A program made the translations under genes and the position numbers. DNA of 64,000 nt from contig NZ_AP014936.1 of assembly GCF_002355415.1 (NCBI RefSeq), forward strand, positions 1,364,001-1,428,000, in the 5' to 3' direction. How positions within the stretch are numbered: position 1 is the first letter of the stretch; the number at the start of each line of letters is the position of its first letter. This DNA is from Sulfurifustis variabilis. GTDB lineage: Bacteria > Pseudomonadota > Gammaproteobacteria > Acidiferrobacterales > Sulfurifustaceae. Positions 1 to 64,000 of this stretch are shown here, one piece after another. The notes under the pieces were generated by a model. That model searched no databases and was not told where the DNA came from. It saw only the letters and a list, made by a program, of their open reading frames with translations.

Positions 1-262
1 GATGGGCCTCGTCCACGGGCGTCGGGACGGCCACCACGATGAAATCGGCCTTCGCGATCTCCGCGGGGTCGTTGGTCACGTGCAGCCGCCGGGCGGCGCG
101 GAGCTCCTCGCTCGACACTTCGCCCGTCGGATCCACGTGACGGCGGTACTGGTCGATCTTTTCGGCGCTCAGGTCGTAGCCGATCGTTTCGTGTTTCTTG
201 CCGAACTCCACGGCCAGGGGCAAGCCCACATAGCCAAGTCCCACCACCGCGACAATACTCAT
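1..262 (-). CDS. Nucleotide-sugar dehydrogenase, N-terminal part (cut by window edge)
   Basis: The first 87 codons are present and the gene runs off the left edge. The protein opens with MSIVAVVGLGYVGLPLAVEF, the NAD-binding Rossmann signature (GxGYxGLP) of the UDP-glucose/GDP-mannose dehydrogenase family, and continues with IVVAVPTP, typical of the end of the same fold. Resemblance is closest to UDP-N-acetyl-hexosamine 6-dehydrogenases of the TviB/WbpA type, which make uronic acids for surface polysaccharide. The sub-family is inferred from the N-terminus only. It is divergent from an epimerase gene, a common pairing in UDP-HexNAcA synthesis. Confidence 0.85.
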   Translation of the reverse strand, partial: MSIVAVVGLGYVGLPLAVEFGKKHETIGYDLSAEKIDQYRRHVDPTGEVSSEELRAARRLHVTNDPAEIAKADFIVVAVPTPVDEAH

Positions 263-424
263 AGGAACGGGTCCCCCGTTGGCCCGAAGCGGCGTACGGC
301 GGAGACGCCCGGGCAACCGGAGACGTCCGGTGCGTTCGGTGCTCCGTCGGAATTCACCGCGATCGAGACGTTAATTATGAAGCAGCCTGGAAGGGTGCCG
401 AGCTCAAGTGCCGAAACGGCCCAT

Positions 425-450
425 CTGTATTTGTATTATAAGATGGTAGG
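425..450. promoter_or_regulatory. AT-rich divergent promoter region
   Basis: The 260-bp gap between two divergent sugar-nucleotide genes is GC-rich except here. The minus strand reads TATAAT and the plus strand TGTATTATAAG, which could serve as -10 boxes in either direction. No convincing -35 box is visible at 17-bp spacing. The assignment is inference. Confidence 0.3.
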
Positions 451-522
451 AAACGCGGATAGTAGGGTCAAAGGGGCGGGGCTCGGACCCCTCGACGAGA
501 AATCCCCGGGAGGAGCGGAATA

Positions 523-1449
523 ATGCGGATACTGGTTACGGGCGGGGCCGGCTTCATCGGCTCGCATCTGACGGAGCGCCTGCTCGGGGAGGGTCACCGG
601 GTCCGGGTCCTGGATAACCTGTCGACCGGGAAGCGCGAGAACCTGCCCTCGCACCCGGGCCTCGAGTTCGTGGAGGGCGATATCCGGGCGCAGGACGACG
701 CCATGGAGGCCGTTTCCGGGATCGACGCCGTCTATCACCTGGCCGCGGTCGCCTCGGTCCAGGCCAGCGTCGACGACCCGCGGGGTACGCACGAATCGAA
801 CTTCGTCGGCACGCTCAACCTGCTCGAGGCGGCGCGCCGTCACCGCGTGCAGCGCTTTCTCTACGCCAGCTCGGCCGCCGTGTACGGGGATAACGCCGAC
901 CTGCCGGTGGGGGAGGAGGCGACGACCAAACCCCTGTCGCCCTACGCGGCCGACAAGCTCGCCGGCGAGCATTACCTGGATTTCTATGGCCGCAAGTTCG
1001 GTCTGGCCGGCACCGCGTTTCGATTCTTCAACATCTACGGTCCGCGTCAGGACCCCTCGTCGCCCTATTCGGGCGTGATCAGCATCTTCGTCGACCGCAT
1101 GCGCCAGGGTCGTCCCGTGACGATTTACGGCGACGGCAGGCAGACGCGCGACTTCGTCTACGTGGGCGATCTGGCCGAGCTGTTGGCGTCGGCGCTCATG
1201 AGCGAGGAGGCCGTCGGGCAGGTGCTGAACGTGGGGCGGGGCGTGGAGTGCTCCCTGCTCGAGCTGGTCGCGGAGCTGGAGAAGCTGGGAGGCAGGAGCA
1301 TCGAGCGCCAACACGAAGCGGCGCGCACGGGAGACATCCGCCACTCGCGCGCCCGGGTAGCGCGCCTGCGCCAGGTCTTCGGGCGCGTGCCCCAGACGCC
1401 GATCGGCGCCGGTCTCGCCAGGCTGCTCGGCCACGAGGACGCGGCTTAG
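523..1449 (+). CDS. NAD-dependent nucleotide-sugar epimerase (GalE-like, extended SDR)
   Basis: This 308-residue extended short-chain dehydrogenase has the N-terminal NAD-binding motif GGAGFIG (residues 7-13), the SSAAVYG serine region and the catalytic YAADK (YxxxK). Members interconvert UDP-glucose/galactose or UDP-GlcNAc/GalNAc at C4, and the sequence does not tell which substrate. The ribosome site GGAGGAG lies 7 bases before the ATG. With the divergent dehydrogenase it probably supplies sugar nucleotides for O-antigen or capsule. At 308 residues it is shorter than TviC-type enzymes. Confidence 0.88.
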   Translation: MRILVTGGAGFIGSHLTERLLGEGHRVRVLDNLSTGKRENLPSHPGLEFVEGDIRAQDDAMEAVSGIDAVYHLAAVASVQASVDDPRGTHESNFVGTLNLLEAARRHRVQRFLYASSAAVYGDNADLPVGEEATTKPLSPYAADKLAGEHYLDFYGRKFGLAGTAFRFFNIYGPRQDPSSPYSGVISIFVDRMRQGRPVTIYGDGRQTRDFVYVGDLAELLASALMSEEAVGQVLNVGRGVECSLLELVAELEKLGGRSIERQHEAARTGDIRHSRARVARLRQVFGRVPQTPIGAGLARLLGHEDAA

Positions 1450-1715
1450 CGGCCGGTTCGGTCTTCCTTCAAACGCTTATCGCCTTCCGGTCGGGAGGCG
1501 GGCGGAGCCGATCCGGGCTCGGCTTCCAGCGCCCCCATCGTCGCGCGAGGCGCCGCCCGGGGGCGCCCGGTCAGGTCGCTGCCCACGAGCGGAACGCGCT
1601 CGGGCGTCGCCTGTTTGGCCGCCGGTTGCTCTTTCGCGGCCGGCGCGGGCTGCTCCCGCACGCACCCGCTGAACGGGAAGGCAACGGCAATGATCAACGC
1701 ATAGAAAATCGGCAA
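1446..1715 (-). CDS. Small putative lipoprotein
   Basis: The frame encodes a hydrophobic stretch, LPIFYALIIAVAFPFSGC, ending in a lipobox-like FSGC, then a charged Pro/Ala-rich tail. This suggests a membrane-anchored lipoprotein of about 90 residues. No domain is recognised. The start is uncertain: I chose the TTG at 1715 because it places the lipobox 18 residues in. The only other in-frame start is a GTG at 1859, which would give an unusually long leader carrying RRTR. The 3' end overlaps the convergent epimerase gene by 4 bases. Confidence 0.5.
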   Translation of the reverse strand: MPIFYALIIAVAFPFSGCVREQPAPAAKEQPAAKQATPERVPLVGSDLTGRPRAAPRATMGALEAEPGSAPPASRPEGDKRLKEDRTGR

Positions 1716-1932
1716 GCGCGTTCTTCTGAAGGGCCGGCACGGAAGACGGCCGGTAATCGTGTCGTTACAGGGAATTATTTTGAGCCGAGCTCTTTGCGCA
1801 CAATAGGGAAAAGCCGGGCTCTTATCGGCGCGGCGGCTTGACCGGTCAGGCCTCAGCACGTAGAGTACCCGGCCTTTGGCGCAGGCCTTTACTCCCGCCG
1901 TCCGGAATCGGTACGGTCAGGCCAAAGCATCC

Positions 1933-2008
<76 letters not shown>

Positions 2009-2044
2009 AGTTTTCCCGGCCGCCCTCCAGCGGCCGGCCTCCAC

Positions 2045-2120
2045 GTCCCCATCGTCTAGAGGCCTAGGACACCGCCCTTTCACGGCGGCAACCGGGGTTC
2101 GAATCCCCGTGGGGACGCCA
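2045..2120 (+). tRNA. tRNA-Glu (anticodon UUC)
   Basis: This 76-nt cloverleaf has an encoded CCA end. The acceptor stem GTCCCCA pairs with TGGGGAC. The anticodon stem CCGCC/GGCGG encloses loop CTTTCAC with anticodon TTC (glutamate). The T-arm is GGGGTTCGAATCCCC. A strong terminator follows directly. Confidence 0.97.
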
Positions 2121-2125
2121 AACAC

Positions 2126-2156
2126 GAAGACGCCCGCGAGGGGCGTCTTCTTGTTT
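2126..2156 (+). terminator. Rho-independent terminator of the tRNA transcript
   Basis: A perfect 10-bp stem, GAAGACGCCC with GGGCGTCTTC around a 5-base loop, is followed by TTGTTT. It begins 6 bases after the tRNA-Glu CCA end. Confidence 0.85.
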
Positions 2157-2287
2157 GGCGGTTGTCCCCAGGGGGATAAGAACCGCAGGTTCGACCAAGC
2201 GGGTGCCGGGAGTGCGCGCGGAACGGTGCCGCGATAGCGGCGGCGGCGCGAAGGATGGCGGGAGAATCCCCGTGGAGATGTCGCCTG

Positions 2288-2467
2288 CTAATGGACTTCC
2301 TCGACGGCAGGCGGCGACGGCGGTTCGGCGGCACGCCCTTCCTGGTAATCGGACACCAGCTCGAGCCATCGCGCGCGACCGAAGAACAGCACGAAGATGC
2401 CCGCGAGGAGCAGAACCTTGACGACGAGGACAACGGCGATCTCGCGCGCGAGGCGCCGGCGGGGCAT
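2288..2467 (-). CDS. cydP: CydP-like small cytochrome-oxidase-associated membrane protein
   Basis: The 59-residue protein starts MPRRRLAREIAVVLVVKVLL, followed by LAGIFVLFFGRARW. A basic N-terminus, one membrane helix (about residues 9-29) and a Pro/Glu-rich tail match the CydP family, described as a putative small subunit of cytochrome bd-type oxidase. The ribosome site GGAGGTG lies 3 bases before the ATG, which fixes this start over a longer upstream frame. No cydAB genes are nearby. It lies downstream of, and on the same strand as, the NO-response genes, but 325 bp away. Family assignment is by resemblance and moderately sure. Confidence 0.7.
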   Translation of the reverse strand: MPRRRLAREIAVVLVVKVLLLAGIFVLFFGRARWLELVSDYQEGRAAEPPSPPAVEEVH

Positions 2468-2792
2468 GTCCACCTCCTTTGTCCCTGGAAGGTGCGGCGA
2501 GCGAGGTTTTCCGCCTGCGAAGCTATAGCGTGACCTCGCTTCCGATTCGACCGCGCGCCGCGCTTCGACGCCACGCCCCGATTCCCGGCCTCCGTCCCCC
2601 AAATCGGGGCGGATGGATGCCCATCAAGGAAGGACTGAATTGCCGCGACGATTCCGTTGGCGAACCGATGGCTTTCGCTTTCACGCATTCGCGCGCGACC
2701 CCCGGCACGGAGACGTAACTCCGGGCCATGTCGCGTGTGGCCCAGCGTACACCGGGGTCCGGTTCGCCCTCGGGCGTGTCGGTGCTCTCGAG
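2468..2792. other. Intergenic stretch, no supported gene
   Basis: These 325 bases separate cydP from the 3' end of the DUF1971-hemerythrin gene. Open frames exist on both strands but none shows a ribosome site, a recognisable motif or a plausible protein. The promoter of cydP presumably lies here, but no clear -35/-10 pair or FNR-type box was seen. Confidence 0.5.
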
Positions 2793-3650
2793 CTACCCTG
2801 CACGCGCCGTGGACGCGGCGATCTCCCTGTAGAGCCGTTCGTAGCGTCCGGCCACCTGGCGGCCGAAGAGGGGATCCTTGCGTGCCGCCATCATCGTGTC
2901 GACGGCGTTCCAGTCGTCCGGGGCGAGACGCGTTCCGAGCAGCGGGAACAGCTTTTGCTCCTCCATCTCCATGTGGGCGCGGAACCGCGCGACGTACTCG
3001 CGGCCCGGCTGTTCGAGCGCATGCCGCGGCAGCAGCACCCCGGCAACGGCGCCACGCAGGGAGTCGAGCAGGTCGCTGCCGCTGCGCGCGAGCGTGGCGT
3101 GCTGGCGTTTCAGGTCGGCCACGATCGGCTCGATGGCCGTGTCGGCGTTCGCGAGGCGCGCGAAGATCAAATCCTCCCACGGGTGATGAAAGCGGTCCGG
3201 GTACTCGCGCATGTAGCGCACGATGTCCTCCATCAGTTCGTAGTCGGGGCGCGCGGCGCGCTCGAACGCATCGAGCTGCCGCTCCAGCAGATCGAGCAGA
3301 AGGCGGAAGTTCACGTGCTCCTCGCGCAGACGGCGCAGTAGTGCGGCCGCGGGCCCGCTGGCGCTCTCTGCCGATTCCTGAAAAAACTCCAGATAAAACT
3401 CGACGGCGCCGAGCGGTTCGACCTGGTGCCGCTCCTCGGGCGGGACGACGCCGGGACGATGCGGCGTGAGGATGATCGCCTCCCGAGGCGTGTCGAGCGA
3501 GCGATAGCGGAGCCGGCCCGAACGCACCGTGATCCGCGCCCATGTCCGGGCTCTGGTCCGGTGGGAAAGCCCTAAACCGGCCGGTATCGAATGGTTGTTG
3601 TAGAGCGGGGTGCGGCCGGTCGCGATCAAGTCCGAAGGCAGCGCTTTCAT
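2793..3650 (-). CDS. DUF1971-hemerythrin fusion protein
   Basis: The 285-residue protein joins two domains. Residues 1-90 (MKALPSDLIATGRTPLYNNH, later HQVEPLGAVEFYLEFF) match the DUF1971/YeaR-like beta-barrel domain. Residues 100-285 form a four-helix hemerythrin domain with candidate iron ligands H112, H155/H156 with E159, H184, and the helix FRAHMEMEEQKLFPLL. Hemerythrin proteins of this type bind a di-iron centre and take part in NO or oxygen sensing or iron repair. It lies 40 bp downstream of nnrS and is probably the last gene of the NsrR-controlled operon. The exact function is unknown. Confidence 0.82.
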   Translation of the reverse strand: MKALPSDLIATGRTPLYNNHSIPAGLGLSHRTRARTWARITVRSGRLRYRSLDTPREAIILTPHRPGVVPPEERHQVEPLGAVEFYLEFFQESAESASGPAAALLRRLREEHVNFRLLLDLLERQLDAFERAARPDYELMEDIVRYMREYPDRFHHPWEDLIFARLANADTAIEPIVADLKRQHATLARSGSDLLDSLRGAVAGVLLPRHALEQPGREYVARFRAHMEMEEQKLFPLLGTRLAPDDWNAVDTMMAARKDPLFGRQVAGRYERLYREIAASTARAG

Positions 3651-3690
3651 GGTTCCTCCTCGCGGTCAGGAAGTAATTGGCATGGCGTGC

Positions 3691-4839
3691 TCAGGCCCGG
3701 GCACCGTGATTCGGCGCCGAAGCGGGCGTAGAGATCTTGAGCCGGCCGCGCCAGATACCGCTCGCGGTGTTCAGGATGAAGGCGAGCAGGGCGACCGCGT
3801 TGAGCGCGCCGCCGATGGCGCGCCAATCGGCCGATCCGGCAAGGTCGGCGCCGAGCCGCACGATCAACGAGACGTGCAGCAGCGCAAGGTGCAGATAGAA
3901 CGCCCGGTGGAAGCGGACGGCGAAGTGCGTCACGGCCGGCAGAATGATGGGCGCGTGGCCGAAAACCATCGAGAAGACAAACCCGAGGAACACGGCATGG
4001 AGGGTCGCATCGTACGCGGGCGCGACGAACAGGCCGCCGCCGGCGAGCGCGATCGCCGCCGCGGCACCGAGCCAGACGTACCCGGAGAGCAGCGCCACCG
4101 CGATGAATCGGGTGAGGCCGGTCTCGCGCACCGTGCGCCGCGCGATGTCGTAACGCGCGAGCCACAGCGTGAGCGCGAGGAGCGCGCCCGACGCGACAAA
4201 TCCGCGCGGGTCGATGCCCGCGGCCAGGAGTGCCAGGCCGCCGAGCAGCATCGCGACGATGCCGACGAAGGCGCGCTGCGCCGCCGCCGGCGGGGCGAGA
4301 AAGCGGCTGAGCTCGAGGCGCTCGCCGGCGATCGTCAGCACGAGAAAGCCGGCCCACCAGGGCACCACGGCCGTGAAGGGCAGCCCGGCGAGCCAGGCAA
4401 GATTGCCGATGAGCCAGCTTGCCGCGCCGGCGAGCAGCGTGGCCGTGAAGACCGCGCGCTGTCGCAGAAACACGGCCAGCGATCCGGCGACCAGGAACGC
4501 GCTGCCGAGCGCAAGGAGGAGCGCGCCCGTCCAGACCGGCGTGCCGCCCACTAGCGTCGCGGCACCCAGCGCGGCGAATACGGGGCCACCGTAGGTCCAG
4601 CGCGCGCCGAGGGCCACGGCCCGCTCGAGGCTGATCAGGGTCCCGAAGAATCCCGACACCATGAGCGGTCCGTGGAGCGCGATGAGCCCCGGCGACGGCA
4701 GCGGCGCATCGACACCGAGCCGGCGCAAACCCGCGCCGACGCCGATCACCAGTGCCATGAAGCCGAGCACCAGCAGGGGGATGCGGTACGGCGGCGGGAC
4801 GGGGCCCTGCAGCCAACGGTGTCGAATGGGCGCCTTCAT
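3691..4839 (-). CDS. nnrS: NnrS family nitric-oxide-response membrane protein
   Basis: The 382-residue, very hydrophobic protein has about 12 predicted membrane helices. It contains the family motifs HGPLMVSGFFGT near residue 55 and FGHAPIILPAV in the C-terminal half. NnrS proteins are haem- and copper-containing membrane proteins that relieve nitrosative stress in denitrifiers, and many are under NsrR or NnrR control. Here the gene is flanked by DUF2249 and DUF1971-hemerythrin genes on the same strand. Length and motifs are normal for the family. Confidence 0.9.
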   Translation of the reverse strand: MKAPIRHRWLQGPVPPPYRIPLLVLGFMALVIGVGAGLRRLGVDAPLPSPGLIALHGPLMVSGFFGTLISLERAVALGARWTYGGPVFAALGAATLVGGTPVWTGALLLALGSAFLVAGSLAVFLRQRAVFTATLLAGAASWLIGNLAWLAGLPFTAVVPWWAGFLVLTIAGERLELSRFLAPPAAAQRAFVGIVAMLLGGLALLAAGIDPRGFVASGALLALTLWLARYDIARRTVRETGLTRFIAVALLSGYVWLGAAAAIALAGGGLFVAPAYDATLHAVFLGFVFSMVFGHAPIILPAVTHFAVRFHRAFYLHLALLHVSLIVRLGADLAGSADWRAIGGALNAVALLAFILNTASGIWRGRLKISTPASAPNHGARA

Positions 4840-4866
4840 CGCCGGGGCTCATTCCTTCGCCGCGGG

Positions 4867-5106
4867 TCAGACCACGCGGCCGATACGGACCTTCCAGATT
4901 TCCGGTCCCTGCTCCAGGTACTGCCAGCTAAAGCGGCTCGCATGCTCCGCCTGGAACTGGTAGTAGAGCGGCTTAGGGTCGTGGTCGTTCACGAGGAGCA
5001 GCGCCTGCCCCGGCGCGAGCTGCCCGAAGGTGTTGAAGATGAGCGGGTGGCGCTCCCGGGGCGGGATCGTCCGGACGTCGATGGTCGCTTGCGCGTCTTG
5101 CTGCAT
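4867..5106 (-). CDS. DUF2249 (TusA-like) small protein
   Basis: The 79-residue protein starts with IDVRTIPPRERHPLIFNTF, typical of the DUF2249 family, and has LVNDHDPKPLYYQFQAEH in the middle. Proteins of this fold resemble TusA/SirA and recur next to nitric-oxide and denitrification genes, often with hemerythrins and DUF59 proteins. The biochemical role is not established. It sits between the DUF59 gene and nnrS with short gaps, as one operon. Confidence 0.85.
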   Translation of the reverse strand: MQQDAQATIDVRTIPPRERHPLIFNTFGQLAPGQALLLVNDHDPKPLYYQFQAEHASRFSWQYLEQGPEIWKVRIGRVV

Positions 5107-5145
5107 GGTGTTGCCCTCACGGCAGGTTGGAAGAAACGTTGTCGG

Positions 5146-5472
5146 TCATGCGGGCTGCTCGGCCCATCCGAGCTGGCGTCGCCCCTCGTCGCTGATGAAC
5201 TCCGGGTTCCAGGCCGGCTCCCACACGATGTCGACCTGGATGTCGCTCGCATCCGGGAGATGGCGTCGAAGCGCGTCCTGCACCTGCGTGGTGAGATACG
5301 GCCCGAGAGGGCACGCAGGGGTGGTCATGGTCATCTGCACCGTCACGCGGGGCAGATCCACCTCGACGCGGTAGACCAGGCCGAGATCCAGAACGTTCAC
5401 CCCGACCTCCGGGTCGATGACCTCCCTGAGGGCGGTCGCGATCTGCTCGCGGCTGACTTCTTTTTCGCTCAT
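5146..5472 (-). CDS. DUF59/MIP18 family iron-sulfur assembly factor
   Basis: This 108-residue protein carries the DUF59 core VIDPEVGVNVLDLGLVYRVE and TTPACPLGPYLTTQV, with the conserved Cys of that family. Relatives (SufT, PaaD, MIP18) help mature iron-sulfur proteins. I start it at the ATG at 5472; a longer frame to 5547 would read through both operator sites. It is the first gene of the leftward operon DUF59-DUF2249-nnrS-DUF1971/hemerythrin, suggesting repair of NO-damaged Fe-S clusters. No strong ribosome site is visible. Confidence 0.85.
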   Translation of the reverse strand: MSEKEVSREQIATALREVIDPEVGVNVLDLGLVYRVEVDLPRVTVQMTMTTPACPLGPYLTTQVQDALRRHLPDASDIQVDIVWEPAWNPEFISDEGRRQLGWAEQPA

Positions 5473-5478
5473 GCGAAT

Positions 5479-5501
5479 AAGATGTAAATGAGGTACCTCT
5501 T
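5479..5501 (+). promoter_or_regulatory. NsrR-type operator, site 1
   Basis: This 23-bp imperfect inverted repeat has left half AAGATGTAAAT, a central G and right half AGGTACCTCTT. The halves match at 8 of 11 positions after reverse complement. It resembles the published NsrR 11-1-11 motif built on AAGATG. It begins 7 bp upstream of the DUF59 start codon. Confidence 0.7.
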
Positions 5502-5527
5502 TACAAATACCACAGGCGCCGGCCATA

Positions 5528-5550
5528 ATCAAGTATCTCATATACATCTT
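5528..5550 (-). promoter_or_regulatory. NsrR-type operator, site 2
   Basis: Read on the minus strand this has the halves AAGATGTATAT and AGATACTTGAT around a central G (7 of 11 positions symmetric). Its first 20 bases match site 1 at 17 positions, in inverted orientation. It ends 9 bp before the ATG of the regulator gene, so binding would also block autogenous expression. Confidence 0.68.
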
Positions 5551-5558
5551 AAAGCGCG

Positions 5559-6017
5559 ATGCGCCTGACGACCTTTACCGACTACACGCTGCGCGTGCTC
5601 ATGTACCTCGGCCTGCAGGAGGGCCGTCTGAGCACGATCGCCGAGATCGCCCGGGCCTACAGGGTTTCCGAGAACCACCTGATGAAGGTGGTGCACTACG
5701 GCGCCACCCGGGGGCTGCTCGAAACGGTGCGGGGCAAGGGCGGAGGCGTGCGGCTCGGGCGCACCCCGGAGGAGATCCGCATCGGCGAGCTCGTACGCGA
5801 GACCGAGGCCGACACGGCCCTGGTCGAGTGCTTCGGCGCCGGCAACTCCGACTGCCGGATTGCTCCCGCCTGCGCCCTGCGCGGGGTGCTCGGCGAGGCG
5901 CAGGAGGCGTTCTTTCGCTCGCTCGACCGATACACCCTGGCCGATCTGCTGCGCCCGCGCGCGCGGCTCGCGCCGCTACTCAAGGCGCCGGCGAGGCAAA
6001 AGCGCGTCGCGTCCTAG
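5559..6017 (+). CDS. nsrR: NsrR-like Rrf2 family transcriptional repressor
   Basis: The 152-residue protein opens with MRLTTFTDYTLRVLMYLGL, the Rrf2/NsrR signature. It has a winged-helix domain (to about residue 80) and three cysteines, C91, C99 and C105, spaced like the Fe-S ligands of NsrR. NsrR represses NO-detoxification genes until NO damages its cluster. It is divergent from an nnrS-containing operon with two NsrR-like operators in between. There is no clear ribosome site, and operator 2 covers the region just upstream of the start. Confidence 0.87.
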   Translation: MRLTTFTDYTLRVLMYLGLQEGRLSTIAEIARAYRVSENHLMKVVHYGATRGLLETVRGKGGGVRLGRTPEEIRIGELVRETEADTALVECFGAGNSDCRIAPACALRGVLGEAQEAFFRSLDRYTLADLLRPRARLAPLLKAPARQKRVAS

Positions 6018-6041
6018 CTGTCTGTTGAAATGCCGCTCGGG

Positions 6042-6118
6042 GTCATTACGAGCGAAGCGAAGCAATCTCGTCTTGCCCACAGGATTGCTTCGTCGCCTGC
6101 AGCTCCTCGCAATGGCAG
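6042..6118. repeat. GTCATT-type interspersed palindromic repeat, copy 1
   Basis: A roughly 77-bp imperfect palindrome begins GTCATTACGAGCGAAGCGAA and ends with ATTGCTTCGTCGC and CTCCTCGCAATGG. Degenerate relatives lie near 16472 and 25868. It sits after the nsrR stop codon, between convergent genes. Confidence 0.7.
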
Positions 6119-6184
6119 GCTTTCCGCGTACGATAAGCCGCCAGGGTTCCCTCGAGCCAGCAGCTGCAACAGGCCGCGTTGCGG

Positions 6185-7630
6185 CTATGGCTGCAGCATC
6201 TGCATCAGCGACGGGACCGGGGTCGCTTCCAGGCGGCTGCGGTCGAGGAAGAGCTCGAGCAGCGCCTCGACCTTCCCCTTCGGAAGTTGCGTAGCGAGGT
6301 TGTGGCGCGCCTTCTCGATGAGCTTGGGGATTCCTTCCGGACGCCTCCGGCGATGGCCGATCGGGTACTCGACCTCCACCCTGTCCGTGCTCGTCCCGTC
6401 CTTGAAGAAGATCTGCACCGCGTTCGCGATCGAGCGCTTGTCCGGGTCGAGGTAGTCGCGGCTGTAGCGCGGCTCCTCGCGCACTTCCATCTTTTCACGA
6501 AGCAGGTCGATCTGCGGATCGGCGGCGGCAGCGTCCGTGTAGTGATCGGCGTTCAGGTCGCCGTGCAGCAGGCCGATGGCGACCATGTACTGCAGGCAGT
6601 GGTCGCGGTCCGCGTAGTTGTGCAGCGGGCCGACCTTGCTGATGATGCGGATCGCCGACTCGTGCGTGGTGAGCCCGATGCGCTCGATTTCATCGATGCG
6701 CTCTCTGACCTGCGGATGCAGCTTCACCGCGCACTCCACCGCGGTCTGCGCGTGAAACTCCGCGGGGAAGGAGATCTTGAAGAGCACGTGCTCCATGACG
6801 TAGCTGCCGTACGGCCGCTGAAACTCGAAGCGTTTTCCCTTGAAGCTCACGTCGTAAAAGCCCCAGGTCTTCGCCGTCAGCGCGCTCGGGTACCCCGGCT
6901 CACCGTTGAGCGTCATGAGCGCGAGGCGCACGCCGCGGCTCGTCGCGTCGCCCGCGGCCCACGACTTGCGCGGCCCCGCGTTCGGCGCATGGCGATAGGT
7001 GCGCAGCGACTGGCCGTCCACCCAGACCTGCGAAATCGCGTCGACGATCTGTTCGCGCGTGCCGCCGAGCATGTGCGTCGCGACCGCCGCCGAGGCGAGC
7101 TTCACCAGCACCACGTGGTCGAGGCCGACGCGGTTGAAGCTGTTTTCGAGCGCCATCACGCCCTGGATCTCGTGCGCCTTGATCATGTAACCGAGCACGT
7201 CGCGCACCGTGAGCGGGGAGCCCGCGGCGACCCGGGTGCGGCTGACATGGTCGGCGCAGGCGAGGATCGCGCCCAGGTTGTCGGACGGATGCCCCCACTC
7301 CGCCGCGAGCCAGGTGTCGTTGAAGTCGAGCCAGCGCACCAGCGTCCCGATGTCGAAGGCGGCCTTGACCGGGTCGAGCTCGTAAGGCGTGCCGGGTACG
7401 CGCGCGCCGTTCGGGACGACGCTCCCGGGAACGATCGGTCCGAGGTGGCGCGAGCACTCGGGATACCCGAGCGCGAGCATCGCGCAGCCGAGGCTGTCGA
7501 GGAGGCAGTGACGGGCGGTATCGTAGGCCTCGTCGCTCGCGATCGCGTAGCCGCTCACGTAGTCGGCGATGTCGGCGAGCTCCTTGTCGGGAGCGGGGCG
7601 GACGTTGAGGTCGGCTTGGGTCGGGTGCAT
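6185..7630 (-). CDS. prpD: 2-methylcitrate dehydratase (MmgE/PrpD family)
   Basis: The 481-residue protein is a full-length MmgE/PrpD family member, with [20 protein letters not shown] near residue 100 and [18 protein letters not shown] near residue 310. PrpD dehydrates 2-methylcitrate to 2-methylaconitate in propionate catabolism. It is the last gene of prpE-prpB-prpC-prpD. The ATG at 7630 is chosen from family alignment ([20 protein letters not shown]) because the frame upstream is repeat element. No strong ribosome site is seen. The repeat element ends only about 25 bp upstream of this start. Confidence 0.93.
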
Positions 7631-7654
7631 TGGGTCAGTCCGAAAGGATTTGAC

Positions 7655-8232
7655 TGCTCGAGTCGCTTCGCGACGGGTTATGACGCGGGGTTCCGCCCCC
7701 GCGCGACGGGTCGATTTCTTTGCTCGCCCAAAGAAATCGACGAAAGAAAGGGCGCCCCGATCGCTCGCCGCCCCTTCGGGGCGGTCCCCTGCGCTCCTCG
7801 CCTGTCCCGGGACGCTCGCCAACTCGCCGGGCGCATAAAACGCGCCTCGGGCTCGATCAAAGGCTCGCGCAATCCTCCCGGCCAGGCTCCGGTGCTCGGC
7901 GAGCTCAACGGGGACCCAACGGCAACCCACCTCAACTCGAAACGAAGAAAGTTGCCTTTCCGCGGTTTGGGGGCCCCGTATGGCGCGCCCGATCCTCGCG
8001 CTCCGAGCGCCGCGAGCCCGAAGGGCGACCGGCAGGGATGCCGGTCGGTCGTCCAGCCGGCGCAGGATGCGCCGTCTGGCGACCTCATAGCGCGAGGCAG
8101 CGAGGGGCGGGGGGTTTCGCGCCATTCGGGGCGTGCTTTCTTTGGCTACTTTCTTTGCACGAGCAAAGAAAGTAGCCCGTCGTGCGGGGGCGGAACCCCG
8201 CGTCATATAAACGTCGCGAAGCGACTCGAGTC
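7655..8232. mobile_element. Structured MITE-like element, complete copy (A)
   Basis: This ~578-bp non-coding element has terminal inverted repeats of roughly 110 bp. Both ends read inward CTCGAGTCGCTTCGCGACG, then a variable 4-7 bases, ATGACGCGGGGTTCCGCCCC, and a hairpin. The left-end hairpin (7711-7740) has a 12-bp stem TCGATTTCTTTG. The right-end hairpin (8143-8176) has a 15-bp stem GGCTACTTTCTTTGC with a 4-base loop. The stems differ in sequence but stay perfectly paired. The GC-rich interior has several more hairpins and no plausible gene; open frames across it are chance frames. A second, truncated copy lies at 18830 in opposite orientation. Confidence 0.8.
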
Positions 8233-8265
8233 CTTGAGCGTCGAACATAAGGGGACGCCGTGTTG

Positions 8266-9399
8266 TCAGCCGCGCTGCTCGATCGGCACGTAAGCCCGCT
8301 GTGACGGCCCGATGTACTCGGCGTTCGGCCGGATCAGGCGGTTGTCGGCGCGCTGCTCCATGAGGTGCGCGGCCCAGCCCGTGATGCGCGAGCAGACGAA
8401 GAGGGGCGTGAAGAGGTCGGTCGGCACGCCCATGAAGTGGTAGGTCGACGCCGAGTAGAAGTCGAGGTTCGGAAACAGCCGCTTCGCGTCCCACATCGTT
8501 TTCTCGATTGCTTCGGAGACGGGGAAGAGGGTGCGGTCGCCGGTGTCCTCGGCGAGGCGCTTCGACCACTGCTTGATCACCACGTTGCGCGGATCGGAGA
8601 TGCTGTAGACCGCGTGGCCGAAGCCCATGATCTTCTCCTTGCGCGCGAGCATCGCCTTCACGCCCTCGGCGGCTTCCTCCGGGCTCGTGAAGCGTTCGAT
8701 CAGCGCCATGGCCGCCTCGTTGGCGCCCCCGTGCAGGGGCCCGCGCAGCGTCCCGATGCCTGCCGTGATGGCGGAGTAGAAGTCCGAGAGGGTCGCGGTG
8801 GCCACGCGTACGGCGAAGGTCGAGGCGTTGAATTCGTGCTCGGCGTAGAGCACGAGCGAGACGTCCATCGCGTCGCGATGCAGCGGCTTCGGGGTCCGGC
8901 CGAGGATCAGGTGCAGCGCATGACCGGCGAGCGTCGGTTCGTCGGTGACGGTGTCGACGCGCCGGCCGTGGCGCGCGTAGTGATACCAGTAGGCCATGAT
9001 GCCCGGGAACGCCGCGAGCAGGCGGTCGGCGATGTCCTGCTGACGGTCGAAGCCCGCCTCGGGCTCGAGTGTGCCGAGCATGGAGCAGCCCGTGCGCATC
9101 ACGTCCATGGGGTGCGCCGTCCCCGGGATGCGCTCGAGCACCTCCTTCAGCGCGCCCGGCAGCTCGCGCAGGCCGCGCAGGCGCTTCACGTAGGCGTTCA
9201 GCTGGCTGCGAGTCGGCAGCTCGCCCTTGAGGAGCAGGTAGGCGACCTCTTCGAAGGTGGATTTTCCAGCGAGCTCGATGATGTCGTAGCCGCGGTAATT
9301 GAGGCCCATGCCTTCCACGCCGCACGTGCAGATCGCCGTCCGGCCGGCGTTGACGCCCCGCAGGCCCGCCTGGTTCGTCACCTGCTTCTTCTCGCTCAT
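8266..9399 (-). CDS. prpC: 2-methylcitrate synthase
   Basis: The 377-residue citrate synthase family enzyme has the catalytic-site motifs [10 protein letters not shown] (His), MGFGHAVY (His) and LDFYSAS (Asp). It condenses propionyl-CoA with oxaloacetate to 2-methylcitrate; the neighbours prpB and prpE point to this rather than housekeeping citrate synthase. The ATG at 9399 overlaps the prpB stop by 4 bases (ATGA), indicating translational coupling. A 33-bp spacer and the structured element separate it from prpD. Confidence 0.94.
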
Positions 9400-10289
9400 T
9401 TCTCCTTCCCCTTGCCGAAGAGGTCGTCGAGCATCCGCTCGTAGCGGTGGTAGTCCAGCACCTCGTAGAGCTCGGCGCGCGTCTGCATGGCGTCGAGCGC
9501 GTCTCTCTGGGTGCCGTCGGTGCGGATCGTGCGGTAAACCGCCTCGGCCGCTCGGCTCATGGCGCGGAAGGCGGAGAGCGGATAGAGCGCGAGCGCGACG
9601 CCCGCCTCGCGCAGCTCCGCGAGCGTGAAGAGCGGCGTTTTCCCGAACTCGGTGATGTTCGCGAGGATCGGGACGCCGACCGCCTCGGCAAAGCGCCGGT
9701 ACTGGTCGAGCCCGGTCACCGCCTCCGGGAAGATCATGTCCGCGCCCGCCTCGCGGCACGCCTGGGCGCGCTCGATCGCCGCGTCGAGTCCCTCGACCGC
9801 GAGCGCGTCGGTGCGCGCCATGATGACGAAGTCCTCGTCCCCGCGCGCGTCGACCGCGGCCTTGATGCGGTCGACCATCTCGTCCTTCGGCACGATCGCC
9901 TTGCCCGGCCGGTGGCCGCAGCGCTTGGCCTGCACCTGGTCCTCGATGTGCATGCCGCCCGCGCCGGCCCGCGTCAGCTCGCGCACGGTGCGCGCGATGT
10001 TGAACGCGCTGCCGAAGCCCGTGTCGGCGTCGACGAGCAGGGGCAGGGCGGTCGCGGCGCAGATGCGCCGCGTGTCTTCGAGGACGTTGTCGAGCGTGGT
10101 GATGCCGAGGTCGGGGAGCCCGAAGGAGGCGTTCGCGACGCCGGCGCCGGAGAGATAGAGCGCGCGGAACCCGGCGCGTTCGGCGAGCAGCGCGCTGTAG
10201 GCGTTGATGGCGCCGACGACCTGCAGGGGCCGTTCCTCGGCCACGGCGGCGCGCAAGCGCCCGCCGGCGGACGACACGGGCGCGGTCAT
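9396..10289 (-). CDS. prpB: 2-methylisocitrate lyase
   Basis: The 297-residue enzyme of the isocitrate lyase/PEP mutase superfamily carries the catalytic KRCGHRPGK loop and the metal-binding [10 protein letters not shown]. It cleaves 2-methylisocitrate to pyruvate and succinate, the last step of the 2-methylcitrate cycle. It overlaps prpE by 4 bases upstream and prpC by 4 bases downstream, so the three genes form one tightly coupled operon. Length is typical. Confidence 0.95.
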
Positions 10290-12196
10290 CGGGCCTGCGA
10301 CGCCGGCGCGTGCGGATAGCCGAGCGCGTGCAGGGCCTGCGTGATCTCGCCGAGGATCGCCGGGTCGTCGATGGTCGGCGGCACCTGGTACTGCTGGCCG
10401 TCGGCGATCTTGCGCATCGTGCCCCGCAGGATCTTGCCCGAGCGTGTCTTCGGGAGGCGCTTCACCACGATCGCCTGCTTGAACGCCGCCACCGGGCCGA
10501 TGCGGTCGCGCACGAGCTGCACGACCTCCTTCACGATCTCTTCCTGCGGCCGGTTCACGCCGGCCTTGAGCACGATCATCCCCACGGGAAGCTCGCCCTT
10601 GATCTCGTCGGCCGCGCCGATGACGGCGCATTCGGCGACGTCCGGGTGCGAGGCGAGCACTTCCTCCATCGCGCCGGTCGAGAGCCGGTGGCCGGCGACG
10701 TTGATGATGTCGTCGATGCGGCTCATGATCCAGAGGTACCCGTCCTCGTCCTTGTAGCCGGCGTCGCCGGTGAGGTAATAGCCGGGGAAGGGGTCGAGGT
10801 AGTACTTCCTGTAGCCGTGGTCGTTCTTCCACATCGTGGGCAGGCTGCCCGGCGGCAGCGGCAGCTTGATCGCGATACTCCCGATCGTCCCGTCGCCCAC
10901 CTGCTTGCCGTTCGCGTCGAGCACCTGCACGTCGTAGCCGGGCACGGGCTTCGTCGCCGAGCCGGGCTTCACCGGAAACGTCTCGATCCCGATGCAGTTG
11001 GACGCGATCGGCCAGCCGGTCTCCGTCTGCCACCAGTGGTCGATCACGGGAACGTTGAGCTGCTTCTGCGCCCAGAGGAGCGTGTCGGGGTCGCAGCGCT
11101 CGCCGGCGAGGAACAGCGTGCGGAAGCCCGCACGGTCGTACTTGCGGATGTGCTCCCCGTTCGGGTCCTCGCGCTTGATCGCGCGAAACGCGGTCGGCGC
11201 GGTGAAGAGCGTCGAGACCTTGTGCTCCGAGACCACGCGCCAGAACGCGCCCGGGTCGGGCGTGCCGACCGGCTTGCCCTCGAACAAAATCGTGGTGCAG
11301 CCGTGCAGCAGCGGGCCGTAGACGATGTACGAATGCCCCACCACCCAGCCCACGTCCGAGGCCGCCCAGTACACCTCGCCGGGCTCGACGCCGTAGATGT
11401 ACTTCATGCTCCACTTGAGCGCGACGGCGTGGCCGCCGTGGTCGCGCACGACGCCCTTGGGAATGCCGGTCGAACCGGAGGTATAAAGGATGTACAGCGG
11501 GTCGGTCGAGGCGACCGGCACGCAGTCGACCGGCTGCGCGCCGGCGACTTCTTCCCAGTCGACGTCGCGCCCGGCGACGAGCGCGGCGCGGTGCTGCGGG
11601 CGCTGGTAGACGATGCAGCGTTCCGGCTTGCTCGTCGCGATCCGGATCGCGCCGTCGAGCAGCGGTTTGTACTCGACGACCCGGTTCGGCTCGATGCCGC
11701 AGGAGGCCGAGACGATCAGCTTGGGTTCGGCGTCATTGATGCGCTTGGCGAGCTCCTGCCCGGCGAAGCCGCCGAACACCACCGAGTGGATCGCCCCGAT
11801 GCGGGCGCAGGCGAGCATCGCGATCACCGCCTGCGGGATCATCGGCATATAAATGATCACGCGGTCGCCTCGATCCACCCCCTGGCTCCGCAGCGCGCCG
11901 GCGAAGCGGGCGACCTCGTCGCGCAGCTCCCGGTAGGTGTAGGTGCGGACGGTCCGGGTGACGGGGCTGTCGTAGATCAGCGCCGGCTGCTCGGCCCGGC
12001 CGTTCTCGACGTGACGGTCGAGCGCGTTGTAGCAGGTATTGAACAGCCCGCCGGCGAACCAGCGGTAGAAGGGGGCGCGCGAGTCGTCGAGCACGCGCTC
12101 CCACCTGCGTTCCCAGTGCAGGGCCTCGGCCGCCTCGCCCCAGAACCCTTCCGGGTCGCGCAGCGACCGGAGGTACATCGCCTGGTAAGCGTCCAT
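10286..12196 (-). CDS. prpE: Propionate--CoA ligase
   Basis: The 636-residue acyl-CoA synthetase has the AMP-binding P-loop [15 protein letters not shown], the WWQTETGWP motif and the C-terminal [10 protein letters not shown], whose lysine is usually acetylated as a control. The N-terminal ACAS-type domain ([20 protein letters not shown]) and the prp neighbours indicate PrpE, activating propionate to propionyl-CoA, rather than acetyl-CoA synthetase. The ribosome site GAGGGGG precedes the ATG by 9 bases. It is the first gene of the operon. Confidence 0.94.
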
Positions 12197-12318
12197 CTCG
12201 GTCTACCCCCTCGTGGTGGTTGCTTATCGGGCGCGGGCGCCGCGCCGATCGTCCTCCCGTGCGCGCTTCTGTGGGTGGTTGTGCGGGGGCGGGGTGGGCT
12301 CCGCCGGGCGCGCTTTCG

Positions 12319-12349
12319 ATATTGAACCCGGGACCGCCGAATAGCTCAA
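12319..12349 (-). promoter_or_regulatory. Possible sigma-70 promoter of prpEBC
   Basis: On the minus strand TTGAGC is followed after 17 bp by TTCAAT, about 125 bp upstream of the prpE start. The -35 is good and the -10 weak. No prpR-type regulator gene is in the window. Confidence 0.3.
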
Positions 12350-12371
12350 GGACCGCGCCGGCGGCGCGGGA

Positions 12372-13019
12372 TCAGCGGCGCCGAAAGAGCCCGTAGACGA
12401 ACTCCTGCGGCGTGCCGGACGGCGTCCGGTGGGTTTCCGTCCGGCCCTCGACCGTTTCGAAGGCGGGGCCGAGCTCCCGCGCGAGCCCGGGCAGGTCGTA
12501 ACGGACGATCTCGAGCCCGCTGCAGCGCTCGGGGCCGCCCGGGCCGAACGTGGCGATCACGGCGTGGCCGCCCGGTGCCAGGGTCCCGGCGAGCAGGCCC
12601 CGGTAGCGATTCCGGTCTTCGGCCTGCGTGAGGAAATGGAACACGGCGCGATCGTGCCAGAGATCGAAGCCGCAGGCGGGAAGCACGGCCTGCGTGACGT
12701 CCGCCTCGATCCACTGCACCGTGTCCGCCCGCGGCCCGAGGCGAGCGCGCGCGCCCGCGATCGCCGCACGCGAGATATCGAGCACGGCGAGCTTGTGAAA
12801 ACCGAGGGTGAGGAGATCGTCGACGAGGGTCGATGCGCCGCCGCCGACGTCGATCATCCGCGCGCCGAGGGGCGGCGCGCACGCGAGGATCAACTCGAGC
12901 GAGCGCAGGAGGCGCGGCTGGTACCAGCTGACGCCGGTGGGCTGCCGGGTTTCGTAGATCCGTTCCCAGTGCGATTTTCGATCCACGCCGCCGCACCCCG
13001 CGAATGAACGGCCTTTCAT
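12372..13019 (-). CDS. Class I SAM-dependent methyltransferase
   Basis: The protein (about 205-215 residues) has the SAM-binding motif MIDVGGGASTLVDDLL, an acidic loop (LAVLDIS) and FDLWHDRAVFHFLT. This form, opening DRKSHWERIYETRQP, occurs in many proteobacteria as an uncharacterised methyltransferase. The start is ambiguous: ATG at 13019, or GTG at 12986, which aligns better with the family N-terminus. A GC-rich palindrome just after the stop (about 12352-12368) may end transcription. The substrate is unknown. Confidence 0.8.
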   Translation of the reverse strand: MKGRSFAGCGGVDRKSHWERIYETRQPTGVSWYQPRLLRSLELILACAPPLGARMIDVGGGASTLVDDLLTLGFHKLAVLDISRAAIAGARARLGPRADTVQWIEADVTQAVLPACGFDLWHDRAVFHFLTQAEDRNRYRGLLAGTLAPGGHAVIATFGPGGPERCSGLEIVRYDLPGLARELGPAFETVEGRTETHRTPSGTPQEFVYGLFRRR

Positions 13020-13108
13020 GCTAGAGCGCGCGCGGACGAACACGCTTGACGCAGGTCAAGCGAACGCGGGAGGTCCGCGCGCGGCGCGCGGACGGGAAGG
13101 ACGGCTCG

Positions 13109-13354
13109 CTAGGGCTGGTCCGGGAAGCGGATCAGCCGCGACACCTCGGCGGTCCGCTCCATTTCGCGCTGTGCCTCGCCGCGGCCCATCTCCTTGCCGA
13201 CCTTGTACGCGATCCAGGCGAGCGGAACGAGGGCGAGGAGCAGTACGTTGCTGTAGAGCGCGAAGAGCGCGAGCACGAGCATGAGAAAGGCGATGCCGCT
13301 GCTCCGGATCTCCTCCCAGCGGTGTTGCTTCGCGAGCGCGTGATATTCGTCCAT
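13109..13354 (-). CDS. Small membrane protein, function unknown
   Basis: The 81-residue protein has a soluble N-terminus (MDEYHALAKQHRWEEIRSSG), two close hydrophobic helices (about residues 21-50) and a charged C-terminal helix. I recognise no family. Confidence 0.6.
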   Translation of the reverse strand: MDEYHALAKQHRWEEIRSSGIAFLMLVLALFALYSNVLLLALVPLAWIAYKVGKEMGRGEAQREMERTAEVSRLIRFPDQP

Positions 13355-13521
13355 GACCGATCTCCGAAGGAAGCGCTTCAGTCTCACACGGACCGGCGTA
13401 CGCAAACATGAGAGCGCCGCCGCGGGCATCGCGACCGGCGCAAATCCATGGGGTCGCCGCGGGGGCTCGACAGGCGGGAACCGGACGGCTAAGGTGCGCC
13501 CGCCGGTTACCCATCCTCCCG

Positions 13522-14787
13522 ATGCAGCTACTCGCCGTCGTCCTGTTCGCCCTGCTCCTCGTCGCCTGCTCGCCTCCCGTGGAAGAGAGCGCCCTCGGGA
13601 GCCGCCTGGTGAGCGCGCCCTGCGTGGCCGGGGCCGCGGCCTGGATGATCGGGGACGACCCGGCGCAGGTCGACGTGCCGCCTGACGCGCCCGCGCTGCG
13701 GGTGGCGACCTACAACCTGCACAGCGGCCTGGGATACCAGCGGGCCTTGCGCCGGTCCCGCGGCGAAGTCGAGCGCAACCTGCGCGGCATCGCCGCGGCG
13801 ATCGCCCGTGCCGGCGCCGAGCCGGTCGACGTCGTGGGATTGAACGAGGTCGACTTCGACAGTCGCCGCAGCGGCGGCTTCGATCAGGCGGCATTCATTG
13901 CCGACGAGCTCGAGCGCCTGACGGGCGCGCGTTACCGCGTCGTGTACGGCGAGACGCGGCGCCGCCGCGTCCCGGGATTCGAGCTGCGGTTCGGCAACGC
14001 GGCGCTCGTCCGGCATCCGGTCCTGCACGACAACGCCTGCCTCTACGACAGCGCATCGAACTGCACCGTCACGGGAAAGACCGCGAGCTTTCCGGTCCTG
14101 CACGCGGGCGGCTTCGGCCATGAGCTGGCGCACGAGGGCCGGGGGGTGATCACGCTCACGATCGAGTTCCACGGGCGCTTGCTCGACGTGCTCGTGACCC
14201 ACCTCGAGGCGTTCGCGCTCGCCGACCGCGAAGCGCAGGCGGCGCATCTCGTCAGGCACTTCATCCAGCCGGACCGCACGACGGTGCTGCTCGGCGACAT
14301 CAATGCCGTGCCCACGGCGCTGACCTACGGGCGCGCCTTCTTCGCGGCCGACCGCACGCACGACATCCTCACGAGCGGCCCGCTCGCCGATGCGCGCGTC
14401 CTGAGGGCCTCCATGGCGCGGGAGGCGGATTGGACGGCCTGGGCGACGTATCCCGCGCGGCGTCCGGTGTGGCCGCTCGACGCGGTGCTCGGCTCCCTGG
14501 ACCTCGTGCCGAACGAGGTCCAGGCGATCGGGGAGGGCGAGTCGGATCATCGGGGGTTCTACGTGGAATACCGCGTCGCGGACGCCGCGCCCGTCCTCGA
14601 GGCGCAGCGCGCACGTCATGACGCCATCCGGCGCCGACAGCTGGCGCAGATCCTGCGCTGCGATCTCGCCGGAGAGGAGGGCGAGCGGCGCGGCAAGCTG
14701 CGATGGCTCGCCGAGGGCACGGGCTTTCTCGACATCGCCACGGCCGTCGAGCGGGAGTTGCTGTCGGCGAAGCGGGGAGCGCCCTAG
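13522..14787 (+). CDS. Endonuclease/exonuclease/phosphatase-family lipoprotein
   Basis: The 421-residue protein begins with a lipoprotein signal, MQLLAVVLFALLLVACSPP (lipobox LVAC). It then shows the EEP fold: LRVATYNLHSG, VVGLNEVDFD (catalytic Glu), LLGDINAVP and ESDHRGFYVEY (the terminal Asp-His pair). EEP enzymes cleave phosphodiesters in nucleic acids, phosphoinositides or sphingomyelin, and the substrate here is unknown. It is followed 44 bp downstream by a phospholipase D-like lipoprotein gene, hinting at a joint role in envelope lipid or DNA degradation. The ATG at 13522 is chosen because it starts the signal peptide. Confidence 0.83.
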   Translation: MQLLAVVLFALLLVACSPPVEESALGSRLVSAPCVAGAAAWMIGDDPAQVDVPPDAPALRVATYNLHSGLGYQRALRRSRGEVERNLRGIAAAIARAGAEPVDVVGLNEVDFDSRRSGGFDQAAFIADELERLTGARYRVVYGETRRRRVPGFELRFGNAALVRHPVLHDNACLYDSASNCTVTGKTASFPVLHAGGFGHELAHEGRGVITLTIEFHGRLLDVLVTHLEAFALADREAQAAHLVRHFIQPDRTTVLLGDINAVPTALTYGRAFFAADRTHDILTSGPLADARVLRASMAREADWTAWATYPARRPVWPLDAVLGSLDLVPNEVQAIGEGESDHRGFYVEYRVADAAPVLEAQRARHDAIRRRQLAQILRCDLAGEEGERRGKLRWLAEGTGFLDIATAVERELLSAKRGAP

Positions 14788-14831
14788 CGCGCCGGCGTCC
14801 GTTTAGAATGAACGTTCGCACGGATGCGGGC

Positions 14832-16445
14832 ATGAACAGAGGCAAAGCGATCACCGTATTGTTGTTGGGGTTCGGCGTGGCGCTGGCATGGGCGAGCTGC
14901 CGGCAGCCGGCCGATCCCGCGGCGTCGCGCGACGCCCGGCCTCCTGAGCTCGCGCACTTCGGCCCGTATGATGCCGGAATGAACCTGCGCGAGGCCTACG
15001 AGTCCCTGCCGCGCGGGGGTGGAGAGCGGATCGGGCTGCGGTTGATCGTGCCCAACATGGAGGCCTGGTCGGCGCGCTGGCGCCTGCTCGAGCAGGCGCG
15101 CGAGACGCTCGACATCAGCTACTTCATCGTCCGAGAGGACTTTTTCGGCGCCGCCTTCCTCGGGCATCTGCTCGCCAAGGCGCGGCAGGGCGTGCGGATC
15201 CGGCTGCTGCTCGACGCGCAGGGCAGCTCCATGGCGGGCCTGAGCCCCCGCGGGAACGACTGGCTCGACGCGCTCGCCAACACCGGCAACGTCGCCATCA
15301 AGCTTTACCGCCCGCTCGCGAATCGCTACCTCGAGGCGCTGTTCACGCTGAATCCCGTCGCGGCGGTCGCCAGCGAGCACGACAAGATCGTCGTCGTCGA
15401 CGGACGCCGGGGGATGATCGGCGGGCGGAACATCTCGGCCGAGTACTTCGCGCACCCGAGCGACATGAAGGACGCGTTCGAGGACACCGATCTCATCCTC
15501 ACCGGGCGATCGATCGCGGACGCGCTCACGCAGGCATTCGAGTCCCAGTACGACAGCGCGGGCGCGCGCAAGCTGCCTGCCGAGCGCGTGGATCTCGCCG
15601 ACTTCGCGGACGAGCTGACGCTCGCCTACCGGACGATGGACGCGTGGATCAAGGGCCGGCCGCTCGACGAGTTCGTTCAGGCCGCCACCGAACGCAAGCT
15701 GGCCTGGCCCGACGAGATGAAACGCTACGCGCGGCTGCGCGGCACGTACGCGGCCAGGGAACCCCCGGACACCGTCGCGGAGACGCGCATCCTGGACTCG
15801 CGCACGCGCCTGGAGGCGCGCGGAGACGTGATCGGCGAGGGCCTCGCGCGGCTGGTGCAGAGTGCCAGCCGGGAGATCCTGGTCCAGAGCCCGTACCTGG
15901 TGCTGTCCGAGGGCGCCGTCGCGACGCTCGAGGCGGCCGGACGCCGCGGCGTCCGGATCACGATCATCACGAACAGCCCGATCTCGAGCGACAACGCGCT
16001 GAGCCAGGCGTTCTTTCTCGAACAATGGCCCGAACTGCTTGCGCGCGTGCCCGGGCTGCGCATCTTCGTCGCCGGAAGGCCGCGGAACATCCACAGCAAG
16101 GTGGCCGTGTTCGACGACGAGGTGGCCCTCGTCGGCACCTACAACCTCGACCCCGTCAGCATGGCCGTGAACAGCGAGATCATGGCCGCGGTGTGGTCGC
16201 GCGCGTTCGCGCGCCTCGCCGCCGCCCATCCGCGCGAGCAGATCGCCGAAGGACCGCCGGGGCTGTACGAGTATCGTATCGAGCGAACCGCGAGCGGGCA
16301 GCCCGTCCGCGGCAAGGACGGCCGGCCGGTCGTCGCGTTCGGACCGAAGGACCATACGTCGCCCTCCGACTGGCGCAAGGTGCAGGCGTACTGGGCGATG
16401 CTGCGCGCCGCCGAGAAGCTGCCGGGTCTCGCTCCGCTGTTTTGA
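14832..16445 (+). CDS. Phospholipase D family lipoprotein
   Basis: This protein of about 537 residues has two HKD catalytic motifs, HDKIVVVDGRRGMIGGRN (H183) and IHSKVAVFDDEVALVGTYN (H421), as in PLD/cardiolipin-synthase-like enzymes. The N-terminus MNRGKAITVLLLGFGVALAW precedes ASC, a weak lipobox, so it is probably exported. I chose the ATG at 14832 because the ATG at 14808 overlaps a -10-like TAGAAT. The reaction could be phospholipid hydrolysis, transphosphatidylation or nuclease activity. Confidence 0.85.
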   Translation: MNRGKAITVLLLGFGVALAWASCRQPADPAASRDARPPELAHFGPYDAGMNLREAYESLPRGGGERIGLRLIVPNMEAWSARWRLLEQARETLDISYFIVREDFFGAAFLGHLLAKARQGVRIRLLLDAQGSSMAGLSPRGNDWLDALANTGNVAIKLYRPLANRYLEALFTLNPVAAVASEHDKIVVVDGRRGMIGGRNISAEYFAHPSDMKDAFEDTDLILTGRSIADALTQAFESQYDSAGARKLPAERVDLADFADELTLAYRTMDAWIKGRPLDEFVQAATERKLAWPDEMKRYARLRGTYAAREPPDTVAETRILDSRTRLEARGDVIGEGLARLVQSASREILVQSPYLVLSEGAVATLEAAGRRGVRITIITNSPISSDNALSQAFFLEQWPELLARVPGLRIFVAGRPRNIHSKVAVFDDEVALVGTYNLDPVSMAVNSEIMAAVWSRAFARLAAAHPREQIAEGPPGLYEYRIERTASGQPVRGKDGRPVVAFGPKDHTSPSDWRKVQAYWAMLRAAEKLPGLAPLF

Positions 16446-16471
16446 CCACAGAACAGGTCGAGCGGCCTTTC

Positions 16472-16608
16472 CGTCATTGTGAGCGCATCCGATGTTCCGA
16501 GGGGCTCGACATCGAGATTTCTCGCGTTGCTCCGGATGACCGCGCGGTCAGATTGCGGAGCCTGTGCCGAGCGCAGCGCGGGAGCGCTTCGCTCCTCGCA
16601 ACGACGAC
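16472..16608. repeat. GTCATT-type interspersed palindromic repeat, degenerate copy 2
   Basis: It begins GTCATTGTGAGCGCATCCGA and ends GGAGCGCTTCGCTCCTCGCA, with an interior unlike copies 1 and 3. It fills most of the gap between the PLD-like gene and rnhB. Confidence 0.5.
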
Positions 16609-16706
16609 TTCGATGTTTTCATAAGCGTCCGGCGTTTGCGATCAGCGGGCCACTCGGCTAACGTAGCGGCCGGACCGGGCGTCCCGCGCCCGAACGCCGA
16701 TCTCGC

Positions 16707-17660
16707 GTGGCCCTCGACCTGCAAAAGCTCGCCATTTCCGAAATCCGCGCACGCCTGCTCAAGGACGACGGACCGGTTTCGCCCCAACTCCTGAATGCGC
16801 TCAAGCGCGACGCCCGTCGCGGCGTACGCGACCTGTATACGCTCGCCAAACGGCGCGCCGATCGCGCGCGCGAGGAGCGGGCGCGGCTCGACGCGATGCT
16901 CAACTTCGAGCGCGTGCTGTGGAAGTCGGGCGTGAAGTACATCGCGGGCGTGGACGAGGTGGGCGTCGGCCCGCTCGCCGGACCCGTGGTCGCCGCCGCC
17001 GTGGTGTTCGCGCCGGACACGTCCATCGACGGCGTGGACGACTCGAAGCGCCTCGATCCGGAGCGGCGCCGGGAGCTCGCCGATCGCATCCGGGACAGCG
17101 CCCTCGGGATCGGCATCGGCGCCGCCACCGTGGAGGAGATCGACCGGCTCAACGTCTACCAGGCGGGCCTGCTTGCGATGCGGCGCGCGGTCGAGGCCCT
17201 CCCGCTGCCGCCGCAGCACGTGCTGGTCGATGCGCGCACTATCCCCGGCGTCGCCGCTCCGCAGAACCCGTTCACGAAGGGCGACGGCATCAATTTCTCC
17301 ATCGCGGCCGCCTCGATCGTGGCCAAGACGCACCGCGACCGGCTGATGGAGGAGTGCGATCCGCAGTATCCGGAGTACGGCTTCGCGCGCCACAAGGGTT
17401 ACAGCACTCCCGAGCACCAGGCCGCGATCCGCAGGTATGGACCCTGCCCGCTGCACCGCGTCTCGTACCCCTTCATCCGCGAGCTGCGCGGGCAGTACTC
17501 GCCGCTCTTCTACGAGCTCCAGGCGCTGCTCGCCCGCGCGCGCACCGCGAAGCAGCTGGATGCGGTCGAGCGCCGCTTCAAGACCTGCTCCGAGGAGCTC
17601 GGCGAGCACGAGGCGCGGAAGCTGAAGCTCGTGCTGTCGCGGCGCTGGAAGGCCCTCTAG
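16707..17660 (+). CDS. rnhB: Ribonuclease HII with N-terminal extension and altered GRG motif
   Basis: The 317-residue protein removes RNA from RNA/DNA hybrids and excises single ribonucleotides. The catalytic core starts near residue 80: GVDEVGVGPLAGPVV (D83, E84), VDDSKRLD and LVDARTIPG hold the acidic residues, and SIVAKTHRD is typical. About 75 residues precede the core, an extension also seen in some Bacillus-type enzymes. Unusually, the normally conserved GRG (or GKG) that reads the RNA-DNA junction is GVG here (Val87). The start is a GTG. The C-terminus is also longer than in E. coli. Confidence 0.9.
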   Translation: MALDLQKLAISEIRARLLKDDGPVSPQLLNALKRDARRGVRDLYTLAKRRADRAREERARLDAMLNFERVLWKSGVKYIAGVDEVGVGPLAGPVVAAAVVFAPDTSIDGVDDSKRLDPERRRELADRIRDSALGIGIGAATVEEIDRLNVYQAGLLAMRRAVEALPLPPQHVLVDARTIPGVAAPQNPFTKGDGINFSIAAASIVAKTHRDRLMEECDPQYPEYGFARHKGYSTPEHQAAIRRYGPCPLHRVSYPFIRELRGQYSPLFYELQALLARARTAKQLDAVERRFKTCSEELGEHEARKLKLVLSRRWKAL

Positions 17661-17664
17661 CCGC

Positions 17665-17692
17665 CTTCACCGCCGCCGCGCGGTGTTACAAT
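17665..17692 (+). promoter_or_regulatory. Possible promoter of the Nudix-terB pair
   Basis: CTTCAC and TACAAT are separated by 16 bp, 34 bp before the Nudix start codon, in a short gap after rnhB. The -10 is good and the -35 poor. Confidence 0.35.
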
Positions 17693-17725
17693 AGCCCCCG
17701 ATTCTCTTCTGCGGTCCGATTACGC

Positions 17726-18304
17726 GTGAAATACTGCAGTCTCTGCGGGGCGCCGGTCGAGCAACGCGTCCCGGACGGCGACAATCTCCCGCGCCACGTC
17801 TGTGGCCAGTGCGGCACGATCCACTACACCAACCCGAAGGTGGTGGTCGGGTGCATTCCGCGCTGGGAAGACCGCATCCTCCTGTGCCGGCGCGCGATCG
17901 AGCCGCGCCTCGGTCTGTGGACGCTCCCCGCGGGTTTCCTGGAGAACGAGGAAACCACGATCGAAGGCGCCATGCGCGAGACGCTCGAGGAGGCGTCCGC
18001 GCGCGTCGAGGTGAAGGACCTCTACACGCTCTTCAACCTGCCGCACGTCAACCAGATCTACGTGATGTTCCTCGGCGACCTGCTCGACCTCGACTACGGC
18101 CCGGGACCGGAAAGCCTCGAGGTCGACCTGTATCGCGAGGAGGAAATTCCCTGGGATCGCATTGCCTTCCCGGTGGTCGAGCAGACCCTGAGGCTGTTCT
18201 ACGAGGACCGGCGGCGCGGGAGCTTCGGCGTGCACACCGGTGACATCCGCCGCCTTCCGGGGGAGGGGCGGGTCTACGACATACGGATGCTGAAGGGGCG
18301 CTGA
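17726..18304 (+). CDS. Nudix hydrolase with zinc ribbon
   Basis: The 192-residue protein begins VKYCSLCGAPVEQ...CGQCG, a four-cysteine zinc ribbon. It then has the Nudix box GFLENEETTIEGAMRETLEE, with the REtxEE metal-binding core. Such enzymes hydrolyse nucleoside diphosphates linked to another moiety, such as ADP-ribose or NADH, and the ribbon resembles NudC-like proteins. The substrate is not determinable. The GTG start is chosen because the ribbon begins four residues later. It is followed 2 bp later by terB. Confidence 0.85.
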   Translation: MKYCSLCGAPVEQRVPDGDNLPRHVCGQCGTIHYTNPKVVVGCIPRWEDRILLCRRAIEPRLGLWTLPAGFLENEETTIEGAMRETLEEASARVEVKDLYTLFNLPHVNQIYVMFLGDLLDLDYGPGPESLEVDLYREEEIPWDRIAFPVVEQTLRLFYEDRRRGSFGVHTGDIRRLPGEGRVYDIRMLKGR

Positions 18305-18306
18305 CC

Positions 18307-18765
18307 GTGCTGGACGCCATCCGTCAGTTTTTCGACAAGAACATCCGCGGCGAGACGGGGGACGACGCGTCGAGCGAACATCGGCTGCGGACGGCGACGG
18401 CCGCGCTGCTCGTCGAGATGGCGCGCATGAGCACCGACGTCACCGACGAGGAGCGCGAGACGGTGCGCCGCGCCGTTCAGGACAAGTTCGGCCTGAGCGC
18501 GGAGGAGACGCGCGAGCTCCTGCGCCTCGGGGAGGAGGAGGCGCGCGATGCGACCGATTACTTCCAGTTCACCTCGCTGATCAACGAGTCCTTCACGCCC
18601 GAGCAGAAGGTGCGGCTGGTGGAGCACCTCTGGCGCGTGGCCTACGCGGACGGCCACCTGCACGTGTACGAGGAGCACCTCGTGCGCAAGATCGCCGACC
18701 TCATCCACGTGCCGCACAAGGCGTTCATCGCGGCGAAGCTGAGAGCGAAGGAGTTGGCCACCTGA
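18307..18765 (+). CDS. TerB-family protein
   Basis: The 152-residue, all-helical acidic protein resembles TerB/DjlA-N domains: LLVEMARMSTDVTDEERETV and VAYADGHLHVYEEHLVRKIA are the two acidic repeats that bind divalent metal in TerB. Such stand-alone proteins are common in proteobacteria and usually unrelated to tellurite. The GTG start lies 2 bases after the Nudix stop, so the two genes are probably one transcript. Confidence 0.8.
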   Translation: MLDAIRQFFDKNIRGETGDDASSEHRLRTATAALLVEMARMSTDVTDEERETVRRAVQDKFGLSAEETRELLRLGEEEARDATDYFQFTSLINESFTPEQKVRLVEHLWRVAYADGHLHVYEEHLVRKIADLIHVPHKAFIAAKLRAKELAT

Positions 18766-18782
18766 GCTCACTTTGTTCTTCT

Positions 18783-18807
18783 CCCTCTCCCGCTTGGCGG
18801 GAGAGGG
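18783..18807. repeat. CCCTCTCCCGC palindromic repeat, also possible terminator
   Basis: CCCTCTCCCGC pairs perfectly with GCGGGAGAGGG around a TTG loop, 18 bp after the terB stop. The same palindrome family occurs twice near 45360-45472. It could end terB transcription, but no T-run follows. Confidence 0.6.
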
Positions 18808-18829
18808 CAGGGTGAGGGCAATAACCTAA

Positions 18830-19316
18830 CTGCTCGAGTCGCTCCGCGACGTGATATGACGCGGGGTTCCGCCCCCGCACGACGGGCTACTTTCTTTGCT
18901 CGTGCAAAGAAAGTAGCCAAAGAAAGCACGCCCCGAATGGCGCGAAAGCCCCCGCCCCTCGCTGCCTCGCGCTTTTGAGGTCGCCAGACAGCACATCCTT
19001 GTGCTGACTGGCGACCGACCGGGATCCTCCCGGTCGCCCTTCGGGCTCGCGGCGCTCGGAGCGCTCGGGTCGGGCGCGCCAGACGGGGACCCCACTGCGA
19101 CAGCACTTCCGTTTCAGGGCGGAGGTGGTTTGGGGTGAGTCCCCGTTGAGCTCGCCGAGCACCGGAGCCTGTCCCGGGGGAAATACGCAAGCAATGATCG
19201 AGCCCGAGGCGCGTTTTAAGCGCCCGGCGAGTTGGCGAGCGTCCCGGGACAGGCGAGGAGCGCAGGGGACCGCCCCGAAGGGGCGGCGAGCGATCCGGGG
19301 CGCGCTTTCTTTTGGT
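18830..19316. mobile_element. Structured MITE-like element, truncated copy (B)
   Basis: It is closely similar to copy A but in opposite orientation. It begins CTGCTCGAGTCGCTCCGCGA and has the same 15-bp hairpin GGCTACTTTCTTTGC/GCAAAGAAAGTAGCC (18885-18918). It runs through the shared interior (for example CGCCCCGAAGGGGCGGCGAG near 19270) but loses similarity after GCGCGCTTTCTTTT at about 19316, so the second terminal inverted repeat is missing. Confidence 0.75.
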
Positions 19317-19590
19317 GACTTTGGATGCGCGCCGTCCGTGGCGCGCCCCCTGCGGGCGCGCTCGTGAGGCGCGCGTCCAATTTCGCTCCCGGCGAAATTG
19401 TCTTTGCACGAGCGAAGACCCATTCGACGGGATCGAATGGGGACAGCCGCAGGCTGCCCGCAGGGCGAAGGCCCGGGAAGGCCTGAGTCCAAAGCCACCT
19501 GCCGTGGGTCAGCCACCCACAAGTACAGATTATTACTTCGACTGGCCGCCCGGAGGGCGGTCGACAACTAGACGGACTGCTCGCAAGCAC
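19317..19590. repeat. Run of short palindromes replacing the end of element B
   Basis: The 274 bp hold successive hairpins: TTGGATGCGCGCC with GGCGCGCGTCCAA, AATTTCGC with GCGAAATT, CATTCGA with TCGAATG, CAGCC with GGCTG, and CCGCC with GGCGG. No gene is supported. The stretch TCTTTGCACGAGCGAAGA recalls the element's end hairpin, so this may be a rearranged or nested terminus. Confidence 0.55.
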
Positions 19591-19596
19591 AACGAA

Positions 19597-21732
19597 CTAT
19601 CCCCGCCGCCAGGCATGATATCGCTCCAGTAACCGCAGCATCCCTTCCGGCGCGTGCGCCCGCTTCCACGCGCCCGCCGCGTACTTGTTCGCCTCCGCGA
19701 AGGTCGGGTAGATGTGGATCGTCGAGAGGATCTTGTTGAGCCCGAGGCCGTGGCGCATGGCGGCCACGTACTCGGCGATGATCTCGCCCGCATGTGAGCC
19801 GGCGATGGTCGCGCCGAGTATCCGATCCTTGCCGGGCACGCTGAGCACCTTCACCAGCCCGCGCGCCTCGCTGTCCGCGATGGCGCGGTCGAGGTCCGCG
19901 AGATCGTACGTCGTCGCTTCGTACGCGATGCCGCGCGCGCGGGCCTCGTGCTCGTTAAGGCCCACGCGCGCGATCTCGGGATCGGTGAACGTGCACCAGG
20001 GAATCACCGAGTAGTCGGCGCGAAAGCGGCGCATCCCGCCGAAGAGGGCGTTGACGGATGCGTACCACGCCTGATGGGAGGCGACGTGCGTGAAGCGGAA
20101 GGGACCGGCCACGTCCCCGCAGGCGTAGATGGTGGGGATGCGCGTGCGCAGGTACTCGTCGACCTCGATCCCGCCGTCGGCCGTCGTCCCGATGCCGAGC
20201 GTCTCGAGTCCGAAGCCCTTCACGTTCGCGCGTCGGCCGAGCGCGACGAGGACGCGATCGAAAGGAATCTCGACGCGCCCGCCGTCGTGCTCGCACACCG
20301 CGACGTGCCCGGCCGGCGCGCGGCGAAAGGCGACGGCCGTATGCTCGAGCCGCAGGTCGATGCCTTCCGCGCGAAAGGCGCCGGCGAGCATCGCGGAAAA
20401 CTCGGCGTCTTCGCGCGGGAGCAGGCGCGCGCCGCGCTGCACGAGCGTGACGGCGGAGCCGAAGCGCGCGAAGCATTGGGCGAGCTCGCAGCCGATCGGG
20501 CCGCCTCCGAGCACGAGCAGCCGCCGCGGGAGCTCGCGCAGGTCCCAGATCGTGTCGGAGGTGAGGTAGCCGACTTCCTCGATACCCGGGATCGCCGGCA
20601 CGGACGGCGTCGATCCCGTGGCGATCACGATGTTGCGCGCGGTGAGCGTGCGCCCGTTCACCTCGACGGCGTACGGCGACACGACGCGCGCTTCGCCGGG
20701 GACGCATTCGACGCCGAGGCGCGTATAGCGCTCGGCCGAGTCGTGGGGCTCGACCGCGCGTATCACGCGCTGCACCCGCTCCATGACCTCCGCGAAGTCG
20801 AACTCGACGCTCGCGGATCGCATTCCGTATTCGCGCGCGCGCTTCGCTTCGGCGACGAAGCGGGCCGAGCGGATGAGCGCTTTCGAGGGAACGCAGCCGG
20901 TGTTCAGGCACTCGCCGCCCATCCTGTGCTTCTCGACGAGGGTCACCTTCGCGCGCACGGCCGCCGCGATGTAGGCGGCGACCAGGCCGGCCGAGCCGGC
21001 GCCGATCACGATCAGGTTGCGGTCGAAACGGCGCGGGCGCGGAACGCCGCGCAGGGCGCGCCGCCCGCGCGCCCACTCCAGCGTTTTCTTCGCCGCCATG
21101 GGGAACACGCCGAGCAGGACGAACGCCGCGATCAGCCCGGGCGAGAGCAGGCCGGCCAGCGACTCGACGCGCCCGAGCTCGCGGCCGGCGTTCACGTAGA
21201 CGAGCGTGCCCGGGAGCATGCCGACCTGGCTGACGAGGTAGTAGAGCCCGGTGCGGATGGGCGTCAGGCCCATCAGCAGATTGATGGCGAAGAAGGGAAA
21301 GAGCGGCACCAGCCTCAGCGTGAAAAGATAGAACGGTCCGTCGCGCTCGATGCCCCGGTTCACCGCATGCAGGTTCGCGCCGAAGCGCCGCTGCACCGCG
21401 TCGCGGAACAGGAAGCGCGAGGCCAGGAAAGCGAGCGTCGCGCCGATGCTGGATGCAAAGGAGACGATGACCGTGCCCCACAGCAGGCCGAAGACAGCGC
21501 CGCCCGCGAGCGTGAGCACCGCCGCGCCGGGCAGCGAAAGCCCGGTCACGGCCACGTAGATCGCGAAGTAGGCGGCCGCGGTTCGCCACGGCCGCGACAG
21601 GAAGTACGCCTCGAGGGCGTCGCGCCGGGCCTTGAGGTACTCGAGTCGGAGAAAATCGCCGAGGTCGAAAACGAAGAAGGCGAGGATCAGCGCCGCGAGG
21701 ATCAGGGCGATGGCGAGGCGGCTCGCTTTCAT
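19597..21732 (-). CDS. VTT-domain membrane protein fused to a pyridine-nucleotide disulfide oxidoreductase
   Basis: The 711-residue protein has two parts. Residues 1-225 are a DedA/SNARE-associated (VTT) membrane domain with LTLAGGAVFGLLWGTVIV and LRLVPLFPFFAINLLMGL. Residues 236-711 are a flavoprotein disulfide reductase with FAD motif VIGAGSAGLVAAYIA, redox pair GGECLNTGCVPSKAL (C275, C280), a second dinucleotide site VLGGGPIGCELAQ, TIYACGDVAG, and C-terminal HIYPTFAE. It resembles mercuric reductase or lipoamide dehydrogenase but lacks an HMA domain and terminal Cys pair. The substrate is unknown; membrane-tethered thiol or quinone reduction is an inference. It is transcribed alone. Confidence 0.87.
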   Translation of the reverse strand: MKASRLAIALILAALILAFFVFDLGDFLRLEYLKARRDALEAYFLSRPWRTAAAYFAIYVAVTGLSLPGAAVLTLAGGAVFGLLWGTVIVSFASSIGATLAFLASRFLFRDAVQRRFGANLHAVNRGIERDGPFYLFTLRLVPLFPFFAINLLMGLTPIRTGLYYLVSQVGMLPGTLVYVNAGRELGRVESLAGLLSPGLIAAFVLLGVFPMAAKKTLEWARGRRALRGVPRPRRFDRNLIVIGAGSAGLVAAYIAAAVRAKVTLVEKHRMGGECLNTGCVPSKALIRSARFVAEAKRAREYGMRSASVEFDFAEVMERVQRVIRAVEPHDSAERYTRLGVECVPGEARVVSPYAVEVNGRTLTARNIVIATGSTPSVPAIPGIEEVGYLTSDTIWDLRELPRRLLVLGGGPIGCELAQCFARFGSAVTLVQRGARLLPREDAEFSAMLAGAFRAEGIDLRLEHTAVAFRRAPAGHVAVCEHDGGRVEIPFDRVLVALGRRANVKGFGLETLGIGTTADGGIEVDEYLRTRIPTIYACGDVAGPFRFTHVASHQAWYASVNALFGGMRRFRADYSVIPWCTFTDPEIARVGLNEHEARARGIAYEATTYDLADLDRAIADSEARGLVKVLSVPGKDRILGATIAGSHAGEIIAEYVAAMRHGLGLNKILSTIHIYPTFAEANKYAAGAWKRAHAPEGMLRLLERYHAWRRG

Positions 21733-21809
21733 GGGCCTTTGCGCGGCGTTATTCTTCGTCGGCCGGGACGACGAGATTACGCCAGATACGGGGCAGGCGC
21801 GAGGGCCGC

Positions 21810-22031
21810 ATGCGAAGTTTCACCGATCAGGAAGGGGCGACCTGGGACGCCGCGATCGAGCGCGAATCGTACGGCGCGTACCGGCTCATCTTCGCGCGGC
21901 GGAGCGGCCACGAGCTCAGGCACCTTCTGCTCGAGGCGTCGACCTTCGACGACGCGCGCAGCGAGCTGGACGGGCTGTCCGAACCGGCGCTGCGCGAGCG
22001 CCTGGCGCGGGCCGAGCCCTGGGCCGTCTGA
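21810..22031 (+). CDS. Small hypothetical protein
   Basis: The 73-residue protein MRSFTDQEGATWDAAIERES.. is acidic, soluble and without recognised domain. The phrase LIFARRSGHELRHLLLEA looks like a beta-strand plus helix. Short start-like proteins of this kind recur in proteobacteria, so it is probably real. It is divergent from the VTT-fusion gene and convergent with the next. Confidence 0.55.
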   Translation: MRSFTDQEGATWDAAIERESYGAYRLIFARRSGHELRHLLLEASTFDDARSELDGLSEPALRERLARAEPWAV

Positions 22032-22041
22032 ACGCGAATCG

Positions 22042-22524
22042 TTACTGCTCGATCTCGTGCTCCCGGACCGGCACGAAGCGGGCGCCGCCGCAGGCGGGAG
22101 CGAGCACGACGACCTGTGTCTTCGGAAAGACCGCCGGGCCGAGCCCGCGGTCGAGCTTGAGGAGCTGGCGGCACGGCCGTTCGAGCAGGGCGGCGGGCGG
22201 CAGCTCCAGGCGGAAGCCGACGATGTCGTCCGACTCCTCGGCCTCGGCCCAGCGCGTCTCGGTCCGAACGCGTTCGAGCTCGTGGGAGAGCCCGGGGTTT
22301 CCGGCGGCGTCGCGGCCCTCGGCCAGCGCCTCAAGGAGCGCCTCGGCGAGGCGGATACGGGCCGGACTGTCCGGGGGTTCGCCCGGAATCTGCACCCCGT
22401 CGTGGGCGACGTAGACGCGGGCGAACTCGAGCGGGTCGTAGCGCCGTCGGGTGCGCAACGCGGCGCGGGCCTCGGCGACGGCATTCCGGATGCGGTCGAT
22501 CTGCTCGGAGGTGTAGTCGCGCAT
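22042..22524 (-). CDS. Hypothetical protein
   Basis: The 160-residue soluble protein starts MRDYTSEQIDRIRNAVAEAR with YDPLEFARVYVAHDGVQIPG. No family is recognised, and there is no signal peptide or membrane helix. One cysteine lies at LERPCRQLL and another at LAPACGGARF. Codon use matches its neighbours. The start is the ATG at 22524. Confidence 0.6.
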   Translation of the reverse strand: MRDYTSEQIDRIRNAVAEARAALRTRRRYDPLEFARVYVAHDGVQIPGEPPDSPARIRLAEALLEALAEGRDAAGNPGLSHELERVRTETRWAEAEESDDIVGFRLELPPAALLERPCRQLLKLDRGLGPAVFPKTQVVVLAPACGGARFVPVREHEIEQ

Positions 22525-22807
22525 GAGCGGCGATCTTAGCGCAGCGCGCGCCCCGCGCAATCGGTCGGCTGGCCAGCCCCGAGGCGGGGGGGTAAAATTC
22601 CGCCGCCGCGGAACTGCGCCCTGGACCGGCCGACTCACCTTCTTTGTTCCAGCGGCTCCGATCTCCTATTCTCTCTAGAGGCGAGCGCAGGGAGGCCCTC
22701 TGCCGACGGCACACCGCCGACGACGGGTTTGCATGACCATATATAAGGAACCGCCGGCCACCGCCCGCTCTCCGGGCGACCGGGGCCGGCCGAGGGGCGG
22801 CTGACGC

Positions 22808-24472
22808 ATGTACACGCAGTACTTCGGCTTGCGCGAAAATCCCTTCGCGCTTCCGCCCGATCCGCGCTACCTGTACCTGAGCCTGCGCCATCAGGAGGCG
22901 CTCGCGCACCTCATGTACGGGATCACGCAGGCGGGCGGATTCGTCCAGCTCACGGGCGAGGTGGGCACCGGCAAGACCATGATGATCCGCGCGCTGCTGG
23001 AGCGGCTGCCGGAGAACGTCGATGTCGCCCTGATCCTGTATCCCTTCCTCTCCGTCGAGGAGTTCGTGACCGCGATCCTCGACGAGTTCCGGATCCCGCG
23101 ACCCGAGCGGCCCGAGAGCCTGAAGGTCCTGATCGACGCCCTCAACCGGTTCCTGATCGAGAACCACGGCAAGGGCCGGCGCACGGTGCTCATCATCGAC
23201 GAAGCGCAGAAGCTGTCGCGCGAGGTGCTCGAGCAGATACGGCTGCTCACGAATCTGGAAACGACCAAGGAGAAGCTGCTCCAGATCCTGCTCGTGGGGC
23301 AGCCCGAGCTCGACCACGTCCTCGCCCAGCCCGATCTGCGCCAGCTCGCGCAGCGGATCACCGCGCGCTACAACCTCAAGTCGCTGCTTCCGAAGGAGAC
23401 CGCCGAGTACGTCATACACCGGCTGCGCGTGGCGGGCGCGAAGCAGCCGATCTTCACGCGCTCCGCGATCGCCCTGTTGCACCGGCTCTCGGGCGGCACG
23501 CCGCGTCTCATCAACGTGATCTGCGATCGCGCGCTGCTCGGCGCCTACGGTCTCGGCCGGAACGTCGTCACGAGCGCCATGGTGCGGCGCGGAGCGCAGG
23601 AGATCGGCCGCGCCGCGCCCCGGCGCTACGCCATCGCCGCCGGCATCGCCGCGATCGCGCTGCTCGCCGCGGGCCTCGGCGGCTGGCAGCTTTCGGCCCG
23701 GCTCACGCCGGCGCCGGCCGCGCCTGAGGCTATTCCCGTCGAGGTCGCACCCGCTCCGCCCCCGGTCGCCGGCGGCGAACCGGCGACCGCGAACGGCGGC
23801 GCCGCGGCCGAGACCGCGACCGAGCCGGCGCCGGCTCGCGTCGAGGACCTCTTCAACGATCCCGCGATCGCGCTGGATACCGAAAGCGCGCTCGCCGCGC
23901 TGTTCGCGCAGTGGCGCCGCGACTACGCGCGCCTCGAAGGCAAGACCGGTTGCCAGCGCGCGCAGAGCATCGGGATGCGCTGCGTCTATGGCTCCGGCAA
24001 CTGGAACCGTCTGCGCCAGCTCGACCGGCCCGCGGTCATCGAGCTGCTCGACGCCGAGGGCCGGCGCCACCACGTGCTGGTGACCGGCATCGGCGACGAG
24101 CGCGTCGCGCTCGAAATCGGCGGCAAGGCGCGCGAGTACGCGATCGCCGATCTCGATCGCTACTGGTACGGGAAGTACCTTTCGCTCTGGACGCCCCCGC
24201 CCGGCCGTCACGCCGCGTTCAAGCGCGGCATGCGCGGGCCGGGCGTCGTCTGGTTGCGCCAGGCGCTCGCGCGCTTCAACGGCGAGCCCATGCCGGAACG
24301 CGCGAGCGAGGTGTTCGATCGCGCGCTGGAGGAGCAGGTAAAGGCCTTTCAGCGCCGTCACGGGCTCGACGACGACGGCATCGCGGGGCGCGGGACCTTG
24401 ATCCACCTCGACGTCTACGACGGGGGCCGACCGACACCGCGCCTCGCGCGGCTCGCGCGGGAGAGCTCCTGA
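22808..24472 (+). CDS. gspA: GspA/ExeA-type AAA ATPase with peptidoglycan-binding domain
   Basis: The 554-residue protein has an N-terminal AAA ATPase (MYTQYFGLRENPFALPPDPR, Walker A GEVGTGKT at 50-57, Walker B LIIDEAQ at 128-134) and a membrane helix at about 273-293. A Pro/Ala-rich linker leads to a periplasmic part ending in a peptidoglycan-binding domain (GMRGPGVVWLRQALARF, near residues 470-535). GspA with GspB remodels peptidoglycan so that the type II secretin can assemble. The end overlaps gspB. No other gsp genes are in the window. The 283-bp gap upstream includes an AT-rich patch (about 22735-22750) that may be its promoter. Confidence 0.93.
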   Translation: MYTQYFGLRENPFALPPDPRYLYLSLRHQEALAHLMYGITQAGGFVQLTGEVGTGKTMMIRALLERLPENVDVALILYPFLSVEEFVTAILDEFRIPRPERPESLKVLIDALNRFLIENHGKGRRTVLIIDEAQKLSREVLEQIRLLTNLETTKEKLLQILLVGQPELDHVLAQPDLRQLAQRITARYNLKSLLPKETAEYVIHRLRVAGAKQPIFTRSAIALLHRLSGGTPRLINVICDRALLGAYGLGRNVVTSAMVRRGAQEIGRAAPRRYAIAAGIAAIALLAAGLGGWQLSARLTPAPAAPEAIPVEVAPAPPPVAGGEPATANGGAAAETATEPAPARVEDLFNDPAIALDTESALAALFAQWRRDYARLEGKTGCQRAQSIGMRCVYGSGNWNRLRQLDRPAVIELLDAEGRRHHVLVTGIGDERVALEIGGKAREYAIADLDRYWYGKYLSLWTPPPGRHAAFKRGMRGPGVVWLRQALARFNGEPMPERASEVFDRALEEQVKAFQRRHGLDDDGIAGRGTLIHLDVYDGGRPTPRLARLARESS

Positions 24473-25239
24473 TGTCGTATATCCTGCAGGCCCTGCGGCG
24501 GTCGGAGGAGACGCAGCGCTCGCCCGAGCCGCCGCCGATACCCGCCACCGTTCCGGATCTCGCGGAAGAGCCCCGTCGCGTTTTCGTCTGGGCGGCGGTC
24601 GTGCTGGCGATCCTGGGTGTGGCGGCGGCCGTCGCCGCCGGCTACTACGTGTACGTCGGCCGCGGCGAAACCGCGAGCGTGGCCGTGCCCGCGACCCCGG
24701 TCGTGGCGAAGAAGAAGGCGGAGCCTTCGCCTCGGGCCGCCGCGGCGCCGGAGGTCGGGCCGCGCGCCGGGGACAAGGCCGCCGCCGTCGCGGAGGCGCC
24801 CCCGGCGCTCACGCCGGGTCCCTTCGTGGAACCGGCCAGGCGCAGCGAGGTGCGTGACCTCGCCGAGCAGCTGCGCGTGCCGCCGCCGCGGCGAACCGCG
24901 AAGGCCCCGGCCGCCGCGCCGCCGATCGCGCCGGTGTCGCCTCGGGAAACCGTGATTCCCGGACCCGCGCCGGTCGCGCCGCCGCCGGTCGCGCTCGTGG
25001 ACGACGGGATCAAGTTCCTGCGCGCGATGCCGCCCGACTTCCAGCGCGAGCTGCCCGCGCTCGTCGTCAACATCCACATCTACTCGCCGAACGAGGCGGA
25101 GCGCATTCTCTATATCAACAACCGCCAGTACCAGGCCGGCGACAGGGTGCGCGAAGACATCCGGGTCGAGGCGATCGTCGAGGACGGCGCCGTGCTCTCG
25201 TTCCGCGGTCAGCGCTTCAAGCTGCCACGACCCAGCTGA
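24472..25239 (+). CDS. gspB: GspB, type II secretion assembly partner of GspA
   Basis: The 255-residue protein begins MSYILQALRRSEETQR, the typical GspB/ExeB start. It has one membrane helix (about 36-58), a long Pro/Ala-rich periplasmic linker and a C-terminal globular domain, LPALVVNIHIYSPNEAERIL...YQAGDRVREDIRVEAI, the T2SSB domain. The start overlaps the gspA stop (TGATG), so translation is coupled. It acts as a complex with GspA in the inner membrane. Confidence 0.93.
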   Translation: MSYILQALRRSEETQRSPEPPPIPATVPDLAEEPRRVFVWAAVVLAILGVAAAVAAGYYVYVGRGETASVAVPATPVVAKKKAEPSPRAAAAPEVGPRAGDKAAAVAEAPPALTPGPFVEPARRSEVRDLAEQLRVPPPRRTAKAPAAAPPIAPVSPRETVIPGPAPVAPPPVALVDDGIKFLRAMPPDFQRELPALVVNIHIYSPNEAERILYINNRQYQAGDRVREDIRVEAIVEDGAVLSFRGQRFKLPRPS

Positions 25240-25374
25240 GCGCGTCGCGCTCGATCTTCCCACCGATTGACACGCCCGAACTGCCGCGTTGTCATGATCG
25301 CGTTCGTCTTACGACGGGATCCGTGCCCGTGCGGCGGGCGCGGCCAAAGCGCATCGAAGGATCGAGGAGGCAAC

Positions 25375-25794
25375 ATGCTGGCCAGGGAAGTCATGTCGGG
25401 CAACATCAAGATGATCCCGAGCAACACGAGCGTCCAGGCCGCGGCGGAGCTGATGCGGCAGATGGATGTCGGCATCCTGCCCGTGGCCGAGGAAGGGCGC
25501 CTGGTGGGCACGCTCACGGATCGCGACATCGCGGTGCGCGCCGTGGCGCAGGGCGCCGACCCGAAGGCGACGCCGACGCGCGAGATCATGAGCCGCGACG
25601 TGGTGTCGTGCTACGACGACCAGGATGCCCGCGAGGTCGCGCGGGTGATGGAGCGGAACAAGGTGCGGCGCGTGGTGGTGGTGAACCGCGACAACGAGGC
25701 GATCGGCCTCATCTCGGTCGACGACCTCGCCGTCCATCCCGAGACCAGGATGCTCGCCGACGAGGTCGTGATGCAGTTTTCGAAGCACCACTGA
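25375..25794 (+). CDS. Tandem CBS-domain protein
   Basis: This 139-residue protein is made of two CBS domains: VMSGNIKMIPSNTSVQAAAE..GILPVAEEGRLVGTLTDRDI and IMSRDVVSCYDDQDAREVAR..RRVVVVNRDNEAIGLISVDD. CBS pairs bind adenine nucleotides and often sense energy charge. It has a strong ribosome site, GAGGAGG, 6 bases before the ATG. It is convergent with the BON/SRPBCC gene. Confidence 0.88.
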   Translation: MLAREVMSGNIKMIPSNTSVQAAAELMRQMDVGILPVAEEGRLVGTLTDRDIAVRAVAQGADPKATPTREIMSRDVVSCYDDQDAREVARVMERNKVRRVVVVNRDNEAIGLISVDDLAVHPETRMLADEVVMQFSKHH

Positions 25795-25809
25795 AGGTCG
25801 ACTCCTCTT

Positions 25810-25867
25810 GAACCCTGAATGGAGGTGCGCGCGCGGCGCGCATCGTCCATTCAAGACGCAAGGGTTC
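25810..25867. repeat. Nested inverted repeat between convergent genes, GCGCGC core
   Basis: GAACCCT pairs with AGGGTTC and, inside it, TGAATGGA with TCCATTCA, around a GCGCGCGC core. It lies just after the CBS gene and may act as a bidirectional terminator. Confidence 0.6.
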
Positions 25868-25944
25868 GTCATTGCGAGCGCAGCGAAGCAATGACTGCCG
25901 GCGGGTGGCGCGATTGCTTCGTCGCGTCGCTCCTCGCAATGACG
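25868..25944. repeat. GTCATT-type interspersed palindromic repeat, copy 3
   Basis: GTCATTGCGAGCGCAGCGAA at one end and CGTCGCTCCTCGCAATGAC at the other form a long palindrome with inner GCAAT/ATTGC pairs. It is the best preserved of the three copies in the window. Confidence 0.75.
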
Positions 25945-25978
25945 GGTTCTCCAGCGGTTACTCCTTGGCGTATCCGTA

Positions 25979-27166
25979 TCAGTGCGTCGTCGGCGGTGGC
26001 GTGCCCGCCGCCGGCTTCGGGGGCGCGGCCGACGCGGCCTTCGCCGCGGCGTCGTGCGCGCGTACGCCGGTTTCGACGAAGGTCTTCATGCGCATGAGGT
26101 CGTCGTTCATCTGGCTCCTCGCGTCCGCGCCGAAAAGCCGGGCGACGACGTGCCCGACGGCGCCCGCGACCGGGTTGTAGGTCATGCGCACGTCCGCGGT
26201 CGTCGTGCCGTCCGGGTTTTCCTGGAACCGCACGCGCCCGGCGTGCTGCACGAGGGATCCGGGTTCGGTGCGCCAGGCGATGAACCGGTTCTCCTCGTAG
26301 GCGGTCGTCGTCGTGTCGAAGTCGAACTCCATCCCCGCCGGTCCGCGAACGGTCCAGCGCCAGCGCCGGCCGGCGCGCGAATCGTCGATGCGCCTCACGT
26401 GCCGCACGTGGGTCATGAACTGCGGATAGTTGTCGCAGTCGGCCCAGACCTTGAAGGTCTTGCCGACCGGGGCATTGATCCGGATCGTCTTCTGGATGTC
26501 GACGGCCCGGCGCGCCGCGCCGATGCCCGTCAGCCGGCGCAGCTCGAGGTTGGTGACGGCGCGCGCCAGGAGCAGCGAGCCCGCGATCCCGAGCGCCGTC
26601 CCGAGGAGGCCGCCGCGCCCAAAGCCGTACAGCGCCGCCGCGCCACCGCCCATGCCGCCGATGGCGCGAGCGCCCGGGGACCAGTTTCCCTGCGCGAAGG
26701 CACGGCGGACGGGACGGCCCTGCAGGCCCGGCACGTTCCCGGCCTCGCTGTGCGCCTCGAGGCGATTCTCGACATCCTGCACCCCCGGCACGTCGAGGAC
26801 GCGATCGATCAGCAGCGGCACCTCGTGCGCGAGGACGGGCCCGCTCAGCGTGACGCGACCCTGTGCCGCCTTCGCCTCGATGGAGCTCGGGTGGCTGACG
26901 ACGCGACCGATGCGGGCGCGCACGCGCTCCTCGAGCACGTGATCGCCCGGCGGCTCCTCGGAGGCACGCAACGCCGCGCCGTAACCCTGCGCACGGTTGC
27001 GCAGGTCGTGCGCGCCCGCTTCGAAGACGCTCTGCATCCGGTGTCCGGCGTGGACCGCCTGGTCGCGGACCAGCGCGCGCCGCCGCCGACCGCGATCCGG
27101 GTCGAGAAAGTACATGAGGGTCGCGCCGACGCCCGCGCCCATGAGCAGTGCTGCCGGGTGATTCAT
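25979..27166 (-). CDS. BON-SRPBCC two-domain protein
   Basis: The 395-residue protein has a short hydrophobic N-terminus (AALLMGAGVGATLMYFLDPD), then a BON domain (about 70-135: VRARIGRVVSHPSSIEAKAA) and a Gly-rich hydrophobic hairpin (about 160-200). A SRPBCC/polyketide-cyclase-like domain follows (about 218-365: IQKTIRINAPVGKTFKVWAD). The C-terminus is Ala/Pro-rich. BON domains bind membranes or phospholipid; SRPBCC domains hold hydrophobic ligands. Such proteins are common in environmental proteobacteria, often stress-linked, with no known function. Ribosome site AGGAGG precedes the ATG at 27166. Confidence 0.82.
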   Translation of the reverse strand: MNHPAALLMGAGVGATLMYFLDPDRGRRRRALVRDQAVHAGHRMQSVFEAGAHDLRNRAQGYGAALRASEEPPGDHVLEERVRARIGRVVSHPSSIEAKAAQGRVTLSGPVLAHEVPLLIDRVLDVPGVQDVENRLEAHSEAGNVPGLQGRPVRRAFAQGNWSPGARAIGGMGGGAAALYGFGRGGLLGTALGIAGSLLLARAVTNLELRRLTGIGAARRAVDIQKTIRINAPVGKTFKVWADCDNYPQFMTHVRHVRRIDDSRAGRRWRWTVRGPAGMEFDFDTTTTAYEENRFIAWRTEPGSLVQHAGRVRFQENPDGTTTADVRMTYNPVAGAVGHVVARLFGADARSQMNDDLMRMKTFVETGVRAHDAAAKAASAAPPKPAAGTPPPTTH

Positions 27167-27251
27167 CGGAACCTCCTGTTGTTGCCAAATCAACCGCCCA
27201 GGGCTCGCACCGCCGCCGCCGGCCGCGCCGGCGGCGCACGGACGCGGCCGT

Positions 27252-27518
27252 TCAGTCGCCCGTGCCGTGGTGCTCCACCAGGTAATCGAGGATCAGCGCC
27301 TGCTGTTCCGGCGTCACGGAGCACTTGTACTTTTCGACCATGTCCTCGAGCACCCACTCCCAGTTCGCCCGGTCGAGCTGCTGCGACTCCGGCAGCTCGA
27401 TGCTGTGGCAGGACCCGCAGTAGCCCCGGAACAGCGTCTTCCCGTCCGGGTCGGCGGATTCCTGAGCGGGCGCGGGAAGCGAGACCAGCGCGAGCGCGAC
27501 GAGCCAGCGCCGGCGCAC
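27252..27518 (-). CDS. Small periplasmic cytochrome c, probable sulfite dehydrogenase subunit B
   Basis: The 88-residue protein has a signal peptide (MRRRWLVALALVSLPAPAQ) and one haem site, CGSCH. The start lies 3 bp after the stop of the molybdopterin sulfite oxidase gene. In SorAB enzymes a small monohaem cytochrome (SorB) takes electrons from SorA, and gene order and size match that model, so I infer the same role. SoxD, the partner of SoxC, is much larger and dihaem, which argues against a SoxCD pair. Confidence 0.8.
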   Translation of the reverse strand: MRRRWLVALALVSLPAPAQESADPDGKTLFRGYCGSCHSIELPESQQLDRANWEWVLEDMVEKYKCSVTPEQQALILDYLVEHHGTGD

Positions 27519-27520
27519 CC

Positions 27521-28831
27521 TCAGACGCCCACGCGCACCGGAACCCGGTGTACCACGTTGCCCATGTATCCGCGCGGGTTCCAGGGCTGCGCGAACGGCT
27601 GCGCGTTGCCCTTGTCGTCGAACGCGCGCGCCCAGATCTCGTAGTAGCCCATGTCCGGGAACTGCAGATCCGCTTCAAAGCGGTACCACGCGTACGGGTT
27701 CGACAGCTGCCGCAGCCTTGCCTCGCTCCAGTTGACGCCGAAGTCCGTCGAGACGAGCACCTTCGTCACGCGGTCCTCGCCGGCCCAGGCGTGTCCGCGC
27801 GCGGCCACGTGCTGCCCGGGCTGGAGCCGCGTGTTCTCGGCCGGGTCCGTGATCATCGACTTCACCGTCCACTCGGTCGCGATCACCATGTGCTCCTCGG
27901 GCGGCCTGCTCCCCGGCACCACCGGGTAGGCCGGCACGCGGTAGGAGTAGCCGGTCATCTTGTCCGAGTCGTGGACCTGGTCGCGGATCCAGATCCGCGT
28001 GAGCCACTTCTGGGAGCAGCTGCCTATCCAGCCGGGGACCACGATCCGGGCCGGGTAGCCGTTCAGCGGATCGAGGTCCCGACCGTTCATGCGATAGGCG
28101 ATCAGCGTGTGTTCCTCCATCGCCTTGGCGATGGGTATGCCGCGCGAGAACGGCTGCGCGCCCCCGATGGGCGGATCCTCGCCGTAGTGCGCCGTGTAGC
28201 GCGCGCTTTCCCTGAGGCCCGCCTGGTTGAGCACGTCCCGAAGCCGCACGCCGGTCCATTCCGCGCACCCGATGGCGCCCCGACGCCACGGGTTGCCGCG
28301 CACTTTCGGGTCGAAGAACCCACGGCCGTTGCCGCCGCACTCGATCAAGAGCGGCATGGTCACGGCCGGCATCCGCCTGAGGTCGTCGAGCGTGAGCGTG
28401 AGCGGCCGGTTCACTTCGCCGTCGACGGTGAACGACCAGCCCTGCGGATCCCGGTTGGCGGCGCGCTCGGGCACCAGGGCGTTGTTGCGTACGAAGTGCC
28501 GCGGCGTCGGGGTGACGTCGGCATCGAGCAGGTGCGGAGGAAACTCGCCGTTGATCGGGCGCGTGTTGTGCACGACCATGCCCGGCTTTCCCGGAATTTC
28601 CTGCTCCTGCGCCTCTTGCGCCCACGCGACCGGGATCAGCCCGCGACCGAACAGGCCCGTGAGCGCCGGCCCGGCGCCGGCGCCGAAGCCGAATAGCGCG
28701 AGGGCCGCGCCCCCTTTTCCCGCTTTCGTCAGGAACCGCCTTCTCGAGGCGGCGACGTCAAAGCGATCGACGTCGTCGGGATGCGCACCGCTCTCGACGA
28801 GCAGCGCGCGCAACTGGTCCCAGGTCGCCAT
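27521..28831 (-). CDS. Sulfite dehydrogenase (SorA/SoxC-like molybdoprotein)
   Basis: The 436-residue protein carries a Tat signal (SRRRFLTKAG, residues 29-38, cleavage near VAWAQ), so it folds before export to the periplasm. The sulfite-oxidase molybdopterin fold is shown by LLIECGGNGRG (Mo-ligand Cys165), GAIGCAEWTGVRLRDVL and VVPGWIGSCSQKWLTRI. It is followed by a dimerisation domain (about 330-430). The family oxidises sulfite to sulfate. Pairing with a small cytochrome suggests a SorAB-type direct sulfite dehydrogenase feeding electrons to the respiratory chain. Confidence 0.88.
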   Translation of the reverse strand: MATWDQLRALLVESGAHPDDVDRFDVAASRRRFLTKAGKGGAALALFGFGAGAGPALTGLFGRGLIPVAWAQEAQEQEIPGKPGMVVHNTRPINGEFPPHLLDADVTPTPRHFVRNNALVPERAANRDPQGWSFTVDGEVNRPLTLTLDDLRRMPAVTMPLLIECGGNGRGFFDPKVRGNPWRRGAIGCAEWTGVRLRDVLNQAGLRESARYTAHYGEDPPIGGAQPFSRGIPIAKAMEEHTLIAYRMNGRDLDPLNGYPARIVVPGWIGSCSQKWLTRIWIRDQVHDSDKMTGYSYRVPAYPVVPGSRPPEEHMVIATEWTVKSMITDPAENTRLQPGQHVAARGHAWAGEDRVTKVLVSTDFGVNWSEARLRQLSNPYAWYRFEADLQFPDMGYYEIWARAFDDKGNAQPFAQPWNPRGYMGNVVHRVPVRVGV

Positions 28832-28918
28832 ATCCGCCTCCTTGGATGGTCGCTCTCCCTTCTTTCATGCGCGGGCTACGTCCGCTGCGCGCGTTTGCGA
28901 CGTACCTTCGGAAATCGC

Positions 28919-29782
28919 TTAGGGGCTGTCAATCGGGGCATGCCCCTCGCGACCCGAGTCATCGCGCTCGCATGTCGCAAAGAGCTGCTCGGATCCGTGC
29001 GCGCCGGCGCCGTCGAGGTAGAGCTCGCGGAGACGGAAGCGGTAGGGCGGCACGAGCGTCTCGCCGCGAACCAGCGAATCGAACGCCTCGCCGCCGAGGG
29101 CGAGGAGGGCGGTCGTGAGATACAGGCGGTCGAGCAGGCGTGCGGCGAGCAGCGTATGGAGCACCTCCGGACCGCCGATCGCGTAGAGCGTGCGAATGCC
29201 GCGCTCGCGCGCGTAACCGACGACATCCGCGCCGCGCACCCGGGGATGGTCGAACCGGCGTACGTCGATCCCGGCGCGCTCGAACCCGCGTGCCTGTCGT
29301 GCATCCGCCCCCGATCCGACCAGGATCGCCAGCTCGCTGCCGGGCGGGGCCGCGAGCCCATCGGCCGGAAAGTCGAGCGTCGTGCTCAGGGCGAGACATC
29401 TCGGATGGGGCGGCAAGCCGTGCGCCTGTCGCCAGGCGGCGAGATCCCCTTTGGCCGTTTCCGCGACGCACCGAATCGTATCGCGCCCTTCGCCGGCGAT
29501 CTCGCGCAGGCGCCGCCCGGAGGTGAGCACGGCGTCCGCCTGGGTCGCGAGCTCCAGATAGAGCCGCCAGTCCCGCGGGTTCGTGATGGCCGGCGGCGGC
29601 CGGCGCCGGTCGCGCGCGGGCTCTTCGAGCGAGATCCGGCCGTCCAGGCTGACGACGTAGTTGGTGTAGACGTACGGGCGGTCGGCGGGTGCCCGCTCGC
29701 GCAGCCGGTGCGCGAGGTAGAGCCCGGTGAGGGGGACGCTCGCGGACGGCGCGGGGTAGAGACGGGTGAGGGGCGCATCCAT
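28919..29782 (-). CDS. RibD C-terminal-domain reductase (pyrimidine reductase family)
   Basis: The 287-residue protein is a dihydrofolate-reductase-fold enzyme of the RibD_C family: YVYTNYVVSLDGRISLEEPA, ADAVLTSGRRLREI, and LYAIGGPEVLHTLLAARLLD (NADPH-binding GG). Members reduce the riboflavin intermediate or related compounds. Lack of the deaminase domain and of rib neighbours means the substrate is unknown. It is transcribed toward the sulfite dehydrogenase promoter. Confidence 0.82.
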   Translation of the reverse strand: MDAPLTRLYPAPSASVPLTGLYLAHRLRERAPADRPYVYTNYVVSLDGRISLEEPARDRRRPPPAITNPRDWRLYLELATQADAVLTSGRRLREIAGEGRDTIRCVAETAKGDLAAWRQAHGLPPHPRCLALSTTLDFPADGLAAPPGSELAILVGSGADARQARGFERAGIDVRRFDHPRVRGADVVGYARERGIRTLYAIGGPEVLHTLLAARLLDRLYLTTALLALGGEAFDSLVRGETLVPPYRFRLRELYLDGAGAHGSEQLFATCERDDSGREGHAPIDSP

Positions 29783-29948
29783 GCGAGCGAGTCACGGTAA
29801 CAGATCGCCCCTCATCGAAAGAGGCCGGCGGCTCAGGGGATTAACGCATAGGCCGGAACGCGGTCTTATGGTTAGGTAGCCGGGTGCGCGGGGAAAGCGG
29901 CAGCGGCCGCGAGGAGCGCCCGCGGCGGAATGGTGCCTGAAAGAGCCC

Positions 29949-30107
29949 TCAGCCTGCTGCGCTCGAACGGCGCGCGCTGCGTCTGCGGGTAGGGGGCTCT
30001 TCGGGAACTGTCGTGGAGTGCCGGAGGATGCGCCCGAGGACCAGTGCGACGAGCAGTCCCAGGGTGCTCCAGGCGAGGGCGATCATCCACCAGATGTCTT
30101 CGATCAC
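29949..30107 (-). CDS. Short single-helix membrane protein
   Basis: A 52-codon frame with GTG start reads VIEDIWWMIALAWSTLGLLV and then ALVLGRILRH, giving one transmembrane helix (about residues 5-26). A basic cytoplasmic tail rich in Arg and Ser follows (TRRRSARRSS). GGAAG lies 7 bases before the GTG. The protein is too short for usual gene callers. The hydrophobic helix and charge bias support it, but no homologue is recognised. Confidence 0.45.
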   Translation of the reverse strand: MIEDIWWMIALAWSTLGLLVALVLGRILRHSTTVPEEPPTRRRSARRSSAAG

Positions 30108-30239
30108 TCGGTTCTTCCGTGGGTGGCGCGGCGCCAGAATGCCGCAATTGATTCAGGGTTGCAACGACCACCACGGCGTTTGTGCACGGACTCCGCCGCT
30201 CGCGACGATGCGGCCGACGGGCTGCGCCCGGCGGCCGCG

Positions 30240-30980
30240 GTGAACGGGAAGCTGCGCGTCGGCACGTCCGGCTACCAGTACGGTCACTGGAAGGGCCGGT
30301 TTTACCCCGAGGACCTCCCCAAGCGGCTCTGGTTCGGGCATTACGCCCGTCACTTCGACACGGTCGAGATCAACAACACGTTTTACCGCCTGCCGGGGCC
30401 CGGTGTATTCGACGCCTGGCAGCAGGCGGCCCCGGCGGGTTTTCTCTATGCGCTGAAATTCAGCCGCTACGGCACGCACCGCAAGCGCCTGCGCGCACCC
30501 GCGCAGCCCATCCGGCTCTTCACCTCCCGGGCGCGCAGGCTGAAAGAGCACCTCGGCCCCGTCCTCGTCCAGCTGCCCCCGCGCTGGCACGCCAACCCCG
30601 AGCGCCTGAAGGCCTTCGTGGCGCGCCTGCCGGAGGGCCTACGCTGGGCGATCGAGTTCCGTGATCCGAGCTGGCTGACCGAGCCGGTGTTCGATCTGCT
30701 CGCGCAGCGGAACGTGGCGCTCTGCGTCCACGACATGCTCGCGGATCACCCGCGCCGGCTCACCGCCGACTTCGCGTACCTGCGCTTCCACGGGGAGCGC
30801 TACGGCGGCAGCTACTCGGCCCAGGCGCTGGCCGCGCACGCGCGCCGGATCCGGGCCTGGATGGCCGACGGCATCGACGTGTATGCGTACTTCAACAACG
30901 ACGCCGAGGCGTACGCGGTGCGTAACGCCGCGGACCTCCGGCGTTACGCCGGCGACATCGGACAACGCGCGGTCGCGTAG
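30240..30980 (+). CDS. DUF72 family protein
   Basis: The 246-residue protein has the DUF72 hallmarks RVGTSGYQYGHWKGRFYP, VEINNTFYRLP, AIEFRDPSW and VYAYFNND. This is a TIM-barrel family widespread in bacteria, structurally close to xylose-isomerase-like endonucleases but without an assigned activity. The GTG at 30240 is chosen because the conserved region begins five residues later; upstream codons of the open frame show no conservation. Confidence 0.88.
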   Translation: MNGKLRVGTSGYQYGHWKGRFYPEDLPKRLWFGHYARHFDTVEINNTFYRLPGPGVFDAWQQAAPAGFLYALKFSRYGTHRKRLRAPAQPIRLFTSRARRLKEHLGPVLVQLPPRWHANPERLKAFVARLPEGLRWAIEFRDPSWLTEPVFDLLAQRNVALCVHDMLADHPRRLTADFAYLRFHGERYGGSYSAQALAAHARRIRAWMADGIDVYAYFNNDAEAYAVRNAADLRRYAGDIGQRAVA

Positions 30981-31009
30981 CGACGCGGCGCACAGGGACG
31001 AAAAGCGCA

Positions 31010-32182
31010 ATGCAGCAGCAAACGAAGACCCCCGAGGTCTATCGCGTCGGTATTTCCGGTTCCTACGGCGGCCTCAATCTCGGCGACGAAGCGATCCTCC
31101 AGGGCATCGTCGCGCAACTCCGCCGCTCGCTGCCGGTCGAGATCACGGTGTTCTCGCGCGACGCCGAGGACACGCGCCGGCGGCATCCGGGGGTGGCGCG
31201 CGTCGTGCCGGCGCGCAGCCTCGCCCGCGACGCGGTGCGCCCGGAGATCGAGCGGCTGGACCTCCTCATCCTCGGCGGCGGCGGGATCCTCTTCGACGAG
31301 GAGGCGAAGGTCTACCTGCGCGAGGTGGATCTCGCGCTCGAGAAGCGCGTCCCGGTCATGACGTACGCCATCAGCGCCGGTCCGCTGAAGACGCCCGAGG
31401 CGCAGAAACTCGTGCGCGAATCGCTCTCGCGGGTGGATGTCGTGACCGTCCGCGAACCGGGCGCGCTCAAGGTGCTCGAGGAGATCGGCGTCAAGCGCGA
31501 CATCGTCGTCACCGCGGACCCGGCGCTGCTGCTCGAGCCGGAGCCGCTCGCTCCCGGCGCGCTAGAGCGGGAAGGGCTCGATCCGGCGCGCCGCCTGATC
31601 GGGATGTCGGTGCGCGAGCCGGGCGCCGCCGCGCCCGACATCGACGAGGCGGTGTACCACGGGCTGCTCGCCAACGCCGCCGACTACATGGTCGAGCGCT
31701 TCGACGCCGACGTCGTGCTCATTCCGATGGAGCCGAAGATGCTCGACGTGCGCCATTGCCACGCCGTCATCGCCCAGATGCTGCGCGCGCAGCGCGCGAC
31801 CGTGCTCAAGGGCGAGTACAGCTCCGGGCAGATGCTTTCGCTCGTGGGGCGTCTCGCGTTCGCCGTCGGCATGCGTCTGCACTTCCTGATCTTCGCCGCG
31901 CTGCAGGGCGTGCCGTTCGTGGCGCTGCCGTACTCGTCCAAGGTCGAGGGTTTTCTCGCGGACATGAAAATGGTCGTGCCGCCGCTGCACCAGGTGAACG
32001 CCGGCCGGCTCCTCGCCTACATCGACCAGTACTGGGACCGGCGCGCGGCGCTGCAGAAGAGCATCAAGAAGCTGGTGCCGGCGCTGCAGAAGCGCGCCCT
32101 CGAGACCAACGAGATCGCGGTGCGTCTGCTCACCGGCCGCCCCGCGCGCAGCGCGGCGGCGGTGACCGAAGCGAGGGCCTGA
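31010..32182 (+). CDS. CsaB-type polysaccharide pyruvyl transferase
   Basis: The 390-residue protein starts RVGISGSYGGLNLGDEAIL, the N-terminal motif of the CsaB/polysaccharide pyruvyl transferase family. It continues with LLILGGGGILFDEEAKVYL and, near the C-terminus, VGMRLHFLIFAALQGVPFVA. These enzymes transfer pyruvate from PEP onto surface polysaccharide sugars; CsaB does so for S-layer anchoring. The stop codon is immediately followed by the start of an FAD oxidoreductase gene, so the two are coupled. No polysaccharide locus lies next to it, so the acceptor is unknown. Confidence 0.8.
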   Translation: MQQQTKTPEVYRVGISGSYGGLNLGDEAILQGIVAQLRRSLPVEITVFSRDAEDTRRRHPGVARVVPARSLARDAVRPEIERLDLLILGGGGILFDEEAKVYLREVDLALEKRVPVMTYAISAGPLKTPEAQKLVRESLSRVDVVTVREPGALKVLEEIGVKRDIVVTADPALLLEPEPLAPGALEREGLDPARRLIGMSVREPGAAAPDIDEAVYHGLLANAADYMVERFDADVVLIPMEPKMLDVRHCHAVIAQMLRAQRATVLKGEYSSGQMLSLVGRLAFAVGMRLHFLIFAALQGVPFVALPYSSKVEGFLADMKMVVPPLHQVNAGRLLAYIDQYWDRRAALQKSIKKLVPALQKRALETNEIAVRLLTGRPARSAAAVTEARA

Positions 32183-33604
32183 ATGCCGGCGCTCGAGCGA
32201 CCGTCCGAGGAGCTCTCCATTCCGCTCAAGCCGCGACGCGCGCGGCTGGCCGGCGACACGGACGTGCTCGTCGTCGGGGGCGGCCCCGCCGGTCTCGGCG
32301 CCGCGCTCGGAGCGGCGGCCGCCGGCGCGCGGGTGGTGCTGGCCGAGCGCTACAGCTTCCTCGGCGGCAACGCCACGGCGGCCCTCGTGATGCCGCTCAT
32401 GTCCTTCCACACGCAGCACCCGCCCGCCGAGCCGACCGGCGACGAGGACACGCTGCTGCCCACGGACCACGGACCCGGCGACCCGGTGCTCGCCGGGGCG
32501 CTGGCGACGCTGCTCGAACGCCTCGTGAAGGCCGGCGGGGCGCTGCCGCCCACGCTGCACACGGGCTACGTGGTGCCCTTCGACCCCGAGCTCTTCAAGC
32601 TCGTCGCCCTCGATCTCCTGGACGAGGCCGGTGTGCGCTTCCTGTTCCACGCGTTCGCGAGCGACGTGATCGGCGAGGACAGGCCGGAGGGCGTCGTCTT
32701 CGAGACCAAGTCCGGCCCGGTCGTCGTGCGGGCGAAGGCCATCGTCGACTGCACGGGGGACGGCGACATCGCCGCGCGCGCCGGGGCGCCCCATGAGATC
32801 GGCAGGCCGGAGGACGGGCTGACGCAGCCGATGACCTTGATGTTCCGGATGGTCGAGTTCGAGCGCGAGCACTTCGTCGAGTACATCCGGGAGCACCCGG
32901 ACCAGTGGCGCGGCGTGCACGGGCTCTGGGATCTGATCCGCAAGGCGGCCGACGCCGGCGAGCTCGACCTCCCCCGGGAGGATCTGCTCTTCTTCGCGAC
33001 GCCGCACCCCCGCGAGGTGAGCGTGAACTCCACGCGCGTCACGCGCGTGCTCGGCACCGACGTCTGGGACCTCACCTACGCGGAGTGGCAGAGCCGGCGC
33101 CAGATGCGCCAGATCGCCGCCTTTCTGAACAAGCACGTGCCCGGCTTCAAGCACAGCTACGTCGCGCAAAGCGGCACGGCGATCGGCGTGCGCGAGACGC
33201 GCCGGATACGGGGCGACTACGAGCTGACCGCGGACGACGTGCTCGTGGCGCGCAAGTTCGACGACGTGATCGCGCGGTGCACCTATCCGATCGACATCCA
33301 CAACCCGGGCGGAAGCGGCACCCTGCTCCGGCGCGTGCCGCGGGGCGACGCCTACGACATCCCGCTCCGCTCCCTGCTGCCGCGCCAGGTCGAGGGCCTG
33401 CTCGTCGCGGGCCGCTGCATATCCGGTTCCCACACGGCGCTTTCGTCGTACCGGGTGATGCCGGTCGCGATGGCGACGGGGCAGGCGGCGGGGGTGTGCG
33501 CGGCGCTGGCGGCCGGACGGCAATCCCCGCCGCGCGACGTGCCCCACCGCGAGGTGCAGCGCGAGCTGAAGCGCCAGGGCGCCAACCTGCGCGAGGTGGT
33601 GTGA
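32183..33604 (+). CDS. FAD-dependent oxidoreductase
   Basis: The 473-residue flavoprotein has the FAD-binding motif VLVVGGGPAGLGAALGAAAA, then RYSFLGGNATAALVMPLMSF, AIVDCTGDGDIAARAGAP, and C-terminal LLVAGRCISGSHTALSSYRV and MATGQAAGVCAALA. This matches the FAD-dependent dehydrogenase family often annotated only as FAD oxidoreductase. The ATG directly follows the stop of the pyruvyl transferase gene (TGAATG), implying linked function. The substrate is unknown. Confidence 0.85.
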   Translation: MPALERPSEELSIPLKPRRARLAGDTDVLVVGGGPAGLGAALGAAAAGARVVLAERYSFLGGNATAALVMPLMSFHTQHPPAEPTGDEDTLLPTDHGPGDPVLAGALATLLERLVKAGGALPPTLHTGYVVPFDPELFKLVALDLLDEAGVRFLFHAFASDVIGEDRPEGVVFETKSGPVVVRAKAIVDCTGDGDIAARAGAPHEIGRPEDGLTQPMTLMFRMVEFEREHFVEYIREHPDQWRGVHGLWDLIRKAADAGELDLPREDLLFFATPHPREVSVNSTRVTRVLGTDVWDLTYAEWQSRRQMRQIAAFLNKHVPGFKHSYVAQSGTAIGVRETRRIRGDYELTADDVLVARKFDDVIARCTYPIDIHNPGGSGTLLRRVPRGDAYDIPLRSLLPRQVEGLLVAGRCISGSHTALSSYRVMPVAMATGQAAGVCAALAAGRQSPPRDVPHREVQRELKRQGANLREVV

Positions 33605-33682
33605 ACCGAGTCGTCCGATGCCGCCCGGCCGTGCTAGGCTGGCGGCGGGTCGGTTCCGTCAATCAACAAGAAGAGGTGACCC

Positions 33683-33814
33683 ATGACCGTCGTTGCGCTC
33701 CAGCCCGTCGTCGCCCTCGTCGCCGGCATCCTGATCCTCATCGTGCCGCGCCTGCTCAACTACATCGTCGCGGTCTATCTGATCGTGATCGGCATCCTGG
33801 GGCTGGTTCGCTGA
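33683..33814 (+). CDS. DUF3096 small membrane protein
   Basis: The 43-residue protein starts MTVVALQPVVALVAGILILI and continues VPRLLNYIVAVYLIVIGILG. It is almost entirely two short hydrophobic segments around a Pro-Arg turn, as in DUF3096. A ribosome site, AGAGGTG, precedes the ATG by 5 bases. It was missed by length-filtered gene calling. Confidence 0.75.
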   Translation: MTVVALQPVVALVAGILILIVPRLLNYIVAVYLIVIGILGLVR

Positions 33815-33900
33815 CGCGCGGACGCCGAATTGCGGTACGCCGCGCGCGGCTTCCCGCCATTCGACGTCGAATATCACGCACTGAAAATCGGAGTCTGGAT

Positions 33901-34275
33901 ATGCCCGGTCTGCTCCTCCGTCTGCTCATCGGTGCCGTCGGCCTCTGGCTCGCGGAAGCCGTCCTGCCCGGAATCGACGTGGCGAACGTCGGCACGCTGA
34001 TCGCCGCGGCCTTCCTGCTCGGAATCGTCAACGCGGTCGTCCGCCCGGTGCTCGTCGTGCTGACGCTGCCGATCACGGTGATCACGCTCGGCATATTCCT
34101 GCTCGTCATCAACGCCGCGATGCTCGGTCTCGTGGCGCTCGTCCTGCCCGGATTTCACATCGCCGGCTTCTGGTCGGCGCTCTTCGGGGCGCTGATCGTG
34201 AGCGTCACCGGCTGGTTCGCCTCCTGGTTCATCGGCCCGCGCGGGCGGTACGAGGTGATGGTCGTCCGGCGCTGA
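33901..34275 (+). CDS. Phage-holin-family (4_2) membrane protein
   Basis: The 124-residue protein has four hydrophobic helices with LLLRLLIGAVGLWLAEAVLP, FLLGIVNAVVRPVLVVLTLP and ALFGALIVSVTGWF. It matches the chromosomal phage_holin_4_2 family, found in many bacteria without phage. Function is unknown; a role in envelope stress is often assumed. It lies 5 bp upstream of the DUF99 gene on the same strand. Confidence 0.82.
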   Translation: MPGLLLRLLIGAVGLWLAEAVLPGIDVANVGTLIAAAFLLGIVNAVVRPVLVVLTLPITVITLGIFLLVINAAMLGLVALVLPGFHIAGFWSALFGALIVSVTGWFASWFIGPRGRYEVMVVRR

Positions 34276-34280
34276 GGGGC

Positions 34281-34847
34281 ATGGCGAGGCGCTGGTCGCA
34301 CGTCGCGGGCTTCGACGACGCGCCGTTTCCCCGGTCGCACCGCGGCGACGTCCTGGTCGTCGGCGCGGTCTACGCCGGCAGGTGCCTCGCCGGAGTGCTG
34401 AGCGGCGCCGTGCGGCGCGACGGGCGCAACAGCACGGCGGTGCTCATCCGGCTCGTCGGCGAATCGCGCTTCAGGCCGCACCTGCACGCGGTGCTGCTGC
34501 AGGGCATCGCCTTCGCGGGGTTCAACGTCGTCGACCTGCGCGCGCTGCACGAGGGCCTCCGGCTGCCGGTGCTCGTCGTCGCCCGCAGGCGCCCCGATCT
34601 CGCCGCCATCCGGCGCGCGCTCCTTCTGCGCGTCGGCGGAGGGAAGCGCAAATGGAGCCTCATCCAGGACGCCGGGCCCATGGAACCGGTGGCCGGCCTC
34701 CATGTGCAGCGCGCCGGCCTGTCGCTCGAGGAGGCGGCGGCCCTCATCCGGGCGACAACCTGGAACGGTGCGCTGCCCGAGCCGTTGCGAACTGCGCACC
34801 TCATCGCCGGCGGGATCGCGACCGGGGAGAGCCGGCATCGCGCGTGA
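34281..34847 (+). CDS. DUF99 family protein (endonuclease-like)
   Basis: The 188-residue protein matches DUF99, a family more typical of archaea: HVAGFDDAPFPRSHRGDVLV, VLLQGIAFAGFNVVDLRALH, LPVLVVARRRPD and PEPLRTAHLIAGGIATGESR. Archaeal members resemble endonuclease V-like folds. A bacterial copy is uncommon but known, so acquisition by transfer is possible. Base composition does not differ visibly from neighbours. It is probably cotranscribed with the upstream holin-like gene. Confidence 0.78.
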   Translation: MARRWSHVAGFDDAPFPRSHRGDVLVVGAVYAGRCLAGVLSGAVRRDGRNSTAVLIRLVGESRFRPHLHAVLLQGIAFAGFNVVDLRALHEGLRLPVLVVARRRPDLAAIRRALLLRVGGGKRKWSLIQDAGPMEPVAGLHVQRAGLSLEEAAALIRATTWNGALPEPLRTAHLIAGGIATGESRHRA

Positions 34848-34871
34848 ACGGCGCATTCCTGCGTCCTTGTC

Positions 34872-37613
34872 ATGGGAATTATTGCAGGGCGACTCGGTAT
34901 CATGGACGGCCCTCCCGATCGAGGCTTGGCGATGGCCGGCGACGCAGCGCGACACACGCAGGAGGATCGATGGTTCGACGGGGCCGATGCGCTGGAGGCG
35001 ATCCTCGATCACACGCCGGCGGCCATCTACGTCAAGAACCGGAGCGGTACCTATCTCCTCGTCAATCGGACCTTCGAGGAGGTGCTTCGCCGGCGACGCG
35101 CGGACATCGTCGGCAAGACCGACGAGGAGCTGCTTCCCGGGGAGATGGCGGACCGACTCAGCGCCCACGACCGCCAGGTGATCGAAGAGGGCGAGCCGCA
35201 CACCTGCGAAGAAGAAATGGAGCTGCACGGCGAGCGACGCACGTTTCTTGCCGTGAGGTTCCCCCTCCGGGACGCCGCGGGCCGGGTCAGCGCCGTGTGC
35301 GGCATCTCCACCGATATCACCGAGCGCAAGCAGGTGGACTCGCTGCGCACCGAGGTGGCGATGCTGCAGCAGGTCTTCGACCGCATTCCCGTGATGATGG
35401 CGATCTGGCAGCCGAGCACGAAGATCCTGCGGGTCAACAAGGAATTCGAGCGGATGACCGGATGGTCCACCGAGGAGGCGGCGGGGATGGACCTGATGGC
35501 GCAGTGTTATCCCGACCCCGATTATCGCGAGCAGGTGCGGGGGTTCATGCTGTCGCCGCAGGCGGGCTGGCGGGACTTCCGGATGGCGACGAAGAACGGC
35601 GGGTGCATCGAGAGCACGTGGGCCAACGTCCGGTTTTCCGAGGACGTGTACATCGGTCTCGGCCTCGACATGGGCGAGCGGAAGCGGGCCGAAGACGCGC
35701 TGCGCGAGAGCGAGGAGCGGTTTCGCGGGCTGGCGGAAGGCATGCCGCACGTGGTGTGGGAGACCGATGCGCGCGGCATGAACCACTACCTCAACCGCGT
35801 CTGGTACGACTACATCGGCGACGGGCCCGGGAGTTCCTACGGGCTCGACTGGCTCGCGTATTTCCATCCGGACGATCGCGACCGCCTGATGGCCGAGTGG
35901 AACGAGAGCCTGCGCACCGGCGGCGCGCATCCGTACGACGTCGACGCGCGCATACGCCGGCACGACGGCGTTTACCGGTGGTTCCGCGGGCGAGCCGCGC
36001 CGATCCGGGACGGCGACGGGCAGATCGTGAAATGGGCCGGCATCTGCACCGACATCGACGACGAGAAGCGCGCGCAGGAGGCGCTGAAAGAGAGCGAGGA
36101 GCGCTTTCGCGTCGCGCAGGAGCTGTCGCTCGACGGGTTCACCATACTGAAAGCCGTCCGTGACCGGGAGAACCGGATCTGCGATTTCCAGTGGACCTAC
36201 GTCAACCCCGCGGCGGCCCGGATGCTGTGCAGCACGGTCGAGGCGCTGACCGGCAAACGGCTGCTCGACGAGCTGCCCGGAAACCGGAGCCGGAGCGGCC
36301 TCTTCGAGCGCTACGTCCGGGTGGTGGAGACCGGCGAGCCCCACGACATCGAGCTCTACTACGATGCGGAGGGCATCCGCGGCTGGTTCCGCAATATGGC
36401 CGTCAAGCTCGGCGACGGGGTCGCGATCTCCTTCAGCGACATCACCGAGCGCAAGCGCCTGGAGAGCGATCTGGCGCAGCGGGCCGAGCAGCTCGCCGAA
36501 GCCGACCGCCGCAAGGACGAGTTCCTCGCGACCCTGGCCCACGAGCTGCGCAACCCGCTCGCGCCGATCAGGACGTCGGCCGACATCGTGCGCATGAACG
36601 CCGGCGGAAACGCGCGCCTGAAGTGGGCCAGCGACGCGATCGTGCGCCAGCTCGAGCACCTCGACCATCTCGTCGCCGACCTGCTCGACCTCTCGCGCGT
36701 GGCGCAGGGCAAGGTGGCGCTCCACTTCGAGCGCTGCGACCTGCGGACGATCGTGTGGCGGGCGGTCGAGATGACGCGCCGCGCCGTGGACGCGCAGCGG
36801 CACCTGCTGCGGGTGGACATGCCGGACCGCGAGCTGATCGTCCGCTGCGACGCGTCGCGCCTGGTCCAGGTGGTCGCAAACCTCATCACCAATTCCGTCA
36901 AATACACTCCGGCCGGCGGCAGCATCCACATCGCCGCGTTGCCGGGAGAGGAGACCGTCACGGTCCGGGTGCGCGATACCGGCGAAGGCATCAAGGCGGA
37001 CCTGCTGCCGCACATCTTCGATCTGTTCGTGCAGGGCGGCCGGACGCTGGCGCGCTCCAAGGGCGGCCTGGGCATCGGCCTCACCCTGGTGAGAACCATC
37101 ACCGAGCTGCACGGCGGGCGCGTGAGCGCCGCCAGCCGCGGGCCCGGACAGGGCGCCGAATTCACGGTCACGCTGCCGCTGCTGGACGCGGGGCGGAGCG
37201 AGGAGCGCGCGCCGCAACAGGATTCCGCGGACGGCACGCACGCCCGCAGGCGCATACTGATCGTGGAGGACAACCGCGACGCCGCCGACTCGCTGGCGTT
37301 CCTGCTCGGCGATCTCGGCCACGACGTCCATACCGTGTACGACGGCAGCGAGGGACTGAAGGCCGCGCTGGAGACGGTGCCCGAGGTCGCGATCCTCGAT
37401 ATCGGGCTTCCGGGCCTCAACGGCTACGAGCTCGCCCGCCTCCTGCGGCAGGAGCCGCGGCTGCGGAATACGCTGTTGATCGCGTTGAGCGGCTACGGAC
37501 AGGAGTCGGACCGGGAGCAGTCGAGGGACGCGGGGTTCGATCATCACCTGCTCAAGCCGTTCGAGCTCGACGATCTGATCGCGATCCTCGACGCAGGCGA
37601 AAAGCGATCGTGA
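34872..37613 (+). CDS. Multi-PAS hybrid sensor histidine kinase
   Basis: The protein has up to 913 residues. About four PAS domains (for example LEAILDHTPAAIYVKNRSGT, MMAIWQPSTKILRVNKEFER, GMPHVVWETDARGMNHYLNR) are each followed by a PAC-like D-IT-ERK. Then come HisKA (TLAHELRNPLAPIRT, phospho-acceptor His about residue 557), HATPase (NLITNSVKYTPAGGS, DTGEGIKADLLPHIF, GGLGIGLTLV) and a C-terminal receiver (ILIVEDNRDAADS, Asp about 842). No transmembrane helix is seen, so it senses inside the cell. The start is either 34872 or 34932. No adjacent output regulator was found. Confidence 0.9.
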   Translation: MGIIAGRLGIMDGPPDRGLAMAGDAARHTQEDRWFDGADALEAILDHTPAAIYVKNRSGTYLLVNRTFEEVLRRRRADIVGKTDEELLPGEMADRLSAHDRQVIEEGEPHTCEEEMELHGERRTFLAVRFPLRDAAGRVSAVCGISTDITERKQVDSLRTEVAMLQQVFDRIPVMMAIWQPSTKILRVNKEFERMTGWSTEEAAGMDLMAQCYPDPDYREQVRGFMLSPQAGWRDFRMATKNGGCIESTWANVRFSEDVYIGLGLDMGERKRAEDALRESEERFRGLAEGMPHVVWETDARGMNHYLNRVWYDYIGDGPGSSYGLDWLAYFHPDDRDRLMAEWNESLRTGGAHPYDVDARIRRHDGVYRWFRGRAAPIRDGDGQIVKWAGICTDIDDEKRAQEALKESEERFRVAQELSLDGFTILKAVRDRENRICDFQWTYVNPAAARMLCSTVEALTGKRLLDELPGNRSRSGLFERYVRVVETGEPHDIELYYDAEGIRGWFRNMAVKLGDGVAISFSDITERKRLESDLAQRAEQLAEADRRKDEFLATLAHELRNPLAPIRTSADIVRMNAGGNARLKWASDAIVRQLEHLDHLVADLLDLSRVAQGKVALHFERCDLRTIVWRAVEMTRRAVDAQRHLLRVDMPDRELIVRCDASRLVQVVANLITNSVKYTPAGGSIHIAALPGEETVTVRVRDTGEGIKADLLPHIFDLFVQGGRTLARSKGGLGIGLTLVRTITELHGGRVSAASRGPGQGAEFTVTLPLLDAGRSEERAPQQDSADGTHARRRILIVEDNRDAADSLAFLLGDLGHDVHTVYDGSEGLKAALETVPEVAILDIGLPGLNGYELARLLRQEPRLRNTLLIALSGYGQESDREQSRDAGFDHHLLKPFELDDLIAILDAGEKRS

Positions 37614-37629
37614 ATGCGGAATCGTGAAG

Positions 37630-37692
37630 TTCGAATGGGCGAGGCGCGCGAAGCGCGCGCCTCGATTCGACATCGGGCATCGCGCATTCGAA
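37630..37692. repeat. Nested inverted repeat between convergent genes, GCGCGC core
   Basis: TTCGAATG pairs with CATTCGAA and encloses a perfect 10-bp stem GAGGCGCGCG/CGCGCGCCTC with loop AAG. It lies between the convergent kinase and FAH genes and may be a bidirectional terminator. Confidence 0.65.
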
Positions 37693-37702
37693 ATTCGATT
37701 TT

Positions 37703-38563
37703 CTACACGATCCGGTTGCGCAGGCGCCCGATCCCCTCCACCTCGCACTCCACGACGTCGCCGCGCTTCAGGAACTCGGGCGGCGTGCGCGCGAAGCCGA
37801 CGCCGCTCGGCGTGCCGGTCGCGATGACGTCGCCGGGCTCGAGCGTCATTCCGCGCGAGAGCACGTGGATGATCTCGGCGACGGGAAAGATCATGTGGCG
37901 CGTGCTCGAGTCCTGCTTGAGCGAGCCGTTCACCCAGCTCCGGAGCCACAGGGCCTGCGGATCGGGGATCTCGTCGGCGGTCACGATCAGGGGACCCATG
38001 GGACAGGCGCCGTCGAGGCTCTTCCCGATGAAGTACTGCTTGTGGCGGAACTGCAGGTCGCGGGCGGAGATGTCGTTGATCACCGTGTACCCGAACACGT
38101 GATCGAGGGCGCGTTCGCGCGGAATCCCGCGCCCGCCCTTGCCGATGATCACGCCCAGCTCCACCTCCCAGTCGAGCTCGCCGGTCACGCCGTCGTGACA
38201 CGGGATCTCCCCGTACGGGGCGTTCACGCTCGTCACGTTCTTGGTGAACACCATCGGGTGCTCGGGGAGCTTCGCTTCGCGGCCCTGCGACGCCGCGCTT
38301 TCCTGCGCGTGCTCGGCGTAGTTCCAGCCGAGACACATGATGTTCTTGCGCGGCCGGGGCAGGGGGGCCAGCAGCTCCGCCTCGGCGAGCGGGAGCTCGA
38401 CGTCCGCGCCGGCCCGGGCCAGCCGTGCCCATGCCGCCGGCCCGGCATCGATGAGCCGGATCATCGCGCGGGACCAGTCCTCGATCACGGGCAGCCGGAT
38501 ACGATCCTCGCGCACGACCCCCACACGTGCCCGGCCTTCGTGCAAGCAGGTGACAAGGCGCAT
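37703..38563 (-). CDS. Fumarylacetoacetate hydrolase family protein
   Basis: The 286-residue protein contains the FAH fold: KNIMCLGWNYAEHAQE, the metal-binding ELDWEVELGVIIGKGGRGIP, FGYTVINDISARDLQ, and GMTLEPGDVIATGTPSGVG. Members cleave or decarboxylate acylpyruvates and oxo-acids using Mg2+. The closest sense is a 2-hydroxyhepta-diene-dioate isomerase or acylpyruvase type, not fixed by sequence. The ATG at 38563 gives the usual MRLVTCLHEGRARVGVV start. Confidence 0.87.
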   Translation of the reverse strand: MRLVTCLHEGRARVGVVREDRIRLPVIEDWSRAMIRLIDAGPAAWARLARAGADVELPLAEAELLAPLPRPRKNIMCLGWNYAEHAQESAASQGREAKLPEHPMVFTKNVTSVNAPYGEIPCHDGVTGELDWEVELGVIIGKGGRGIPRERALDHVFGYTVINDISARDLQFRHKQYFIGKSLDGACPMGPLIVTADEIPDPQALWLRSWVNGSLKQDSSTRHMIFPVAEIIHVLSRGMTLEPGDVIATGTPSGVGFARTPPEFLKRGDVVECEVEGIGRLRNRIV

Positions 38564-38659
38564 ATTACGGACCCTCGTGGCAGGGGATTCAGCATAGCAG
38601 ACTCGTTGCGCCGGAGGACCGGGTGTAGACTCGCTGACGCGAGCGCGGAGGAGCACGAG

Positions 38660-39487
38660 ATGGCGAAGACGCTGTTGCGCGACCCGGACGTCTACCGGGT
38701 GCGGCCCGGCCGCCCGATCCATCTGAACGACGTCGATCCGAACGACACGTCGGTGTTCGACGGCGACAAGGACGAGGGTCGCGAGTATGCCGAGTGGCTG
38801 TCCGAGCGGCTCGACGAGACACAGGACCTCTTCTACGCCGACCGCCGGTACGCGCTGCTCATCGTGCTCCAGGGCATGGACACGAGCGGCAAGGACGGGG
38901 TCATCCGCCGCGTGTTTCAGAGCGTCGACCCGCTCGGCGTCCGGGTGAAGTGCTTCGTGCGGCCTACGCCCGAGGAGCTGGCGCACGACTTCCTCTGGCG
39001 CGTGCACCCGCACGCGCCGGCCCGCGGCGAGATCGCCATTTTCAACCGCAGCCATTACGAGGACGTGGTGACCGCGCGGGTGCTCGGCACCGTCGACGAG
39101 GCGGCGTGCCGCGAGCGCTTCGAGCACATCAACGCCTTCGAGCGCGCGCTCGCCGCCCACGGCACCGTGATTCTCAAGTTCCTGCTGCACATCGACCGCG
39201 AGGAGCAGGGGAGCCGGCTGCAGGCGCGACTCGATGCGCCGCACAAGCACTGGAAGTTCGACCCGGCCGACCTCGAGGCGCGGCTGCGCTGGCCCGCCTA
39301 CATGCAGGCGTACGGGGACGCGCTGGCCGCGACGAGCACGGCGTGGGCGCCCTGGTACCTCGTGCCCGCCAACCGCAAGTGGTACCGCGATCTCGTCGTG
39401 GGCGCGGTGATCGTGCGCGCGATCGAGGCGCTCGATCTGCGCTACCCCGTGCCCGCCTTCGATCCGGCGGCCATCGTCATCCCGTGA
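38660..39487 (+). CDS. ppk2: Polyphosphate kinase 2 family enzyme
   Basis: The 275-residue protein has the PPK2 Walker A QGMDTSGKDGVIRRVF (residues 71-86), the lid FNRSHYEDVVTARVL and the C-terminal WYLVPANRKWYRDLVVG. PPK2 enzymes phosphorylate nucleoside mono- or diphosphates from polyphosphate. The single-domain form and TSGKDG motif fit the short PPK2 classes. The ATG at 38660 is preceded by GGAGGAG. It stands alone, between a convergent hydrolase and a nuclease-like gene. Confidence 0.9.
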   Translation: MAKTLLRDPDVYRVRPGRPIHLNDVDPNDTSVFDGDKDEGREYAEWLSERLDETQDLFYADRRYALLIVLQGMDTSGKDGVIRRVFQSVDPLGVRVKCFVRPTPEELAHDFLWRVHPHAPARGEIAIFNRSHYEDVVTARVLGTVDEAACRERFEHINAFERALAAHGTVILKFLLHIDREEQGSRLQARLDAPHKHWKFDPADLEARLRWPAYMQAYGDALAATSTAWAPWYLVPANRKWYRDLVVGAVIVRAIEALDLRYPVPAFDPAAIVIP

Positions 39488-39558
39488 GCGGGAGAGGAGC
39501 GATGCCCGCGGCGAGCGTCGGCGAACGCCTCGTCAGGCCGCCCGCAGGACGTACGTAA

Positions 39559-40008
39559 ATGACGCGATGGGGATGGTGGATGCTCTGGCTGCCGCTGGCG
39601 GCAGCCCAGGCGGCGGAGCTGTCGGGCAATGCCTTCGTCAACGACGATGCGACGCTGCGCATCGAGGGCAGGACCATGCGGCTTTACGGCATCCATATTC
39701 CCAATACCGGCCAGGATTGCGCGACGTACCAGGTTCCTATCCGTTGCGCCTCGCGCGCCGCGCTCGCCCTCGAGTTCCGCATACAGGACTTCGTGCGCTG
39801 CACGCCGCTGGAGCGCAATGCCGACGGTACGTACTCCGCGCGGTGCGAGAGCGGGGGATACGATCTCGCCGCGTACCTGGTCGAGCGCGGCTGGGCGCTC
39901 GCGCTTCCCGACGCGCCCTTCGAGTACGTCGCGCTCGAGCGCATCGCGCGCTCGCGCGGGGTCGGCGTCTGGGGCTTTCCCCTGTCGCCGCGCGCGTTCG
40001 AGCCCTGA
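39559..40008 (+). CDS. Exported thermonuclease-like protein lacking catalytic residues
   Basis: The 149-residue protein has a signal peptide (MTRWGWWMLWLPLAAAQAAE) and a staphylococcal-nuclease-like core: LRIEGRTMRLYGIHIPNTGQ, ARCESGGYDLAAYLVERGWA. In active relatives the loop reads RLYGIDAPE and later DRYGR. Here the catalytic Glu position reads Asn (HIPN) and the Arg-containing turn reads ADGT, so nuclease activity is unlikely. It may be a periplasmic binding or structural variant. The stop is 1 bp from the convergent lipoprotein stop. Confidence 0.72.
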   Translation: MTRWGWWMLWLPLAAAQAAELSGNAFVNDDATLRIEGRTMRLYGIHIPNTGQDCATYQVPIRCASRAALALEFRIQDFVRCTPLERNADGTYSARCESGGYDLAAYLVERGWALALPDAPFEYVALERIARSRGVGVWGFPLSPRAFEP

Positions 40009-40009
40009 C

Positions 40010-40222
40010 TCAGAGGGTCGGGAAGTCGGTCTGCCCGGCGTCCGGCGGGAGCGGCGGTATCTGCTCCGGCATCGGCGGCGCCTCTTCGCCGCGCAGGATC
40101 GGCGATCCGCCGGCCGGCGCGGAGGCAGGCGCCTCGCGCGCCGTGTCGGACGGGCGCATCTGCGCGCAGCCGGCCGCCACGACCAGCGCGGCCGATATCA
40201 CCGTACCAACCAAGACGTTCAT
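40010..40222 (-). CDS. Small lipoprotein
   Basis: The 70-residue protein has a lipoprotein signal MNVLVGTVISAALVVAAGC (lipobox AAGC) and a short Pro-rich mature part ending PLPPDAGQTDFPTL. AAGGAG precedes the ATG by 6 bases. It follows the OmpA-family lipoprotein gene by 12 bp and is probably its operon partner. There is no known domain. Confidence 0.7.
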   Translation of the reverse strand: MNVLVGTVISAALVVAAGCAQMRPSDTAREAPASAPAGGSPILRGEEAPPMPEQIPPLPPDAGQTDFPTL

Positions 40223-40234
40223 GTCACGCTCCTT

Positions 40235-41038
40235 TCAGCGCTCGACGGGCTCGAGGGCGGAGAACTCGATCTCCGAGCGCCGGTTCACCTGCAGGCAGTC
40301 GATGAGGCTCGCGCCCGTTTGACCCTGACACTGAACGATCGGGTCCGTTTCCCCTCGCGCGTCGATCTCGATCGCCGCCTCGTTCAGGCCCTGTTCCACC
40401 AGGTAGGTGCGCACGGCGTCCGCCCGGCGCTGCGAGAGGTTCATGTTGTAGCCGGCTTCGCCGATCCGGTCCGCGTGGCCCACGATGCGGACCTTGGGGT
40501 CCTCGGCGGTGCGCGCGCGCTCCACGACGATCGTGTCGAGCTTGCGCTTGGCCTGATCGGTGAGCTCGGCCTGGTCGAATCCGAAATAGGCGTCGGTACC
40601 GAGGACGATCTGCTCCAGCGTCCGCTCGGGCTCGGGCGGCGCGGCCGGCTCGGCCGGCGGCGGGGCGGCGGCGGTCTGCTCGGTGCCCTCGGGTGCCAGG
40701 GGCGCGCTCACGGCGGGAGGAGGCGGTTCGGCCTCCGCCGGAGGCGCCGGCTCGGGCGCCGCGGCGACCTCGGCCGGCTCGGGAGGCGGGGCTTCGGCGG
40801 CCGGCGGCGGCTCGGCGGGCGGTGCCTGTCGGGCCACGCGTTCCGGCTCGCATTCGCCCACCACGACCGACGGATCGGGCGTGCCCGCGCGCAGGCAATC
40901 GTCGTTGCCCGTCCGGACGACCTGGCTGACGTCGGACACCGCGTAGCCCGGATACGGGGAAGGGCCGGTGGACGTGGAAGTGGCGCAACCGGAAAGGGAG
41001 ATCAGTGCGCAGCAGGCAAACACCCGGGTCACGTGCAT
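40235..41038 (-). CDS. OmpA-family lipoprotein
   Basis: The 267-residue protein has a lipoprotein signal ending LISLSGC and a long Pro/Ala/Glu-rich linker (about 60-145). A C-terminal OmpA domain follows, with VRIVGHADRIGEAGYNMNLS, RRADAVRTYLVEQGL and VNRRSEIEF, which binds diaminopimelate of peptidoglycan. It probably links the outer membrane to the wall. Ribosome site GGAG lies before the ATG. An extra loop with two Cys (IVQCQGQTGASLIDCLQ) sits in the OmpA domain before NRRSEIEF. Confidence 0.87.
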   Translation of the reverse strand: MHVTRVFACCALISLSGCATSTSTGPSPYPGYAVSDVSQVVRTGNDDCLRAGTPDPSVVVGECEPERVARQAPPAEPPPAAEAPPPEPAEVAAAPEPAPPAEAEPPPPAVSAPLAPEGTEQTAAAPPPAEPAAPPEPERTLEQIVLGTDAYFGFDQAELTDQAKRKLDTIVVERARTAEDPKVRIVGHADRIGEAGYNMNLSQRRADAVRTYLVEQGLNEAAIEIDARGETDPIVQCQGQTGASLIDCLQVNRRSEIEFSALEPVER

Positions 41039-41117
41039 CGGAAACGCTCCGTGTTCGACGTTGTCCCTCTCCCCAGGGGCGAAGTCAGTCTAGGAGCGTC
41101 GTCGGCGTGCTTCAACG

Positions 41118-41552
41118 GTGCTCGAATTGCATCTATTCTTGCACCCGGTCCAATCCCGCCAGCCTACCGTGTCGCCCGAACCGCCGACCGGCCGCCCGCT
41201 GCTGCTCGCCGTGGTCGAGCTGGGCGGCTATCCGAGCTTCGCGCCGCTCTACGAGGCGGCCGGCTACGAGTACGTTTCCGTGACCTCGGTGCGCAAAGCC
41301 CTCGCCGTTCTCAAGGAGCGCGTGCCCGCGGTCGTCGTGTGCGAATTCAACTTTCAGTCGGATTTTCGCGACCGCACGAGCAGCCTGGAGTCGCTGCTGG
41401 CGGTCCTGCAGCGCGCCCCCGCCGTTCGGGTGATCGTGTTCCACGAGGCGGAGCACGCCGGGCAGCTCGCGCGCCTCACCGCGCGCTTTCGGGTGCACGC
41501 GACGCTCGCCTTTCCGATCGACGCGGACAGGCTGCGCGCGGCGCTCGCCTGA
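41118..41552 (+). CDS. Pseudo-receiver-like protein
   Basis: The frame encodes about 128-144 residues, starting at GTG 41118 or, more likely by conservation, GTG 41169. The pattern LLLAVVELGG..AVVVCEFNF..VRVIVFHEAE..ATLAFPIDADRLRAAL follows the beta-strands of a CheY-like receiver. The phospho-acceptor Asp position is Glu (CEFNF) and the conserved Lys of strand 5 is missing. This suggests a receiver fold that is not switched by phosphorylation. Resemblance is weak, so the domain call is inference. Confidence 0.5.
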   Translation: MLELHLFLHPVQSRQPTVSPEPPTGRPLLLAVVELGGYPSFAPLYEAAGYEYVSVTSVRKALAVLKERVPAVVVCEFNFQSDFRDRTSSLESLLAVLQRAPAVRVIVFHEAEHAGQLARLTARFRVHATLAFPIDADRLRAALA

Positions 41553-41556
41553 GGCG

Positions 41557-42471
41557 TCAGGCGTTCGCCGCCGGCTGACCTGCCCGGACCTCGGCGAGGA
41601 TCGGCTTGCTCGCCTCGCCGAAATAGATCGAGCGGTGCGGGAAGGGGATCTCGATGCCCTCCCGGTCGAAGGCCTGCTTCAGCCGACGGCGGTACTCGCG
41701 CCCGACCTCCCATTGCTTGATCGGGAGCGTCTTGATGCGCGCCTTGATGACGACCGCCGAGTCGTCGAACTTGTCGACGCCGAAGACCTCGATGTCCTCG
41801 AGCATGTTGGGTCCGAAGCGCTCGTCCCGTCGCAACTCGGCGCTGACCGCGCGCATGATCTCGACCACGCGATCGGTGTTCTCCTTGTAGGCCACGCCGA
41901 CGTCGAGGACGTAGGCCGACCAGACGTACGTCATGTTCGCCAGCGTCTCGATCGATCCGTTCGGGATGATGTGCACCGTGCCCGACAGGTCGCGCAGCAT
42001 GAGCGTCCGGAAGTTGATCATCTCCACCAGCCCGCCGGTGCCGTTCACGACGACGACGTCGCCGACCCGGATCTGGTTCTCGAGGATCATGAAGAACCCC
42101 GAGATCACGTCCTTCACGAGGTTCTGCGCGCCGAAGCCGACTGCGAGACCGACGACGCCGGCGCCCGCGATCAGCGGCGCGATCTCGACGCCGATCTCGA
42201 GCAGGATCACGAGCACCGCCATCACCCAGAGGAGGATCAGTACGCCCTGCTCGAGCAGGCGCGCGAGCGTTTCCGCGCGCTTGCGCGACTCGGTCGGCAC
42301 TTCGCCGGCCGCCTCGCCGCGCCGGATGAGCACGGATTCCAGACGGCCCAGGGCGAACTTCGCGGCCTGCATGGCGATCCAGGCGACGAGGAGTATGAGC
42401 ACGATGTGCCAGAGCGCGGTCCAGACCTGGTCCCAGTCGATCTTGTCGAAGGCTCGTTCGAGTACTTCCAT
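41557..42471 (-). CDS. MscS-type mechanosensitive channel
   Basis: The 304-residue protein has three N-terminal membrane helices (about 20-40, 73-93, 98-118). The pore-lining, Gly/Ala-rich helix 3 is AGAGVVGLAVGFGAQNLVKD. The MscS beta domain follows (FFMILENQIRVGDVVVVNG, GTVHIIPNGSIETLANMT) and then the alpha-beta C-terminal domain. It would open under membrane tension to release solutes in osmotic downshock. Length is typical of small MscS proteins. Confidence 0.9.
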   Translation of the reverse strand: MEVLERAFDKIDWDQVWTALWHIVLILLVAWIAMQAAKFALGRLESVLIRRGEAAGEVPTESRKRAETLARLLEQGVLILLWVMAVLVILLEIGVEIAPLIAGAGVVGLAVGFGAQNLVKDVISGFFMILENQIRVGDVVVVNGTGGLVEMINFRTLMLRDLSGTVHIIPNGSIETLANMTYVWSAYVLDVGVAYKENTDRVVEIMRAVSAELRRDERFGPNMLEDIEVFGVDKFDDSAVVIKARIKTLPIKQWEVGREYRRRLKQAFDREGIEIPFPHRSIYFGEASKPILAEVRAGQPAANA

Positions 42472-42617
42472 CCGCTCCTCCTCGAAAAGGCGTATTCAGA
42501 GCCGTGGGAAGATAACACAGAGGGCCGAACGGGGGACCCGGGCCGATTCGCCGCGCCGACGCCCGCCCGGTGCCCATGGGGTATGATGCCGGCGATCACG
42601 GCGGAGGAGCGCTCGAC

Positions 42618-43034
42618 ATGACGGAGACCAGAACGGTGGAACGGCCGCGGCTCACGCTCGCGGGTGCGCGGGCGATCCTGGCGGCGGCGGAGGCCGAGGC
42701 GAGCAGGAACGGCTGGCCGGTCGCGATCGCCGTCGTCGACGAGGGCGGGCATCTCTACGCGTTCGCGCGGCTCGACGACACGCAGCTCGGCAGCATCAAG
42801 GTCGCGATCGGCAAGGCGCGCTCGGCGGTGCTCTTCAAGCGCGAGAGCAGATTGTGGGAGGAGGCGCTGAAAGCCGGCCGCCTTTCGCCGCTCGCATTCC
42901 CCGATCTGCTGCCCGCCGAAGGCGGGATCCCGCTGCTCGCGGGCGGGCAGATCGTCGGCGGGATCGGCGTCAGCGGCGTCAAGCCCGACGAGGACGCGCG
43001 GGTCGCCCGGGCGGGGGCGGAGGCGCTCGCGTAA
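42618..43034 (+). CDS. GlcG/HbpS-family haem-binding-like protein
   Basis: The 138-residue protein matches the GlcG/HbpS fold: LTLAGARAILAAAEAEASRN, PVAIAVVDEGGHLYAFARLD and GGIPLLAGGQIVGGIGVSG. HbpS binds haem; most other members have no known function and often sit beside unrelated enzymes. GGAGGA lies 9 bases before the ATG at 42618, which I prefer over an upstream ATG at 42570. No signal peptide is seen. Confidence 0.83.
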   Translation: MTETRTVERPRLTLAGARAILAAAEAEASRNGWPVAIAVVDEGGHLYAFARLDDTQLGSIKVAIGKARSAVLFKRESRLWEEALKAGRLSPLAFPDLLPAEGGIPLLAGGQIVGGIGVSGVKPDEDARVARAGAEALA

Positions 43035-43081
43035 GCCGGCGTCCGCATGTCGCGCCCGATTCGCCAGGTGTCGGCAAACGC

Positions 43082-43110
43082 TTGCCGGTGGTTCCCGGTC
43101 TTATTATCTA
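43082..43110 (+). promoter_or_regulatory. Possible sigma-70 promoter
   Basis: TTGCCG and TATCTA are separated by 17 bp, 43 bp before the small membrane protein gene that precedes gluQ. The -35 is fair and the -10 weak. Confidence 0.3.
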
Positions 43111-43152
43111 GACGCCCACCGTTCCCGTTCCAAGAAGCGTCGCATCCGCACC

Positions 43153-43428
43153 ATGATCAAGTTCCTGCACCATGCGCTGCACGACTGGCTCGACACGCGC
43201 ACGAAGAAGGCGCTCGCCGTCACCCTCGCCTATGCCGTCGCCTGGGTTTCGATTTACGGCGTGCTCCCGGCGCCCGACTCGCTCGCGGTGGCGCTCGCCG
43301 GCTCGCGCGAGGCCGCGCAGCATGTCGGCGAGGTGATCCTGGAGGTGCTCTTCTGGGTCACCGTCTCGGTCGTGCTGCTCGTCGCGCTCGCGCCCTCCCG
43401 GCTGCGACCGCCGACCGCCCGGCGCTGA
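43153..43428 (+). CDS. Small two-helix membrane protein
   Basis: The 91-residue protein has an amphipathic start MIKFLHHALHDWLDTRTKKA and two membrane helices (about 20-40 and 62-82). I recognise no family. It ends 10 bp before gluQ, on the same strand, so cotranscription is likely. Confidence 0.6.
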   Translation: MIKFLHHALHDWLDTRTKKALAVTLAYAVAWVSIYGVLPAPDSLAVALAGSREAAQHVGEVILEVLFWVTVSVVLLVALAPSRLRPPTARR

Positions 43429-43438
43429 CCGCCGACGC

Positions 43439-44338
43439 ATGACGCGGCCGATGTACCGGGGGCGATTCGCGCCCTCGCCGACCGGTCCCCTGCATTTCGG
43501 CTCGCTCGTCGCCGCCGTCGGCAGCTTTCTCGAGGCGCGCGCGCGGCGCGGCGAGTGGCTGGTCCGCATCGAGGACCTCGACCCGCCGCGGGAGCCGGCC
43601 GGCGCGGCCGGCGACATCCTGCGCACGCTGGACGCGTTCGGCCTGCACTGGGACGGCGAGGTGGTGTACCAGAGCCGCCGGCAGGGCGCGTACGAGGCGG
43701 CGCTCGCGGAGCTGCGCCGTCTGGGCGTGCTCTACGCCTGCGGCTGCACCCGGCGCGAGATCGCCGACTCGGCCGTCGCCGGCGTCGACGGGCCGGTCTA
43801 TCCCGGCACCTGCCGCAACGGCGTGCCGGCCGGCCGCGAGGGGAGAACGCTGCGCGTGCGCACCGACGACGCCGCGATCGCGTTCGAGGACCGGATGCAG
43901 GGGCGGGTCGAGAGCCGCCTCGAGCGGGACGTGGGCGATTTCGTCCTTCGGCGCGCCGACGGCTTTTACGCCTACCAGCTCGCCGTGGTCGTCGACGACG
44001 CGGCGCAGGGCGTCAACGATGTCGTGCGCGGCGCCGACCTGCTCGGCTCGACGGCGCGCCAGATACACCTGCAGCGGCTCCTCGGCCTGCCGACGCCGGC
44101 GTACGCGCACCTCCCCATCGCCGTCGACGCGGAAGGCGCGAAGCTCTCCAAGCAGACCGGCGCCGAGCCCGTGCGGATCGAACACGCGAGCGAGCTCTGG
44201 TGGGACGCCCTCTGGTTCCTGGGGCAGGAGCCCCCCGCGGACCTGCGCACCGCGCCTGTCGCGGTCATCCGCGACTGGGCCATCGCCCACTGGCACGCCG
44301 CGGCCGTTCCCCGCACGGCCGCAATGCGGTTTCCATAG
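43439..44338 (+). CDS. gluQ: Glutamyl-Q tRNA(Asp) synthetase
   Basis: The 299-residue protein is a truncated GluRS paralogue. It has the HIGH-like GRFAPSPTGPLHFGSL at the start, KMSKS-like GAKLSKQTG near residue 240, four zinc-site Cys/Tyr positions (YACGCTRREI, YPGTCR), and no anticodon-binding domain. It attaches glutamate to queuosine in tRNA-Asp. The usual dksA neighbour is absent here. Confidence 0.92.
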   Translation: MTRPMYRGRFAPSPTGPLHFGSLVAAVGSFLEARARRGEWLVRIEDLDPPREPAGAAGDILRTLDAFGLHWDGEVVYQSRRQGAYEAALAELRRLGVLYACGCTRREIADSAVAGVDGPVYPGTCRNGVPAGREGRTLRVRTDDAAIAFEDRMQGRVESRLERDVGDFVLRRADGFYAYQLAVVVDDAAQGVNDVVRGADLLGSTARQIHLQRLLGLPTPAYAHLPIAVDAEGAKLSKQTGAEPVRIEHASELWWDALWFLGQEPPADLRTAPVAVIRDWAIAHWHAAAVPRTAAMRFP

Positions 44339-44365
44339 CGGCTCGTCCTCCGAGCGTCTCCGCCC

Positions 44366-45337
44366 TCAGGCGCGAGCCGAGCGCTTCGCCGCGGCGAACC
44401 GGCCGCGGTCGTGCGGTCGGGTGAAGTCGGTACTCGGCCCCTTCGGCACGACGCCGGTGGGGTTCAGGTGCGTGTGGCTCGCGAAGTAATGCCGCTTGAT
44501 CTGGTCCATGTCGACCGTCTCGGCGACGCCCGGAACCTGGTAGAGGTCTCGCACGTAGTTCGAGAGGTTCGGGTAGTCCTCGATCCGGTTGCGGTTGCAC
44601 TTGAAGTGGCTGTAGTAGACCGCGTCGAAGCGCAGCAGCGTCGTGAAAAGCCGCCAGTCGGCCTCGGTCAGCCGGTCGCCAACCAGATAGCGCTGCCGCC
44701 CGAGGCGCGCTTCCACCTCGTCGAGCGCGCGGAACAGCCGATCGAAGTTCTCTTCGTAGGCGTCCTGACGCGTGGCGAAACCGCACCGGTAGACGCCGTT
44801 GTTGATCTCCGTGTACACGAACTCGTTTATCGCGTCGATTTCGCTCCGCAGCTCGCGCGGGTAGTAGTCCGTGCGCACGTCGGTGTGCATGTCGAACTCG
44901 CCGTTCAGCATGCGGATGATTTCAGCGGACTCGTTATTGACGATCGACCGCGTCTTCGTGTCCCACAGCACCGGCACGGTCACCCGGCCGCTGTAGTCGG
45001 GCGCGGCGAGCAGGTAGATGTCCCGCAGATACCGCTTGCCCGTGAGGGGGTCCGGCTCGGAGAACTCCCAGCCGTTCGCGCGCATCCAGGGATCCACCGC
45101 GGAGCACGAGACGACGGACTCCAGGCCCTTGAGCTTGCGGAAGATCAGGGTGCGGTGGGCCCAGGGGCACGCGAGCGATACATATATATGGTATCGGCCC
45201 GGTTCCGCCGGAAAGCCGCTCGACCCGTCGGCGGTGATCCAGCGCCGGAACTTGGACTGCTCGCGGACGAACTGCCCCCCGGTTCGGGAGGTGTCGTACC
45301 AGCCTTCGTGCCAAACGCCTTCTTTCAGGTATCCCAT
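44366..45337 (-). CDS. Glutathionyl-hydroquinone reductase (YqjG/PcpF type)
   Basis: The 323-residue, Xi-class glutathione transferase has the active Cys in SLACPWAHRTLIFRKLKGL (about residue 57). RYLRDIYLLAAPDYSGRVTV and PVLWDTKTRSIVNNESAEII follow, then the C-terminal helical domain FTTLLRFDAVYYSHFKCNRN. It reduces glutathionyl-hydroquinones back to hydroquinones. It is the distal gene of the electrophile-detoxification cluster, after a 146-bp repeat-containing gap. In E. coli yqjG also follows a DoxX gene (yqjF). Confidence 0.92.
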   Translation of the reverse strand: MGYLKEGVWHEGWYDTSRTGGQFVREQSKFRRWITADGSSGFPAEPGRYHIYVSLACPWAHRTLIFRKLKGLESVVSCSAVDPWMRANGWEFSEPDPLTGKRYLRDIYLLAAPDYSGRVTVPVLWDTKTRSIVNNESAEIIRMLNGEFDMHTDVRTDYYPRELRSEIDAINEFVYTEINNGVYRCGFATRQDAYEENFDRLFRALDEVEARLGRQRYLVGDRLTEADWRLFTTLLRFDAVYYSHFKCNRNRIEDYPNLSNYVRDLYQVPGVAETVDMDQIKRHYFASHTHLNPTGVVPKGPSTDFTRPHDRGRFAAAKRSARA

Positions 45338-45354
45338 CGTGCCTCGCCTTAGAG

Positions 45355-45472
45355 ACCCTCACCCCATCCCTCTCCCGCTGCCGCGGGAGAGGGGGAGTCG
45401 GTGAGAATTTATTGAAACGTGGTTCACTCGTCCCGATCCCTTTCTCGCTGAGCGGGAGAGGATCGCGAGAGC
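45355..45472. repeat. Two CCCTCTCCCGC-type palindromic repeats
   Basis: Copy 1 has CCCTCTCCCGC and GCGGGAGAGGG around CTGCC bases, flanked by CCCTCACC and GGTGAG. Copy 2 (about 45424-45472) is a looser version with CTTTCTCGC and GCGGGAGAGG. They lie between the DoxX and glutathionyl-hydroquinone reductase genes. The family is frequent in beta- and gammaproteobacteria. Confidence 0.65.
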
Positions 45473-45483
45473 AATAGGCGCCG

Positions 45484-45936
45484 TCACCGCCGCGTGTCGA
45501 GGCTGTATGGCCCCGAACCGAAGCCGACGATCAGCAGCATCGCCCCCATGAGGCCCAGGTTCTTGAAGAACTGGATCGTCTGCATCTGCACCTGATCGGG
45601 CGGCACCGCCCAGAAGGCATGGAAGACGAGCGTGACCGGGATCATCCAGATCAGCAGGGCGGCCGCGCCGAGGCGCGCCTTCCAGCCGACGATCAGCATG
45701 AGCGCCGCCCCGATCTCGACGAGGATCGTGACGACGAGGGCGATCTCCGCCATCGGCACGCCTTTCGACTGCATGTACCCGAGGGTCCCCGCGAAACCGC
45801 CGATCTTGCCGATCCCCGACCAGAGGAAGATCGCCGCGACCAGGATGCGCCCGATGAGCGGCGCGAACTGCGTCACACCCGACATGCTTTGCCCTCCGCT
45901 GTTTATCAATGGTTGAGTCGATGCCGTCGCCTTCAT
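45484..45936 (-). CDS. DoxX-family membrane protein
   Basis: The 150-residue protein has four membrane helices with GRILVAAIFLWSGIGKIGGF and VTILVEIGAALMLIVGWKAR, typical of DoxX/YqjF proteins. E. coli YqjF is induced by nitroaromatics and quinone-like compounds through YhaJ. Two starts are possible: ATG at 45936 after AAGGAGG, and ATG at 45885 after GGAGGG, which removes a polar N-terminus. I kept the longer. It lies in the electrophile cluster. Confidence 0.87.
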   Translation of the reverse strand: MKATASTQPLINSGGQSMSGVTQFAPLIGRILVAAIFLWSGIGKIGGFAGTLGYMQSKGVPMAEIALVVTILVEIGAALMLIVGWKARLGAAALLIWMIPVTLVFHAFWAVPPDQVQMQTIQFFKNLGLMGAMLLIVGFGSGPYSLDTRR

Positions 45937-45973
45937 GTCTGCCTCCTTGCCCGTTGACCGTTCGCGGTGCCCG

Positions 45974-46582
45974 TTACTTGGCCAGTCCTTCCGCCCGCAG
46001 CGAATCCTTGACGGACGCCCGCGCCATGATGCGCGCGTGGTAGTCCTTCAGTACCGGCCACTTGCCGAGATCGATGTCGAACAGCTTGTGCCAGTTCAGG
46101 ACCGTGAACAAGTAGGCGTCGGCGACCGTGAAGGCCGCACCGGTGAGATACGGCCTGTCGCCGAGTCGCGCGGACAGGTAGTCGAACCGGCGGCCGAGGA
46201 GGTTCAACTGGTTCGCGCGCCACTCGGGCGTGATCTTCGGGTTGAAGAACGGGCTGAACTGCTTGTGCACTTCGGACGAAATGAAGTTGAGCCACTCGAG
46301 CACGCGATAACGCTCCATCGTGCCCGCCTTCGGCAGCAGTCCCGCATCCGGCTTGAGGTCCGCGAGGTACTGAAGGACGACCGCCACTTCCGTGAGCACC
46401 TCCCCGTCGTCGAGCCGCAACGCGGGGACGTAGCCCTTCGGGTTGACCGCGCCGAAGTCCTCGCCGCCCTTCGTCTTCTTCGCCTGCAGGTCCACCTGAT
46501 CCAGGTCGAACGTCAGTCCGAGCTCGCGCAAAACGATATGGGGCGCCATCGAGCATGCGCCGGGATAGAAATAGAGTTTCAT
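45974..46582 (-). CDS. Glutathione S-transferase (beta-class, GstA-like)
   Basis: The 202-residue protein opens with MKLYFYPGACSMAPHIVLRE, with the beta-class active Cys10, then PKGYVPALRLDDGEVLTEVA (cis-Pro glutathione site) and a helical C-terminal domain. It conjugates glutathione to electrophiles. It lies 38 bp upstream of the DoxX gene on the same strand, as part of the same cluster. Confidence 0.92.
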   Translation of the reverse strand: MKLYFYPGACSMAPHIVLRELGLTFDLDQVDLQAKKTKGGEDFGAVNPKGYVPALRLDDGEVLTEVAVVLQYLADLKPDAGLLPKAGTMERYRVLEWLNFISSEVHKQFSPFFNPKITPEWRANQLNLLGRRFDYLSARLGDRPYLTGAAFTVADAYLFTVLNWHKLFDIDLGKWPVLKDYHARIMARASVKDSLRAEGLAK

Positions 46583-46757
46583 CGCTGGTCACCTCTCCTG
46601 TGTAAGGAATGTCAGTGGTTCGCCTGTCGTTACGGGCGCGGCGAAGCAAGCGCCATGCGACCGTAAACGAGACGGCGTCGTCGCGTCCGCGCCTCGCCAC
46701 GACGCGGGTTCGGTACTTCCGCTTTGCGGCGCAAGGCAACGAAGGCCGTCTCGCGCA

Positions 46758-47846
46758 CTACGCCGCCTCGTGCACGTCCCGCGCGTCCCGCAGGCTCGGG
46801 TAGTCGACGTAGCCCTCCGGCCCCGGCGTATAGAAGGTCGCGGGGTCCGGCTCGTTCAGCGGTGCCTCCAGGCGGAAGCGCTGCGGAAGATCCGGGTTCG
46901 CGAGGAACAGCTTGCCGAACACCGCGGCGTCCGCACGCCGGTCCGCGAGGAGCGCCCCGGCGGCGGTCCGGGTCAGCGAGCCGCCGGCGAAGTAGGCGCC
47001 CTCGAAGAGGGGGCGGAGCAGGGCGTGGTAGTCGGTCGCCGGGCTCGTCTGCACGACGTGCAGGTAGGCGAGGCCGAGCGGACGCAGCGATTTGACCAGC
47101 TGTGCGTAGGTGTCCCGGGGCGTCTCGTCCGCGATGTCGTTGAAACCGAGCTCCGGGGCGATCTTGACGCCCACGCGCTCGCCGCCCGCGACCGCGCTCA
47201 TGGCCTCCAGCGCCTCGAGCACGAAGCGCGCCCGGTTCGCGACCGAGCCGCCGTAGGCGTCGGTACGGCGGTTGGTCTTCGAGGACAGGAACTGTTCCGG
47301 CAGGTATCCCGAGGCCGCATGCAACTCGACGCCGTCGAAGCCCGCAGCGAGCGCGCGCTCCGTCGCCCGGGCGTACTCCGCGATCACGCCCGGGATCTCC
47401 GCGGTTTCGAGGGCGCGCGGCGTCGGGTGCGGCTTCAGCCCCTCGACGGTGTAGGACTGGCCCTCGGGCCGGACGGCCGAAGGCGCGACCGGCATCGCGC
47501 CGCCCGGGAGGTGCAGGGGATGCGAGATGCGCCCGGCGTGCATGATCTGGAGGACTATCCGCCCGCCGCGCGCGTGGACCGCCCGGGTGACCTTCTTCCA
47601 GCCCTCGACCTGCGCGGGGGTCGCGATGCCCGGCGTGCGCACGTAGCCCTTGCCCATCGCGGAGGGAAAGGCGCCTTCCGTGATAATCAGCCCGGCGGAC
47701 GCGCGCTGGGCGTAGTAGACCGGCACGAGATCGGTCGGAACGCCGTCATCGTCGGCGCGGCTCCGCGTCATGGGCGCCATGACGATCCGGTTAGGCAATA
47801 CCAGGCCGCCGGCCTTCACCGGCGTAAAAAAATCGTTTACGTTCAT
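46758..47846 (-). CDS. nemA: Old yellow enzyme family alkene reductase
   Basis: The 362-residue FMN protein is an old yellow enzyme of the NemA type: LPNRIVMAPMTRSRADDDG, GLIITEGAFPS, LQIMHAGRISHP, GFDGVELHAASGYLPEQFLS, ADAAVFGKLFLANPDL. It reduces activated C=C bonds (N-ethylmaleimide, enones) and nitro compounds with NADPH. It sits 18 bp after the pirin gene; a 175-bp gap follows before the GST gene. The typical N-terminal strand is intact. Confidence 0.92.
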   Translation of the reverse strand: MNVNDFFTPVKAGGLVLPNRIVMAPMTRSRADDDGVPTDLVPVYYAQRASAGLIITEGAFPSAMGKGYVRTPGIATPAQVEGWKKVTRAVHARGGRIVLQIMHAGRISHPLHLPGGAMPVAPSAVRPEGQSYTVEGLKPHPTPRALETAEIPGVIAEYARATERALAAGFDGVELHAASGYLPEQFLSSKTNRRTDAYGGSVANRARFVLEALEAMSAVAGGERVGVKIAPELGFNDIADETPRDTYAQLVKSLRPLGLAYLHVVQTSPATDYHALLRPLFEGAYFAGGSLTRTAAGALLADRRADAAVFGKLFLANPDLPQRFRLEAPLNEPDPATFYTPGPEGYVDYPSLRDARDVHEAA

Positions 47847-47864
47847 TGTTGTATCTCCGTTTGT

Positions 47865-48566
47865 TCAGGGAAGATCGAATACGAGCACTTCGGCCGTGCC
47901 CGGCGACGCGACGAGCTTCAGTTCGGCCTCGGCCGAGACCGCGGCCCCGTCACCGGCGGCGAGGCGCTGCCCGTTGAGATCGACCTCGCCGCGCGCGACC
48001 TGCACGTAGACCCGGCGCCCCGGCGCCAGCCGATGCACGACCGGGCCCTGACCGTTCAGCCGGGCTGCGTAGATCCGGGCGTCCTGATGGATCGTCACCG
48101 AGCCTTCCCGGCCGTCCGGCGAGGCGATGAGGCGCAGCTTGCCGTCCAGTTCGGCGGGGCCGAACGCCTTCTGCTCGTAGCTCGGCGCCACGCCTTCGCG
48201 TTCGGGCTCGATCCAGATCTGCAGGAAGTGGACGGGTTCCGTCCGGGACGGGTTGAACTCGCTGTGCCGCACCCCGGTGCCCGCCGACATCCGCTGGACC
48301 TCGCCCGGGCGGATGACGGAGCCCGTGCCCAGGCTGTCCTTGTGCTCGAGCGCGCCGTCCAGCACGTAGCTGATGATCTCCATGTCCCGGTGCCCGTGGG
48401 TCGGGAATCCGGCCCCCGGCGCCACGCGGTCCTCGTTGATGACCCGCAGCGGCCCGAAGCCCATGTGCGCGGGGTCGTGGTAATCGGCGAACGAGAACGT
48501 ATGGCGGCTGTCCAGCCAGCCATGGTTCGCCCGTCCCCGTTCCTCGCTTCGACGTATCTGGATCAT
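47865..48566 (-). CDS. Pirin family protein (YhaK/YhhW type)
   Basis: The 233-residue bicupin has metal ligands in [18 protein letters not shown] and [14 protein letters not shown], followed by FLQIWIEP. Members include the quercetinase YhhW and the redox-sensitive YhaK. It is divergent from the YhaJ-like regulator, as in E. coli where yhaK lies beside yhaJ and is activated by it. It is the first gene of the leftward cluster. Confidence 0.9.
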
Positions 48567-48589
48567 TGGACCTCCGGTTGTTCGGTGCG

Positions 48590-48664
48590 TTTGAACGATT
48601 TCGTGCAGATTAGGCTTGCGGTTGCCCCCTTTGATAGCGAAAAATTCCGCAAATATCGTTCAAA
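48590..48664. promoter_or_regulatory. Putative LysR-regulator operator pair
   Basis: In the 110-bp divergent gap, TTTGAACGAT (48590-48599) and its exact complement ATCGTTCAAA (48655-48664) lie 55 bp apart. A third partial copy, GTTTGAAC, is at 48667. The arrangement suits a LysR tetramer controlling both the pirin-led cluster and itself. Function is inferred. Confidence 0.55.
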
Positions 48665-48676
48665 AGGTTTGAACAC

Positions 48677-49579
48677 GTGCGTCTGACTCTGGAGGCCCTG
48701 GAAGTCCTCGACGCCATCCAGCGCAAAGGCAGCTTTGCGGCCGCCGCCGAGGCGCTGCACCGCGTTCCTTCCGCGGTCACTTACACCGTCCAGAAGCTCG
48801 AGGAAGACCTGTCCGTCACCCTGTTCGACCGCAGCGGACACCGTGCGGTGCTGACCGATGCGGGCAGGGAGCTCCTGCGCGAGGGGCAGCACCTGCTCAG
48901 CGCCGCCCAGGAGCTCGAAGCGCGCGTGAAGCGCGTCGCGACCGGATACGAGGTCGAGCTGCGCATCGCCGTGAACGACGTGATTCCCTGGGATCGGCTG
49001 ATCCCGCTCGTCGAGGAGTTCTACGGCGCGGCCTGCGGCACGCGGCTGCGCATGAGCGCGGAGGTGTACGGCGGCGCCTGGGACGCGCTCATGGGCGGGC
49101 GCGCGGACCTCGTCGTCGGCGCGCCGGCCGAGGGCCCGCCCGGCGGCGGCTACGTCACGCGCCCGCTCGGGCAGGTCGAGTGGGCCTTCATGGTCGCGCC
49201 GACGCACGCGCTGGCGACGGCCCCCGAGCCCATCCCGCCCGAAGAGATCATGAAGTACCGTTCCATCGCCGCCGCCGACAGCTCGCGCAACCTGCCGCCG
49301 CGCACCTCGGGCATGCTCTCGGGACAGGACGTCCTCAGCGTCCCGGACATGTACTGGAAGATCGCCCTCCAGCGCGCCGGGCTCGGCGTCGGCTACCTGC
49401 CGCTGCACATGACGCGCGACGACGTCGCCGCCGGGCGGCTCGTCGTCAAGCGGGTCGTCGAGCCCAAGCCCGCGGGTCCGATGTACATCGCGTGGCGCAC
49501 GGGACACAAGGGGAAGGCGCTGGACTGGTGGGTCGGACGGCTGGCGGACGGGAAGGTGCAGAAGGCATTGCTTGGCTAA
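48677..49579 (+). CDS. YhaJ-like LysR family regulator
   Basis: The 300-residue protein has a winged helix LTLEALEVLDAIQRKGSFAA...RVPSAVTYTVQKLEEDL..FDRSGHR, strikingly like E. coli YhaJ. An effector-binding domain follows, including EVYGGAWDALMGGRADLVVG. YhaJ activates yqjF and yhaK in response to nitroaromatic or quinone-like compounds. The GTG start at 48677 follows AAAGG inside the operator region. Codons 182-242 (49220-49403) are repeated almost exactly 876 bp downstream. Confidence 0.9.
   Translation: MRLTLEALEVLDAIQRKGSFAAAAEALHRVPSAVTYTVQKLEEDLSVTLFDRSGHRAVLTDAGRELLREGQHLLSAAQELEARVKRVATGYEVELRIAVNDVIPWDRLIPLVEEFYGAACGTRLRMSAEVYGGAWDALMGGRADLVVGAPAEGPPGGGYVTRPLGQVEWAFMVAPTHALATAPEPIPPEEIMKYRSIAAADSSRNLPPRTSGMLSGQDVLSVPDMYWKIALQRAGLGVGYLPLHMTRDDVAAGRLVVKRVVEPKPAGPMYIAWRTGHKGKALDWWVGRLADGKVQKALLG
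49220..49403 (+). repeat. 184-bp direct repeat, copy inside the LysR gene
   Basis: This stretch matches 50096-50279 at 183 of 184 positions (A at 49232, G at 50108). It codes for the region PEPIPPEEIMKYRSIAAADS to GVGYLP in the effector domain. Confidence 0.95.
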
Positions 49580-49660
49580 GATATAGGGGATCCTGAGATA
49601 AGGGGTTCGGCGGGCGCGAACTCGTTAGAATGGCCATGCTCGATGATGAGAGGGCTCGCT

Positions 49661-49867
49661 GTGAAATACAGTATCGAAGTTGAGCAGGAAGAAGACGGTC
49701 GTTGGCTCGCCGAGGTGGCTGAGCTGCCGGGCGTGCTGGCCTACGGCGGCACGGCGGAGGAGGCTATGGCCAAGACCGAAGTGCTGGCGCTTCGCGTCCT
49801 GGCCGAGCGCCTGGAGCACGGCGAAGCCCGTCCGGTCGATATCAGCATTTCGGTCGCTGGAGCATGA
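49661..49867 (+). CDS. hicB: HicB-family antitoxin
   Basis: The 68-residue protein VKYSIEVEQEEDGRWLAEVA, ELPGVLAYGGTAEEAMAKTE, ends with a helix ALRVLAERLEHGE. It is the short HicB form with a partial RNase H-like fold. It would neutralise HicA and repress the operon. The GTG at 49661 has AGAGGG 7 bases upstream and aligns with family starts; an ATG at 49643 is the alternative. It overlaps hicA by 4 bases (ATGA). A -10-like TAGAAT lies at 49626. Confidence 0.87.
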   Translation: MKYSIEVEQEEDGRWLAEVAELPGVLAYGGTAEEAMAKTEVLALRVLAERLEHGEARPVDISISVAGA

Positions 49868-50076
49868 GTCAGTAGCCTTCGACGAAGGCCGCTCGCGTCC
49901 TGTCCGCTCTACAACGCATCGGTTGGCAGATCAAACGTCAATCAGGCTCCCATAAGACGCTTTTCCGGCCCGACTGGCCGGACTTCGTGTTCGCGTTTCA
50001 CGAACGTGAGGAGATCGGTCCTCGGATGCTCGCACGTATCGCCAAGCACACCGGACTCAAACCAGAGGACCTGTGA
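49864..50076 (+). pseudogene. hicA: HicA-family toxin gene with stop at codon 4
   Basis: The frame reads M-S-Q-stop-PSTKAARVLSALQRIGWQ, then RQSGSHKTLFRPDWPDFVFA and GPRMLARIAKHTGLKPEDL. This is a complete HicA mRNA-interferase with its catalytic His in the GSHKT motif, except for TAG at 49873-49875. No ATG, GTG or TTG lies soon after in frame, so the toxin is probably silent unless the stop is read through. Everything downstream is intact, indicating a recent mutation (or sequencing error). Confidence 0.85.
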
Positions 50077-50095
50077 TCCGGATACGGGTTGCTGC

Positions 50096-50279
50096 GCCCC
50101 CGAGCCCGTCCCGCCCGAAGAGATCATGAAGTACCGTTCCATCGCCGCCGCCGACAGCTCGCGCAACCTGCCGCCGCGCACCTCGGGCATGCTCTCGGGA
50201 CAGGACGTCCTCAGCGTCCCGGACATGTACTGGAAGATCGCCCTCCAGCGCGCCGGGCTCGGCGTCGGCTACCTGCCGC
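50096..50279 (+). pseudogene. Internal LysR gene fragment (second copy of the direct repeat)
   Basis: It is a 184-bp copy of the middle of the LysR gene, without start, DNA-binding domain or C-terminus. It is flanked upstream by the hicA remnant and downstream by 164 bp of unassigned sequence that reads on as PPFQAPVRSSSV before a stop. The 99% identity indicates recent duplication, gene conversion or an assembly join. Confidence 0.9.
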
Positions 50280-50443
50280 CGTTTCAGGCGCCGGTCCGTT
50301 CCTCTTCCGTCGCCTGGTCCAATCACGGGTCCCCGACTTCGACAAGGGTGCCGAGCGCGAGGTCTGGAGGATAATGGGAGGGCGTTCGCATCCCATCGGG
50401 AAGACCTGCGGGAGCCGACGGAGGCGCATCGCCAGGAGGGCGG

Positions 50444-51010
50444 ATGAAAGGCGAGAAGTTCAACATGCTGCGGGGAGAGTTCTACGATCCCGCGGACCCG
50501 CAGCTCACGAAGGAACGGCGGCACGCCCGGCTTCTCCTCAGGGCGCTGAACCGCTCCCGGCCCGGTCGCCCGCGAGTCCGCGCGCGCATCATCAGGGCGC
50601 TGTTCGCCGCGGTGGGCGACGACGTGTGGATCGAACCGCCCTTCTTCTGCGACTACGGCAGCAACATCGCGGTCGGCGACAAGGTCTTCTTCAACTTCAA
50701 CTGCGTCATCCTGGACGCGGCCGCCGTGCGCATCGGCAGCCGCGTCCTCTTCGGGCCTGCCGTGCAGCTGTATGCGGCGACGCATCCACTCGACGTCGCC
50801 GAACGCCGCTTGGGCCTCGAGCTGGCCAGACCGATCGCGGTCGGCGACGACGTCTGGATCGGGGGCGGAGCCATCGTCCTGCCGGGCGTCACGATCGGAT
50901 CCGGGACCGTGATCGGGGCAGGGAGCGTCGTGACGACGGATATCCCGGGGGGCGTGGTCGCGGCCGGAAACCCCTGCAAGGTGCTGCGCGAAGCCGGGAA
51001 TGGGGCGTGA
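50444..51010 (+). CDS. Maltose/galactoside O-acetyltransferase-like protein
   Basis: The 188-residue protein has an N-terminal Mac domain (MLRGEFYDPADPQLTKERRH) and a left-handed beta-helix of hexapeptide repeats. It has LYAATHPLDVAERRLGLELA (catalytic His in the ATHP motif), GDDVWIGGGAIVLPGVTIGS and AGNPCKVLR. It acetylates sugars using acetyl-CoA; the acceptor is unknown. Ribosome site GGAGG lies 7 bases before the ATG. Confidence 0.9.
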   Translation: MKGEKFNMLRGEFYDPADPQLTKERRHARLLLRALNRSRPGRPRVRARIIRALFAAVGDDVWIEPPFFCDYGSNIAVGDKVFFNFNCVILDAAAVRIGSRVLFGPAVQLYAATHPLDVAERRLGLELARPIAVGDDVWIGGGAIVLPGVTIGSGTVIGAGSVVTTDIPGGVVAAGNPCKVLREAGNGA

Positions 51011-51104
51011 GGACGCGATGCCGTGCGGCGACCGGCCGGTCCTCGCGTTGAAAACGTTGAAACAGGCCGTTTATGCTTCGCGCTCCCGACACGGAGGTTC
51101 TCCC

Positions 51105-51560
51105 ATGCGCACGCGCAGACTGATTCCCTTCCTGCTTCTTCCGCTCCTCGCCGCCTGCAGCAAGGAAGAAGCGCCGCAGACGTCGACGCAACAGTCCGCC
51201 GCGACCTCGGCGCCCGCTGCACCGGCGGCCACGACGCCCGACAAGGCGCCGGCGGCCGGCCAGCAGGCCCAGGCGCCCTCCGCGCCGGCGGCCGCGGGCG
51301 GCGCGGCCGCGAAGGGCGAGGACGTGTACAAGCAGACCTGCACCGCGTGCCACGCGACCGGCGTGGCGGGCGCGCCCAAGCTCGGGGACAAGGCCGATTG
51401 GGAGCCGCGCATCGCGCAGGGCAAGGACGTGCTCTACGAGCACTCGATCAAGGGCTACACCGGCAAGAAGGGCGTGATGCCGCCGAAGGGCGGCAACATG
51501 TCGCTCAGCGACGAGCAGGTGAAGGCCGCGGTCGACTACATGGTGGCGCAGGCGAAGTAA
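51105..51560 (+). CDS. Lipoprotein cytochrome c5-type
   Basis: The 151-residue protein has a signal MRTRRLIPFLLLPLLAAC (lipobox LAAC) and an Ala/Pro/Thr-rich flexible linker (about 25-70). A c5-type domain with haem site CTACH follows, then ATGVAGAPKLGDKADWEPRI and the Met ligand in GVMPPKGGN. It is probably anchored to a membrane and shuttles electrons in the periplasm. Ribosome site GGAGG lies before the ATG. Confidence 0.9.
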   Translation: MRTRRLIPFLLLPLLAACSKEEAPQTSTQQSAATSAPAAPAATTPDKAPAAGQQAQAPSAPAAAGGAAAKGEDVYKQTCTACHATGVAGAPKLGDKADWEPRIAQGKDVLYEHSIKGYTGKKGVMPPKGGNMSLSDEQVKAAVDYMVAQAK

Positions 51561-51656
51561 TCCCGGTTCACGAAGGCGTCGGTCTCCGTTCGGTCGCGCG
51601 GGCGGAGAAGGGGACGCTCGGCGTTTGAATCACGAAGGGTAGAGGAGCAGGCAGAG

Positions 51657-52118
51657 GTGCAGGCACGGGCAATGCGCAGGCGCACGAGGGTTGCGCGTCG
51701 CACGTCGGCCGCGACGGCGCTCGTTCTCGCGCTAGTGGGATGCGCGACCGACGAGCGCGCCGCGCAGACGTCCCTGTCCGGAGAACAGGTCTACCGGGAG
51801 ACATGCAGCGCGTGCCACGCGACGGGCGTCGCCAACGCGCCCCGGTTGGGCGACCGGAAGGCGTGGGCACCGCTCGTCGAGGAGGGGCAGGCCGTGCTCA
51901 CCGCCCATGCCTGGGTCGGCGTGCGGGCCATGCCGCCGGGAGGCGGAAGGCCCGACCTGTCGCTGCTCGAGTTCGGCCGCGCCGCCGCGTACATGGCGCG
52001 TGCGGCGGGAGAACGCTGGGAGGACCCCGACGCCGAGATGCTCGAGCGCATCCGCGAGGAAGAGGAGAAGCGCGTCGAGGAGCTCCGCGCGAAGAAGGAA
52101 TCAGGGACCGGTTCCTGA
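51657..52118 (+). CDS. Second c5-type cytochrome lipoprotein
   Basis: The 153-residue protein has a basic start and lipobox-like LVGC (MRRRTRVARRTSAATALVLA LVGC), haem site CSACH, ATGVANAPRLGDRKAWAPLV, and Met ligand AMPPGGG. A charged, probably coiled C-terminal helix of about 40 residues (DAEMLERIREEEEKRVEELR) is unusual for this family. The GTG at 51657 has GGAG upstream; ATG 51672 is the alternative. It is paralogous to the gene 97 bp upstream. Confidence 0.85.
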   Translation: MQARAMRRRTRVARRTSAATALVLALVGCATDERAAQTSLSGEQVYRETCSACHATGVANAPRLGDRKAWAPLVEEGQAVLTAHAWVGVRAMPPGGGRPDLSLLEFGRAAAYMARAAGERWEDPDAEMLERIREEEEKRVEELRAKKESGTGS

Positions 52119-52227
52119 AGGCTCGCCCCTGCGACCGCCGGGCCGCGCAGACGCGGCCGCTGCGGCGGACACTGCGGGCAAAATGGGCGACAATGCCCCG
52201 ATCGCGTGTCCCGGACCCCCTTCGCTG

Positions 52228-52668
52228 ATGTCGGTGTTCCGTCTCTTTTTCGTCGTCGTTCTGCTCGTCGCGCTGGCGGAGATCTATCTGTTCGCGAAGG
52301 TCGGGCAGCTCATCGGCGCGACGAACACCGTCCTGCTGGTCGTGCTCACCGCCTTCGTCGGCGTCGTGCTCCTGCGGTTGCAGGGTTTCGTGACGGTGAA
52401 CCGCGTGCGCGGCGCGCTCGCGCGCGGCGAGCTTCCCGCTCTCCCGCTGCTCGAGGGGTTCGGCCTGCTGGTGGCCGGAGGCCTCCTGCTGCTTCCCGGA
52501 TTCCTTACCGACGCCGTCGGCCTCGCCCTGTTCGTGCCCGGGATTCGCCGGGCGGTGATCCGCCGGCTCGTCGGCTCCTCGCTGATGCCGCGCCCGCCGG
52601 TCGGGCCGGCGCCGGAGCGGCGCGGCCCGCGCGTCATCGAAGGCGAAGTGACGCGCCGCGACGACTGA
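52228..52668 (+). CDS. fxsA: FxsA family membrane protein
   Basis: The 146-residue protein has FLFAKVGQLIGATNTVLLVV-like FxsA motifs (here EIYLFAKVGQLIGATNTVL), LLEGFGLLVAGGLLLLPGFL and TDAVGLALFVPGIRR. It has three to four helices and a polar tail. FxsA in E. coli relieves phage T7 exclusion by F-plasmid PifA. Its normal role is unknown. Confidence 0.9.
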   Translation: MSVFRLFFVVVLLVALAEIYLFAKVGQLIGATNTVLLVVLTAFVGVVLLRLQGFVTVNRVRGALARGELPALPLLEGFGLLVAGGLLLLPGFLTDAVGLALFVPGIRRAVIRRLVGSSLMPRPPVGPAPERRGPRVIEGEVTRRDD

Positions 52669-52680
52669 CGGAGCCCCGTC

Positions 52681-53834
52681 CTGCTCAGTACCCTCGCCAT
52701 CGCCCACTACCGCTCGCTGCGCAACCTGGTCGTTCCGCTGCAGCGGCTCAACCTGATCACCGGCGCCAACGGGACCGGCAAGTCCAGCGTCTACCGGGCG
52801 CTCCGGCTGCTCGCCGAGCCGGCGTCATCCCGTCGCTCGCGCGCGAGGGCGGGCTGCAGTCGACGCTTTGGGCAGGGCCGGAAAAGTTCGGCCGCGCGGT
52901 GCTGCGCGGCGAGCACGCGGTCGAGGGCACGGCCCGCAGGGACGCGGTGAACCTCCGCCTCGGCTTCGCCGGCGAGGACTTCGGCTATGCGATCGACCTC
53001 GGTCTTCCGACACCGAGCCGCTCGGCCTTCGCCCTCGATCCCGTGATCAAGCGCGAGTGCATCTGGAGCGGCCCGGTGCTGCGCCCGGCGCGGCTCCTGG
53101 TCGATCGCCGCGGCCCGGTGGTGAGCATCAAGGGCGACGACGGGGAGTGGAAGACGATCGGGCAACACCTCCCGACCTTCGACAGCATGCTGACGCAGTT
53201 CGCCGATCCGCAGAACGCGCCCGAGATGCTGAGGCTGCGCGAGCGGATCCGCTCGTGGCGCTTTTACGACCACTTCCGGACGGACGCCTCGGCGCCGGCG
53301 CGGAGGCCGCAGATCGGCACGCACACGCCGATACTCGGCAACGACGGCGCGGATCTCGCCGCGGCGCTGCAGACCGTCCGCGAGATCGGCGACGCGGCGG
53401 CGCTCGACGAGGCGGTCGAGGACGCGTTTCCCGGGTGCCGCGTCTCGATCGTCGACACGGACGGCCGGTTCGAGACCACGATGCACCAGCACGGGCTGCT
53501 CCGGCCGCTCCGGGCGGCGGAGCTCTCCGACGGCACGATCCGCTACCTGCTCTGGATCGCCGCGCTCCTCACGCCGCGGCCGCCCGAGCTGCTCGTACTC
53601 AACGAGCCCGAGACCAGCCTGCACCCGGACCTGCTTCCCGCCCTCGGGCGCCTGATCGCGCGCGCGGCGGGGCAATCGCAGGTGTTCGTGGTGTCGCACG
53701 CCTCGCGCCTGATCTCGGCCCTGGAGCAGCAGCCGGATTGTCACTCCATCCTGCTCGAGAAGGAGCTCGGCGAGACGCGTGTCGCGGGCATGCGCGCGCT
53801 GGACGGTCCCGCCTGGCATTGGCCGGCCCGCTAG
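52681..53834 (+). pseudogene. RecF/OLD-like AAA ATPase gene with frameshift and CTG start
   Basis: The N-terminal part (LLSTLAIAHYRSLRNLVVPL, Walker A TGANGTGKSSVYRALRLLAE) lies in one frame from 52681. From about 52815 the protein continues in the next frame back: GVIPSLAREGGLQSTLWAGP to LLVLNEPETSLHPDLLPALG (Walker B) and VFVVSHASRLISALE. The joint fits a loss of 1 (or 4) bases. The expected start codon position is CTG with GGAG 7 bases upstream. Total coding length of about 385 residues matches this predicted ATPase family. It is either a young pseudogene or a sequencing error. Confidence 0.8.
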
Positions 53835-53946
53835 CGGTTCAACGAAATTCTGTCCCGCTCGACGGGAGGAGGGCGGGGAAGGGAAGAGGCATGGCGGCGC
53901 ACACTTCCACCGTTCCTTGCACGGCTGTCGTTTCCCGGGCGCGCCA

Positions 53947-54351
53947 ATGACGGATCCGCTCGCGAAGCGCAAGAAACCCCGGGTCGTGTCCGCGATCGTG
54001 CTGGGAGCGCTGCTCCCGCTGCTCGCGCTGGCGGTTCTCTGGCCGCACGTGGGGGTCGTGACCGCCGTGCTGGTCTTCGTCGCCGGCGCGCTTCTGGCTT
54101 TCGTGGCGGATTCGCGCCTGCAGGCGCTCACGCCCAGGGAGGAGATGGTGGGGCGCGAGGGCGTCGTCGCGTATCCGTTCAGGCAGGACGCGAACGGCGT
54201 CTATCTCGGCAACGTGCAGATCGGCACGGAAAGCTGGACCGCGACCGCGGCGGAGGCGGATGCCCCCGGGCTGACCGCCGGCCGCAGGATCCGGGTAACG
54301 GATATCGAAGGTCTGGTGCTGCGCGTGCGGCCGCTCGACCGACGCGGATGA
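53947..54351 (+). CDS. Small membrane protein with NfeD-like domain
   Basis: The 134-residue protein has two membrane helices (about 14-34 and 38-54) followed by a soluble OB-fold-like part: REEMVGREGVVAYPFR, GTESWTATAAEADAPGLTAG, RIRVTDIEGLVLRVRPL. The V-DIEGL-L-V ending is the NfeD C-terminal signature. NfeD proteins partner with stomatin-like proteins or membrane proteases; no such gene lies adjacent. Confidence 0.75.
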   Translation: MTDPLAKRKKPRVVSAIVLGALLPLLALAVLWPHVGVVTAVLVFVAGALLAFVADSRLQALTPREEMVGREGVVAYPFRQDANGVYLGNVQIGTESWTATAAEADAPGLTAGRRIRVTDIEGLVLRVRPLDRRG

Positions 54352-54373
54352 CACGAACGGCGACCGGTCGTCG

Positions 54374-55069
54374 CTAGACGGCCAGGCGCAACCAGCGCCT
54401 TCCGGACGCCCGTTCGACCGCGAGTTGCGTCGCGGTGGGAACGAAGCGGTACGTCAGGTAGCACACGTCGCGCACGTTCGAAAGCGCCTCCGGCGCGAAG
54501 ACGTTGCAGTTGGTCCCGTCGCAGCGCGCCGACTTCACCAGCAGCCCGTTCTGCCGCTGCTCGTGCAGGTAACGCCCGACCGGATGCGTGAAGCCGTAGC
54601 TGTCCGGATCGACGAGCCCCGGGAACATCGCCTCCTTGCCGCGGAGGTCGACGAGGAGCGCGTTCACGCGCGCGCGGAAAAGCCGGCGTTCCGCGCGGAT
54701 CTCGCGGTCGTAATCCGGGAAGCTGTCGCGCACGAAGCGGACCCAGTGGTAGACCGTTTCGTGCACGGTCGTTTCGAGCTCCAGCGAGCCGTACCACACG
54801 CCGTAGAGCGTGCCATCGCTGAAGCGCGTGACGTGCCAGTTCTCGGGGACGAAGGGGAAGGTGATGACCGTGCCGTAGTCGAAAGGCCGGGCGATCAACG
54901 GCGGGAAGCCGCTCGCCGGCCCCTCCGAGGCCGCCTGCGCGCAGGCGCGATCGGCTTTGGAGGGAGAGAGGTCGTCGAACAGGTCCTGCGACTCCCGGAT
55001 CGACTTGATGTTGCGGAAGGCGTCGTCGTCGAACGGGACGACCGTGTCGAGCAGCTCCGCGGGCAGCAC
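54374..55069 (-). CDS. RES-domain toxin (NAD+ phosphorylase family)
   Basis: The 231-residue RES-family protein has TRFSDGTLYGVWYGSLELET (R82, Y89) and TVHETVYHW (E104), which form the conserved polar pocket. RES toxins degrade cellular NAD+. The gene lies 3 bp downstream of an Xre/MbcA-like antitoxin gene on the same strand, the standard order for RES-Xre systems. The C-terminal NVRDVCYLTYRFVPT is also typical. It appears intact. Confidence 0.87.
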   Translation of the reverse strand: MLPAELLDTVVPFDDDAFRNIKSIRESQDLFDDLSPSKADRACAQAASEGPASGFPPLIARPFDYGTVITFPFVPENWHVTRFSDGTLYGVWYGSLELETTVHETVYHWVRFVRDSFPDYDREIRAERRLFRARVNALLVDLRGKEAMFPGLVDPDSYGFTHPVGRYLHEQRQNGLLVKSARCDGTNCNVFAPEALSNVRDVCYLTYRFVPTATQLAVERASGRRWLRLAV

Positions 55070-55072
55070 GCG

Positions 55073-55489
55073 CTAGCGCCCGCGCTCGAAGTCGAGGTAG
55101 CGGCGCACGGCGACGATGCCGAGGTACCCCTGCTCGCGCATGATGTCGAGCGGCGAGCGTCCGCCGAAGCGGCGGTTCGGCGCGCTCACCCACCGGTAAA
55201 CCAGATCCCGGTTGTGCGGGAAAATGATGCGCAGGGACTTGTGGATCGCGAGCAGGTGACCCGCGCGCTCGAGCATGTCGCGGTTGGGGGCGAGGGGCTC
55301 GCCCTTGCGGTAGCGGCTGACGGCCGAGCGCGAGTCGGGGGAGAGCCCGAGGAGCGCGGCCTGATCGACGGCGCTCAGCGCCCACAGCTCGAAGAGCTTC
55401 GTGATCTGTCGGGCGAGCGCCACGCGAGCCGGACGGCTCTCGAGGTTCGCCTTCGGGACCGTGGGCTGGACGTGCGCGATGCCGGTCAT
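55073..55489 (-). CDS. Xre/MbcA/ParS-type antitoxin
   Basis: The 138-residue protein has an N-terminal Xre-like helix-turn-helix (LFELWALSAVDQAALLGLSP, SRSAVSRYRKGEPL) and a C-terminal toxin-binding domain. This ends FGGRSPLDIMREQGYLGIVA, VRRYLDFERGR, the usual DUF2384 pattern. It neutralises the RES toxin and represses the pair. The ATG at 55489 is chosen because the upstream frame reads through a candidate operator. Confidence 0.87.
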   Translation of the reverse strand: MTGIAHVQPTVPKANLESRPARVALARQITKLFELWALSAVDQAALLGLSPDSRSAVSRYRKGEPLAPNRDMLERAGHLLAIHKSLRIIFPHNRDLVYRWVSAPNRRFGGRSPLDIMREQGYLGIVAVRRYLDFERGR

Positions 55490-55512
55490 GGGGCGGGAGA
55501 AACGTATTGTCT

Positions 55513-55538
55513 GGTACAGGTATAGTACTAGTCGGTAC
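55513..55538. promoter_or_regulatory. Candidate operator of the RES-Xre pair
   Basis: Three GTAC motifs (55514, 55525, 55535) are spaced 10-11 bp apart, and the middle one lies in the palindrome TAGTACTA. They lie 24-49 bp upstream of the antitoxin start and would fall on one face of the helix. Autoregulation is inferred. Confidence 0.4.
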
Positions 55539-55571
55539 GCCGCGCCACAAGGCGGCCCCAAACCGCGGGGC

Positions 55572-55799
55572 TCAACCGGGCGGCCGGAGAGCGGCAGGGG
55601 CGTCCCCGCCGTATCGGCTGCAAAACCGCTCCGCGATCCGCCACAACTGGTCGGTCAGGAGTGTCCTGACTTTTTCCCGGATGGCCGTCTCGACCGGGCC
55701 GTAGCAGGCCTCGGCGATTCCGCCGGCAATGCAGGCGAGCGTGTCGCTGTCCCCGCCGAGCGAGTCGGCGTTGCGCACGGCGTGCACGCGCCAACCTTC
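55572..55799 (-). pseudogene. ADP-ribosylglycohydrolase, C-terminal remnant
   Basis: Minus-strand codons read VHAVRNADSLGGDSDTLACI, AGGIAEACYGPVETAIREKV and TLLTDQLWRIAERF before a stop. The GGDSDT..AC.AG.IAEA..G pattern is the metal-binding C-terminus of ADP-ribosylglycohydrolases (DraG family), normally about 250-300 residues. Only about 75 residues remain; the upstream sequence shows no further similarity and is taken over by the divergent MBL-fold gene. It is a dead fragment next to an NAD-degrading toxin pair. Confidence 0.75.
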
Positions 55800-55917
55800 A
55801 ATCCCGCGCGGACGCAGGAGGTTCTCTTCCGCGTATCGGTTGTTCCGATGGACGGGGCGTATAGTGAAAATCGCAGTGTGCGCTGGAACCGGAAACGAGG
55901 AAGAGAGGAGGTGGACG

Positions 55918-56982
55918 ATGAACACGAGACGCGGTGTCGGCTGGTTGATCAGCGCGGCGCTCCTGGCCGGAGGCGCGATGAACGCGACCGGGGCCGAGCG
56001 TGCGCCGGGCGGCATGGAGTCGAAAGCGGCGCGGATCACCGTTCTCTACGACGCCTTCGGCAAGGCGTCCGACATGAAGAAGGACTGGGGTTTCGCCGCG
56101 TACATCGAGTACGGCGGCAAGCGCGTGCTGTTCGACACGGGCAACAACGCCGACGTCTTCGCGCACAACGTGAAGGCCAAGGGGATCGACCTGACGAAGC
56201 TCGACTTCGCCGTCGTCTCCCACCGCCACGGCGACCACACCAGCGGCCTGAATCACCTCGTGCGCACGAACCCGAACCTGACGATCTACGCGCCGCAGGA
56301 GAACTTCGGCGTCTTCGGCGCGGCCCTGCCCGGAACCTTCTACCGGCGCAACGAGTCGCTGCCTCCCGAAATGCGCTACTTCGACGGGAACCCGCCGCAG
56401 ACCATGCGCTTCGGCACGCCGTGGCCGCAGGGCAACTTCACCTGGGTGGCGAAACAGACGGAGATCGCGCCCGGGTTCCACCTCATCGCGCTGCGCGGAC
56501 CGTGGGGCGTCGATCTCGACGTGATCGAGCTCTCGCTCGCCATCGACACGCCGGAGGGCATCGTGCTGGTGGTGGGCTGCAGCCATCCCACCATCGAAAA
56601 GATCGTCGAGGCGGCGCGCACGACGATCGCCAGGCCCATTCACCTCGTTGTCGGCGGCACCCATCTGCTTCCGGCGAAGGACGACGAGATCGCCCGCATC
56701 GCCCTGTCGCTCAAGGACCACGCGAAGGTCGCCTGGATCGCGCCGGTCCACTGCACGGGCGAGCCGGCCTTCGAGATCCTGAAAAGGACCTTCGGCGACC
56801 GCTACCTCTACGCCGGTCTCGGCACCACGATCACCTCCGGTCCCGACGTGAAGTCGCTGTCCGCCGACGGCACGCCGCACACGCACGCGATGGATGCGGA
56901 GGACCGCCGGCGCTACCGGCAGTTGCTCGCGCACAGCGACGACAACCCGGCGAGGCTCGTGGCGCACGACCATCGGCACTGA
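55918..56982 (+). CDS. Exported MBL-fold metallohydrolase
   Basis: The 354-residue protein has a possible signal peptide (MNTRRGVGWLISAALLAGGA). It has the metallo-beta-lactamase fold with metal site VVSHRHGDHTSGLNHL, VVGCSHPTIEKIVE and WIAPVHCTGEPAFEILKRTF. The GCSHPG-like and HCTG motifs resemble the DHPS-like MBL group (7,8-dihydropterin phosphate synthase-like). The reaction is unknown. Ribosome site AGGAGG precedes the ATG by 7 bases. Confidence 0.85.
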   Translation: MNTRRGVGWLISAALLAGGAMNATGAERAPGGMESKAARITVLYDAFGKASDMKKDWGFAAYIEYGGKRVLFDTGNNADVFAHNVKAKGIDLTKLDFAVVSHRHGDHTSGLNHLVRTNPNLTIYAPQENFGVFGAALPGTFYRRNESLPPEMRYFDGNPPQTMRFGTPWPQGNFTWVAKQTEIAPGFHLIALRGPWGVDLDVIELSLAIDTPEGIVLVVGCSHPTIEKIVEAARTTIARPIHLVVGGTHLLPAKDDEIARIALSLKDHAKVAWIAPVHCTGEPAFEILKRTFGDRYLYAGLGTTITSGPDVKSLSADGTPHTHAMDAEDRRRYRQLLAHSDDNPARLVAHDHRH

Positions 56983-57002
56983 ACGACGGCGGGACGACGC
57001 GC

Positions 57003-57818
57003 TCACGGGGGCAGGCGATAGACCCCGAGGTCCCCGCGCCAGGCGGCGAGGTGGCTTCCCTCGGGCAGCGCCTCGCGCCGGCCGATCACGAACGCGCCGC
57101 CGGGGCGCAGGCGCGCGAGCAGGCGTCCGAGGGTCTCGCGCTGCAGGGCGGCGTCGAAGTACGTGAAGGCGAGATTCCGGCAGAGGATCAGATCGAAGCG
57201 CCGGTCAGGGAGCGCGGTGCGCACGTCCTGGCGCTCGAAACGCACGCCGGTTCGATACGGCTCCCGCAGGCAGTAGCGTCCGTCGATCCGGTCGAACGCC
57301 GCCGCGCTCCAGGCCGGAGGCAGGAGCTTGATGCTGCTGGAGGGATAGCAGGCGGTGGCCGCGCGTTGCAGCACCGTGGCATCGACGTCCGTCGCCAGGA
57401 TATCCAGGCCGATGCCGGGCATGGGCACGCTCCGGCCGAGCCGCCAGGCGAGGAGCAGCGTGTACGGCTCCTCGCCCGAGGCGCAACCTATGCTCCACGC
57501 CCGCATGCTCGGCTCGTGTCGCTCTCGCGCCTGCTGCGACAGCGCGGGAAGCACGGCGTCCGCCAGGAAATCGAACACCGCCTTGTCGCGGTAGAACACC
57601 GAGATGGTGATCCGGCACAGGCCATCGAGGATCGCCCATTCGTCGGGACGGCGCTCGAGATGCGCGCGGTAGGCGTCGATGTCGGTCAGGTGAAGCGCGC
57701 GCATCCGCGCGTCGACGCGGCGGCACACCTGCCGGCGCACCCTCCGGAAGCCGGGCCAGCGCAGGTGCAATCGGGGCAGGGCCCATTGCAGAAAGGTCAC
57801 GCATTCCTCGTCGCGCAT
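57003..57818 (-). CDS. CheR-type methyltransferase
   Basis: The 271-residue protein has the CheR layout: an N-terminal helical domain, ITISVFYRDKAVFDFLADAV, SAM site RAWSIGCASGEEPYTLLLAW, LDILATDVDATVL, and RRFDLILCRNLAFTYFD. CheR methylates chemoreceptor glutamates. No chemotaxis genes are adjacent, so it may serve another signalling system. The ATG at 57818 is chosen as the start of conserved sequence; 57851 is possible. Confidence 0.87.
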   Translation of the reverse strand: MRDEECVTFLQWALPRLHLRWPGFRRVRRQVCRRVDARMRALHLTDIDAYRAHLERRPDEWAILDGLCRITISVFYRDKAVFDFLADAVLPALSQQARERHEPSMRAWSIGCASGEEPYTLLLAWRLGRSVPMPGIGLDILATDVDATVLQRAATACYPSSSIKLLPPAWSAAAFDRIDGRYCLREPYRTGVRFERQDVRTALPDRRFDLILCRNLAFTYFDAALQRETLGRLLARLRPGGAFVIGRREALPEGSHLAAWRGDLGVYRLPP

Positions 57819-57907
57819 CGATTGGCCCCCGCGCGGGCCCGAAACGACCATGCTATCAGTTCGACGCCGGCGAGATGGGGGCGCGTCGGACCGGAGGAGG
57901 AGCAGCG

Positions 57908-58309
57908 ATGCGCGTGCGCAGATCGAGGACCGTGAGCGTGCCGATCGAGTGCCCGCCCAGGGCGGTGTACGAGTTCGTCGTGAAGCCGGAGAACCTCCCG
58001 CTGTGGGCAACGGCGTTCTGCCGTTCCGTGCGCCAATCCGGGGACGAATGGATCGTGGAGACACCGGACGGCCCGATGACGATCGAGTTCGTCCGCACGA
58101 ACGATCTCGGCGTGCTGGACCACTACGTGAGCCCGGCCCCCGGCGTTCAGGTCTTCAACCCGATGCGGGTGGTGCCGAATGCGGACGGCAGCGAGGTGAT
58201 CTTCACGCTGTTTCAGCCGCCCGAGGTCTCCGACGAGCGATTTGCCGGGGATGCGGCCCTGGTCGAGCGCGATCTGCGCACGCTCAAGCGCGTCCTGGAA
58301 CAACGTTGA
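57908..58309 (+). CDS. SRPBCC family protein
   Basis: The 133-residue protein has a START/SRPBCC fold: RTVSVPIECPPRAVYEFVVK, PENLPLWATAFCRSVR, VQVFNPMRVVPNADGSEVIF, and a long C-terminal helix. It would hold a small hydrophobic ligand; none is known. GGAGGAGGAG directly precedes the ATG at 57908. Confidence 0.82.
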   Translation: MRVRRSRTVSVPIECPPRAVYEFVVKPENLPLWATAFCRSVRQSGDEWIVETPDGPMTIEFVRTNDLGVLDHYVSPAPGVQVFNPMRVVPNADGSEVIFTLFQPPEVSDERFAGDAALVERDLRTLKRVLEQR

Positions 58310-58451
58310 TACCTTAATATACCGGTGCCGGCGACGAGGCCGGCCGGTACGCCGGTTTCCGTTCCCTGCGTGTCCACCCGAGCCCGAGCGAAGCCGGTTT
58401 CGCCGTTCCGGGCCGGTTTTGGTCCTTTCGTCGGCACGGCGCGGACGCCAG

Positions 58452-58480
58452 TGACGGCCGATCGAACGGCGGGCTAGAAT
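58452..58480 (+). promoter_or_regulatory. Sigma-70-like promoter of the ATP-grasp-like gene
   Basis: TGACGG and TAGAAT are separated by 17 bp, with the -10 ending 12 bp before the ATG. Transcription would begin about 5-6 bases before the start codon, so the mRNA is nearly leaderless. No ribosome site is seen. Confidence 0.5.
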
Positions 58481-58492
58481 CGCGCCGCCCTT

Positions 58493-59422
58493 ATGCCCAT
58501 CGTCGAAAAAGATCCGTGGCGCGAGCAGTACTTCGCCGGCGTTTCCTGTCCCGCCCACGTCTACATTCCCACCGACGACACGCTGGCGTGGCAGCTCAAT
58601 CCGAACCACCGCTGGGTCTATAACAAGCTCCTCGTCTGCGAGACGCAGGGCCTCGTGCACGCGCCGCACGACGTTCCGCCGGCGGCGTTCCCGGTCTTCA
58701 GCAAGCCGATCTACAACCTGCGCGGAATGGGCACGGGCAGTCGCGTCGTGCGGGACGCCGCGGAGTACGAGCGCACCCAGGCGCCCGGCCACTTCTGGAT
58801 GCCGATGCTCGAAGGCGAGCACGTGAGCAGCGACGCCGTCGTCGTCGCCGGCGAGCCGGTCTGGTGGCGGCACAGCGTCGGCGTGCCGCTCGTCGACGGC
58901 ATGTTCGATTACTGGACCGTGCTGGCGGACGCGCGGCCGCGGATCGAGTCGCGTTGCGGCGACTGGCTGCGCCGCCACCTCGCGGGCTACACGGGCTGCA
59001 TCAATCTCGAGACCATCGGAGCGACGATCATCGAGGTGCACCTGCGCTTCGCGGACCAGTGGCCCGATCTCTACGGCGCGAACTGGATCGACGCGGTGGT
59101 TCGCCTGTACGCCGAGGGCCGCTGGGAGTACGACGAGGCCTGCCGACGGGACGCGTACAGCGTGGTGCTCTTCGGAGCGCACGGCAGGCCTTACGATCAT
59201 CCGCCCGAACCGGTCACCGACCGGTTGCTCAGCCATCCGGGCCTCTCCAGCATCCAGATCACCTTCGACCCGGACCGTCCCGCGGAGCTGCACGCCATGC
59301 CCCCGGGAGGGTTTCGCCTTGCCGTCGTCAACGCCTGGGACCTCGAGGCGGGTCGGGCGGCGCGGGAGGAGCTGGCGGCGTGGTTCGGGCGCGGCACCTT
59401 CGGCGAGCTGCGCAGCGCCTGA
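58493..59422 (+). CDS. ATP-grasp-like protein of unknown function
   Basis: The 309-residue soluble protein opens MPIVEKDPWREQYFAGVSCP. Two segments recall ATP-grasp enzymes: HFWMPMLEGEHVSSDAVVVA (the EGEHVS-D turn) and GCINLETIGATIIEVHLRFA (the metal-binding E..G..IIEVH/N pattern). The nucleotide-binding N-terminal lobe is short. The ligase substrate is unknown; the assignment is inference from these motifs. It is preceded by its own promoter and not in an operon. Confidence 0.6.
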   Translation: MPIVEKDPWREQYFAGVSCPAHVYIPTDDTLAWQLNPNHRWVYNKLLVCETQGLVHAPHDVPPAAFPVFSKPIYNLRGMGTGSRVVRDAAEYERTQAPGHFWMPMLEGEHVSSDAVVVAGEPVWWRHSVGVPLVDGMFDYWTVLADARPRIESRCGDWLRRHLAGYTGCINLETIGATIIEVHLRFADQWPDLYGANWIDAVVRLYAEGRWEYDEACRRDAYSVVLFGAHGRPYDHPPEPVTDRLLSHPGLSSIQITFDPDRPAELHAMPPGGFRLAVVNAWDLEAGRAAREELAAWFGRGTFGELRSA

Positions 59423-59437
59423 ACGGCGCCGGGCGGG

Positions 59438-60298
59438 TCAGGCCGGCGCGAAAAAGCGCAGCGCGTTCCGGTAGGCGATCTGCTCCGCCACGTGGGGCGG
59501 CAGCGCGGCGAGCCAGCGACGATAGTGGCCGAGTATGTAGCGGAACTGGTACCAGAACTCGTTCGTGTACGTGCCGCTGCCCACCATGAAGCGGTCGGGG
59601 TGACGCAGGAAGAGCGCCGACCAGGCCGGCGCCAGCTTGCCGCCGGGTGCGATGTCGGTGCGATGCGAGAGCTCGGTCGCGAGATTCGGGAAGCGGTCGA
59701 GCAGCGCGCCGACCACCTCGGGGCTCGCCGTCATCCCCGCGTGCGCCCAGAGCACGCGCAGGTTCGGCGCGATGGCGAAGATCTCCTCGACCAGGGGCGC
59801 CTCCGCGTGCAGGTTGATCGCCAGCCCCTGCTCGCCGGCCAGCTCGAGGACCTGGCGGACGACCGGCTTGTGCAGCTGCCCGGCGACCAGGTGGAGCTCC
59901 CCGATCCCGCGGTACGCCTGGTTGGAGAGCTCCTGTCTCAGGTAACCGGGCAACGTCGCGTCGTCCACCCACGTCTCCCGGTCCTCGCGGCTGCGGTAGG
60001 GCGAGAGGAACGGGACGATGATCTGGCGGTTGCGCGTCTGCAGGCGGAAGGTGCCTTCGTTCGGCGTGCTGGACACCAGCGCCTGGGTGACGTTGAGCTC
60101 CTCCAGGGTGCCGATCACGGCCCTCGGCGAGAAGTACTCCCAGGCCTCCCGGTTGTAGTGCATCTGCACGTCGTAGATCGGCGGCTGCGGGTTCGCGTCG
60201 CGAAAGTAATAGAGGGCGAACAGCGTGAGCGCGACCGGGAGGCTCAGGAAGCCCAGGGTCTGCCGGAGCCGGGAGGAACCGCCTTCTTCGCCTGACAT
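59438..60298 (-). CDS. Membrane-anchored amidohydrolase-like protein
   Basis: The 286-residue protein has a signal-anchor helix (TLGFLSLPVALTLFALYYF), then a TIM-barrel amidohydrolase-like domain: PIYDVQMHYN, YRGIGELHLVAGQLHKPVVR, LAINLHAEAPLVEE, LRVLWAHAGM. It lacks a clear HxH at the first strand (VQMHYN). It is probably periplasmic. The start (ATG 60298) overlaps nothing, but the divergent helicase promoter lies in the same region. The substrate is unknown. Confidence 0.7.
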   Translation of the reverse strand: MSGEEGGSSRLRQTLGFLSLPVALTLFALYYFRDANPQPPIYDVQMHYNREAWEYFSPRAVIGTLEELNVTQALVSSTPNEGTFRLQTRNRQIIVPFLSPYRSREDRETWVDDATLPGYLRQELSNQAYRGIGELHLVAGQLHKPVVRQVLELAGEQGLAINLHAEAPLVEEIFAIAPNLRVLWAHAGMTASPEVVGALLDRFPNLATELSHRTDIAPGGKLAPAWSALFLRHPDRFMVGSGTYTNEFWYQFRYILGHYRRWLAALPPHVAEQIAYRNALRFFAPA

Positions 60299-60383
60299 GT
60301 CGGATCGCGCGCGGGCGTTTGTTATGCTCATGCTGCCCGCGCGCGCGGGACGACGCAACCCGAAGAGCGGCCAACGGCTTCAC

Positions 60384-62339
60384 ATGTCCGAATTCGAGCG
60401 ATGGCGAAGCCGCGAGGCGGTGGGCCCGGGCGGCCCGCTCGCGCGGCGGATTCCCGGTTTCGCGCCCCGCCCCGCGCAGCAGAAGATGGCGCACGCGGTC
60501 GAAAAGGCCCTCGAGAGCCGGAAAACGCTCGTCGCCGAATCCGGCACGGGCACCGGCAAGACCTACGCCTACCTGGTGCCGGCGCTGCTCTCCGGCCTGC
60601 GCGTGATCGTCTCCACCGGCACCCGGACCCTCCAGGACCAGCTCTTCCGGCGCGACCTGCCGCGCGTGCGCGATGCCCTGGAGCTGCCCGCGCGCGTCGC
60701 CCTGCTCAAGGGCCGCGGGAACTACCTCTGCCTGCACCGGCTCGGCGTCACCGCGGAAGAGGGCCGATTCGCGACGCGCGCGCAAAGCGCCGAGTTCCAG
60801 CGGATCCGGGCGTGGGCGTTCGGCACGCGCTCGGGCGACATCGCCGAGGCCGGCGAAGTGCCCGAGGAGTCCGAGCTCTGGCCGCGCGTGACCTCGACCG
60901 CGGACAATTGCCTCGGCGGGCAGTGCGCGCATTACGACGAATGCTTCGTCAACCGCGCGCGCCGCGAGGCGGCCGGCGCGGAGCTCCTCGTCGTCAACCA
61001 TCATCTCTTCTTCGCCGATCTCGCCCTTCGCGAGGAGGGCTTCGCGCAGCTCCTGCCTTCCGCCGACGCCGTCATCTTCGACGAGGCCCACCAGCTCCCC
61101 GAGATCGCCTCGGATTTCTTCGGCGTCACGCTGAGCAGCCACCAGCTGCGCAACCTCGGGCGCGACACCATTTCCGAGGACCTGCGCGAGGCGAGCGGGC
61201 TGGCCACGCTGCGGCCCGCGGCGGAGGCGCTGGAGAAGGCGGTGCAGGACTTCCGCCTCGCGTTCGGGATCGAAGCCCGGCGCGATCACTGGGATCGCGT
61301 GGCCGGCACGGGCGCGTTCAAGGACGCGCTGCGCGCGCTGCACGAGCATCTCGAGGAGCTGACCGTGCAGCTCGAGACGGTGGCGGGGAGAGGGCCCGGT
61401 CTCGCGAACTGCGCGCGGCGTTCGCAGGCGCTGAGGGAGCGGCTCGAGCGCTTCGAGGCCGGACCGCTCGACGAGATCGCCTGGTTCGAGACGGGACCGC
61501 GAAGCTTCATGCTGCGCCTCACGCCGCTCTCGATCGCGCGCGAGTTCGGCTCCCGGATCGCGGGATTGGGCGCGAAGGCCTGGGTCTACACCTCGGCGAC
61601 GCTCGCCGTGGGCGAGGACTTCTCGCACTTCACCGGGCAACTGGGTCTGGAGGACGCGCACACCGCGCGCTGGGAGAGCCCGTTCGACTACGCGAGCCAG
61701 GCGCTCCTCTACGTGCCGCCGGGCCTGCCCGATCCGGCCTCGCGCGACTACACGCTCCGCGTCGTCGAGGCGGCCCTACCCGTGCTGCGCGCGAGCGAGG
61801 GCCGGGCGTTTCTGCTCTTCACCAGCCACCGCGCGCTCCGCATCGCGGCCGAGCAGCTCGCGGGAAGGCTCGACTATCCCTTGTTCGTTCAGGGCACCGC
61901 CGCCCGCGCGCAGCTCCTCGAGCGCTTCGTCGCGGCGGGCAACGGCGTGCTGCTCGGCACGGCGAGCTTCTGGGAGGGCGTCGACGTGAAGGGGCCGACG
62001 CTCTCGTGCGTGGTCATCGACAAGCTCCCGTTCGGCTCGCCCGAGGACCCGGTGCTCAAGGCGCGCTCGGAGGCCATGACGGCGGCGGGGCGAAATCCCT
62101 TCCGCGAGTTCCAGCTGCCCGAGGCCGTGATCGCGCTCAAGCAGGGCGCGGGACGGCTGATCCGCGACGCGGCGGATCGCGGCGTGCTGGTGATCTGCGA
62201 TCCGCGCCTGCTGTCGCGCTCGTACGGACGGCTGTTCCTCGACAGCCTGCCGCCGATGCCGCTCACGCGCGCGCAGGCGGACGTCGAGCGCTTTTTCCGC
62301 GAGGCCGGCGCGGTGGATACGGATACGGCCACACTTTAA
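60384..62339 (+). CDS. DinG/YoaA-type ATP-dependent DNA helicase
   Basis: The 651-residue XPD-like superfamily 2 helicase has Walker A AESGTGTGKTYAYLVPALL and four Fe-S cysteines (GNYLC, DNCLGGQC, DEC). It has DEAH box VIFDEAHQL, motif V/VI GTASFWEGVDVKGPTLSCVV and KQGAGRLIRDAADRGV. YoaA works in DNA repair with the HolC subunit; DinG unwinds R-loops. Cysteine layout and size favour the YoaA group. The start is set at MSEFERW (60384) because upstream codons overlap the divergent gene. Confidence 0.9.
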   Translation: MSEFERWRSREAVGPGGPLARRIPGFAPRPAQQKMAHAVEKALESRKTLVAESGTGTGKTYAYLVPALLSGLRVIVSTGTRTLQDQLFRRDLPRVRDALELPARVALLKGRGNYLCLHRLGVTAEEGRFATRAQSAEFQRIRAWAFGTRSGDIAEAGEVPEESELWPRVTSTADNCLGGQCAHYDECFVNRARREAAGAELLVVNHHLFFADLALREEGFAQLLPSADAVIFDEAHQLPEIASDFFGVTLSSHQLRNLGRDTISEDLREASGLATLRPAAEALEKAVQDFRLAFGIEARRDHWDRVAGTGAFKDALRALHEHLEELTVQLETVAGRGPGLANCARRSQALRERLERFEAGPLDEIAWFETGPRSFMLRLTPLSIAREFGSRIAGLGAKAWVYTSATLAVGEDFSHFTGQLGLEDAHTARWESPFDYASQALLYVPPGLPDPASRDYTLRVVEAALPVLRASEGRAFLLFTSHRALRIAAEQLAGRLDYPLFVQGTAARAQLLERFVAAGNGVLLGTASFWEGVDVKGPTLSCVVIDKLPFGSPEDPVLKARSEAMTAAGRNPFREFQLPEAVIALKQGAGRLIRDAADRGVLVICDPRLLSRSYGRLFLDSLPPMPLTRAQADVERFFREAGAVDTDTATL

Positions 62340-62348
62340 GATCGCCGG

Positions 62349-62729
62349 ATGGAAGCGCCCGAAGCGCCGAATTCCGTGACGCCGGCCGGCGTGCCCCCCG
62401 AGCGGCCGCTCATCACCATCGCCAACGTCGTGTACGGCCTGCAGGCCGTCGGCCTGCTCCTGCCCATCACGTTCATCGCCGGGATCATCATCAACTACGT
62501 CAAGCGCGACGACGCGCGCACGACGCTCGTCGAATCCCACTTCCGCTGGCAGATCCGCACGTTCTGGTACGGGCTGCTCTGGGGCGCCCTCGGCGGCCTC
62601 ACCGCGGTCATCGGCATCGGCGCCGTGATCCTCTTCGCCGCCTACGTCTGGGTCATGTACCGCATCATTCGCGGCTGGCTCAACCTGGTCGACCGCAAGC
62701 CGATGTACCTGAAGGCCAGTGACAAGTGA
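62349..62729 (+). CDS. Conserved membrane protein (DUF4870-like)
   Basis: The 126-residue protein has three helices with ITIANVVYGLQAVGLLLPIT, IINYVKRDDARTTLVESHFR WQIRTFW (a conserved polar loop) and VMYRIIRGWLNLVDRKPMYL. This is the pattern of small proteobacterial Tic20/DUF4870-like proteins. It starts 9 bp after the helicase stop and is probably cotranscribed. Confidence 0.77.
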   Translation: MEAPEAPNSVTPAGVPPERPLITIANVVYGLQAVGLLLPITFIAGIIINYVKRDDARTTLVESHFRWQIRTFWYGLLWGALGGLTAVIGIGAVILFAAYVWVMYRIIRGWLNLVDRKPMYLKASDK

Positions 62730-62791
62730 TAAGTGCCAAGTGAGTAGTCGAGGCGCGCGCTGCGCGCGCTCATCAATCCATCACTTGTCAC
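62719..62791. repeat. Nested inverted repeat between convergent genes, GCGCGC core
   Basis: GTGACAAGTGAT pairs exactly with ATCACTTGTCAC and encloses GAGGCGCGCGC with TGCGCGCGCTC. It overlaps the last codons of the membrane protein gene and ends 22 bp from the tamB stop. Confidence 0.7.
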
Positions 62792-62812
62792 GTTGCACTT
62801 ATACTTTCCCCT

Positions 62813-64000
62813 TCAGCGCTCGATCGTGAAGAGCAGGTCGGCGCCCGTGTAGGGGCCGGACTCGGCCTGGAGCGCCCAGCGCGCGCTCAGCTTGTAGCGG
62901 ATGCGGAACACATTCACCTGCTCGAACAGGCCGATGCTGTAGTTGACGTACAGCCGCGGCGAGAGCTGGCGGCCGAGGACGAGCGCCGCGTCCTGGTTCT
63001 CGGTTCCGCCCTCGATGCTGACCTCCTCGATGCCGAAGCGCGCGCCGATGCGTTGCGCGAGGAACTCGCCGCCGCTGAGCTGCAGCGCCGCGGCGGCGCC
63101 CGCGAGCGTCTTCCCCTGGGCGGCATCGGCGGATTCCAGCGGCTGGCCGAAGAGGAGGTAGGAGAGCGCGTCCGCCTGGCCCATGGCGGGTTCCGTGAAG
63201 AGGACGAATTCGGGCTCGCGCAGCGTTCCCTTGACGGTGATCCCCGCCGTCACGTCCTCGATCTTGCGCACCGCGCGCGCGTCGATGCCGGGGTTGTCGA
63301 CCGGGCCGCCGGCAAAGAGCAGCCGGCCCCGCTCGATCTCGAGCTTCTGGCCGAAGGCCTCGTACTTGCCTTCGACGATGCGCACCTCGCCCCGGCCCGT
63401 CGTCACGCGGCCGGGGGCCTCGACGACGGTGATCTGGCCGGTGATGTCGCCGGTCAGACCGAAACCGTCGAAGCTCACGCGCTCGCCCAGGATGACCTGC
63501 ACCTGGCCGCCCACGGTCCACGGCGTGGCCGGTGCGGTCTCGGGTTCGTCCTCCGGCGCGTTGACGATGACGACGTCGCGCGAGACCGGAACGGCCGTCG
63601 TCTCGCCGCCGACCAGGCGCGGCCGCGGCGCGAACCGGGCCTGCGGCACGCGTATCTCGCCGTCGATCGTGACGTGGCGCGGAACGACGTCGAGGCGGAG
63701 GTTCGGCGAGACGACCACCGACGCCTCGCGCAGATCGACGGCCTGGAAGCGGTCGCCGGTGACCTGGAGCTTCGCGCGCCAAGCCCGCCCGGCTTCGAGC
63801 GCCAGCGTGCCGGCGACGTCGATCTGACCCTTGCCGGATCGCGCCTGGCCGCGCAGGGTGAGGACATCGTTGCGTTCGGCCGTTGCCGTCAGCTCGACGG
63901 CGTCGAGCCGTATGCCGGGACCGGGCAGACGCGCCGAGGCGTCGCGCAGGCGCGCATCGCCGCGCAGCTGCGGTTCCGCGAGCGTTCCGCCGATGCGCAG
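62813..64000 (-). CDS. tamB: TamB-like translocation/assembly protein, C-terminal part
   Basis: About 395 codons are present and the gene continues off the right edge. Repeated beta-rich motifs (LRLDVVPRHVTIDGEIRVPQ, GRGEVRIVEGKYEAFGQKLE, GRLLFAGGPVDNPGIDARAV) lead to the family C-terminus, ADALSYLLFGQPLESADAAQ and PRLYVNYSIGLFEQVNVFRI, ending FTIER. TamB is an inner-membrane-anchored bridge that moves lipids to, or helps assemble proteins in, the outer membrane. TamA would be expected upstream, beyond the window. Confidence 0.9.
   Translation of the reverse strand: MRIGGTLAEPQLRGDARLRDASARLPGPGIRLDAVELTATAERNDVLTLRGQARSGKGQIDVAGTLALEAGRAWRAKLQVTGDRFQAVDLREASVVVSPNLRLDVVPRHVTIDGEIRVPQARFAPRPRLVGGETTAVPVSRDVVIVNAPEDEPETAPATPWTVGGQVQVILGERVSFDGFGLTGDITGQITVVEAPGRVTTGRGEVRIVEGKYEAFGQKLEIERGRLLFAGGPVDNPGIDARAVRKIEDVTAGITVKGTLREPEFVLFTEPAMGQADALSYLLFGQPLESADAAQGKTLAGAAAALQLSGGEFLAQRIGARFGIEEVSIEGGTENQDAALVLGRQLSPRLYVNYSIGLFEQVNVFRIRYKLSARWALQAESGPYTGADLLFTIER

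Follow-up and report, generated by a model that had tools for sequence, protein, structure and literature searches.

We interpret the element E1, found in the 64,000-nt window (the whole stretch of DNA analysed, with a GC content of 69%), as a repeat-borne twin RNA locus that resembles the candidate RNA TwoAYGGAY and would carry a triple-helix cap at the 3' end of each RNA; taken together with a role as a stabilised CsrA sponge wherever CsrA exists, this is the explanation towards which we lean. Each half of the element, one per strand and facing outward, would encode a structured RNA of ~250 nt composed of a multi-hairpin 5' domain, an H-type pseudoknot and a short hairpin, in this order. A pyrimidine strand of 7-10 nt would lie in the major groove of the pseudoknot hairpin stem, forming U.A-U and C+.G-C triples, and the 5' domain of the plus-strand unit, like that of relatives from CsrA-bearing lineages, would present CsrA-type A(N)GGA loops. 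We only infer that the units are transcribed, that the RNA is stable and binds CsrA, and that the element is mobile: the RNA would be made either by read-through from a neighboring gene or from a promoter of its own, its 3' end would be shielded by the triple helix, and the shielded RNA would titrate CsrA. With the head-to-head palindrome, one complete sense unit would be made whichever strand is transcribed. The computation supports the pseudoknot pairings, the triplex register, the bias of GGA loops, their association with csrA, the head-to-head arrangement and the dispersal of copies. Judging from these sequence patterns, a function at the RNA level on the pseudoknot strand is likely.

The earlier note had described an element of ~0.58 kb with long inverted termini. 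This element is real: as a whole E1 is a 574-bp imperfect palindrome (66% self-inverse), whose ends include a 19-nt perfect outer repeat and an 82-nt arm pair (83%), with the coordinates given in Table 1. As was also claimed there, a perfect hairpin occurs at each end, the two differ in sequence, and bases changed between the two ends are compensated on both arms. The right hairpin gains the conserved 6-nt loop once its innermost C-G pair is opened. We likewise found no plausible gene in E1; the only long ORFs that cross it are high-GC shadow frames. The pattern TTTCTTTG-N{3,12}-CAAAGAAA occurs three times in the window and in none of 100 shuffles. Folding of the whole strands gave z-scores of about -15 (plus) and about -12 (minus), and the plus-strand unit (7965-8212) folds with z = -8.2 into a closed domain of several hairpins, after which comes the pseudoknot hairpin. 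The short hairpin 3' of the right pseudoknot has a counterpart on the minus strand at the left end. A clear GGA hairpin is absent from the minus-strand unit of E1; the copies E3, E4 and E7 retain one (CC-ACGGAA-GG). Apart from tRNAs, no Rfam family matched the window at the gathering level; two tandem tRNA genes are located at 1933-2005 and 2045-2117 (+).

Table 1. Features of E1 and of its partner copy E2 in window coordinates; pseudoknots and RNA units are predictions.
Feature	Position	Strand	Details
Whole E1, two outward-facing RNA-like units	7657-8230	.	Imperfect palindrome, folds
Left outer inverted repeat	7657-7675	+	Sequence CTCGAGTCGCTTCGCGACG; small hairpin in itself
Right outer inverted repeat	8212-8230	-	Perfect complement of the left outer repeat
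Inverted arm pair	7679-7760 / 8126-8207		82 nt
Left perfect hairpin	7710-7722 / 7729-7741		13-bp stem, 6-nt loop
Right perfect hairpin	8144-8158 / 8163-8177		15-bp stem, 4-nt loop
Left predicted triplex pseudoknot	7710-7754	-	X CGCC / X' GGCG; third strand TTTCTTT; stem GTCGATTTCTTTG
Right predicted triplex pseudoknot	8132-8177	+	X CGTG / X' CACG; third strand TTTCTTT(GG); stem GGCTACTTTCTTTG
5' domain of plus-strand unit	7973-8132	+	Closing arms GCCCCGTATGGCGCG (7973-7987) and CGCGCCATTCGGGGC (8118-8132)
Hairpin with CsrA-type A(N)GGA loop	8027-8046	+	GACCGGC-AGGGAT-GCCGGTC
Hairpin	8048-8083	+	Inner GGCGC-AGGAT-GCGCC at 8059-8073
Minus-strand unit, 5' domain and left pseudoknot	7676-7920	-	Fold z = -3.2
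Short hairpin 3' of right pseudoknot	8179-8202	+	GCGGGG..CCCCGC
Partner copy E2	18829-19321	-	Pseudoknot at ~18885-18929, minus strand

The core is 44 nt long and has the form X(4) - spacer - TTTCTTTGG - NTAC - TTTCTTTG - X'(4)NN - CAAAGAAA - GTAN', where X pairs with X' in the loop and N pairs with N'. The hairpin loop, which measures 6 nt throughout the matches listed (2-12 nt were permitted in the search), pairs with the four nucleotides just upstream and thereby makes an H-type pseudoknot. The view that structure rather than sequence is kept, with a structured RNA as one reading, was strongly supported, except that what is conserved goes beyond a hairpin: a larger RNA-like unit has at its 3' end a pseudoknot that keeps a base-triple register. 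Compensation is visible between the two E1 ends, both in X/X' (CGTG/CACG at the right, CGCC/GGCG at the left) and in the stems (CTACTTTCTTTG and TCGATTTCTTTG). Across 53 distinct cores, 92.9% of cells are paired in the named structure compared to 80.6% in shuffles, and sliding the whole structure by 1-3 columns leaves 47-56% of cells paired. Changes on both sides were found at all four S1 pairs and at the four outer S2 pairs. The covariation score was 0.304 versus 0.090 in shuffles, and none of 500 shuffles reached the observed value; the score covers the core, the 5' domains being too diverged between genera for confident alignment. S1 alone has 72% of cells paired in a fixed register, and in several lineages its register is displaced by one base. 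The core has no entry in Rfam 15, and no description of it was found in the literature searched by sequence string and by topic.

In H-type pseudoknots the first loop lies in the deep groove of stem 2 and runs in the same direction as the 3' strand of that stem. Here a pyrimidine first loop faces a purine 3' strand, a combination that would allow U.A-U and C+.G-C triples. Being symmetric, the common tract AAAGAAA proves no triplex register, and the most common class, AAAGAAAG, which is unable to discriminate, was excluded from the register count. The informative variants are asymmetric pairs: AAAAGAAA with TTTTCTTT, AAGAGAAA with TTCTCTTT, AAAGAGAA with TTTCTCTT, AAGAAAA with TTCTTTT, and AAAAAGAA with TTTTTCTT. 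In 48 of the 49 informative distinct asymmetric cores the loop agrees better with the purine arm's parallel complement, and in one with a direct repeat, with four further ties; these counts cover distinct but partly related sequences and leave out one low-complexity G-rich match. Such a parallel match, as read from the letters, is the Hoogsteen register and not that of ordinary base pairing. The consistent parallel (Hoogsteen) complementarity between the pyrimidine tract and the purine arm leads us to predict a triple helix, and the asymmetric variants disfavor an interpretation of the tract as a direct repeat or a product of strand exchange. We consider it very likely that the predicted triplex pseudoknot forms at the core. 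The C+.G triples would require protonation, and the formation of an RNA triplex of this length in cells is a prediction.

The 5' domain connects these units to CsrA. In the regions 5' of 192 pseudoknots, A(N)GGA hairpin loops were counted 104 times in sense, on the strand of the pseudoknot, versus six times in antisense, with 9.6 expected from shuffles. The most common loop contexts (CATGGATG, CAGGGATG, ACAGGATGT and CACGGATG) conform to the CsrA/RsmE consensus, which is ANGGAN closed by C-G, and the loops fit (A)CANGGANG(U) on the predicted transcribed strand, as in CsrA-sequestering sRNAs. Among the copies of the source genome the GGA loop is kept while stem changes are compensated, as in GGCGC-AGGAT-GCGCC of E1, AGCAC-AAGGAT-GTGCT of E2 and GGCAC-AGGGAT-GTGCC of E4. 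The counterpart of the E1 hairpin at 8048-8083 thus has the loop ACAAGGATGT in E2 and ACAGGGATGT in E4, each in a compensated stem.

The csrA gene (PF02599) was detected in 17 of 36 pseudoknot-bearing genomes. GGA loops accompany 35 of 44 pseudoknots in the genomes with csrA, compared to nine of 51 in those without it; Fisher's test gave 1e-9 by pseudoknot, a unit that is not independent, and 0.006 by genome, and both phylogeny and the incompleteness of MAGs confound the association. Gammaproteobacteria and Negativicutes independently agree on it. Two Neisseriaceae-like genomes account for four of the nine exceptions, with loops (CGAGGACG, TTAAGGAA) that fit the consensus poorly; four more belong to a 1.8-Mb Selenomonadaceae MAG, which may simply miss the relevant contig, and the last to a Thiotrichales MAG. 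No GGA loops were found in Pasteurellaceae and in some other csrA-containing genomes. The pseudoknot also occurs without GGA hairpins in lineages lacking csrA; therefore CsrA could not be its sole role, and its own role would be more general, with protection of 3' ends, by analogy, as our preferred guess. In hosts with csrA, there is a good chance that these candidate RNAs bind CsrA, and the elements may then represent scattered, unusually stable CsrA sponges. The source genome has six PF02599 matches, of which three are strong and the others weaker and shorter; for a possible target of these RNAs this is an unusually large set of paralogues.

TwoAYGGAY (Rfam RF01731, clan CL00106) is a candidate RNA of 2010 that is reported from gammaproteobacteria, Clostridiales and gut metagenomes (PMC2864571), and CsrA binding was proposed from its loops (PMC4333381). 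Its two adjacent hairpins with GGA loops inside an outer stem resemble those of the present plus-strand unit. The plus strand of E1 has two such hairpins (loops AGGGAT and AGGAT), and E2 and E4 have AAGGAT and AGGGAT, respectively; in the copies of the source genome GGA is conserved, but the Y positions of AYGGAY are not. The gathering cut-off of RF01731 (a covariance-model score of 43 bits) is exceeded by two matches in one genome (G374); many further matches, in other genomes with the pseudoknot, stay below it. In nearly all of the 18 RF01731 loci examined, the pseudoknot or a variant of it follows immediately downstream, just after the point where the Rfam model ends; the exceptions are L260, which has no pseudoknot, and L254 and L258, which weakly resemble it. 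In the source genome (G000) and its relative G004 the covariance model finds no copy, even at E<1. We do not file the copies of the source genome as TwoAYGGAY because they are too diverged for this model, and from their sequences they appear to be its relatives or functional analogues. The present elements differ in their twin head-to-head arrangement, their predicted triple helix and their many copies per genome, which the consulted parts of the TwoAYGGAY papers do not mention.

A partner copy 11 kb away had been noted before and was located as E2 (88-89% identical to E1). Altogether, the genome (one 3.96-Mb contig) has about eight copies of a modular family, with a shared interior joined to outer ends of two kinds. 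E1 lies in a co-directional pair, between a citrate-synthase-family gene (prpC, by Pfam) and a gene that, from our own reading of the ORF, we take to be prpD-like. In the relative G012, ~11 bp with no element separate a prpC homologue (54% identity) from a prpD-like frame, and the element is therefore not fixed at that site. The flanks of the eight copies and those of 12 copies in G004 have no gene in common.

The exact core version was found in at least 120 stretches of named genomes, and the actual count exceeds this number. The matches listed include Caballeronia, Thiobacillus, Silvimonas, Neisseriaceae, Lysobacter, Stenotrophobium, Marinobacterium, Thioalkalivibrio and Pasteurellaceae, as well as Selenomonadaceae (Negativicutes) and Chitinophaga and Xanthocytophaga (Bacteroidota), so the core spans Proteobacteria, Negativicutes and Bacteroidota. 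Within the class, the hairpin occurs in 20 of 184 genomes (including G000 and G004) with up to 19 copies each, and a reversed-pattern control over the same 184 genomes had zero matches. Carriage by phages or plasmids was rejected: phage records had no core match, a single exact match was found among 2.9 million viral contigs (L283, IMGVR_UViG_3300021400_000027, positions 3334-3373 of a 180-kb contig), and the only plasmid records with the core are a few large Caballeronia replicons of 0.67-1.68 Mb.

Core pairs within 1.2 kb of each other are predominantly head-to-head with the pseudoknots outward (27 of 31), 397-804 bp apart and in several genera, and they form imperfect palindromes at non-orthologous intergenic sites. 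These features would also suit a MITE- or REPIN-like DNA element, whose end folds form in single-stranded DNA and are acted on by a transposase in trans, the GGA hairpins being incidental or later additions. The repeats are dispersed and multi-copy with long inverted ends, they occur as inverted pairs as in REPINs, and the empty prpC-prpD site and the lack of a common flanking gene agree with movement. In Caballeronia the inverted ends are long and sharp with unrelated flanks, and at one site of C. insecticola a different sequence lies between the same flanks. The MITE-like suggestion of the earlier note therefore holds for the distribution, but not for the other marks of such elements: no target duplication is visible in the flanks of the source-genome or Caballeronia copies, where the definition of the ends is uncertain, and no transposase was found beside the copies. 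None of the three Y1_Tnp genes of the genome lies near a copy, and the GTAG/CGTC REP survey does not contain the motif strings; a RAYT/REP origin was rejected on these grounds. A cognate neighboring gene was rejected as well, since none clearly recurs (the largest protein cluster has nine loci at varied distances). Because it also leaves the strand-specific CsrA-type loops and the csrA association unexplained, we consider the purely DNA-level reading unlikely, although it is not incompatible with the RNA reading. That the element moves in trans has, on its distribution, about an even chance.

Another reading is a cis-acting, BIME-like element of host mRNAs, in which the pseudoknot and hairpins would stabilise or terminate the transcripts of neighbors with no separate RNA. 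The intergenic position of all eight copies in the source genome, the location of E1 inside a co-directional gene pair and a palindrome that yields a sense pseudoknot in either orientation are all in its favor. Nevertheless, the copies have no same-strand preference with the upstream gene (gene calls are rough in these high-GC loci), no U-run follows the hairpins, and a conserved multi-hairpin 5' domain with GGA loops exceeds what a stabiliser needs, which makes this reading improbable. Chance palindromes or shadow coding are hardly credible: a GC content of 69% makes hairpins common, but the core is an A/T-rich pyrimidine-purine tract amid such DNA, with zero chance matches, a fixed loop and compensated changes, and this reading is already contradicted by the shuffles, the asymmetric triplex register and the covariation score. 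We retain the twin RNA locus as the preferred explanation.

Among known systems, the sRNAs CsrB, CsrC and RsmX/Y/Z likewise have several GGA-loop hairpins that would sequester CsrA or RsmA. However, they are known as few-copy sRNA genes with ordinary 3' terminators, whereas the present elements are multi-copy repeats with a predicted triplex pseudoknot. Telomerase RNA and the SAM-II and preQ1-II riboswitches contain H-type pseudoknots in which a pyrimidine loop occupies the major groove of a stem rich in A-U pairs; the core is likened to them by architecture, and no sequence relation is claimed. In contrast to these and to ENEs, the core has no ligand or poly(A) tail, its predicted triples include C+.G-C, and its S1 stem is only about 4 bp. 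ToxI-type antitoxin RNAs of type III toxin-antitoxin systems are also compact pseudoknots with base triples, but the present core has neither tandem repeats nor a recurring adjacent toxin-like gene. REP, REPIN and BIME elements and MITEs share palindromic units, inverted pairs, extragenic location and multiple copies; yet a single REP is 20-40 bp (PMC3733652), more than ten times shorter than the present element, and is not pseudoknotted, and the Y1 transposases of the source genome are not adjacent to the copies. ENE triple helices protect RNA 3' ends, including that of a plant retrotransposon RNA (PMC12501189). More speculatively, and with considerable doubt, the elements might form a cross-phylum class of repeat-borne, possibly self-spreading RNA loci with triple-helix-pseudoknot caps like those of plant ENE transposon RNAs, titrating or recruiting CsrA in csrA hosts, with a palindrome that gives a capped sense RNA in either insertion orientation.

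The predicted triple helix is compact and bacterial, covariation backs both its pairing and its triplex register, and it is present in at least three phyla with many copies per genome and tied to the CsrA network via the 5' domain. To our knowledge, most well-studied RNA triple-helix stabilisers are eukaryotic or viral. If the preferred reading is true, it supplies the candidate RNA TwoAYGGAY with a function and with the 3' half that it has lacked, it suggests that dispersed repeats can serve as CsrA sponges, and it makes the use of triple helices by bacteria to guard RNA 3' ends directly testable.

Several lineages exhibit particular forms of the motif. Chitinophaga skermanii (L088, L111, L147, L154, L167) has at least five pseudoknot copies and no detectable csrA; its copies have a short upstream hairpin and no GGA loops. 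Two species of Pasteurellaceae (L133, L184) have a start codon and then MAGHSKWANIKH (YebC-like) immediately after the pseudoknot; the motif may have a conserved use as a leader there. In three copies of one Luteimonas genome (L247, L249, L257), ~25 nt of the form GACCGGCT(T/G)CGCCGTTCGCTTCGCAGT are inserted inside the 6-nt pseudoknot loop, and this insert resembles another small repeat that targets the loop.
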